This document shows, piece after piece, positions 1-40,679 of a DNA stretch of 40,679 nt. The notes under the pieces were generated by a model, which saw only the letters and a program-made list of their open reading frames with translations, had not been told where the DNA came from and did no database searches. Both the position numbers and the translations under genes were made by a program. Every line of letters starts with the position of its first letter. Positions within the stretch are counted from its first letter, which is position 1. The DNA is from Pseudonocardia sp. (GTDB lineage: Bacteria; Actinomycetota; Actinomycetes; Mycobacteriales; Pseudonocardiaceae): NCBI GenBank assembly GCA_029266775.1, contig JAQSWF010000001.1:1-40679 (forward strand), read 5' to 3'.

Positions 1-180
1 CGGCTTCCGATCGGGTACGGCAGTGCCGCGGGCATGTTGATGAACGGGTCGAAGATGAAGTCGCTGCGGCCCGCCTCGAGCACGAGCACCGTCGTGTCGC
101 CGTCCGCGCTGAGCCGGTTGCCCAGTACCGAGCCGGCCGAGCCCCCGCCCACGATGACGACGTCGTACCGCTTGCTCATC
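1..180 (-). CDS. GMC-family oxidoreductase (choline dehydrogenase-like), N-terminal fragment running off the window
   Basis: Reverse strand reads [40 protein letters not shown] dinucleotide-binding GxGxxG motif typical of GMC oxidoreductases; neighbours fit choline/betaine context. Confidence 0.8.
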
Positions 181-217
181 GTGCATCCCCTTCTCTGCCG
201 GTGGAGCGGTAGCTGCC

Positions 218-1765
218 CTATGCCTGGCTGTTGGGCGCGCCCTCGAGGTTGCGGGCCATGTGCTCGGGGAGGCAGCCGAGCTGGTGCCGGCCCTTGGTGC
301 GGAACCAGGCCAGGCCGAGAACGATGATCGCCCCGATGAACAGGAGCGGGAGGAACCGCAGCACGCCCTGGCCGAAGACCTCCGGTCGCGGCCACGCCAG
401 GTTCAGCGCCATGGCCGCACCCCACACGACGGCGAGAACGTTGATCGGGAGCCCCCAGCGGCCGAGGAAGAAGTAGCCCTGCGGTGGGTTCGGACCAGGC
501 CACTCGCCGCGCAGCCGCCGGCGCAACATCGGCGCGGTGACCAGCAGGTACGCCAGGTAGATCATAATGATCGCGACGCTCGTGACGGCCGTGAAGATCT
601 GCGGCGAACCGATGTTCACCACGAGGATCAGCACGGCGACCACGCCGGTGAGCACCGCCGGGACGACCGGCGTCTGGAACCGCGGGTGGATGCGGGCGAG
701 CCGGGCCCCCGCCGGCAGCGCATTGTCGCGGGCCATCGCGAACATCAACCGGATCGCCGCGGTCTGCACGGCCAGCTCGCAAACGGTTACGGCGATGATG
801 ATGCTGATCAGGAAGACCGTCCCGATTGTGCTGCCCAGCGCCTGCAGCACGATCAGCTGCAGGCCGCCGGCGCTCGTGCTGAGTGCCGGGTCGGACAGGT
901 CCGGCGCGGCGAGGATGCCGAACAGCAGGATCAGGCCGCCGATGACGAACGAGGCGATCACCGCGCGCAGGATCGCCGTCGGCGCTGTGCGGCGCGGGTC
1001 GACGGTCTCCTCGCCGAGCGAGCTGGCCGTGTCGAACCCGTACATCACGTAGGCGCTGGCGAGCGACGCGACGAGGAAGGCGCCGAGGTAGCCGAGCTGG
1101 TAGCCCTCCCCGTAGGACTGCGTGTCGAGCAGCACGCTCGGCGGGTTCACGATATTGACCGCGAGCAGCACGATCAGCAGGACGGCGGCGATCAGCTCGA
1201 TGAACACGCCGGCGCTGTTGATCCGGGACATGAGCTTGACCCCGAAGGCGTTCACCATGGTGGTGAACGTGATGAGGATCGCGCCCCAGATGACCGCGCT
1301 GGCCGCGAAGTCCGTCGGACCGGTGCCGTCACCGACGAGCTGGAAGCCCGACCAGATCTGCGGAAGCGTCACCTGGTACGCGAGCGCGACGGCCGCCAGC
1401 GTGACCACGGAGGCCGTGAACATGATCCAGCCGGCCAGCCACGAGGTCGTCGGCCCGGCCAGGCGCTTGGCCCAGTTGTAGACCGATCCCGCCACCGGGT
1501 AGCGGCCCGCGAGCTCCGCGAAGCACAGCGCCACCATCAGCTGCCCGACGAAGACCATCGGCCAGCTCCACCAGTACGCCGGCCCACCGAACGCCAGGCC
1601 GAAGTAGAACAGCTGAAATGTGCCGGTGAGGATCGAGATGTAGCTGACGCCCGCGGCGAAGCTGGCGAACTTGCCGATGCTGCGATCGAGCGTCTGCTGA
1701 TAGCCGAAGTCGGCCAGCCCGTCGTCTGCGGAGGTCGGTGCGCCGTGGTCCGAGTGCCTGCTCAT
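218..1765 (-). CDS. APC-family amino acid/amine permease
   Basis: Reverse [51 protein letters not shown]..., about 12 hydrophobic segments, APC N-terminal pattern; ATG at 1763-1765. Confidence 0.88.
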
Positions 1766-1779
1766 GGTTCCTCCTGGGA

Positions 1780-3246
1780 TCAGGCTTTGAACCACCGCTG
1801 CGCAGACGGAGCGGTGTTGTGCCAGACGTGCTTGGTCTCCTGGTACTCGTGCAGCCCGGTCGGGCCGAGCTCGCGCCCGGTGCCCGACCGCTTCATCCCG
1901 CCCCACTCGGCCCCCGGGATGTAGGGGTGGTAGTCGTTGATCCACACGGTGCCGTGGCGCAAGGCGTCCGCCACCCGATGCGCGGTGGCCATGTCGTTCG
2001 TCCAGACGGCCCCCGCCAGCCCGTAGTCGGTTCCGTTGGCCAGCGCGACCGCCTCCTCCTCGCCTCGGAACCGCTCGACGGTGAGGATGGGACCAAAGGT
2101 CTCCTCCCGGACCACCCGCATCCCGGTGTGGCAGTCGGCGAACACGGTGGGCCGGTAGAAGAAACCCTTGGCCAGCGCGGGGTCGTCCGGGCGACGGCCC
2201 CCCGCGACGAGCCGGGCGCCCTCGGCCACCGCGGAGGCGACGTAGTCCTCGATCTTGGTGCGTTGGACCTCCGACACGAGCGGGCCGGACTCCGTCTCGG
2301 GGTCCAGGCCGTTGCCGAGCCGGATGCGCTCGGCACGGCGGGCCACCTCCGCAACCAGGGGGTCGTACAGGGAGTCTTCGACGATCAGCCGGGCGCCCGC
2401 GGAGCAAACCTGCCCGGCGTGCAGGAAGACGGCGACGAGGGCGTAGTCGACGACCGTGTCGAAGTCGGTGTCGGCGAAGACGACGTTCGGGTTCTTCCCA
2501 CCGAGCTCCAGCGACACGCGCTTCACGGTGTCCGCGGCCGCGCGCATGATCGCCTGACCGGTGGCCACACCGCCGGTGAACGAGACGAGGTCGACGTCCC
2601 GGTGCGCGACCAGCGGCGACCCGACCGAGCGCCCGTCGCCGAGCACGATGTTCACCGCGCCCGGCGGGGCGCCCGCTTCGGCGAGCAGCTCGACCAGCTT
2701 CAGCGAGGTCAGGGGGGTGACCTCGCTCGGCTTGATCACCACCGTGTTGCCGGCGGCCAGCGCCGGAGCGACCTTCCACGATAGCTGCAGCAGCGGGTAG
2801 TTCCAGGGCGTGATCAGCGCGCAGACGCCGACGGGCTCGTGCACGACGCGGCTGACCACATGCGACAAGCCGGTGTCGACGACGCGACCGGAGTCGGCGG
2901 CCACGAGGTCGGCGTAGTAGCGGAACACGTTCGTCACGTCGTCGACGTCGATGCCGCTCTCGATCAACGTCTTGCCGGTGTCCAGCGTCTCGGTGCGGGC
3001 GATCTGCTCCTTGTCCCGCTGGAGAAGGTCGGCGACGCGGTGGAGCAGGGCGGCGCGCTCGGCCGTGGGTGTGCGCGGCCACGGCCCGGCGTCGAAGGCG
3101 GCGCGGGCGGCAGCGACGGCCCGGTCGACATCCTCGGGCCCGGCCTGGTCCAGCCGGTCCACCACGCTCGCGTCGAACGGGTTGACGACGTCCGCGGTTC
3201 CACCGGATCCGGTGGTCCAGGTTCCGTCGATGAACTGGTGCGACAC
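1780..3246 (-). CDS. Aldehyde dehydrogenase, betaine-aldehyde dehydrogenase-like
   Basis: 488 aa; FTGGVATGQAIM, VSLELGGKNPNVVFAD, AGQVCSAGARL catalytic Cys motif. Confidence 0.9.
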   Translation of the reverse strand: MSHQFIDGTWTTGSGGTADVVNPFDASVVDRLDQAGPEDVDRAVAAARAAFDAGPWPRTPTAERAALLHRVADLLQRDKEQIARTETLDTGKTLIESGIDVDDVTNVFRYYADLVAADSGRVVDTGLSHVVSRVVHEPVGVCALITPWNYPLLQLSWKVAPALAAGNTVVIKPSEVTPLTSLKLVELLAEAGAPPGAVNIVLGDGRSVGSPLVAHRDVDLVSFTGGVATGQAIMRAAADTVKRVSLELGGKNPNVVFADTDFDTVVDYALVAVFLHAGQVCSAGARLIVEDSLYDPLVAEVARRAERIRLGNGLDPETESGPLVSEVQRTKIEDYVASAVAEGARLVAGGRRPDDPALAKGFFYRPTVFADCHTGMRVVREETFGPILTVERFRGEEEAVALANGTDYGLAGAVWTNDMATAHRVADALRHGTVWINDYHPYIPGAEWGGMKRSGTGRELGPTGLHEYQETKHVWHNTAPSAQRWFKA

Positions 3247-3316
3247 GAGGCCCGATCATTCTCGCCCCTTGTCGCGCGTCAATACTCGTGTTGTATCCGG
3301 CGCGTAGAGTTTCGCC

Positions 3317-4090
3317 ATGAGCAACACTCCGCGTCGTCGTGACGCGGTCGGGGTGCAGTCCGTCGATCGGGCGATCACCGTCCTCGAGATCCTCGCCCGG
3401 CGCGGGGAGGCCGGCGTCAGCGAAGTTGCCGCCGAGATCGCCGTGCACAAGTCGACGGCGTTCCGGCTGCTCGGCGCGCTCGAGGGGCGCGGGCTGGTCG
3501 AGCAGGCCGGCGACCGTGGCAAGTACCGGCTCGGCGTCGGGCTCATCCCGCTGGCCGGTGCGGTCTCGAACCGGCTGGATGTCACGCAGCAGGGCCGGCC
3601 GGTGTGCGAGCGGTTGGCCACCGAGCTGGGCGAGACCGTGAACCTCGCCGTGCTGCAGGGACAGTGGGCCGTGAACGTCGACCAGGCGCGAGGCCCGTCC
3701 ACGGTGTCGACCCACAACTGGGTCGGGCAGCTGACCCCGGTCTACTGCACGTCGAGCGGCAGGGTGCTGCTGGCGTTCACCGACCCGGCCCGGCGCGGCC
3801 CGCTTCCGCCGATGCGGCGCTTCACCAACCGGACGGTGACGGACCCGGCCGAGCTGGAGCGGGAGCTCGGAGTAGTCCGGGAGACCGGCGTCGCGCGGGT
3901 GTGCCAGGAGTACGAGGAGGGGCTGAACGCCATCGCCGTGCCGGTCCGCGACCGCTTCGGCTCGGTCGTGGCCGCCCTCAGCGTCTCAGGCCCGTCGTTC
4001 CGGCTGACGCCGCAGCGGATGGACGAGATCGTCCCGGCGCTGGTGGAGGGCGCGACAGAGGTCAGTCGGCGGATGGGACATGTGGGCTGA
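3317..4090 (+). CDS. IclR-family transcriptional regulator
   Basis: SVDRAITVLEILARRGEAGVSEVAAEIAVHKSTAFRLLGALEGRGLVEQ wHTH plus C-terminal IclR effector domain; divergent from the aldehyde dehydrogenase. Confidence 0.9.
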   Translation: MSNTPRRRDAVGVQSVDRAITVLEILARRGEAGVSEVAAEIAVHKSTAFRLLGALEGRGLVEQAGDRGKYRLGVGLIPLAGAVSNRLDVTQQGRPVCERLATELGETVNLAVLQGQWAVNVDQARGPSTVSTHNWVGQLTPVYCTSSGRVLLAFTDPARRGPLPPMRRFTNRTVTDPAELERELGVVRETGVARVCQEYEEGLNAIAVPVRDRFGSVVAALSVSGPSFRLTPQRMDEIVPALVEGATEVSRRMGHVG

Positions 4091-4105
4091 GCGGGTCACG
4101 GTCGG

Positions 4106-5235
4106 TCAGCGGAACCTCGCGGGGTCGAACAGCGCGATCGGGTGTCGCGTGGTGCCGTCGGTGGCGAGGTCGGCAAGGATCTCCCCCACCACCGGCATGA
4201 ACTTGAACCCGTGTCCCGAGAAGCCGCACGCCACCGTCACACGGTCGTGCATCGGGTGCGGAGCGATCACGAAGTGCTCATCAGGAGTCGTCGTGTACAT
4301 GCAGGCCACCTGCTTGAGCGGGGTGCCGGCCAGCGTCGGCAGGGTGTCGTGCAGCCGCGCCTGCATGGCGGCGATCTCGGTCGGCGTGACGACGCGGTCG
4401 AGTGCGTCGGGGTCGGTCTCGCGGCCGTGGCTGAAGAAGGCGACCTTGGCTCCGCCGCTGGGCCCGTCGATGGCCGGAAAGCCGTAGATCTGGGTGCCGG
4501 CCGCCTGCGTGGCGATGTAGACCGGATGGTCGAGGTAGGGACCAACCCCGCCGACCGGGTCGAACCAGTGCTGCACCTGGCGCTCGACGCGCAACGGCAG
4601 GCCCAGGTCGGCGAGCAGTCGCGGCGCCCACGCACCCGGTGTCACCACGAGGTGTCCGGCCGTGACCACGCCGTCGGACGTCTGCACCCGCGCCCCGCCT
4701 GCGTCCGCTGTCCATGCCAGTACCTGGTGCCCGAACCGCAGTTCTGCGCCGTCGCGGGCGGCGAGGTCGAGGTGGGTGGCCACGCTCCGCTCCGGTCGGA
4801 CGAAGCCGGCCCGCTCTTCGAAGACCGCGACCTCGCCCGGGGCGAGGGTGAACGTCGGGAACCGGACCCGGGCGGCGGCCCGGTCGAGGACCTCATGCGG
4901 AAGGTCCCACTCGCGGGCGGCGGCGAGCGAGCCGCTCACCAGCCTGCTGTCGGCGGGTCCGAGGTAGAGGCCGCCGGTCAGCGTGAGCAGGGTGACCGCC
5001 GACTCCTTCTCCGCCTCCTCCCACAGCTCGTAAGCGCGGACGAGGAGCGGGACGTACGCGGGGCCTCGTAGTAGGACTGGGGGATGATCCGCGAGCCGCC
5101 GTGGCTCGAGCCGCGGTCGTGCGCGGGGGCGAACTGTTCGAGCCCGAGCACGAGCTGCCCGCGTGCGGCGAGGTGGCGGGCGGCGGCCGAGCCCATGCCG
5201 CCGAGGCCGATCACGACGACGTCATAGGCGCTCAC
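4106..5235 (-). pseudogene. Sarcosine oxidase / N-methyl-tryptophan oxidase-like FAD oxidoreductase, frameshifted
   Basis: N-terminal part (GTG 5233-5235; [26 protein letters not shown]...[16 protein letters not shown]) and C-terminal part (ORF 4106..4939 and upstream continuation [34 protein letters not shown]) lie in different frames; switch near 5059-5065. Confidence 0.8.
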
Positions 5236-5251
5236 CGGTGGACCTCGCACG

Positions 5252-6415
5252 TCAGGAGCGGGTCGTGGCGGGGGTCGGCTCGACAGGGATGCGCGGACGG
5301 GCGGCGCCGCAGGCGACCAGGCCCAGCGCGAGGGCGCCGACTACGACGAACAGCGCGCCGAGGATGCCGACGTTCTCGGCCAGCAGGCCGATCAGGGGCG
5401 GGCCGGCGAGGAACGCGGTGTAGCCGATCGAGCTGACCACCGATACCCGCACGGCTGCGCGCGCCGGGTCGTCGGCCGCCGCGCTCATCCCGACGGGGAA
5501 GCCGAGCGCGGCGCCCATCCCCCACAGCACCGCACCTGCCATGGCCACCGGAGCCGACCCGCCCAGCAGCACGAGCAGCAGGCCGGCAAGGCCCACCGCG
5601 GCCGTGCCGTGCAGCACGGGCACCCGACCGAAGCGCTCGAGGAGGGTGCCTCCCAGCAGCCGCCCGATCGTCATGGCGGTGACGAAGATCCCGAACGCGA
5701 GCGCGCCGACCGTCTCGCTCGTGCCGTAACCGTCCACCATCGCCACGGCCATCCAGTCGTTGGCCGATCCCTCGGTGAAGGCGAAGCCCAGCACCATGAG
5801 TCCGACGGCGAGCGTGCGCGGCTCGCGCCAGGCCGTCAGCGCGCTCGCGCGCGGGGAACCGTCCGAGCTCACCTCGGTGAGGTGGCCGGGCAGGAAGTGC
5901 GGCACGGTCAGCACCATCGAGATCGGCGCGAGCACCCCCACCACGAGCACCTGAACGGCGAGCGGAACGCCGAGGGCCGCGCAGAGCGCGCCCACGCCCG
6001 CGCCGGTGACGGTGCCGATGCTGAAACCCGCGTGCAGCCGGGGCATGAGCGAGCGGTTCAGCTCGCGCTCGACGTCGGCGCCTTCGACGTTCATCGCGAC
6101 GTCCCAGACGCCCATGCCCAGCCCGACGAGCACCATGCTCGGAGCCACGAGCGGCACGGAGCTCGTCAGCAGGCCGATCCCCATCCCGACGAGGCCGAGC
6201 CCGGAAGAGACGGAACCGGCGAACACCGCGCGGCTCGCCCCGAGCCGCTGCACGATCGGGCCGGACAGCGGCAGCCCCGCCACCGCACCGATCGACACGC
6301 ACAGGAGCAGCAGGCCGAGCTGCGCCGACGACAGGCCGAGAGTGTCGCGCAGTGCCGGCGTTCGCGAGATGAACGACGCGAACAGCAGGCCGTTCACGAC
6401 GAAGGCCACGGCCAC
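5252..6415 (-). CDS. MFS transporter
   Basis: [52 protein letters not shown]...; about 12 TM segments. Start uncertain: no ATG in the plausible region, GTG at 6415 or 6409 possible. Confidence 0.8.
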
Positions 6416-6478
6416 AGCGGTGCGGGCCCGCGTGGTCCGCGGCGAGGCCTGCAGGTCGGTCGTGCTGGACGTCCCCTG

Positions 6479-6492
6479 TCGAATCGATTCGA
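6479..6492. promoter_or_regulatory. Perfect 14-bp palindrome TCGAATCGATTCGA, putative LacI-family operator
   Basis: Perfect dyad with central CG between divergent MFS and LacI genes. Confidence 0.6.
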
Positions 6493-6546
6493 TGCCTCCA
6501 CGATACGCGGCTCCGCAGTGGCCCTCAACCGGATACGGTCGCGTTC

Positions 6547-7644
6547 GTGCCCCCTCGCCGCGCCAACGGGAGCCCCTCGCGGGCCCGTGCGGCAACCGCG
6601 CGCCCGACGCTGGCGTCCGTGGCCTCGCGGGCAGGCGTCTCGCCGTCGACGGCCTCGCTCGTCTTCGCCGGCAGCCCCCGCGTCGCACCGGCGACCCGCG
6701 ACCGGGTGCTGAGCGCCGCGGCCGAGCTGGGCTACGCCGGTCCGGACCCGATCGCCGCGTCTCTGCGCCGCGGTCGCAGCGGGATCGTCGGGACGTTCAT
6801 CGGGGAACGCCTCCTCTACGCGTTCCGCGACCCGGTCGCCGTCCAGCTGCTCGACGGCATCACCGAGGTGCTCGGCAGCCACGGCGTCGGGCTCCTCCTG
6901 CTCGCGGGGGACGGCGGCCGACCACCGATCGACCAGCTCGCCAGGATGCCGCTCGACGCCGCGATCTTCGCCACCTGTGGACTCGAGGACGATCCGGCCC
7001 TGGAGCTGCTGCAGGCGCGCGGCGTGCCCATCGTCGCGGTCGAGGGCCCCGTCACCGAGGGCGTCGCACTGGTTGACATCGACGACCGCGCTGGCACCGC
7101 CCGAGTCGCCGCTCACCTGCGTGACCTCGGACACCACCGGGTCGCCTCCGTCGCGATGCCGCTGCGCCTCGACGGAACGCGCGGACTCGTCAACGCGGCC
7201 CGCCGCGCCCGGGCCCACTACCGGGATGTGCGGCACCGCATCGAGGGCGTCGAGGACGTGTTCGGTCCGGTGCCGGTGTACGAGACGGCGAGCAACGCCG
7301 TCGACGAGGGCGAGGCCGCCGGCCGGATCCTGCTCGACGTCCCCGCCGAGCGGCGCCCGACCGCGATCGTGGCCCAGAGCGACGTCCTTGCGGCCGGGGT
7401 GCTGCAGGCTGCGGCCGGACTGGGGCTGCGCGTGCCGGACGACGTCAGCGTGGTCGGGTTCGACGGGGCGGACCTGCCGTGGCTGAGCCCGGTCCGGCTG
7501 ACCACCGTGGTGCAGCCATCCGAGGCGAAGGGGCGCGCGGCGGCCCGAGCGGCGATGACCCTGGTGGACGGCCAGCGCCCGGACGACGTGCTGCTGCCCG
7601 TCACCGTGCGCCTCGGGACCACGACCGGCCCGCCGCGCGACTGA
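6547..7644 (+). CDS. LacI-family transcriptional regulator
   Basis: PTLASVASRAGVSPSTASLVFAGSPRVAPATRDRVLSAAAELGYAG: LacI HTH, then periplasmic-binding-like effector domain; GTG start. Confidence 0.9.
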   Translation: MPPRRANGSPSRARAATARPTLASVASRAGVSPSTASLVFAGSPRVAPATRDRVLSAAAELGYAGPDPIAASLRRGRSGIVGTFIGERLLYAFRDPVAVQLLDGITEVLGSHGVGLLLLAGDGGRPPIDQLARMPLDAAIFATCGLEDDPALELLQARGVPIVAVEGPVTEGVALVDIDDRAGTARVAAHLRDLGHHRVASVAMPLRLDGTRGLVNAARRARAHYRDVRHRIEGVEDVFGPVPVYETASNAVDEGEAAGRILLDVPAERRPTAIVAQSDVLAAGVLQAAAGLGLRVPDDVSVVGFDGADLPWLSPVRLTTVVQPSEAKGRAAARAAMTLVDGQRPDDVLLPVTVRLGTTTGPPRD

Positions 7645-7801
7645 GCGAACGCTCCCTGTGCGAGACACCAACGCATGTCGTATGGATCAACGCCGCGGCG
7701 AGCAAGGCGGAGATCCACAGGTGGCATGACTGGTCGCCGGGTAATCACCGCACGTGGGACGCTATCGACGGGCGAGGCGCACACTGTCGGACGGAGGCGG
7801 G

Positions 7802-9049
7802 ATGACGACCGGCGAGCGAACCCCCCGGGTGGTGGCGGCAGCGCCGCACGCGCCGCTCCGGCCACCGCAACCTCGTGCGCTCGAAAACGGACGGCAGCGC
7901 GCCGAACCGGCCGACGATGCACACGTACCCCGGGTACTCCGGGTCGGGGCTGCGCTGGGGTGGCGGCTGCTCGTCGTGGTCGCTTCGCTCTACGCCATCG
8001 GCTGGGCGGTCGCCTACGTCGCCTCGGTCGTGGTTCCCGTCGCCATCGCGCTGCTGATCGCCGCCCTCCTGACGCCCGCCGTGCACTGGTTGGAGGCCCG
8101 GCGGGTGCCGCGGGGAGTGGCGACCGCCCTCGTCCTCGTCGGTGGGCTGGCCCTGCTCGGCGGCGTGCTGACCTTTGTCGTGCGCACCTTCGTCACCGGT
8201 GTCCCCGATCTCGCGTCGCAGCTCACCACCAGCATCAACGAGGTTGTGGACTGGGTGCGCACCGGGCCGCTGCGGCTCAGCGACGACCAGCTGGTGACGT
8301 TCCAGACCGAGATCCTCAACCTGCTCAGCTCGAACCAGGCGTCGATCACAGCTGGGGCGCTGACCACGGCGGCGACCGTGGGCGAGGTGGTCACCGAGGT
8401 CCTGCTCGTCGTGTTCACGCTGATCTTCTTCCTGCACGGCGGCTCGGCGATCTGGAAGTTCCTGCTCGGCGTCGTGCCTCGCGACGTGCGCCCTCGCGTC
8501 GACGTGGCCGGGCGGCGCGGGCTGGCCGCTCTGGTCAGCTACGTCCGGGCGACCACGGCGGTGGCCACGGTCGACGCCGTGGTGATTGGAATCGCTCTCG
8601 CCGTGCTCGGGGTCCCGCTCGCGGTGCCGCTGGCCGCGCTGGTGTTCCTCGGCGCCTTCATCCCCATCATCGGCGCGGTGGTGGCCGGGACGATCGCGGT
8701 GCTCATCGCGCTGGTCGCGAACGGGCTCGTGACGGCGTTGATCTTGCTGGGCGTGGTCGTCGCGGTGATGCAGCTGGAGAGCCACCTGCTGCAACCGCTC
8801 CTACTCGGGCGTGCGGTCAAACTCCATCCACTGGCGGTGGTGCTGTCGATCGCAACGGGGCTGGTCGTCGCCGGCATCGCCGGTGCCCTGCTCGCCGTGC
8901 CGCTGCTCGCCGTGCTCAACTCCGGCATCCGCTCGCTGCTCAGCGAGGCGGACGAGCACGTCGACCCCGAGGACGTCCACACGAGCGAGCCGGAAGAGAC
9001 CGGCCCCGACGACCCGAGCCTCGACCGCCAGCCCGACCTCACGCCCTGA
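7802..9049 (+). CDS. AI-2E family transporter (permease-like membrane protein)
   Basis: WAVAYVASVVVPVAIALLIAALLTPAVHWLEARRVPRGVATALVLV...GAFIPIIGAVVAG...MQLESHLLQPLLLGRAVKLHPLAVVLSI, characteristic AI-2E transporter core. Confidence 0.9.
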   Translation: MTTGERTPRVVAAAPHAPLRPPQPRALENGRQRAEPADDAHVPRVLRVGAALGWRLLVVVASLYAIGWAVAYVASVVVPVAIALLIAALLTPAVHWLEARRVPRGVATALVLVGGLALLGGVLTFVVRTFVTGVPDLASQLTTSINEVVDWVRTGPLRLSDDQLVTFQTEILNLLSSNQASITAGALTTAATVGEVVTEVLLVVFTLIFFLHGGSAIWKFLLGVVPRDVRPRVDVAGRRGLAALVSYVRATTAVATVDAVVIGIALAVLGVPLAVPLAALVFLGAFIPIIGAVVAGTIAVLIALVANGLVTALILLGVVVAVMQLESHLLQPLLLGRAVKLHPLAVVLSIATGLVVAGIAGALLAVPLLAVLNSGIRSLLSEADEHVDPEDVHTSEPEETGPDDPSLDRQPDLTP

Positions 9050-9084
9050 CGAACCATTCCGGGGAGCAGGGCGCGCGCCGTGAC

Positions 9085-9137
9085 CGAGCGCAAGCGGCGT
9101 TGGCAAAGGTAGACCTTGCCAACGCCGCTTGCGCTCG
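9085..9137. repeat. Long palindrome (22-bp perfect arms, 9-nt loop), element A; also a possible bidirectional terminator
   Basis: Arms 9085-9106 cgagcgcaagcggcgttggcaa and 9116-9137 exact reverse complement; lies between convergent genes; homologous to 14326-14380. Confidence 0.85.
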
Positions 9138-9152
9138 ATGGGGCTCGGGTCG

Positions 9153-10400
9153 TCAGCGGACAGTGCGCCGCGGGTGCTCGGCGAAGAACCGCACCATCTC
9201 CGCCGAGGCATCGGGACCTGCGGGGTCGGTGTAGCTGCCGCCCGCGGTTCCACCGGACCAGGCATGGCCCAGCCCGTGCACCGTCCACTGCTCGGCTATG
9301 ACCGCGCCGTCGCGGCGCACCACCGTCTTCGCCGCGCTGCGGCCGGGGCCCCGCTCGGACGTGCTGACACCGGTCGCCGGACCGCGGGAGAACTGCTCGA
9401 CGACATGGGTCGCGTTACCCGGCTCGACCGTCGTGTCGGCGTCGCCGTGGAACGCGATCACGGGCACGGTCCGGTCGACCGGCCGGACCCGCCGGCCCTG
9501 CCGCATGGCGGCGAACGCCGAGGCGAGATCGTGCGCGCACCCGTGCGGCAGCCCGGAGTGCACGCCGGCGGCGGCGACCACGTCGGGGTAGGTGGCCGCG
9601 AGCACCGCTGCCATCGCCGCGCCGGCGGAGAACCCGACGACGTACACGCGATCGGGGTCGACGGCGCTCTGCGCCGCGATCTCCGCGACGATGCCCGCGA
9701 GGATCGCCGGCTCACCGGCGCCGCGCTGCTGGTCGCCGGGCTCGAACCAGTTCCAGTACCGCATGACGTTGGCCGACCGGACCTGCTCCGGGTACGCGAC
9801 CAGGAAACCGTGCTCCTCGGCCAACGCGCTCATGCGGGTGGCGGCCGCGAAGTCCGCGGCGGTCTGGGTGCCGCCGTGCAACATGACGATCAGCGGTCGG
9901 GGGCCTGCTCCCGTCGTCGGGATGTAGAGGATGTACGGCCGCTCGCCGGCAGGGCCGCGGTACGTACGTATGTCGGTCCGGCCGGGCAGCGCGGGCATCG
10001 CAGGCGCGGCCGCACCCTGCCTCCCGAGACCGGGCAGGTCCGCGAGGCCCGGCAGCGCAGAGAGGTTGCGCAGCGCCGAGACGTCGGGCTTGAGTGCCGA
10101 GAGGTCAGGGGAGGTCGACGTCGAGGTCGTGCGCAGGTGATCCACGACTCGGCCGAGGCGCTCGCGCAGCAGGCCGCGCAGGCCGCCGTCCGGGCACCGA
10201 CGAGAAGGCGGCTCCGTCGCAGGGCCCTCACGCTCGAGCGGGCTCTCCAGCCCGGCGCCCCGGCCTCGTCCGTCCGAACCCGCGAGGGTGCGCTGGATCA
10301 GCGCGGTCGCCTCGGCAAGACGTCCGGCCCTGGTGAGGGCGGCCGCTTCGGCCATCGCAGCGGCCTGCTCGTCGTGCTGATCTCGGATCTCGCCAGCCAC
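9153..10400 (-). CDS. PHB depolymerase / feruloyl esterase family alpha/beta hydrolase
   Basis: RPLIVMLHGGTQTAADFAAATRMSALAEEHGFLVAYPEQ...VYVVGFSAGAAMAAVLAATYPD (GxSxG nucleophile elbow) ...HGDADTTV...WTVHGLGHAWSGG; GTG start at 10400. Confidence 0.88.
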   Translation of the reverse strand: MAGEIRDQHDEQAAAMAEAAALTRAGRLAEATALIQRTLAGSDGRGRGAGLESPLEREGPATEPPSRRCPDGGLRGLLRERLGRVVDHLRTTSTSTSPDLSALKPDVSALRNLSALPGLADLPGLGRQGAAAPAMPALPGRTDIRTYRGPAGERPYILYIPTTGAGPRPLIVMLHGGTQTAADFAAATRMSALAEEHGFLVAYPEQVRSANVMRYWNWFEPGDQQRGAGEPAILAGIVAEIAAQSAVDPDRVYVVGFSAGAAMAAVLAATYPDVVAAAGVHSGLPHGCAHDLASAFAAMRQGRRVRPVDRTVPVIAFHGDADTTVEPGNATHVVEQFSRGPATGVSTSERGPGRSAAKTVVRRDGAVIAEQWTVHGLGHAWSGGTAGGSYTDPAGPDASAEMVRFFAEHPRRTVR

Positions 10401-10427
10401 CCTCGTACTCCTTCTACCATCCGTTCG

Positions 10428-10443
10428 CCATCCATATGGATGG
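10428..10443. promoter_or_regulatory. Perfect 16-bp palindrome CCATCCATATGGATGG, putative operator
   Basis: Perfect dyad 28 bp upstream of the esterase start codon. Confidence 0.5.
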
Positions 10444-10721
10444 TGCCACGGTCGGTCGACGATCGGCGCGCGCATGTGGTCTACGCCTCGCCTTCCACGG
10501 GGCGTGACGGGCCAGTCCATGCAGCGAACGTGGCTTTCGGTGCGGTAGAGGCACTCACAGCCACTTTCGCTTCACCAGGACCGGACGCGACGAGGGCGAT
10601 CACCCGGTATTGGGCGGCGCTCGCGGGAATCATCAGGGGCCGGCGGCCACGCGGCGTTTTGCGACGCTCGTCCTGTGGGCACTCAACCCGTAGCCCGGAT
10701 CGCCGGGGTCAGGAGGATCGG

Positions 10722-12611
10722 GTGACGACGGGACGGCCGACGGAGCAGGAGAACTCTCCCGCGCCGTCCCCGTTTGAGCCCATCTCGGCACCTGCCGCAA
10801 TGGGGGCCACCGTCGCCCCGGCACCGGCCCAGCCTGCGGCCGCCGACTCCATCGTCGCGACGCCCCCGGCCAACCCGCTCACGGACGCGCTCGTCGCGCT
10901 GCGTGAAGCCGCGGCCTGCACCCGCTTCGACCTCGAGATCCCCGGCGCCGAGAGTGCCCGTGGCACGAGTGCGGAGCTCGTCCACCAGCTCGACGACTAC
11001 GTCCTCCCGCGGCTGCGGCGCCTCGACGCGCCGCTGCTCACGGTGGTAGGTGGCTCCACCGGCGCCGGGAAGTCGACGGTCGTCAACAGCCTGGTCCGCG
11101 CCTCGGTCACGCCGTCCGGGGTGCTGCGGCCGACGACCCGCTCCCCCGTACTCGTCAGCCACCCCGACGATGTGCGATGGTTTTCCGACACCCGGGTGCT
11201 GCCCGAGCTCACCCGTACCAGCGGCGCCGGCACGGATCACCGCACCCTGCAGCTGGTCCCCTCGCCCGCGCTCGATCCCGGGCTCGCGTTCCTCGACGCA
11301 CCCGACATCGACTCCGTCGTCGCCGCGAACCGGCGCCTTGCCGCACAGCTGCTCGCGGCCGCCGACCTGTGGCTCTTCGTCACGACCGCCGCCCGCTACG
11401 CGGACGCCGTGCCGTGGGACGTGCTCGAGACCGCCCAGGAGCGCGGGACCGCGCTTGCCGTACTGCTCGACCGCGTCCCGCCGGGCGCCGAAGACGACAT
11501 CGCCGCGCACCTCACCGAGATGCTCGCCGCGCACGGGCTCGCACAGGCACCGCTCTTCGTCGTCCCCGAGACCACCCTCGTCGACGGCCTGCTGCCCGAG
11601 CCCGTCGTGGCACCGCTGCGCAGTTGGTTCGTCAGCCTCGCCCGCGACGCCGAGCAGCGCGCCGAGGTCGTCCGGCGGACCCTCGACGGCGCACTGGACA
11701 GCCTGCGCCCCCGCACGGCCGGGCTAGCCGCGCAGGCACGCGCCCAGCTCGACGCCGCGGCGCAGCTGCGCACCGACGCGCGCGAGGCATATGCGGGTGC
11801 GCTCGAGGAGGTCGACGACGGCATGCGGGACGGCTCGCTGCTGCGCGGTGAGGTGATGGCGCGCTGGCAGGAGTTCGTCGGCACGGGTGAGCTGCTGCGC
11901 TCGTTGCAGGACCGGGTCGGCCGCCTGCGGGACCGCCTCACAGCGGCCGTCACCGGCCGACCGCACCAGCCTGGGTCGGAGCTGACGGCCGCGCTCGAGT
12001 CCGGCGTCGCGCTCCTCGTCGACGCCGCCGCCGAGCGGGCGGCCGAACGGGCCGCGACGTCGTGGCGCCGCAGCGCCGCCGGCACCGCGCTGCTCCGCGA
12101 TCCGGAGTCGGTGGACGTCCGCCTGGACCGGGCGACGCCGAACCTGCGTGACGGGATCGAACGAACGGTGCGCGACTGGCAGGGCGCGGTGCTCGACCTC
12201 GTCCGCCGGGAAGGGGCGACCCGGCGTACCAGCGCCCGCATCGCGGCCTACGGCGTCAATGCGACCGGCCTCATCGTGATGGTCGCCGTCTTCGCCAGCA
12301 CCGCGTTCATCCCCACGGGCGCCGAGATCGGTGTTGCGGGCGGCACGACCGTGCTGTCACAGAAGGTGCTGGAAGCTCTGTTCGGCGACCAGGCGGTGCG
12401 GCGGCTCGCCGACGAGGCCCGTGCGGATCTCCTCGACCGGGTACGGGCACTGCTGGACGGCGAGGAGCGGCGCTTCGCGGACCTGCTGGCCGCGCATGCC
12501 ACAGTCGCGAGTGACGCCGAGGCGCTCGAGCGCGCCGCTGCCGACGTCGAGGCGGCGCGCGCGTCCTCGTTGCGGGCGTCCTTGCGTCGGTCGACCGAGG
12601 CACTGTCGTGA
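10722..12611 (+). CDS. Dynamin-like / P-loop membrane GTPase, first of a pair
   Basis: P-loop VVGGSTGAGKSTVVNSLV, LAFLDAPDIDSV, C-terminal hydrophobic segment GLIVMVAVFASTAFIPTGAEIGVAGG; RBS aggagg at 10711-10716, GTG start. Confidence 0.8.
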   Translation: MTTGRPTEQENSPAPSPFEPISAPAAMGATVAPAPAQPAAADSIVATPPANPLTDALVALREAAACTRFDLEIPGAESARGTSAELVHQLDDYVLPRLRRLDAPLLTVVGGSTGAGKSTVVNSLVRASVTPSGVLRPTTRSPVLVSHPDDVRWFSDTRVLPELTRTSGAGTDHRTLQLVPSPALDPGLAFLDAPDIDSVVAANRRLAAQLLAAADLWLFVTTAARYADAVPWDVLETAQERGTALAVLLDRVPPGAEDDIAAHLTEMLAAHGLAQAPLFVVPETTLVDGLLPEPVVAPLRSWFVSLARDAEQRAEVVRRTLDGALDSLRPRTAGLAAQARAQLDAAAQLRTDAREAYAGALEEVDDGMRDGSLLRGEVMARWQEFVGTGELLRSLQDRVGRLRDRLTAAVTGRPHQPGSELTAALESGVALLVDAAAERAAERAATSWRRSAAGTALLRDPESVDVRLDRATPNLRDGIERTVRDWQGAVLDLVRREGATRRTSARIAAYGVNATGLIVMVAVFASTAFIPTGAEIGVAGGTTVLSQKVLEALFGDQAVRRLADEARADLLDRVRALLDGEERRFADLLAAHATVASDAEALERAAADVEAARASSLRASLRRSTEALS

Positions 12612-14293
12612 CGGTCCGCCTGCCCGGGCGCCGGGCCACCGCGGATCGCGTGGCCGACGACGTCGGAGCGCGGCTGTGCGGGCTGGACAGCGTCGTCGAG
12701 CTGGGCGAGGGCCGCATCGACGAGGATCTGCTCGCCCCCGCCCGCGAGCTGTCCCGCCGCGCGGGCGAGCGGCTGCGCCTGTCCGGCGCGCACACCGTCG
12801 TCGCGTTGGCGGGCGCCACCGGCAGCGGGAAGTCGACCCTGTTCAACGCCCTGGCCGGCACGCAGATGTCGGAGACGGGGGTGCGGCGCCCGACCACGGG
12901 GGTCGCGCACGCGGTCGTCTGGGACGCCGAGGGCGCGGGCCCGCTGCTCGACTGGCTGGAGATCCCGCGGCGTCACCACCTGCAGCCCGCACCCGGCGAC
13001 GACGACCTGCGCGGGCTTGTCCTGCTGGACCTGCCCGACCACGACTCGACGCAGGTGGCGCACCGGCTCGAGGTGGACCGGCTGGTCGCGCTCGTCGACG
13101 TGCTGGTGTGGGTCCTCGACCCGCAGAAGTACGCCGACGCCGCGATCCACGACCGCTACCTCCGGCGTCTCGCGCGCCACGGCGAGGTGATGGTGGTGGT
13201 GCTCAACCAGGTCGACCGGCTCGCGCCGGATGCCGTTCCGGACGCGCTGGCCGATGTCCGCCGGCTGCTTGCCGCGGACGGCCTCGCCGATGTGCCGGTG
13301 CTGGCGACCTCGGCGGTGCGGGCGGTCGGGCTGGACCGGCTGCGGGCCGTGCTCATCGGGGCCGTCGCCGCGCACCGGGCGGCACTGCGGCGGGTCGCCG
13401 CAGATCTGGACACGGTCGCGGACGATCTCGATCCGGTCGTCGGTGGGCCGGCTCGCGAGGACGTCGACGCCGGCGCGCAGCGGGCGCTCGTCGCGGCGTT
13501 GGGCGCGGCGGCCGGCATCCCGGCGGTCGGCGCGGCGGTCCAGCGCGCGTCCGTGCACCGCGCGGTGGCCGCCACCGGCTTTCCGTTCACCCGCTGGCTG
13601 CGGCGGCTGCGCCCGGACCCGCTGCGCCGGCTGCATTTGGACCGGGCACGTACGGCTGCGGTCACCGGCTCCTCCACCCTGCACAACGACGACGCGACCG
13701 CCGACCTCGCGGCGACCGCACAGCGCACCTCGCTGCCCGCGACCGGTGCCGTCGAGCGGTCCCGCGTGGACCTCGCCCTTCGCCGTCTGGCCGACGACGC
13801 CTCCGCGGGCCTGCCCGACCCGTGGCCGCGGATCGTGAGCGACGCGGCACGCTCCCGCGCCGGGGACCTGGCTGACGGGCTGGACCGCGCCGTGGCGACG
13901 ACGGACCTCGGGATGACCCGGCGGCCACTCTGGTGGCGAGCGATCGGCGCACTGCAGGCGCTGCTTGCCGCAGCGGCGATCGCCGGAGCGCTGTGGCTGG
14001 CGGGGCTCTACGCGCTGACCGTCCTGCGCCTCCCGGAGCCCGAGCCGCCGCAGATCGGCCTGCTGCCGCTGCCGACGGTCCTGGTCATCGGGGGCCTGCT
14101 GGCCGGGCTGTTGCTCGCGCTGCTGGCTCGGATGCTGGCCGTGCTGGCAGCGCGTCGGCGATGGAGACGGGCGGAGGCGCGGCTGCGGGATTCGGTCGCA
14201 GACGTCGCGGACACGCTGGTGCTCGCCCCGGTGCGAGCCGAGCTGGTGGCGTACACCGAGCTGCGGAATGCCGTCGCGGCGCTGCGCGGATAG
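12608..14293 (+). CDS. YfjP/dynamin-like membrane GTPase, second of the pair
   Basis: P-loop VALAGATGSGKSTLFNALAG, LVLLDLPDHDS, VVLNQVDRL (NxxD-like), C-terminal TM segments; start overlaps the stop of the previous gene by 4 bp (GTGA). Confidence 0.85.
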   Translation: MTVRLPGRRATADRVADDVGARLCGLDSVVELGEGRIDEDLLAPARELSRRAGERLRLSGAHTVVALAGATGSGKSTLFNALAGTQMSETGVRRPTTGVAHAVVWDAEGAGPLLDWLEIPRRHHLQPAPGDDDLRGLVLLDLPDHDSTQVAHRLEVDRLVALVDVLVWVLDPQKYADAAIHDRYLRRLARHGEVMVVVLNQVDRLAPDAVPDALADVRRLLAADGLADVPVLATSAVRAVGLDRLRAVLIGAVAAHRAALRRVAADLDTVADDLDPVVGGPAREDVDAGAQRALVAALGAAAGIPAVGAAVQRASVHRAVAATGFPFTRWLRRLRPDPLRRLHLDRARTAAVTGSSTLHNDDATADLAATAQRTSLPATGAVERSRVDLALRRLADDASAGLPDPWPRIVSDAARSRAGDLADGLDRAVATTDLGMTRRPLWWRAIGALQALLAAAAIAGALWLAGLYALTVLRLPEPEPPQIGLLPLPTVLVIGGLLAGLLLALLARMLAVLAARRRWRRAEARLRDSVADVADTLVLAPVRAELVAYTELRNAVAALRG

Positions 14294-14325
14294 GCCACAG
14301 CTGACGTCCGGCACCGCCGGCCCCA

Positions 14326-14380
14326 CCGAGCGAGAGCGGCGTTGGCAAGGTCTAACTTTGCCAACGCCGCTTTCGCTCGG
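14326..14380. repeat. Long palindrome (23-bp arms, one mismatch, 9-nt loop), element B
   Basis: Arms 14326-14348 and 14358-14380; core GCGGCGTTGGCAA and loop shared with 9085-9137 in reverse orientation; between convergent genes. Confidence 0.85.
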
Positions 14381-14404
14381 TCTCGCTCGGTCGAAGCAGG
14401 GCGA

Positions 14405-15106
14405 TCAGGGTGCTGGGGCGGCCGGCGGAGCGAACGTCACCGTCACGCTCTCGTAGCCCAGCGACTGCGCCAGCCCGGTGAGCATCGCCCGCGTGTTGTT
14501 CTCCGCCCGGGCTGCGAGGTCGCTCTGCGCGGCCGCGGCGTCGAGCTTGGCGGCGGCCATCCGGTACAGCATGGTGTCGTCGGTCGGGTTGTCGCCGAAC
14601 GCGTCGCCGAGGCGCTCGGCCAGGCCACGCTCGCGGCCGACGACGCGGCTCTGCGTGGGGTCGAGCGCGGCGGGGGTCAGCGTGGGGGTCGGCAGGACGA
14701 TCGTGGCGATGCGCCGGTCCGGCGACACGGTGATCGACTCCGGGCCGAGCGCGGAGAACGCGACGCGCGCGTCCACCGTGCCGGTGGCGAACAGCGTGGT
14801 GCGCTCACCGCTGATGGCCGAGGGCAGGTACGGGGTGTCGTGTTCGACGTCCACCAGCACCTGGAACGTGCCCGTCGCGGCGTGGTACTCGGAGATATCG
14901 CGCATGGCGAGCAGGAGCGGCGCCGTGCTCGTGTCGATCTGCTGTGGCGTGGCGCTGGGCCACCACCGGTTCACCGCGTCGGCGACCCCGAGGCCGGCCG
15001 GCACGAGCAGAGCGAGCGCGGCGACCGCGCCGGCGACGACGACCCGGCGGCGGGTGCGGCGGGTGCGACGGGAGACGATCGGTGCGTGCTGCAGCGTGCT
15101 CGGCAT
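14405..15106 (-). CDS. DUF4230-type membrane-anchored protein
   Basis: N-terminal TM VVVAGAVAALALLVPAGLGVADAV; LLLAMRDISEYHAATGTFQVLVDVEHDTPYLPSAISGERTTLFATGTVDARVAFS. Confidence 0.8.
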   Translation of the reverse strand: MPSTLQHAPIVSRRTRRTRRRVVVAGAVAALALLVPAGLGVADAVNRWWPSATPQQIDTSTAPLLLAMRDISEYHAATGTFQVLVDVEHDTPYLPSAISGERTTLFATGTVDARVAFSALGPESITVSPDRRIATIVLPTPTLTPAALDPTQSRVVGRERGLAERLGDAFGDNPTDDTMLYRMAAAKLDAAAAQSDLAARAENNTRAMLTGLAQSLGYESVTVTFAPPAAPAP

Positions 15107-15180
15107 GGGCTACTCCCCTGTCGGCTTCGCGGAAACGGCGACCGTGTTCTCAGACACAAGTAACACAATGCCTCCCCGGG

Positions 15181-16469
15181 TCATTCCCCGCTCCCCCCTT
15201 GGTACACGTCCGGGATGCCGTCGTCATCGGCATCTTGGGTCTCTTCTTCCTCCATTCGCCGATAAATCCGAGTTCGGGCCCGTAGCACGACGGTCGCCAG
15301 CAGCGCCGCCAGCAGGGAACCGGTCAGCACACCGACCTTCACGAGGTCGTCGCGCGGCGTGCCCGCGCCGTAGGCCAGCTCGCCGACCAGCAGCGAGACC
15401 GTGAAGCCGATGCCGCCGAGCAGGGCGAGCCCGAGTACGTCCCACCAGCTGAGGTCGTCGGCGAACTCGGCCCGCGTGAAGCGCTGGACGAGCCAGGTGG
15501 CCCCGAGGATCCCGACGACCTTCCCGACCACGAGCCCGATGACGATCCCGAGGGTGATGCGCTGGCCGAAAGCCGCGACACCGCCCGCCCCGGCCACGGA
15601 GACGCCGGCCGAGAAGAAGGCGAACACGGGCACGGCGATCCCGGCCGACAGCGGCCGGAACCGGTGCTCCAGGTGCTCGGCGAGGCCCGGCCCGGAACCG
15701 CCAGATCGTCGCCGCACCGGCACGGCGAAGCCGAGCAGCACTCCGGCGACGGTGGCGTGCACCCCGGACTCGTGCACGAGGACCCATGTGGCGACCGCGA
15801 GCGGCAGCAGCAGCCACCAGGCGCGGACCCTCCTCTGTACGAGCAGGGTGAACAGGCCGAGCGGCACGAGCGCCAGTGCGAGCGCGACGACATCGAGAGA
15901 CGCCGTGTAGAAGACGGCGATAACGACGATCGCCAGCAGGTCGTCGACGACGGCCAGCGTCAGCAGGAAAGTGCGCAGCGCCGACGGGAGGTGCCGGCCG
16001 ACGACGGCGAGCACCGCCAGCGCGAAGGCGATGTCGGTCGCCGTCGGGATCGCCCAGCCGCGCAGCACGCCCGGCTCGCCGCCGAGGTTGACCACCACGA
16101 ACAGCATGGCCGGCACGATCATCCCGCCGACCGCGGCTGCCACCGGGAGGGAGGCGCGGCGGACGTCGCGCAAATCGCCCGCCACGAACTCCCGCTTGAG
16201 CTCGAGACCCGCGACGAAGAAGAAGACGGCGAGCAGGCCGTCGGCAGCCCACTGCGCGAGGGTCAGGTCGAGGTGCAGCCCCGCCGGGCCGAGCCGGACC
16301 TCACCGAGCGCGGTGTAGGCGTCCCCCCACGGCGAGTTCGCCCAGGCCAGCGCCACGACGGCCGCTGCGACGAGCAGCAGCCCGCCGACGGACTCCGTCC
16401 GCAGGATCCGGCGATCCGGCGTGCCTCGGGCCAGGTGCCGCGGTCGAAGAGGCGACCGGAGGTACTCAT
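15181..16469 (-). pseudogene. nhaA: Na+/H+ antiporter NhaA, reading frame disrupted near the N terminus by an 8-bp tandem duplication
   Basis: ATG 16467-16469 with GAGGAGGG RBS gives [19 protein letters not shown]; downstream frame gives [30 protein letters not shown]...; removal of one GATCCGGC copy at 16405-16420 joins them. Confidence 0.88.
16405..16420. repeat. Exact 8-bp tandem duplication GATCCGGC x2 inside nhaA
   Basis: gatccggcgatccggc read directly. Confidence 0.95.
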
Positions 16470-16484
16470 ACGCCCTCCTCGCAC

Positions 16485-17105
16485 TTAGGTAAACCGCTCC
16501 GGGTCCCCTGCGCCGTACCGCACGATCTCGGGCTCGCCGTCGGACAGGTCGACGACCGTCGTCGGCTCGATGCCGCAGTCGCCGGAGTCGACGACCGCGT
16601 CGACGGCGTGGTCGAGCAGCTCCTTGATCTCCCAGCCCTGGGTACGCGGCTCGTCTTCGTCCGGCAGCAGCAGGGTGCTCGACAGCAGCGGCTCGCCCAG
16701 CTCGGCGAGCAACGCCTGCGCCACGACGTGATCCGGGATCCGCACGCCCACGGTCTTCTTCCGCGGGTGCATCAGCCGGCGGGGCACCTCGCGCGTCGCC
16801 GGGAGGATGAACGTGTACGGGCCGGGCGTCGCGGCCTTGACCGTCCGGAACATCGCGTTGCTCACTTGCACGAACCGCCCGAGCTGGGCGAAGTCGCGGC
16901 AGACGAGGGTGAAGTGGTGGCGGTCGCCGAGCTGGCGGATGGTGCGGATGCGGGCGAGGCCGTCGCGGTTGCCGAGGTGACATCCGAGGGCGAAGCACGA
17001 GTCCGTCGGATAGACGACCAAGCCACCGTCGCCGACGATCCGGACGACCTGAGTGATCGCGCGTCGCTGCGGGTTGACGGGGTGGATGTCGACGTACCGT
17101 GCCAC
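16485..17105 (-). CDS. YrdC/Sua5/YciO-family L-threonylcarbamoyladenylate synthase-like protein
   Basis: [59 protein letters not shown]...[12 protein letters not shown]...[14 protein letters not shown] start. Confidence 0.88.
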
Positions 17106-17161
17106 GCGGCGAGCGTAGGCGCGCCGTGCATGCGCGCTGCGCCGACGGGGCACACAGCGCC

Positions 17162-17455
17162 ATGGCCGACGCATCCCCCACCGACCGTTCCCACGGGATC
17201 CCGCCGAGCGAGCTCGCCGACGACGATCTGCGGCGCGAGGTGACCCGCCTGCACGAGACGCGCCACGAGGCGATGCGCGGCGCCAGCGAGTCCGCGTTCG
17301 AGGCGCACACGCAGCGGATGCTGGCGCTCGAGCGGGAGTACATCCGCCGGTTCCCCGAAGACTCCGCCCCTGACCCGCTGCGCACGCGGGCAGGCGCCCG
17401 CGAGGACGCCGGCCAACCCGTCCCCGGCCGCGACCTCGAGGGCTCCCCCGGCTGA
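17162..17455 (+). CDS. Small conserved protein, DUF6158-like
   Basis: [67 protein letters not shown]; compact actinobacterial family. Confidence 0.65.
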
Positions 17456-17466
17456 TCCCGACCCCG

Positions 17467-17554
17467 CGCGAGTCGCTACAAATTGGCACGCGAGTCGCTA
17501 CGAACTGGCGCGCGAGTCGCTACGAACTGGCGCGCGAGTCGAGCGATCGGCGCA
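17467..17554. repeat. 22-bp tandem repeat array, left arm (3 good units plus 1 degenerate)
   Basis: cgcgagtcgctacaaattggca / cgcgagtcgctacgaactggcg x2 / cgcgagtcgagcgatcggcgca. Confidence 0.9.
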
Positions 17555-17578
17555 CCAGTCCCTGCTGACTTCTGGGGG

Positions 17579-18448
17579 TCAGCGCGGGGTGGCGCGAAAG
17601 GTGTGTACGACGGCGGCCATGTCGGCGGCACCGTGCCCCGCGGCCTCCGTCGCGCGGAAGACCTCGGACACCGCCTCGAGGACCCGCGCGTCGACCCCGG
17701 CGGCGCGCATCGTGGTGGAGATCAGCCCCACGTCCTTCACGACGCCCTTGACCGCGAACGCGGTCGGGAACTCGTCGGCGATCATGGCGCGGCCCTTCGC
17801 CTGGGCGTAAGCGGTGTCGAGCGGGCCCCCCGCGATCGTGTCGAGGAACAGCTGCGGGTCCAGCCCGAGCGCCTCGGCCATCGCGATCGCCTGCCCCGTG
17901 CCTGTGATCAGCATGCCCACCCAGGAGTTCGCGACCAGCTTGAGCTTCTGCCCGTCGCCAGGCCGCTCCCCGACCCAGATGGTCCGCGAGCCGACCGCAT
18001 CGAACACCGGGGCGACGGACTCGCGGAGCGCGTCGGGACCGCTCGCCAGCACGGTCAGGGTCCCGGCCTCGGCGGGTTGGCGGGTGCCGAGGACGGGCGC
18101 GTCGACGAACGCGACGCCGTGCCGCTCAGCCAGCGCCGCCAGGCGAGCCGTCTCATCGAGGCCGACGGTCGCCATCTGCGCCCACACCGCCCCCGCCGGG
18201 GCGCGCGCCAGCGCAGGCTTCATGACCTGCGCGGTCGCGTCGGCGTCGAAGAGCATCGTCACGACGACGTCCGCTCCCTCGACCGCATCGACGGCGTCTG
18301 CCGCCACGGTCACCCGGTCGTCGGCGAGCGCCCGGGCCGGCTCCGGGCTGCGGTTCCACACCGTCGCGTCCAGTCCCGCACGAGCCAGGTTGCGGGCCAT
18401 GCCCGCGCCCATGATCCCGATGCCGAGCACGGCCACTCTCACCGTCAC
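17579..18448 (-). CDS. NAD(P)-dependent 3-hydroxyisobutyrate / 6-phosphogluconate dehydrogenase-like enzyme
   Basis: VRVAVLGIGIMGAGMARNLARAGLDATVWNRSPE Rossmann motif; FVDAPVLGTRQPAEAGTLTVLASG; KLVANSW. Confidence 0.88.
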   Translation of the reverse strand: MTVRVAVLGIGIMGAGMARNLARAGLDATVWNRSPEPARALADDRVTVAADAVDAVEGADVVVTMLFDADATAQVMKPALARAPAGAVWAQMATVGLDETARLAALAERHGVAFVDAPVLGTRQPAEAGTLTVLASGPDALRESVAPVFDAVGSRTIWVGERPGDGQKLKLVANSWVGMLITGTGQAIAMAEALGLDPQLFLDTIAGGPLDTAYAQAKGRAMIADEFPTAFAVKGVVKDVGLISTTMRAAGVDARVLEAVSEVFRATEAAGHGAADMAAVVHTFRATPR

Positions 18449-18477
18449 GAGATCCTCCCGTCCCGCGGCGGGTCGGC

Positions 18478-18543
18478 CGCCCGATGGCGCGCATTCGCGC
18501 GCCAGTTTGTACCGACTCGCGCGCCAATTTGTAGCGACTCGCG
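18478..18543. repeat. 22-bp tandem repeat array, right arm, inverted relative to 17467-17554 (2 good units plus 1 degenerate)
   Basis: cgccagtttgtaccgactcgcg (18500-18521) and cgccaatttgtagcgactcgcg (18522-18543) are reverse complements of the left-array unit. Confidence 0.9.
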
Positions 18544-18557
18544 CGGGGGCGGCGGGA

Positions 18558-19565
18558 TCAGCTGCCGCTCCTGAACGCCGCGTCGAAGGCTGCGGCCGGG
18601 GGGTCGAACGCCAGCCGGCGTACGAACGCCAGCGCCTCCGGCGCCCCGACCAGCCGGTCCATGCCGGCGTCCTCCCACTCGATCGAGATCGGGCCGTCGT
18701 AGCCGATGCTGTTGAGCATCCGGAAGCAGGCCTCCCACGGGACGTCGCCGTGCCCCGTCGAGACGAAGTCCCAGCCACGGCGCGGGTCCGCCCACGACAG
18801 GTGCGAGCCCATGCGGCCGTTGCGCCCGTTGCCGACCTGGCGCTTCGCGTCCTTGCAGTCGACGTGGTAGATCCGGTCCCGAAAGTCCCACAGGAACCCG
18901 ACCGGGTCGAGGTCCTGCCACACGAAGTGGCTCGGGTCCCAGTTCAGCCCGAACGCCTCGCGGCGCCCGACCGCCTCCAGCGCCCGCACGGCGGTCCAGT
19001 AGTCGTAGGCGATCTCGCTCGGGTGCACCTCGTGCGCGAACCGCACGCCGACCTCGTCGAACACGTCGAGGATCGGGTTCCAGCGGTCGGCGAAGTCCCG
19101 GTACCCGTCGTCGATCATCGACTCGGGCACAGGCGGGAACATCGCGACGGTCTTCCAGATCTTCGAGCCGGTGAACCCGACGACCGTGCGCACGCCCAGC
19201 GCGGCCGCTGCCCGGGCCGTCACCTGCATCGCCTCGGCCGCCCGTTGCCGCACCCGTTCCGGCTGGCCGTCGCCCCACACCCGCGCGGGCAGGAGGCCGC
19301 GGTGCCGCTCGTCGATCGGGTCGTCGCAGACGGCCTGCCCGGTGAGGTGGTTCGAGATTGCGAAGACCTGCAGCCCGTACTTGTCGAGGATCGCCCGGCG
19401 CCCGGCGACGTAGCCGTCGTCCTCGACTGCCGCCCACGGGTCGAAGTGGTCACCCCAGCAGGCGATCTCGAGCCCGTCGTAGCCCCACTCCCCCGCCAGC
19501 CGAGCCACCTCCTCGAACGGCAGGTCGGCCCACTGGCCGGTGAACAGCGTGATCGGTCGTGCCAT
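18558..19565 (-). CDS. Sugar phosphate isomerase/epimerase (xylose isomerase-like TIM barrel)
   Basis: [43 protein letters not shown]...[13 protein letters not shown]...[10 protein letters not shown]...YHVDCKD...SIEWED. Confidence 0.87.
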
Positions 19566-19574
19566 GTCGAATCC

Positions 19575-20750
<1,176 letters not shown>

Positions 20751-20755
20751 GGGGT

Positions 20756-21820
20756 TCAGGACTCGAACCCGAGCGGCAGGTACTGGCCCACGTTCTCCCG
20801 GGTGATCGTCGCCGAGGCAAGAGTGATCGACGCCGGCACCTCCCGCTCCACCAGGTCGGTCATCCCCCGCCCCTGCGCGATGAGCCGCGCCAGCGACACC
20901 GCCGAGCCCGCCATCGTCGGGCTGTAGGTCACCGTCGCCTTGAGCACGGTGTCGTCGGCCTGGATGGCGCGCATCGCATTCGCCGAGCCGGCACCGCCGA
21001 CCATGAAGAACTCGCTGCGGTTCGCCTGCTGAATGGCGGCCAAGACGCCGATGCCCTGGTCGTCATCGTGGTTCCACATCGCGTCGAGCCGCGGCGCGGC
21101 CTGCAGCAGGTTGGCGGTAACGCGCTGGCCGCCCTGCGCCGTGAAGTCGGCGGCCTGGCGCGGCCCGATGGAGAACCCGTACGACGAGAGCGCGTCCTGA
21201 AAACCCTGGCTGCGCTGCTGGGTCAGCGGCAGGCTGTCGATACCGGCGATCTCGGCGATGACCGGGTTCGTCACGCCCTGGTCCCGCAGCCGGGTGCCGA
21301 TGTAGTTGCCGGCGCTCACGCCCATGCCGTAGTTGTCGCCGCCGATCCACGTCCGGTAAGCCAGCGGGGAGTCGAAGATGCGGTCCAGGTTGACGACCGG
21401 GATGCCGGCCTGCATCGCGCGGGTGCCGACGGACGTCAGTTGGCTGCCGTCGTTGGGCAGGATCACCAGCGCATTCACCCGCCGATTGATCAGGGTTTCG
21501 ACTGCCGCGATCTGCTGGGTGATGTCGTTGGTCGGATTCACCGCCTCGAAGGTGACGTCCTGGTACCGCTGCGCCTGGGCCTGTGCATTGGCGGCGATGG
21601 CGGCGATCCAGCCGTGGTCGGCGGCCGGCGCGGAGAACCCGATGGTGACGGGCTGACCGGGCTCCGCGTTGTCCCCGGCCGGGGCAGCGCCCGCGTTCGG
21701 GGCGGGAGCTGCCGCGGGCGGCTCGTTGCTGGTGCACGCCGCCAGCGCTACGCCGGCGCCGACCCCGACGGCGCCGGCCAGGAAGCGGCGACGGCCCAAT
21801 CCAGCGGTGGTCTCGGGCAT
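20756..21820 (-). CDS. ABC sugar transporter substrate-binding lipoprotein (RbsB-type)
   Basis: MPETTAGLGRRRFLAGAVGVGAGVALAACTSNE: twin-Arg signal plus lipobox LAAC; periplasmic-binding fold type 1 sequence. Confidence 0.88.
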   Translation of the reverse strand: MPETTAGLGRRRFLAGAVGVGAGVALAACTSNEPPAAAPAPNAGAAPAGDNAEPGQPVTIGFSAPAADHGWIAAIAANAQAQAQRYQDVTFEAVNPTNDITQQIAAVETLINRRVNALVILPNDGSQLTSVGTRAMQAGIPVVNLDRIFDSPLAYRTWIGGDNYGMGVSAGNYIGTRLRDQGVTNPVIAEIAGIDSLPLTQQRSQGFQDALSSYGFSIGPRQAADFTAQGGQRVTANLLQAAPRLDAMWNHDDDQGIGVLAAIQQANRSEFFMVGGAGSANAMRAIQADDTVLKATVTYSPTMAGSAVSLARLIAQGRGMTDLVEREVPASITLASATITRENVGQYLPLGFES

Positions 21821-21842
21821 CGGTGCCCTCCTCCTCGTATCT

Positions 21843-22898
21843 CTAGGGATTCGCGCGTTGCGCGCGGGACTGGAACAGCACGGCGGCGACGATGATCAGC
21901 CCCTTGGCGATGTTCTGGACCTCGGTCGCCAGGTTGTTGAGGATGAACAGGTTCGTGATCGTGGTGAACACGAGCACGCCGAGGATCGAACCGACGAGCG
22001 TTCCCCGACCCCCGGTGAGCAGCGTCCCGCCGATGATCACGGCGGCGATCGCGTCGAGCTCGTAGAGCGTGCCGTGCGTGCTCGACCCCGTCGTCGTCAG
22101 CGACGCGATCATGATCGCGGCGATACCGCAGCACAGGCCCGACACCACGTAGAGCAGGACGGTGTGGCGCCGGACGTCGATCCCGGCGAGCCGCGATGCC
22201 TCGAGGTTGCCGCCGATGGCGAAGGTGCGCCGCCCGAACGTCGTCCGGTTGAGCACCACCCACCCGACCGCGACGACCGCGGCGAAGAAGTAGACGAGCA
22301 GCGGGATGCCGAGAACCCGAGTGCTCGCGATCGCCGCGATCGTCGGGTCGGTGACGATCTGGCTGCGCTTGCCGGAGATCCGCTCGGCCAGGCCCTGGGC
22401 CGAGATGAGCATGGCCAGCGTCGCGATGAACGGGACCACACGGCCGTACGCGATGAGCACACCGTTGATCAGCCCACAGCCCACGCCCACCGCGAGGGCG
22501 CAGAACACCATGACGGCCGGGCCGTACGACTGCGTGGCGAGCGTGGTTGCCCACACCGACGCCAGCGCCATCACCTTGCCGACCGACAGGTCGATACCCC
22601 CGCCGATGATCACGAAGGTCATGCCGACGGTGAGCACGCCGATGATCGACGCCGAGGTGAGGATCGTGAGCAGGTTGCTCGTGGTGGCGAACGTGTCCGC
22701 GGTGGCGATGCCGATGACGCACAGCACGGCGAGGACCGCGACCAGCCCGAGATTGCGACCCGCACCGGTGTCGAGGAGCCGCGCCAGCGTCGAGCGGGTG
22801 TCCGGGCCGCCCGCTCGCGCCGGGCGGTCCTGCTCGACCGCAGGGGCCGCGGTGGAGGTCGTACCCGCCGCCTCCGCCGGTCGTTCGAGGTCCCTCAT
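21843..22898 (-). CDS. ABC sugar transporter permease (RbsC-type)
   Basis: GMTFVIIGGGIDLSVGKVMALASV motif and multiple TM segments. Confidence 0.9.
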   Translation of the reverse strand: MRDLERPAEAAGTTSTAAPAVEQDRPARAGGPDTRSTLARLLDTGAGRNLGLVAVLAVLCVIGIATADTFATTSNLLTILTSASIIGVLTVGMTFVIIGGGIDLSVGKVMALASVWATTLATQSYGPAVMVFCALAVGVGCGLINGVLIAYGRVVPFIATLAMLISAQGLAERISGKRSQIVTDPTIAAIASTRVLGIPLLVYFFAAVVAVGWVVLNRTTFGRRTFAIGGNLEASRLAGIDVRRHTVLLYVVSGLCCGIAAIMIASLTTTGSSTHGTLYELDAIAAVIIGGTLLTGGRGTLVGSILGVLVFTTITNLFILNNLATEVQNIAKGLIIVAAVLFQSRAQRANP

Positions 22899-24415
22899 AC
22901 CCGACTCCCCTCCATGACCAGGTCGAGCACGCGTTCCTCGTCGAGCTCCTCGGCGGGTGCCTGGTACACCACGCGGCCCTCGCGCACCACGAGGACGCGG
23001 TCGGCCAGACCCAGTACCTCGGGCATCTCGCTGGACACCAGCACCACCGCCACCCCCTGCCCGGACAGCCGCCGGATCAGCCCGTAGATCTCGCTGCGCG
23101 CACCGACGTCGACCCCGCGCGTCGGCTCGTCGAGCAGCAGCACGCGGCACTCCTCGAGCAGCCAGCGGGCCAGCACCACCTTCTGCTGGTTGCCGCCGGA
23201 GAGGGTGCGCACAGGCCGGGTCGGATCGGCCGGGCGGACGTCGAGCTGCGCGATCACCGCGGCCGCCGCCGCGAGCTCCGCGCCGCCGCGGACGAACCCG
23301 GCCCGCGCGAACCGGCTCAGCGACGGGAGCGAGACATTGCGATAGACGGGTTCGGCGAGCAGCAGGCCCTGGCTCTTGCGCTCCTCGGGCGCGAGCCCCA
23401 TGCCGGCGCGCACCGCGGCCCGGACCGAACCGGCCCGCAACGCCCTCCCCTGCACCCAAACGCTTCCCGACGTCGCCTTGCGAGCGCCGTAGACGGTCTC
23501 GAGGATCTCGGAGCGCCCCGAGCCGACCAGCCCGGCCAGCCCCACGACCTCGCCGGGACGCACGGAGAACGAGACATCGGCGAACTCGCCGCGACGGCCC
23601 AGGCCGTCGACCTCCAGAACCGGGTCGCCGGTCGGCACTGCCGGGCGTGGCGGGAAGACGTACTCGATGGTGCGGCCGGTCATCAGCCGGATCACCTCGG
23701 CCGTCGGGGTGCTCGGGGCAGGCAGCCCGCGGGCGACCGTGCGTCCGTCCTTGAGCACGGTCACCCGGTCCCCGATGCGGCGGATCTCCTCGAGCCGGTG
23801 CGAGATGTAGACGACGGCGACGCCCTCGGCGGTCAGCTCACGGACGACGCGGAAGAGGTTGTCGACCTCCTCGGGGTCGAGGACCGCCGACGGCTCGTCC
23901 ATGACGATCAGGCGCGCGTCCCGGGACAGGGCGCGGGCCATGCTAACGACCTGCTGGCCGGCCGCCGACAGGCGCCCGAGCTCGCGGCCGGGCGGGATCT
24001 CGGGATGGCCGAGGCGCCGGAGTAGGGCCCGGGTCTCGTCGTCGAGCTCGCGGGGGCGGGTGAAGCCGAGCCGGGCGCGCTCGTGGCCGAGGAACACGTT
24101 CTCGGCCACGCTGAGCCCGGGCACGAGGTCGAGCTCCTGGTAGATGGTGGCGATCCCGGTGACGTCGGCGGCGTGGGGGGACCCGAACGTCACCGGCCGT
24201 CCGTCCCAGCGGATCTCACCGGCGTCGGGGCGGTGGGCACCGGCCAACACCTTGATCAGCGTGGACTTCCCCGCGCCGTTCTGGCCGAGGAGGCAGTGCA
24301 CCTCGCCCGCGGCGACGTCCAGGTCGACCCCGTCGAGCGCCCGCACTCCCGGGAACTGCTTGACGATGCCGTGCATCTGCAACAGTGGCGGTGCGCCACG
24401 CTCAGGGCTCGCCAT
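22895..24415 (-). CDS. ABC sugar transporter ATP-binding protein with two ATPase domains (RbsA-type)
   Basis: GQNGAGKSTLIKVLAG, LSAAGQQVVSMARALSRDARLIVMDEPSAVLD and LSGGNQQKVVLARWLLEECRVLLLDEPTRGVDVGA. Confidence 0.93.
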   Translation of the reverse strand: MASPERGAPPLLQMHGIVKQFPGVRALDGVDLDVAAGEVHCLLGQNGAGKSTLIKVLAGAHRPDAGEIRWDGRPVTFGSPHAADVTGIATIYQELDLVPGLSVAENVFLGHERARLGFTRPRELDDETRALLRRLGHPEIPPGRELGRLSAAGQQVVSMARALSRDARLIVMDEPSAVLDPEEVDNLFRVVRELTAEGVAVVYISHRLEEIRRIGDRVTVLKDGRTVARGLPAPSTPTAEVIRLMTGRTIEYVFPPRPAVPTGDPVLEVDGLGRRGEFADVSFSVRPGEVVGLAGLVGSGRSEILETVYGARKATSGSVWVQGRALRAGSVRAAVRAGMGLAPEERKSQGLLLAEPVYRNVSLPSLSRFARAGFVRGGAELAAAAAVIAQLDVRPADPTRPVRTLSGGNQQKVVLARWLLEECRVLLLDEPTRGVDVGARSEIYGLIRRLSGQGVAVVLVSSEMPEVLGLADRVLVVREGRVVYQAPAEELDEERVLDLVMEGSRV

Positions 24416-24474
24416 GCCTCCACCTCGCCGTGTGCCGTCGAGGAGGACGCTAGGAGAGTTGACCAGTGCCGTAC

Positions 24475-24515
24475 AACGACCGAATAATGCCTACTTCGGT
24501 TATTTTTGGGTCGTT
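24475..24515. promoter_or_regulatory. AT-rich divergent intergenic segment with inverted repeat AACGACC...GGTCGTT, putative ROK operator/promoter
   Basis: aacgacc (24475-24481) and ggtcgtt (24509-24515) flank an AT-rich core in a very GC-rich window, between the ABC operon and the ROK gene. Confidence 0.45.
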
Positions 24516-24526
24516 ATCCGAGAGAG

Positions 24527-25762
24527 ATGTTGATGCTCGAGCCGTCGCCCCTGCCGCCGCTGCGGTTGACCGCCCCGGCCCTCACGGCCCGGCTCGACGG
24601 GCCGATCACGTTGAGCACGTTGGCCCGGCTCGTCGCCTCCGGAGCGGCCGTGAGCAAGGCCGACCTGGTCCAGGCCGCCGGCCTCGCCCGCACCACCGTC
24701 AGCACCGGGGTGGACGAGCTGCTCGACCGGGGGGTGCTGCGGTTGGCCGGCACGCGGCGGACGCCCGGGCGCGGTCGACCCGCCGATCGTCTCGCGCTCT
24801 CGCCGCGGGGTGGGCACGTGCTCGTCGCCGACCTGGGGGCGCACGGCGCGCACCTGTGCGTCGTGGACCTCAGCCAGCGCGTCCGCGCCCACGCCCACCT
24901 GGACATCGAGATCTCCGACGGCCCGGAGGTGGCGCTCGCCGCCATCGAGGCGCACCTCGGGACGCTTCGGGCGGGCGTAGCCGGTGACGACCCCGTGCGC
25001 GCCGTGGTGATCGGCGTGCCCGGTCCGGTCGACGGGCAGCTGGGCACGCCCGTCCGTCCGCCGATCATGTCGGGCTGGCACGGCTACCCGGTCTCGGCGC
25101 GGCTGCGCCGCACTTTCGGTTGCCCGACCCTCCTGGAGAACGACGTCAACCTGCGCGCGCTCGGCGAGGCCCGCGCACTGCCAGCCGACCAGGCGCCGCT
25201 GCTGTTCGTCAAGGTCGGCACCGGAATCGGCGGAGGCCTGATCACCGACGCCGGGCAGCTGCACCACGGCGCGGACGGGGCCGCGGGCGACATCGGGCAC
25301 GTGCGGGTGCGCGGCGGGCCGGACGTGCGGTGCGTCTGCGGCAACGTGGGGTGCATCGAGGCGTTGGCGTCCGCCAGCGCCGTCGCGCGACGGCTCGGTG
25401 AGGAGCTCGGCGGGGAGCCGACGATCGCGGACGTCCGCGCGCTCGTGGCCCGGGGAGATCCGGTCGTGCTGCGGCTGGTGCGCGAGGCAGCCGAGCTCAT
25501 CGGCGAGGTCGTCGCCACGCTCGTGCACTTCTACAACCCGGCCCGGGTGACGATCGGCGGCTCGGTGGCGGCGGCGAGCGACGAGCTGCTGGCCGGGATC
25601 CGCAGCGTGGTCTACCAGCGGGCGCTCCCGCTGGCCACGCGCAACCTCGTGCTCGCCAACAGCGTGCTGGGCGAGTTCGCCGGCATCGCGGGCGCCACGG
25701 TGCTGGGCATCGAGCGCGTGCTCTCGCCGGAGGGGATCGGCGTGCTGACCGCGGGCGCCTGA
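24527..25762 (+). CDS. ROK-family transcriptional regulator
   Basis: HTH region VSKADLVQAAGLARTTVSTGVDELLDRGVL; ROK domain FVKVGTGIGGGLI; zinc motif CVCGNVGCIEALAS. Confidence 0.92.
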   Translation: MLMLEPSPLPPLRLTAPALTARLDGPITLSTLARLVASGAAVSKADLVQAAGLARTTVSTGVDELLDRGVLRLAGTRRTPGRGRPADRLALSPRGGHVLVADLGAHGAHLCVVDLSQRVRAHAHLDIEISDGPEVALAAIEAHLGTLRAGVAGDDPVRAVVIGVPGPVDGQLGTPVRPPIMSGWHGYPVSARLRRTFGCPTLLENDVNLRALGEARALPADQAPLLFVKVGTGIGGGLITDAGQLHHGADGAAGDIGHVRVRGGPDVRCVCGNVGCIEALASASAVARRLGEELGGEPTIADVRALVARGDPVVLRLVREAAELIGEVVATLVHFYNPARVTIGGSVAAASDELLAGIRSVVYQRALPLATRNLVLANSVLGEFAGIAGATVLGIERVLSPEGIGVLTAGA

Positions 25763-25837
25763 GCATCTCGGCTTGACGGGCAACGGTCGGGCGGCGAGGC
25801 TCGCGGCGGCCGTTCCCCCTGCTCGGAGGTGCGAGAC

Positions 25838-26746
25838 GTGAACCTTGCCCGCAACGACGCGGCGAACCGGATCGCCGGCGCCCCCATCTCGTGGGGGGTC
25901 TGCGAGGTTCCCGGCTGGGGGCACCAGCTGCCGCCCGACCGGGTGCTCACCGAGATGCGCGAGGTGGGGCTCGCGGCCACCGAGGTCGGACCCGACGGGT
26001 TCCTGCCGGGTGACCCGAGCGCGCTGGCGCGCACGCTGGCCGACCATGACCTGCACGCCGTCGGCGGCTTCGTGCCGGTCGTGCTGCACGTCCCCGACCA
26101 CGACCCGGCCCCCGCCGTCGACCGGGTACTCGACGGCTTCGCCGCTGCAGGGGCCGCGACGCTGGTGCTGTCGGCCGACAGCGGCCTCACCGGCTACGAC
26201 ACGCGTCCCACCCTGGATGACGCGGGCTGGCGCAGCCTACTAGCGAACCTGGATCGGCTCGCCGCGCTCGCCGCACGACGCGGGATCACCGCAGTGCTGC
26301 ACCCTCACGTCGGCACGATGGTGGAGAACCCCGACGACGTGCACCGCGTGCTCGACGGCTCGGACATCGCGCTGTGCCTGGACACCGGGCACCTGCTCAT
26401 CGGAGGGACGGATCCGGCGGAGCTGACCCGCCAGGTGCCGGAGCGGATCGCGCACACCCACATGAAGGACGTCGACAGCCGCTACGCCCGCCGCGTGCAG
26501 GGCGGCGAGCTGACCTACACCGAGGCCGTGCGGGAGGGCATGTACCGGCCGCTGGGGTCGGGCGACGTCGACGTCGCGACGATCGTCGAACACCTGGAGG
26601 GCCGCGGATACGGCGGGTGGTACGTGCTGGAGCAGGACACGATCCTGCGTAGCGACCCGTCCGGCGAGGGCCCGGTCGCCGACGTCCGGACGAGCGTCGA
26701 GTACCTGCGCGGGCTGTTCGCCCGGCTGCCGTCGGCGTCGGACTAA
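25838..26746 (+). CDS. TIM-barrel sugar phosphate isomerase/epimerase, inosose dehydratase (IolE)-like
   Basis: NRIAGAPISWGVCEVPGWGHQLPPDRVLTEMREVGLAATEVGPDGFLP...LHPHVGTMVE...LCLDTGHLLIGG...HMKDVD. Confidence 0.85.
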   Translation: MNLARNDAANRIAGAPISWGVCEVPGWGHQLPPDRVLTEMREVGLAATEVGPDGFLPGDPSALARTLADHDLHAVGGFVPVVLHVPDHDPAPAVDRVLDGFAAAGAATLVLSADSGLTGYDTRPTLDDAGWRSLLANLDRLAALAARRGITAVLHPHVGTMVENPDDVHRVLDGSDIALCLDTGHLLIGGTDPAELTRQVPERIAHTHMKDVDSRYARRVQGGELTYTEAVREGMYRPLGSGDVDVATIVEHLEGRGYGGWYVLEQDTILRSDPSGEGPVADVRTSVEYLRGLFARLPSASD

Positions 26747-26748
26747 CC

Positions 26749-27738
26749 GTGGAGCCGCTCCGCATCGGCGTCCTCGGCGCCGCGCGCATCGCCGAGCTGT
26801 CGATCGTCGGGCCGGCGCACGCGACCGGGCACCGGCTGGTGGCCGTCGCCGCCCGCGACCGGTCGCGCGCCGAGGCGTTCGCAACGCGGCACGGCGTCGA
26901 GAGGGTGGTCGACTCCTACGCCGCGCTGCTCGCCGATCCCGAGGTCGAGGTCGTCTACAACCCGCTGGCCAACGCGCTGCACGGGCCGTGGAACCTCGCC
27001 GCGGTCCGCGCCGGCCGGCACGTGCTCACCGAGAAACCGTCGGCCAGCAACGCCGACGAGGCCCGCCAGGTGCGTGACGCCGCGACCGCGGCCGGCGTGA
27101 GCCTGATTGAGGCCTTCCACTACCCGTACCACCCGCTGCACGCCCGGCTGCACGCGCTGCTGACGTCGGGTGAGCTGGGCGAGCTGCGCGCGGTCGAGAT
27201 CCACATGGTCATGCCGCCGCCGGCCGACGACGATCCGCGCTGGCGCCTCGACCTCGCCGGCGGAGCGCTCATGGACGTCGGCTGCTACGCGCTACACGCA
27301 CTGCGGATGCTCGCCTCCGTGCTCGGGGGCGCGCCTCGGGTGGCGGCGGCGCGGGCCGGGGAGCGCAGTCCGGGGGTGGATGCGTGGCTGGACGCGGACG
27401 TCGAGCTCCCGGGCGGGGTGCCGGCGACGATGCGCTGCGGCATGAACGGCGCGGAGTACGACTTCGGCTATCGGCTCGTCGGATCGCGCGGGCAGGCGTA
27501 CGCCCCGGAGTTCCCCCGCCCGCACCTCGACGACCGGATCGAAATCACCACGCCGGGCGGGCTGCGGGTCGAGGAGCTCGGCCGGCGGTCGTCGTACACG
27601 TACCAGCTCGACGCGCTCGCCGCCCACCTGCGCGACGGCGTGCCGATCGTCACCGACGCCGACGACGCCGTCGCGACCATGGCGCTGATCGACACCACGT
27701 ACCGCGCCGCCGGCCTCAGCCCCCGCCACACCCCGTAA
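26749..27738 (+). CDS. Gfo/Idh/MocA-family oxidoreductase
   Basis: LRIGVLGAARIAELSIVGPAHATGHRLVAVAARD...VVYNPLANALHGPWNLAAVRAGRHVLTEKPSASNADEA. Confidence 0.9.
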   Translation: MEPLRIGVLGAARIAELSIVGPAHATGHRLVAVAARDRSRAEAFATRHGVERVVDSYAALLADPEVEVVYNPLANALHGPWNLAAVRAGRHVLTEKPSASNADEARQVRDAATAAGVSLIEAFHYPYHPLHARLHALLTSGELGELRAVEIHMVMPPPADDDPRWRLDLAGGALMDVGCYALHALRMLASVLGGAPRVAAARAGERSPGVDAWLDADVELPGGVPATMRCGMNGAEYDFGYRLVGSRGQAYAPEFPRPHLDDRIEITTPGGLRVEELGRRSSYTYQLDALAAHLRDGVPIVTDADDAVATMALIDTTYRAAGLSPRHTP

Positions 27739-27752
27739 CCCCACCTCCGCCC

Positions 27753-27840
27753 GCGAGTTGTCCATCTCGGCACGGCGAGTTGTCCGTCTCGGCACGGCGA
27801 GTTGTGCGTTCGTGCGCGGCGAGTTGCGCAATCGAGTACC
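27753..27840. repeat. 22-bp-period tandem repeat array (4 units, last two diverged)
   Basis: gcgagttgtccatctcggcacg / gcgagttgtccgtctcggcacg / gcgagttgtgcgttcgtgcgcg / gcgagttgcgcaatcgagtacc. Confidence 0.88.
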
Positions 27841-27888
27841 ACAAGCGGCGGGGCCGCGGACTCCCGTCGCGTGAGGTATGCCTGACCG

Positions 27889-29112
27889 GTGACAGGGCCG
27901 CGTCCCGAGACTCCGACGGCGAACGGGACCGCACCGATCGGGCCACACCACGTCGTGCTTCTGGCGACGGCGGTGGTGCTGCTCGCGGTGAACCTGCGGC
28001 CGGCCGTCGCCGGGGTCGGGCCGGTGCTGCCCGACCTGCGGGCCGACCTGCCGCTCTCCGGCGCCGGCGCCGCGGTGCTGACGACCCTGCCGGTGCTGTG
28101 CTTCGGTTTGCTTGCCCCGCTCGCGCCGAGGCTGGCGCGGCGGTCTGGGATCGAGCCGGTGTTGGTCGGCGTGATGCTCGCGCTGGCGGTCGGGGCCTTC
28201 GGGCGGGTGCTCGACGGACCGGTTGCGCTGTTCGCCGGCACCGTCGTCGCCGGCGGAGCCATCGCGATCGGGAACGTGCTCCTGCCGCCGTTGATCAAGC
28301 AGGACTTCCCGGAGCGCACCGGCCTGATGATGGGCGTCTACACGATGGCTGTCAGCGGGGCAGCCGCGGTCGCCGCCGGGGTCGCCGTGCCGCTCGGCGA
28401 GGTCTCGGACCTGGGCTGGCGGGGTGCGCTCGCGGCCTGGGCGGTCCCGGCCGTCGGCGCAGCACTGGTCTGGGCGGCGCTCGTCCGGCTCCCCCGACTG
28501 CACGGCCGCCGTCCGGCAGCCGCGCCCCCGGCCGGCACGTCGGTGCTGCGGGACCCGCTGGCGTGGCAGCTGACCGTGTTCTTCGGGCTGCAGGCGCTGT
28601 CCTTCTACGCCGTACTGGCCTGGCTGCCGTCGATGTACCGGGACTTTGGAGCGTCGCCGGCCAGCGCCGGTTTCCTCCTATCCCTGTCCGGGCTGGTGCA
28701 GATACCCGTGTCGCTGGTGGTGCCGGGCCTGGCGGGACGGGCGCGGCACCAGGTCTGGTTTGCCACGGGTGCGACCGCGCTGATCGGCGTCGGGCTCCTC
28801 GGCGTGCTGCTGGCGCCGATGGCGGCGCCGGCGGTGTGGGTCGTGCTCGTCGGGGCCGGGCAAGGAGCATGCTTCGCGCTCGGGCTGAACCTCTTCGTGC
28901 TGCGTACCCGCGCTGTCAGCGACACGGCACGCGTGTCGGCAATGGCGCAGAGCATCGGCTACACCATCTGCGCACTGGGCCCGCTGCTCGTCGGCGTGCT
29001 GCACGACCTCACGACGACATGGACGACGCCACTTCTGGTGCTCCTGGCGCTCCTGGGGCCCCAGCTGGTCGCCGGGGCGTTGGCCGGTCGGCGCCGGGTC
29101 GTGGGCGGGTGA
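27889..29112 (+). CDS. MFS transporter (CynX/NimT-like)
   Basis: LLAVNLRPAVAGVGPVLPDLRADLPLSGAGAAVLTTLPVLCFGLLAPLAPRLARR: CynX/NimT N-terminal signature. Confidence 0.88.
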   Translation: MTGPRPETPTANGTAPIGPHHVVLLATAVVLLAVNLRPAVAGVGPVLPDLRADLPLSGAGAAVLTTLPVLCFGLLAPLAPRLARRSGIEPVLVGVMLALAVGAFGRVLDGPVALFAGTVVAGGAIAIGNVLLPPLIKQDFPERTGLMMGVYTMAVSGAAAVAAGVAVPLGEVSDLGWRGALAAWAVPAVGAALVWAALVRLPRLHGRRPAAAPPAGTSVLRDPLAWQLTVFFGLQALSFYAVLAWLPSMYRDFGASPASAGFLLSLSGLVQIPVSLVVPGLAGRARHQVWFATGATALIGVGLLGVLLAPMAAPAVWVVLVGAGQGACFALGLNLFVLRTRAVSDTARVSAMAQSIGYTICALGPLLVGVLHDLTTTWTTPLLVLLALLGPQLVAGALAGRRRVVGG

Positions 29113-29133
29113 CCGCTCAGCCTGTCAGGCGAG

Positions 29134-29712
29134 TCAGACGGTGCGGAGGCGAGGGAGGCCGGGCAGGGCGTCGTCCAGCAGCGGGTCGAGGAGCGGGGCC
29201 TGCAGCCGGGCCCAGGGCGAGAGGATGCTGTCCGGGGCTGTCGCGGCCGCGAGGAACGCGTCCCAGTCCCACCACAGCCATTCCGCCACCTCGGCCGGCA
29301 CCGGGGTCGGGTCGCCGTCGATGCGGCAGACGTAGACCGGGCACAGCTCGTTCTCCTCGACCGTGCCGTCCGAGGCGCGGTAGGAGAAGTCGGGCAGGAC
29401 GAGCGTGAGGCCGCGGGCGGAGACGCCGAGCTCGTCGCACAGCCGGCGGTGCACAGCGTCGTCGATCGCCTCGTCCGGGCCGGGGTGTCCGCAGCACGTA
29501 CCCGTCCACACCAGCGGGAACGCCCGCTTCTCCGCGGCGCGCCGCGTGACGAGGACGCGGCCGGCGGAGTCGAACCCGTAGCAGGAAAAGGCGAGGTGAC
29601 GCGGCGTGGTGGCGCCGTGCACGGTCGCCTTGTCGGCGACGCCCACAGGCCGCCCCGCGTCGTCGAGGAGCACCACCTCTTCGCGCTCGGTGACGAGGCT
29701 GTCGCTACTCAC
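29134..29712 (-). CDS. idi: Isopentenyl-diphosphate delta-isomerase, type I (NUDIX)
   Basis: EVVLLDDAGRPVGVADKATVHGATTPRHLAFSCYGFDSAGRVLVTRRAAEKRAFPLVWTGTCCGHPGPDE...LPDFSYRASDGTVEENELCPVY; start overlaps the PKS stop (GTGA). Confidence 0.93.
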   Translation of the reverse strand: MSSDSLVTEREEVVLLDDAGRPVGVADKATVHGATTPRHLAFSCYGFDSAGRVLVTRRAAEKRAFPLVWTGTCCGHPGPDEAIDDAVHRRLCDELGVSARGLTLVLPDFSYRASDGTVEENELCPVYVCRIDGDPTPVPAEVAEWLWWDWDAFLAAATAPDSILSPWARLQAPLLDPLLDDALPGLPRLRTV

Positions 29713-30785
29713 CGGGGGTCGTCCTCCTGATGTCGGTCGGGTGCCCGCAGCAGGGCGGCGTACAGGGTCAGGCCAGGCCCGAAGGCCAGCGCGACGGCAT
29801 GACCACCGGGTCGGGGGCGGCCCGCGGTGCGCAGCGCATCGATCACCAGGGGCACGGTGGCCGACGAGCAGTTCCCGTGCGCGGCCAAGATGGCGCGCGA
29901 CGCCGCCAGTGCATCCGCGGGCAGCCCGAGATGATCCTGGACCGTGTCCAGAATGCGCGGACCACCGGGGTGCACGGCCCACGCGTCGACGTCGCCGACA
30001 TCGAGCCCGTGGGCCTCGAGCAGGCGTTCGACCATGGGGCGCACGTGCCGTCCGAGGACCTCCGGGACCCGCGGCGAAAGCCCCATCCGGAAGCCCTGGT
30101 CCGTGACGTCCCAGCTCATGTGGTCCGCCGTCGCCGGGTCGGTGACCGCCGCGACCTCGACGACCTCGAGCCCCGGCCCCACACCCGGGGCGACGACGAT
30201 CGCCACCGCCGCGTCGCCGAACAGCGCGTGCGACACCACCTGGCCGACGTCGTCGGTCGGCGGCTGGACGTGCAGCGACGGCAGCTCGAGGGTCAACAGC
30301 ACCGCGGGGCGGTCGCGGGCGGCGGCGAAGTCGGCGACGGCGCCGAGCCCGGGTACCGCGGCGTAGCAGCCCATGTGCCCGATCACCAGCCGCTGCACGC
30401 CAGGGGCCATGCCGAGGTCGGCCGCCACCCGGATGTCGAGGCCCGGAGTCGCGTACCCGGTGCACGACGCGACGGCGAACAGGCCGACGTCCTCCGCGGC
30501 CAGCTCGGCGTCCGCCAGCGCGGCGGCGACCGCGCCCTTGCCGAGGGGCACCGACTCGGTGGCGTAGCGACGCATCCGGTCTCCTGTGGACCAGCGCGTG
30601 ACGTCGTCGTCGGCGAGCGGGTTCGCCACCGCCTGCCGGTGGGTCACCCCGGCGTCGCGGAAGATCCGTGCAGCCAGTCGCCCGCCACCGTGGTGACGCG
30701 CGAAGAACCCGTCCCACAGCGCGTCCTGCGCGATGGGTCCGCCGGGCAGCGCAGCACCCAGCCCGATGATCCGTGCTGTCACCAT
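29709..30785 (-). CDS. Type III polyketide synthase (chalcone/alkylresorcinol synthase-like)
   Basis: Candidate catalytic triad: Cys in IGHMGCYAAVPGL, His in WAVHPGGPRIL, Asn in AAHGNCSSATVPLV; 358 aa thiolase-fold protein. Confidence 0.92.
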   Translation of the reverse strand: MVTARIIGLGAALPGGPIAQDALWDGFFARHHGGGRLAARIFRDAGVTHRQAVANPLADDDVTRWSTGDRMRRYATESVPLGKGAVAAALADAELAAEDVGLFAVASCTGYATPGLDIRVAADLGMAPGVQRLVIGHMGCYAAVPGLGAVADFAAARDRPAVLLTLELPSLHVQPPTDDVGQVVSHALFGDAAVAIVVAPGVGPGLEVVEVAAVTDPATADHMSWDVTDQGFRMGLSPRVPEVLGRHVRPMVERLLEAHGLDVGDVDAWAVHPGGPRILDTVQDHLGLPADALAASRAILAAHGNCSSATVPLVIDALRTAGRPRPGGHAVALAFGPGLTLYAALLRAPDRHQEDDPR

Positions 30786-30837
30786 CGCGGCCCCGCCGCA
30801 GTGCTCACCATCGCGGCACCGCCGCAGTGCTCACCAT
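30779..30837 (-). repeat. Three copies of a 26-bp start/stop junction unit creating two tandem 10-codon mini-ORFs (MVSTAAVPRW and MVSTAAGPRW)
   Basis: cat triplets at 30783, 30809 and 30835 exactly 26 bp apart; each ATGGTGA overlaps the preceding TGA. Confidence 0.9.
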
Positions 30838-32045
30838 CGCGGCACCGCCGCGGCGTGCGGGTCACCACCCAGCGCAGCGACGCCCAGCCAGTCCGCGCAC
30901 ACGTCCGACGTCGCCGGCTGCAGCGCCCCGCACCGCGCGTCCCGGAAGATCCGCTCGAGCGGGTGGCCGCGACGGGTGACCGACGTGCCGGCGGCCTCGA
31001 GCATGCTGGCCGCCACGTCCGCCGCCGTGTCTCCGGCCAGCAGCTTCGCTCGCCACACCCAGCGGTTGGTCTCCGCGCTGCCGGGGTCGGCGTCGACCCG
31101 CACGGCGGCCTCGTGCACGGCCAGTTCGGCCGCGGCGACGGCGGCGTCGGCGCGCCCGATGCGCGCGCGGGCGGCCGGGAGCCCGACGAGGTCACGCTGC
31201 TGCAGGTGGGCGACGGCGGCATCGACGGCCGAGCGGGCCACCCCCACGTACACCGCGGCGTAGGAGGCCACCAACCACTGCGGCATCACCTGCGCCAGCA
31301 GCAGTGCCAACCCCTCCAAGCCGCCCAGCAGCGCGTCGGCCGGAACCTCGACGTCGAGGTGCAGATCGTGGCTGCCTGTGGCGCGCATGCCGAGCGAGTC
31401 CCACGTCTCCTCCACCATGACGCCGGGACCCGCGGGCACGAGGAACTGCGACACCACCGGCGCGCCGTCCGCACCGAGCTCGGGGGCCCGCGCCGCGACG
31501 AGGTAGGCGTCGGCATGCCCGGCACCGGAGACGAACGCCTTGGCGCCGGTGATCCGATACCCGCGCGCGGTGCGCGTGTAGCAGGTTCGCACCTGCGACA
31601 GCCGGGAGCCGGCGCCGCGCTCGCTCGCGGCGACGGCGTAGAACGCTCCGTCGGCGGCGTCGACGAGGATGCGGTCCCGGGCGTCGAACCAGCTCTCCGG
31701 CGCGCCGAGCGCGCGGGCGAGGTCGTCCGGCGTGGCGGCCAAGGCGCCGGTGACGGAGGCGTGCATGTTGAACAGAAGCGCGGTCGCGGCGGCGCCGGTG
31801 GCGAGCTCCGTCGCCACCGCCGTGTAGCCGGCGAACCCGGCCTCGGCGCCGCCCAGCCGCGCGGGCACCATCAGCCCCAGCATCCGCGCTGCCCGCAGGT
31901 CCTCGACGTCCGCGGTCGGGAAGCGACCGGCGGCGTCGTGCTCCGCGGCGCGGTCAGCGAAGGCGGCCGCCAGCCCGCGTGCGGTCGCGAGGAGGGAGGT
32001 GGAGTCGGTCGGGCGGGTGGCCGTTGCGGGTGTCGGTGCCGTCAC
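30831..32045 (-). CDS. Acyl-CoA dehydrogenase-fold flavoprotein
   Basis: LGLMVPARLGGAEAGFAGYTAVATELATG, AASERGAGSRLSQVR, WDSLGMRATGSHDLHLD, HPLERIFRDARCGALQPATSDVCADWLG; GTG start at 32045 overlaps the methyltransferase stop. Confidence 0.87.
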   Translation of the reverse strand: MTAPTPATATRPTDSTSLLATARGLAAAFADRAAEHDAAGRFPTADVEDLRAARMLGLMVPARLGGAEAGFAGYTAVATELATGAAATALLFNMHASVTGALAATPDDLARALGAPESWFDARDRILVDAADGAFYAVAASERGAGSRLSQVRTCYTRTARGYRITGAKAFVSGAGHADAYLVAARAPELGADGAPVVSQFLVPAGPGVMVEETWDSLGMRATGSHDLHLDVEVPADALLGGLEGLALLLAQVMPQWLVASYAAVYVGVARSAVDAAVAHLQQRDLVGLPAARARIGRADAAVAAAELAVHEAAVRVDADPGSAETNRWVWRAKLLAGDTAADVAASMLEAAGTSVTRRGHPLERIFRDARCGALQPATSDVCADWLGVAALGGDPHAAAVPRW

Positions 32046-32824
32046 CGTCGGCGCCCCGCGCCCTGGAAGAGCACGGCAGTGGTCGGCACCGCCACCATCC
32101 GCACGGCGGACCGACGCCCGGCGCGCCACAGCAGCATGTCCAGCACGGACGGGCGGATACCCCACAGGCGCAGGTCCACGCCGTACCGGGCGCACTCGCG
32201 CACCAGCTCGGCGCGATTCACGAAGAGTGCCGGGTCGTGGATGCCGGGTGGCGGGCCGCCGGGGAGGCGCTCGGCCAGCGTCACCCCGAGGAGACGACCC
32301 AGCCGGGTCGCCGCGAGGGTGTCGAGCACCAGCAAGCCACCGGGACGCAGCAACCGGCAGGCCTCCCGGACGGCCCGGGGCAGGTCCGGCACGTGCTCGA
32401 GGATCTCCCCCGCGACGACGACATCCGCGCAGGCGTCACGCAGCGGAACGGCCAGGACGTCGCCGCGCACCGGCGCGACGCCGTGCGCCGCGGCCTGGGC
32501 CAGCGCCGACACCGTGAGGTCGACGCCGACGTGCCGGTAACCCTTGCCGGCGACGTGCGGAGCGAGCAGGCCCGCACCGCAGCCCAGGTCGACGAGGACA
32601 GCGCCCGGGCGAGTGGCGGAGGGGATCAGGGCGCCCCGAGCGGCGGCAACCCACTGCAGCATCGCGAAGGCCCCGCGTGGCGCCCACCAGTGCGCGGCCA
32701 GGTCGTCGTACTGAGCAAGATCGTTCGGCTGCCGTGCTCGACCGCGTGATGCGGGGGCGTCCGGGGGTCGCCGGACCGCGGACGGCCGGGCGCGTCGACC
32801 GTCAGGCAGCGAGGTGGTCTCCAC
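32042..32824 (-). CDS. SAM-dependent methyltransferase (UbiG-like)
   Basis: NDLAQYDDLAAHWWAPRGAFAMLQWVAAARG...AVLVDLGCGAGLLAPHVAGKGYRHVGVDLTVSALAQA; start assignment (GTG 32824) tentative. Confidence 0.85.
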   Translation of the reverse strand: METTSLPDGRRARPSAVRRPPDAPASRGRARQPNDLAQYDDLAAHWWAPRGAFAMLQWVAAARGALIPSATRPGAVLVDLGCGAGLLAPHVAGKGYRHVGVDLTVSALAQAAAHGVAPVRGDVLAVPLRDACADVVVAGEILEHVPDLPRAVREACRLLRPGGLLVLDTLAATRLGRLLGVTLAERLPGGPPPGIHDPALFVNRAELVRECARYGVDLRLWGIRPSVLDMLLWRAGRRSAVRMVAVPTTAVLFQGAGRRR

Positions 32825-33155
32825 ACTCGTCGCCGGCGGCGGACAGCGCCGCAGCCGTGGCGCGGTGGGCCGCAGCGAGGGCATCCGCGGTCGCTCGCAC
32901 ATCCGCCTGCGCGTCGGCCGGTGGCTGGAGGACGACGGGCTGCAGCGGGGAGCTCGCGGGCTGCAGAACGTCGCTGTCCGGCGCATCGTGCGACGGCACC
33001 GCCAGCCCGAGCACCGTGCCGACGGTCGCGACGACGACGCTCGCCGAGCGCGTGACCGTCGCCGGGCGTGCGATCCGTCGGTCCAGGCGGTGGCGTCCTC
33101 GCGGGGTCCCGTAACGACTCACGGCTCGGGCATACCCGGCACTTCGCGTCCTCAT
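32802..33155 (-). CDS. Small hypothetical protein with one hydrophobic segment, possible first gene of the PKS operon
   Basis: 117-aa ORF, hydrophobic stretch SASVVVATVGTVLGLAVP; overlaps the methyltransferase start by about 23 bp. Confidence 0.45.
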   Translation of the reverse strand: MRTRSAGYARAVSRYGTPRGRHRLDRRIARPATVTRSASVVVATVGTVLGLAVPSHDAPDSDVLQPASSPLQPVVLQPPADAQADVRATADALAAAHRATAAALSAAGDECGDHLAA

Positions 33156-33210
33156 TCGTCGATGCCGCTACGCCGTGCTCCGCTTCGGCGTTGATCTTTG
33201 AGAACGAGCG

Positions 33211-33375
33211 TCACTCTTCGTCGGCACCACCGGTTCCGGCGAGGTCCGCCGGGTCCGTAGTGCCCTGCGGGTCGTCCTCGACGCTCAGGTTGCCCATCGG
33301 CTCGTCGGTCGCGCTCGCGGCGGCGACATCCTGGTCGTCGCTGCCCGTGGTGCGCTCCGGCATCTGCTCCGACAT
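33211..33375 (-). CDS. Small acidic hypothetical protein (about 54 aa)
   Basis: MSEQMPERTTGSDDQDVAAASATDEPMGNLSVEDDPQGTTDPADLAGTGGADEE with AGGAGG-type RBS upstream of the ATG. Confidence 0.5.
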   Translation of the reverse strand: MSEQMPERTTGSDDQDVAAASATDEPMGNLSVEDDPQGTTDPADLAGTGGADEE

Positions 33376-33433
33376 CACGGCCTCCTTCTGCGGCCCACCG
33401 TCGGACCGCGTTCTCGCCCTGCTGGAAATCTTG

Positions 33434-34627
33434 TCAGCCGAGGCGCGGCTGCAGCAGCGTCTTGACCATTCCGTCCTGCTTCTTCTGGAACGTCGCGTAC
33501 GCCTCGGGGCCGGCCCCGAGCGGAAGGCGGTGGGTGGCGAAGTCGTCGACTCCCAGCGGGTCCGCGTCGGTGAGCAGCGGAAGGATGTCGGGCGACCAGC
33601 GGTGCACGTTCGCCTGCCCCATCCGCAGCTGCAGCTGCTTGTCGAAGATCTGCAGCATCGGCATCGGGTCCGCCATCCCGCCGTACACCCCGCTGAGCGA
33701 GATCGTCCCACCGCGGCGGACGATCTCGACTGCGGAGTACACGGCGCCGAGCCGATCCACGCCGGCGGTCTGCATGAGCCTGCTGGCCACGGCGTCCGGG
33801 AGCAGGCCCGTGATCTGCTGGGCCGCCTTGGCCACCGGGGAGCCGTGCGCCTCCAAGCCCACCGCGTCGATCACGGCGTCGGGCCCGCGGCCACCGGTCA
33901 GCCCGCGGACGACGTCGGCGAGGTCCTTGCCGTGCTGGCGGAGGTCGATGGTCTCGACGTCGTTCTTGCGTGCCCGCTCCAGACGGTCGGGTACCAGGTC
34001 AATCCCGATCACGGTCTCCACCCCGAGATGGCGCGCAATGCGCGTGCACATGTCGCCGATCGGGCCGAGGCCGAGCACGGCGAGCGAGCCTCCGGGCTTC
34101 ACGTCGGCGTAGGCGACCGCCTGCCACGACGTGGGGAGCACGTCGGAGAGGTAGACGAACCGGTCGTCCGGCGGCCCGTGCGGCACCTTGATCGGCAGCG
34201 TGTTGCCGAAGGGCACGCGCAGGTACTCGGCCTGCCCGCCGGGCACCTGCCCGTAGAGCTTGGTGTAGCCGAACAGCGACGCCCCGGTGCCGTACTCGTG
34301 GACCTGCGTGGTCTCGCACTGGCTGTGCAGGCCCTGGCCGCACATGACGCAGGTGCCGCAGGAGACGTTGAACGGCACGACCACCCGGTCGCCGACCTTC
34401 ACCTCGGTCACCCCGGGCCCTACCTCGGCGACGACCCCCATCGGCTCGTGCCCGAGGATGTCGCCCGGGTCGAGGAACGGGCCGAGCACTTCGTAGAGGT
34501 GCAGGTCCGAGCCGCACACCCCGGTGGAGGTGATCTCGACGATCACGTCTGTGGGGTTCTGAATTGTCGGGTCCGGCACGGTGTCGACGCGGACATCCCG
34601 CTTGCCGTGCCACGTGAGCGCTCTCAT
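33434..34627 (-). CDS. Zinc-dependent alcohol dehydrogenase (formaldehyde dehydrogenase-like MDR)
   Basis: CGSDLHLYEVLGPFLDPGDILGHEPMGVVAEVGPGV, VPFNVSCGTCVMCGQGLHSQC, LAVLGLGPIGDMCTRIARHLG. Confidence 0.92.
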   Translation of the reverse strand: MRALTWHGKRDVRVDTVPDPTIQNPTDVIVEITSTGVCGSDLHLYEVLGPFLDPGDILGHEPMGVVAEVGPGVTEVKVGDRVVVPFNVSCGTCVMCGQGLHSQCETTQVHEYGTGASLFGYTKLYGQVPGGQAEYLRVPFGNTLPIKVPHGPPDDRFVYLSDVLPTSWQAVAYADVKPGGSLAVLGLGPIGDMCTRIARHLGVETVIGIDLVPDRLERARKNDVETIDLRQHGKDLADVVRGLTGGRGPDAVIDAVGLEAHGSPVAKAAQQITGLLPDAVASRLMQTAGVDRLGAVYSAVEIVRRGGTISLSGVYGGMADPMPMLQIFDKQLQLRMGQANVHRWSPDILPLLTDADPLGVDDFATHRLPLGAGPEAYATFQKKQDGMVKTLLQPRLG

Positions 34628-34643
34628 CGCGATCCCTTCTTGA

Positions 34644-35435
34644 TCAGTCGCCCGAACCCGGCTCGGCCATCTGCCGGTGCATCGTGCCCTTCAGCGAGTC
34701 GGGCAGCACCTTGGCGGCCACGCCCTGCGCCTTGGTCCCGAGACCACCGGCGATGATCTTCTTCTCGCCGTTCATCAGCGCGTCGAAGCCCTGCTTGGCC
34801 ACCTGCTCGGCGCTGTCCTTGCTACTTGCGCCGACCTTGGTGTCGTCCATCTCGGCGCGGTGGAAGAAGTTCGTCTCGGTCGGACCGGGCATCAGCGAGG
34901 TGATCGTGACGCCGCTGTCCTTCAGCTCCTCCTGGAGCGCCTCGGCGAACGACTGCACGAACGACTTCGACGCGTTGTACACGGCCTGGAAGGTGCCCGG
35001 CATCGTCGAGGCGATCGACGAGGTGAAGAGCACCCGGCCCTCACCCCGCCCGGCCATGTCGCCCAGTACGAGCTTGGCCAGGTGCACCGTCGACGTGACG
35101 TTGACGTCGATGATCTCCTTCTCCTGGGCGAAGTCGATGTCGACGAAGCGCCCGCCCTGCCCCAGCCCGGCGTTCAACGCGGCCGCGGCGAGCGGACGTC
35201 CGGTGACGCCCACGGCCGCCCACAGGGCTTCGACGCCGTGTCCCGTGCGGAGGTCCGCCTGCACCTCGGAGACGGTCGCGCCGCTGGTGCGAAGCTGCTG
35301 GGCGGCGGACGCCAGCCCGACGTCTTCGGCGTTCACCACGAGGTCGAAGCCGTGCTCGGCGAACTGCCGGGCGAGCTCGAACCCGATACCGCTGGACGCG
35401 CCGGTGACGAGCGCGAGTGGCCTGCTGTCGGTCAT
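34644..35435 (-). CDS. Short-chain dehydrogenase/reductase (SDR)
   Basis: ALVTGASSGIGFELARQFAEHGFDLV; LFTSSIAS...YNASKSFVQSFAEAL (Ser-Tyr-Lys). Confidence 0.92.
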   Translation of the reverse strand: MTDSRPLALVTGASSGIGFELARQFAEHGFDLVVNAEDVGLASAAQQLRTSGATVSEVQADLRTGHGVEALWAAVGVTGRPLAAAALNAGLGQGGRFVDIDFAQEKEIIDVNVTSTVHLAKLVLGDMAGRGEGRVLFTSSIASTMPGTFQAVYNASKSFVQSFAEALQEELKDSGVTITSLMPGPTETNFFHRAEMDDTKVGASSKDSAEQVAKQGFDALMNGEKKIIAGGLGTKAQGVAAKVLPDSLKGTMHRQMAEPGSGD

Positions 35436-35517
35436 GGCGATGGCGTACCCCCCGCACCGGCGCCTATCCGCGGCTTATCGTGACGCTCAGCAGCCACCTG
35501 CCGGAAGGGAACCAACC

Positions 35518-36585
35518 GTGCTCGACCCGGCGACGCTCACCCTCGAGGTGCTGGACGCCGCCCGCCGCCGCAGCGGGCGGCTGCTGGCGAGCGCCGGGTT
35601 CGGCCCGCGTACGACGCCGTCCGAGGTCCAGGAGGTCGCGCCGGGCGTCCGGCTCCACTGCTACCCGGCGGCCGAGGGCGCCGGCCCGCCGGTGCTCCTG
35701 GTGCCGGCGCCGATCAAGCGAAGCTATCTGTGGGACCTCGAGCCCGAGATCAGCGTGGTCGCGCACGCCGCCCGCCGCGGTCTGCGCCCCCACCTCGTGG
35801 AGTGGACCGACGTCCCGCCCGACGATCCCGCCGACGGCCTCGACCACTACGCCGACACCCTGCTGCTCGCGTGCCTGGACGCCGTGACGCACCGGACCGG
35901 CGCGCGGCAGGTCGCGGTCGCGGGGCACTCGCTCGGCGGCACGCTCGCCGCGCTGTTCGCCGCCCGGCGACCCGACCGGGTCGCGGCGCTGGCCGTGCTC
36001 GAAGCCCCGCTGCGGTTCGGCGCCGACGCCGGATCGTTCACGCCGTTCATCGCCGCGACTCCGGCCGCAGCGCTCGCGCATCTTGCCCGCGGCGGGGTCC
36101 CCGGGTCGTTCCTCGACGTGGTGAGCGCGACCGCCGACCCGCGCGAGTTCGTCGTCGAACCCCGGCTCGACCTGATGCGCAGCGCCTCCGACGCGACCGC
36201 TCTGCACACCCACCTGAGGGTGCTGCGCTGGGCGAGCGACGAGTTCCGGATGCCGGCAGCGCTGTTCCGCGACGTCGTCGAGCGGCTCTACCGGAACGAC
36301 GAGTTCGCCCGGGGCACCTTGCCCCTCACCGGCGCGGTGGTCGGGCCTTCTGCTCTGACGATGCCGCTCACCACGGTGTTCGCCCCGGGGTCGGCGGTGA
36401 TCCCGCCGAGCTCGGTCGTCCCGGTCCACGACGCGGCGGTCTCCGACGACCGGCTGCTGTTGGAGTACCACGGCGACGTCGGGGTGGCGCTGCAACACGT
36501 CGGCGTCCTCGTCGGCAGGAAGGCGCACCGCGACCTCTGGCCACGGATCCTCGACCGGCTGGCCCGGATCGGGGGCGGCGCGTGA
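35518..36585 (+). CDS. Alpha/beta hydrolase (PHA synthase/lipase-like)
   Basis: GPPVLLVPAPIKRSYLWDLEPEISVVAHAARRGLRPHLVEWTDVPPDDPADGLDHY...QVAVAGHSLGGTLAALFAARRPDRV. Confidence 0.83.
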   Translation: MLDPATLTLEVLDAARRRSGRLLASAGFGPRTTPSEVQEVAPGVRLHCYPAAEGAGPPVLLVPAPIKRSYLWDLEPEISVVAHAARRGLRPHLVEWTDVPPDDPADGLDHYADTLLLACLDAVTHRTGARQVAVAGHSLGGTLAALFAARRPDRVAALAVLEAPLRFGADAGSFTPFIAATPAAALAHLARGGVPGSFLDVVSATADPREFVVEPRLDLMRSASDATALHTHLRVLRWASDEFRMPAALFRDVVERLYRNDEFARGTLPLTGAVVGPSALTMPLTTVFAPGSAVIPPSSVVPVHDAAVSDDRLLLEYHGDVGVALQHVGVLVGRKAHRDLWPRILDRLARIGGGA

Positions 36586-36680
36586 CCCACCACGAGGCCG
36601 ACCGGAGCGACCTCCGCCCGGGCGCGCCGAATCTGCGCGCGCAGTGAGGTCGCCGTGCGCGTCATGCCGCGCGCAGCTCC

Positions 36681-37445
36681 TCATTTCGCGCGCGGCCCCG
36701 CAACTCGCGCCGACGAGCTCTCCTGCCCAGCGGCCCACTCCCGGCCGAGCAGCACGAACAGCGCCACGTGCACCGGGAGCGCGCCGTAGTGCATCAGCAT
36801 CCCCGCCTCCGGCATCGGCGCGACCCCCGGTGGCGGCGCCGCGTAGAGGAGAGTCGCCAGCACGTCGTGGGCCGCCACGGCCAGCACGAGCACGCCCGCG
36901 CGGACGGCGAGCCCGGGCCGGTGCGGTGCGGGGTCCGGGCCGACCAGGGAGAACGCGAACAGGTATCCGGCGAGCAGCATGTGCAGGTGCACCAGGGCCA
37001 GCAGCGGGGGCTGGGCGGCGGCCAGGGCGTAGAGGTCGGTCCGGTACAGCAGCCACAGCCCGCCGACGTCGGGCAGCGCCGCCACGGCCGGGTGGGTGAC
37101 GACGGCGACGGGGCGGCTGCGCAGCAGCCGGGCGAGGACGCGGGCCCGGCAGTGTGGGAGCGCCCGCAGTGCCAGCGTGACCGGCGCGGCCGACACGAGC
37201 AGCAGCGGGGCGAGCATGCCGAGCAGCAGGTGGCCGGCGACGTGCGCGCGCAGGTCGTGCGCCGCTCCCCCGACCGAGCCCAGCGGTCCCAGCAGGGCAG
37301 CCCCGACCGCCGCGACGCCGAGCAGCCAGCGCACGGTGCGCCCGGCCGGCCACCTCGGCACCCCGGACGCGACCACCAGGTACGCGACCGCCGCGGTCAG
37401 GACCAGCCCGGTCACCAGCAGCGGCGCGGAGCCGTGGTGGGTCAC
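36681..37445 (-). CDS. Cytochrome c oxidase assembly protein, CtaG/DUF1404-like
   Basis: Multi-TM; DLRAHVAGHLLLGMLAPLLLVSAAPVTLALRAL, LVHLHMLLAGYLFAFSLVGPDP, MHYGALPVHVALFVLLGREW. Confidence 0.8.
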   Translation of the reverse strand: MTHHGSAPLLVTGLVLTAAVAYLVVASGVPRWPAGRTVRWLLGVAAVGAALLGPLGSVGGAAHDLRAHVAGHLLLGMLAPLLLVSAAPVTLALRALPHCRARVLARLLRSRPVAVVTHPAVAALPDVGGLWLLYRTDLYALAAAQPPLLALVHLHMLLAGYLFAFSLVGPDPAPHRPGLAVRAGVLVLAVAAHDVLATLLYAAPPPGVAPMPEAGMLMHYGALPVHVALFVLLGREWAAGQESSSARVAGPRAK

Positions 37446-37914
37446 ACCGGCAGCCGCGCGGCGCGCTGGGTCGCGACCGTCAGCCCCACCCCGGCCACGA
37501 GCAGCGCCGCCGCGACCAGGTTCCAGATGGTGTCGTAGGGCGCGAGGTCGACGCCGTACCGGATCTGGTGCAGCCCGAACACCTTGTGCTGCACCACGCC
37601 GTCATAGAGCTGGAAGCCGCCGGCCCCGTCAGCCATCCCGCGAGGAACCGGCGTCCCCAGAACGACCGTTCCCGGCGCAGGTCGGACACGAGGAACAGCG
37701 AGGCGACGGTGGCGAACCAGCTGAAGGCGTGGAACAGACCGTCCGAGACGAGCCCGATGTCGCTGGACGCGCGATCGTAGAAGTGGTGCCAGTGCAGGAT
37801 CTGATGGAACACCGCCTCATCGACGAAGGCGGCCGTGCCCAGGCCGAGCAGGGCGCCCGCGGCCAGGTTGCGGCCGGTGCGCATCGCCTGGCCGGTGGTA
37901 GGTGCGGCCTTCAC
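37442..37914 (-). pseudogene. DUF2243 membrane protein, apparent single-base frameshift
   Basis: N-part GRNLAAGALLGLGTAAFVDEAVFHQILHWHHFYDR...RRFLAGWLT in one frame; C-part GAGGFQLYDGVVQHKVFGLHQIRYGVDLAPYDTIWNLVAA in the other; switch near 37632-37640. Confidence 0.8.
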
Positions 37915-37980
37915 CCGACCAGCCTGCCGCTACCCGCGGCCACGCGCGCGCTGGCGAACCGGCGCCGCGTACTCCCGCAC

Positions 37981-38033
37981 TTCGGAGCCGTACTGCTGTC
38001 CTGATTCGTGATGGACAGCACCATGGCTCCGAA
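37981..38033. terminator. Hairpin downstream of the GH13 gene, terminator-like
   Basis: ttcggagcc...tgctgtcc (37981-38001) pairs with ggacagca...ggctccgaa (38013-38033), 17 paired ends around a 4-nt internal mismatch block; no T tract. Confidence 0.5.
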
Positions 38034-38049
38034 TGCGGATCGGTCTGCC

Positions 38050-39735
38050 TCACACCGCGAACCAGGCCGCTGTGATGCCCGGGAGGCTCCCGTCCTCCGG
38101 CAGCGGGTCGCTCGCGAGCAGCAGCGTGCCGCCGCGCACCGCATCCGGCGGGGCGGCCGGTGCCTCGCCGACGTTCACCACGCACACGAAGCCCGGCTCG
38201 CGTCGGAACGCGAGCAGCTCTCCCTCGGTGTCGATCCACGTCATCGTGCCGTCGCCCAGCGCGGGCAGGTCCCGGCGCAACGCCAGCGCGCTGCGGTAGA
38301 GCGCGAGCATCGACGACGGGTCGGCCTCCTGCTTCTCGACCGTCAGGTCGGCCCACTCGGCCGGCTGCGGCAGCCACGGCACGGTTCCCGGTGGGCCGAA
38401 CCCGAACGGCGGGGCGTCGCCGGACCACGGGATCGGAACACGACATCCGTCGCGCAACCCGTCGCCGCCGTCGGCGCGCTCGACGCCCGGGTCCTGACGC
38501 GCGAAGGCCGGATCCTGGCGCAGCTCGTCCGGGATGTCGGTCACCTGGGCCAGGCCGAGCTCCTCGCCTTGGTAGACGTATGCGCCACCTGGCAGCGCGA
38601 GCGTCAGCAGCGTCGCGGCGCGCGCCCTGCGGGTGCCCACACGCCCACCGCCGTAGCGGGTGAGGTGCCGGACGACGTCGTGGTTGCTCAGCACCCAGGT
38701 GGCGGGCGCGCCGACCGCGGCGAGCGCGTCGATGCTCTCGTCGATCGCGGTGTGCAGGCCCTTGGCGTCCCACGGCGCGAGCAGGTAGGTGAAGTTGAAC
38801 GCCGTGTGCAGCTCGTCGCGGCGCAGGTACCGGGCCAGCTGCTCGGGGGCCTGTACCCACACCTCGCCGACGAAGATCCGGTCGTCCGGGTAGGAGTCGG
38901 TGATGCGTCGCCACCCGCGGTAGACCTCGTGGACCTCGTCCCGATCCCAGTGCGGGTGCCCTTCGACGGCGGGGCCGCCCGTGGCCCAGTTGCCCTCGAG
39001 GTCCGGCATCTCCGGGTCCTTGGCCAGGCCGTGCGCCACGTCGATGCGGAACCCGTCGACGCCCCGATCGAGCCAGAACCGCAGTATCGCGTCGAACTCC
39101 TCGACGACCTCCGGGTTCGTCCAGTCGAGGTCCGGCTGCTTGGGGTCGAACAGGTGCAGGTACCACTGGCCCGCCTGATCCGGCGCGGAGCGCAGGGCGG
39201 ACGCGTCGTGGCCGGATCGATCACTGCCGTCCGCCTCGGTGACCCGCGTCCAGGCGACGCCGCCGAAGTTGCTCACCCAGTCATTGGGCGGCACCTCACC
39301 GTGCTCACCGCGTCCGTCGCGGAAGACGTAGCGGGCCCGCTCCGGGCTGCCGGGAGCCGCGGCCAGTGCCGCCCGGAACCACTCGTGCTCGTCCGACGTG
39401 TGGTTGGGCACCAGGTCGATGATCACCCGAATACCCAGGGCGTGTGCCTCGGCGACCAGGCCGTCGACGTCGGCGAGCGTGCCGAACATCGGGTCGACGT
39501 CGCGGTAGTCGCTGACGTCGTAGCCCGCGTCCGCCATCGGCGACGGGTAGAACGGGCTGATCCACACCGCGTCGACCGCGAGGTCGTGCAGGTGTCGGAG
39601 CCGCGAGCGGATCCCCGGCAGGTCACCGACTCCGTCGCCGTCGGCATCGGCGAAGCTGCGCGGATAGATCTGGTAGATCACCGCGGAGCGCCACCAGGGA
39701 CCGTCCACGGATTTCGAAATGCCGGGTCGAGCCAT
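38050..39735 (-). CDS. GH13 alpha-glucosidase / oligo-1,6-glucosidase-like
   Basis: WWRSAVIYQIYPRSFADADGDGVGDLPGIRSRLRHL; VIIDLVPNHTSDEHEWF; GFRIDVAHGLAKD; VLSNHDVVRH. Confidence 0.93.
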   Translation of the reverse strand: MARPGISKSVDGPWWRSAVIYQIYPRSFADADGDGVGDLPGIRSRLRHLHDLAVDAVWISPFYPSPMADAGYDVSDYRDVDPMFGTLADVDGLVAEAHALGIRVIIDLVPNHTSDEHEWFRAALAAAPGSPERARYVFRDGRGEHGEVPPNDWVSNFGGVAWTRVTEADGSDRSGHDASALRSAPDQAGQWYLHLFDPKQPDLDWTNPEVVEEFDAILRFWLDRGVDGFRIDVAHGLAKDPEMPDLEGNWATGGPAVEGHPHWDRDEVHEVYRGWRRITDSYPDDRIFVGEVWVQAPEQLARYLRRDELHTAFNFTYLLAPWDAKGLHTAIDESIDALAAVGAPATWVLSNHDVVRHLTRYGGGRVGTRRARAATLLTLALPGGAYVYQGEELGLAQVTDIPDELRQDPAFARQDPGVERADGGDGLRDGCRVPIPWSGDAPPFGFGPPGTVPWLPQPAEWADLTVEKQEADPSSMLALYRSALALRRDLPALGDGTMTWIDTEGELLAFRREPGFVCVVNVGEAPAAPPDAVRGGTLLLASDPLPEDGSLPGITAAWFAV

Positions 39736-39824
39736 TGCTGTCTGAGAACCTCCGGGAGTGGCGGTGCGCGGGGGGACGACGGCGCTCATCAGACCATGCG
39801 AAACGGCTCCGTGGCCACCGCTGG

Positions 39825-39838
39825 CGCAACCGCTTGCG
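39825..39838. promoter_or_regulatory. Near-perfect dyad CGCAACCGCTTGCG, putative LacI/MalR-type operator
   Basis: Reverse complement CGCAAGCGGTTGCG; about 90 bp upstream of the GH13 start. Confidence 0.4.
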
Positions 39839-40112
39839 TACACAGCGGATGGAGCCGCGCAGCAGCGCAGGCGACAACTTCGGGTAGATCTCGGAGGGCG
39901 TCGCCCGGAGGCGTTGCTCACACCCCGTCCTCTCTGGCAGCCTGCGTGTCGGCTCATCGAATGGCGCGTCTCGGGCCCGTCCGAGACGGGGCCGTCGCGG
40001 GTTGCGCACGGGGCAAACGGGATATCGCGCGCAGGGTCGGCAGGATCCCCGTCGAGGTGCTAGGAACAAGTCCGCCGGCCGTTGGTCTGCAAAGAAGTGC
40101 AAGGGAGCGCAC

Positions 40113-40679
40113 ATGGCCGAGGACCAGGACCCGCGCGAGACGCAGGAGTGGGTGGAGGCCCTCGATTCCGTCGTCGAGTTCGACGGAGCCGAGCGGGCGG
40201 CATACCTCCTGGACGAGCTGCTCGGCGAGGCGCGAAAGCGCGCCGTGCCGGTTCCGTTCTCGGCGAACACCCCGTACCTCAACACCATCCCGGTCGACCA
40301 GCAGCCCGCATACCCTCGCTCACGCGCTGGAACGCCGTCGCGACGGTGCTCCGCGCGAACAAGGAGAGCTCGGAGATCGGCGGCCACATCGCCTCGTACC
40401 AGTCGTCGGCGACGCTGTACGACGTCGGCTTCAACCACTTCTGGCGCGGGCCGGAGGCCGAGCAGGGGGCGGACCTGCTGTTCATCCAAGGCCATGTCGC
40501 GCCAGGGATCTATGCGAGGTCCTTCCTCGAGGGGCGGCTGAGTGAGGAGCAGCTGACGAAGTTCCGCCAGGAGGTCGCCGGTGACGGCCTGTCGTCGTAC
40601 CCGCACCCCTGGTTGATGCCGGACTACTGGCAGTTCCCCACGGTGTCGATGGGGCTGGGCCCCATCATGTCGATCTACC
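40113..40679 (+). pseudogene. aceE: Pyruvate dehydrogenase E1 component (homodimeric, aceE-like), 5' end; apparent internal deletion with frame change
   Basis: [68 protein letters not shown] then, in another frame from 40316, [45 protein letters not shown]...; incomplete at window end. Confidence 0.8.

Follow-up and report, generated by a model that had tools for sequence, protein, structure and literature searches.

A tripled 26-bp stop/start junction between an acyl-CoA dehydrogenase gene and a type III polyketide synthase gene in Pseudonocardia sp.

The minus strand of the analysed window, a stretch of 40,679 nucleotides from Pseudonocardia sp., carries three ATGGTGA motifs at a spacing of exactly 26 bp (30779-30837) between the genes for an acyl-CoA dehydrogenase and a type III polyketide synthase (PKS). 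This junction is real, is unique to the source genome and can be accounted for by tandem duplication, at this locus, of a coupled junction; tuning of enzyme dosage by it is speculation. We consider it probable that an ancestral NTGGTGA (GTGA) overlap was tandemly duplicated in place within this lineage, so that there are now three overlaps, with two closed mini-ORFs between them through which coupling would be relayed from one gene to the next. The features concerned are listed in Table 1.

Table 1. Features of the dehydrogenase/synthase junction and the surrounding operon (positions in the window)
Feature	Position	Strand	Basis and remarks
SAM methyltransferase-like ORF, upstream in operon	32042..32986	-	Pfam PF08241; NCBIfam UbiG-like, below cut-off; start position tentative
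Acyl-CoA dehydrogenase-like gene	30831..32045	-	Pfam PF02771/PF02770/PF00441
26-bp tandem array, 2.8 copies	30779..30851	-	Three ATGGTGA at 30831-30837, 30805-30811 and 30779-30785; sequence, Tandem Repeats Finder, pattern search
Mini-ORF 1, MVSTAAVPRW-stop	30805..30837	-	Sequence; alternative of 9 codons from GTG at 30834
Mini-ORF 2, MVSTAAGPRW-stop	30779..30811	-	Sequence; alternative of 9 codons from GTG at 30808
Weak Shine-Dalgarno-like GGCGGGG before PKS start	30791..30797	-	Duplex energy -5.6 kcal/mol
Type III polyketide synthase, MVTARIIGLG... or start at GTG 30782	29709..30785	-	Pfam PF00195/PF02797
Isopentenyl-diphosphate delta-isomerase	29134..29712	-	NCBIfam NF002995, 214 bits vs. 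cut-off 127

Read along the minus strand, the junction runs ...GCGGCGGTGCCGCG ATGGTGAGCACTGCGGCGGTGCCGCG ATGGTGAGCACTGCGGCGGGGCCGCG ATGGTGACAGCACGG..., with the dehydrogenase TGA at 30831-30833, ATGs at 30837, 30811 and 30785, and 45 nt from the dehydrogenase stop to the synthase ATG in the three-unit state. Tandem Repeats Finder delimits the array at 30779-30851 (period 26, 2.8 copies, 97% matches) and gives it the top score in the window, 139. The units differ at a single base (GGTG vs. GGGG, minus-strand position 30792), and both mini-ORFs are open over 10 codons each. On re-reading of the sequence, the coordinates, the 26-bp spacing of the three ATGs and the two mini-ORFs given in a preliminary description of this DNA proved exact to the base. 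What that description overlooked is that every ATGGTGA includes the canonical 4-nt overlap, GTGA; among coupled genes of E. coli and Haloferax this arrangement is the most frequent (PMC10666635). The actual initiation codon may be GTG rather than ATG, in which case the mini-ORFs have nine codons; GTG is the more likely start in relatives that carry CTG or TTG at the ATG position. The spaced RTGGTGA pattern occurs within the window only at the array, the expectation from shuffled sequences being 0.00, and no second copy of the arrangement was found elsewhere in the 3.42-Mb assembly (88.5% complete). A search of the same assembly for the 26-bp unit with up to 3 mismatches returned only two overlapping matches, both at the array locus.

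Each unit also contains a GC-rich inverted repeat, GCGGC-GGT-GCCGC, built of constrained dehydrogenase codons. Across 30785-30833 the dehydrogenase and the synthase share a frame in the three-copy state, with one TGA and 15 sense codons between them; a readthrough fusion of the two is possible only at the present copy number, modulo 3. Stop-codon readthrough into such a fusion was rejected, as nothing speaks in its favour despite the shared frame and the single intervening TGA. Elsewhere in the window, a 22-bp tandem repeat (GCGAGTCGCTACRAAYTGGCGC) is present at 17465-17541 (+) and 18495-18545 (-), in opposite orientations around one gene (about 17579-18450), and belongs to a family with 219 matches in the genome (up to 3 mismatches), often in head-to-tail arrays. 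Another 22-bp tandem repeat family, distinct from the first (GGCGAGTTGTCCGTCTCGGCAC, 18 genome matches), is represented at 27753-27826.

The operon comprises, in order along the minus strand, the methyltransferase-like ORF, the acyl-CoA dehydrogenase, the type III PKS, for which the closest solved structures are Pks18 (PDB best match 1ted) and Pks11, and the isopentenyl-diphosphate isomerase. The likely start of the dehydrogenase is GTG 32045, in a GTGA overlap with the methyltransferase stop (CGGTGACGG), and the PKS stop and the isomerase start likewise share a GTGA (CCGGTGAGT), so that single GTGA overlaps flank the tripled middle junction on both sides. The source genome encodes another such synthase, with 68% identity (L054; G000:C312:3207-4244). 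It is located directly 3' of a likely methyltransferase gene whose product ends in the same C-terminal motif, and no dehydrogenase is present there. This layout, methyltransferase then synthase without dehydrogenase, is the usual one in the genus.

In order to place the junction among its relatives, the dehydrogenase was searched for in 62 genomes of the genus (threshold E 1e-100), 299 of the order and 392 of the family. At this threshold the source genome was the only one of the 62 to contain it, no dehydrogenase being found in the 61 other genus genomes, and no other member of the genus has the gene pair. Pooling with loci from relatives of the synthase gave 95 distinct dehydrogenase ends, i.e. 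the source end and 94 others. All 95 terminate in Arg-Trp-stop (CGN TGG TGA), with TAG instead in four, and because of this ending GTGA is nearly always present. Of the 94 other junctions, 51 have an in-frame candidate synthase start in a single NTGGTGA overlap at the corresponding position; in most of the remainder (family f15, genus g15 and the group of Micromonospora loci L039 and L041) the start of the synthase is at least 37 nt farther downstream. In the comparison of relatives for 26-bp units that the preliminary description proposed, none of the 94 other junctions, including those from the order and the family, contains one. As the single overlap is common in relatives and the unit is absent from the 94 others, the three-unit state is, by sequence comparison, derived and so far confined to one genome.

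The composition of the unit points to its origin. The unit, ATGGTGAGCACTGCG-GCGGTGCCGCG, consists of 15 bp of synthase head encoding MVSTA (ATGGTGAGCACTGCG) followed by 11 bp of dehydrogenase tail (GCGGTGCCGCG). Synthase heads of the MVSTA/MVSTT type are found in relatives (L017, TTGGTGAGCACGGCGCGC; L060, ATGGTGAGCACC; L123, ATGGTGAGCACG), and because these match the unit, the ancestral synthase probably began MVSTAR; the present head, MVTAR, is different in a single codon. A tandem duplication in place, spanning the overlap, would have occurred once and been followed by slippage between the two copies. Duplication and slippage together explain everything, and a mobile element is unnecessary. 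The earlier proposal that a single ancestral dehydrogenase/PKS overlap was tandemly duplicated is accordingly upheld by the 51 of 94 single overlaps, the absence of the unit from the other junctions and its make-up of dehydrogenase tail and synthase head.

The length of the unit is also of consequence. When 696 duplications across the inferred single junction were enumerated, 232 gave a relay, all of them in the length class 2 mod 3: duplications of this class always close in the next overlap, and those of 0 or 1 mod 3 run past it without that stop. The value of 26 bp, which is 2 mod 3 and closes each mini-ORF in the next overlap, is a one-in-three outcome by chance, a point overlooked in the preliminary description. 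Its statement that copy changes shift the frame across the junction put the emphasis wrongly, in that each gene is read in its own frame whatever the number of copies. The stop always comes from the first copy and the start from the last, which leaves both proteins unaltered; the length class decides only the fate of a ribosome restarting at an early copy.

In the proposed relay, a ribosome finishing the dehydrogenase would restart at the overlapping GTG/ATG, read 9-10 codons, terminate in the next overlap and restart again, and after the second mini-ORF would start the synthase, the coupling thereby being preserved. Synthase output would probably lie below that of a single overlap because reinitiation has to succeed three times, and the synthase-to-dehydrogenase ratio would be expected to be reduced relative to one overlap. 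Translation of the mini-ORF relay appears plausible from this analysis. Reinitiation in E. coli and Haloferax falls by 40-80% at about +14 nt and is nearly abolished at +38 nt (PMC10666635), rates that come from E. coli and an archaeon and are applied here to an actinobacterial host. As the gap here is 45 nt, direct coupling should fail without the mini-ORFs, and if the synthase is still dependent on coupling, the mini-ORFs must carry it.

Alternatively, the synthase may start independently at its own weak ribosome-binding site, with the copies serving as an inert spacer and the mini-ORFs without effect. This is possible, although we regard it as unlikely. The GGCGGGG, which precedes the ATG by about 5 nt and the GTG by 8 nt and has a predicted duplex of -5.6 kcal/mol, is consistent with such a start, as is the Micromonospora junction, where the overlap has been lost and the synthase, at least 37 nt downstream, apparently has a purine-rich site of its own. 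However, the Pseudonocardia site is weaker than the GGCGGTG at the equivalent place in the two earlier copies (30817-30823 and 30843-30849, -8.6 kcal/mol each) and far under the perfect Shine-Dalgarno reference duplex (-19.9 kcal/mol), and the predicted fold of the junction RNA (-82 kcal/mol) would hinder free initiation. Together, the weak Shine-Dalgarno-like site and the strong predicted fold favour coupling over free initiation. The fold is only mildly stronger than those of shuffled sequences (z -1.87), for which reason junction RNA structure was rejected as a regulatory element.

A more elaborate proposal is that the junction is a naturally evolved, locus-specific mini-ORF relay, born without a mobile element by 2 mod 3 duplication, whose copy number sets the ratio of the synthase to the upstream enzyme; we think this doubtful. 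Similarly improbable is that the repeat is a selected, copy-variable translational attenuator in which each added 26-bp unit is one more reinitiation step and means less synthase relative to dehydrogenase. The geometry would do so automatically if reinitiation is below 100%, and in M. tuberculosis the length of the repeat upstream of fpg1 correlates with its mRNA level (PMC2734929). Against this, 26-bp copies occur at none of the 94 other junctions, so no variation to select on was seen, and there is no sign of selection. The earlier suggestion that copy number tunes PKS dosage is likewise unsupported, because the copies are found in no second genome and copy variation is not visible. We think that the array persists mainly through harming neither protein and not through selection as a dial.

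The source assembly is fragmented (318 contigs, 88.5% complete), which might suggest an assembly artefact, yet this is very improbable given units that differ at one base, unique flanks on both sides and two intact mini-ORFs, and misassembly of the array is unlikely because at 73 bp it is shorter than an ordinary short read. Mycobacterial interspersed repetitive units (MIRUs), the closest known match to the array, are, as characterized by Supply (1997) and summarized in PMC12548453 and PMC2734929, dispersed repeats of 40-100 bp that appear mobile; they insert at start codons, with an internal ORF that couples to the gene at -4 spacing (PMC12548453). In M. tuberculosis H37Rv they occupy 41 sites and are polymorphic in copy number (PMC2734929). 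Insertion of a mobile MIRU-type element at the GTGA site would account for the shared architecture, but is extremely unlikely, since a search of the genome that allowed 3 mismatches finds the unit at this locus only and the unit is composed of the ends of both flanking genes.

A different repeat of about 60 bp, in one to three tandem copies, directly follows the dehydrogenase stop in several Micromonospora-type genomes (L063, L067, L070, L071 and L075 at the dehydrogenase/PKS junction). It is not homologous to the 26-bp unit and has no match in the source genome, and no description of it was found in our literature search. This 56-62-bp element (GTGAGCGCGAGGAGTGAGCC...CGCAGTCGCGAACG...) sits exactly between the GTGA stop of one gene and the DTGA start of the next; it is scattered through each genome in more than 30 matches, some of them in tandem. 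We examined 60 copies (L155-L214) from three genomes (G152, G347 and G145); the 5' TGA could be placed in 54, of which 42 have an upstream coding frame ending at the element TGA and a downstream frame starting at the DTGA. Among single copies with both ends, 32 of 36 have a stop-to-stop length of 2 mod 3 (56, 59 or 62 bp), for which the probability under a one-third expectation is 7e-12, only indicative as the copies are related. Copies of this class contain an open frame of 18-20 codons, e.g. VSARSEPVLRAPQSRTGTAL followed by a stop codon. The element looks like an actinobacterial analogue of MIRUs. It supports the idea that a coupled junction tolerates an insertion whose length belongs to the class that preserves coupling.

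The array also shows how coupled junctions can grow without breaking either gene, by duplications or insertions of length 2 mod 3 with a stop/start overlap at each end. The length rule shared with the Micromonospora element suggests that tolerance of this kind, or selection for coupling, is general in actinobacteria, which can be tested by counting. If the Pseudonocardia relay is translated, it provides a natural system in which the cumulative effect of reinitiation at consecutive overlaps could be measured.

The literature search, which found papers on MIRUs and on coupling, gave no description of a tandemly duplicated stop/start overlap and no match on type III PKS clusters. The array works like a MIRU array, yet is not a MIRU. 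Like MIRUs, which are often tandem too, it is a short repeat lying between genes of the same direction. Either end carries a stop/start (DTGA) overlap, here the ATGGTGA at each boundary, and successive overlaps are joined by a small in-frame ORF (MVSTAAVPRW-stop and MVSTAAGPRW-stop) whose ends overlap the stop and start codons of its neighbours, so that coupling can pass. In contrast to the foreign, apparently mobile units of 40-100 bp at 41 H37Rv loci, the unit is 26 bp long, joins 15 bp of PKS head to 11 bp of dehydrogenase tail, and occupies one locus in 3.42 Mb (assembly 88.5% complete); being undispersed and derived from its own locus, it is rejected as a MIRU. With termination-reinitiation overlaps (ATGA/GTGA; PMC6728339, PMC10666635) it shares the overlapping stop and start codons, as the canonical 4-nt GTGA within all three ATGGTGA motifs, and relatives carry the single overlap; unlike such pairs, which normally have one overlap, it has three in succession with two mini-ORFs. 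It also resembles bicistronic leaders and short upstream ORFs (PMC13255528, PMC12548453), in which a short non-functional ORF ends at the start of the real gene, but whereas those leaders are engineered, or single and at the front of a gene, the mini-ORFs described here are internal to an operon and doubled.
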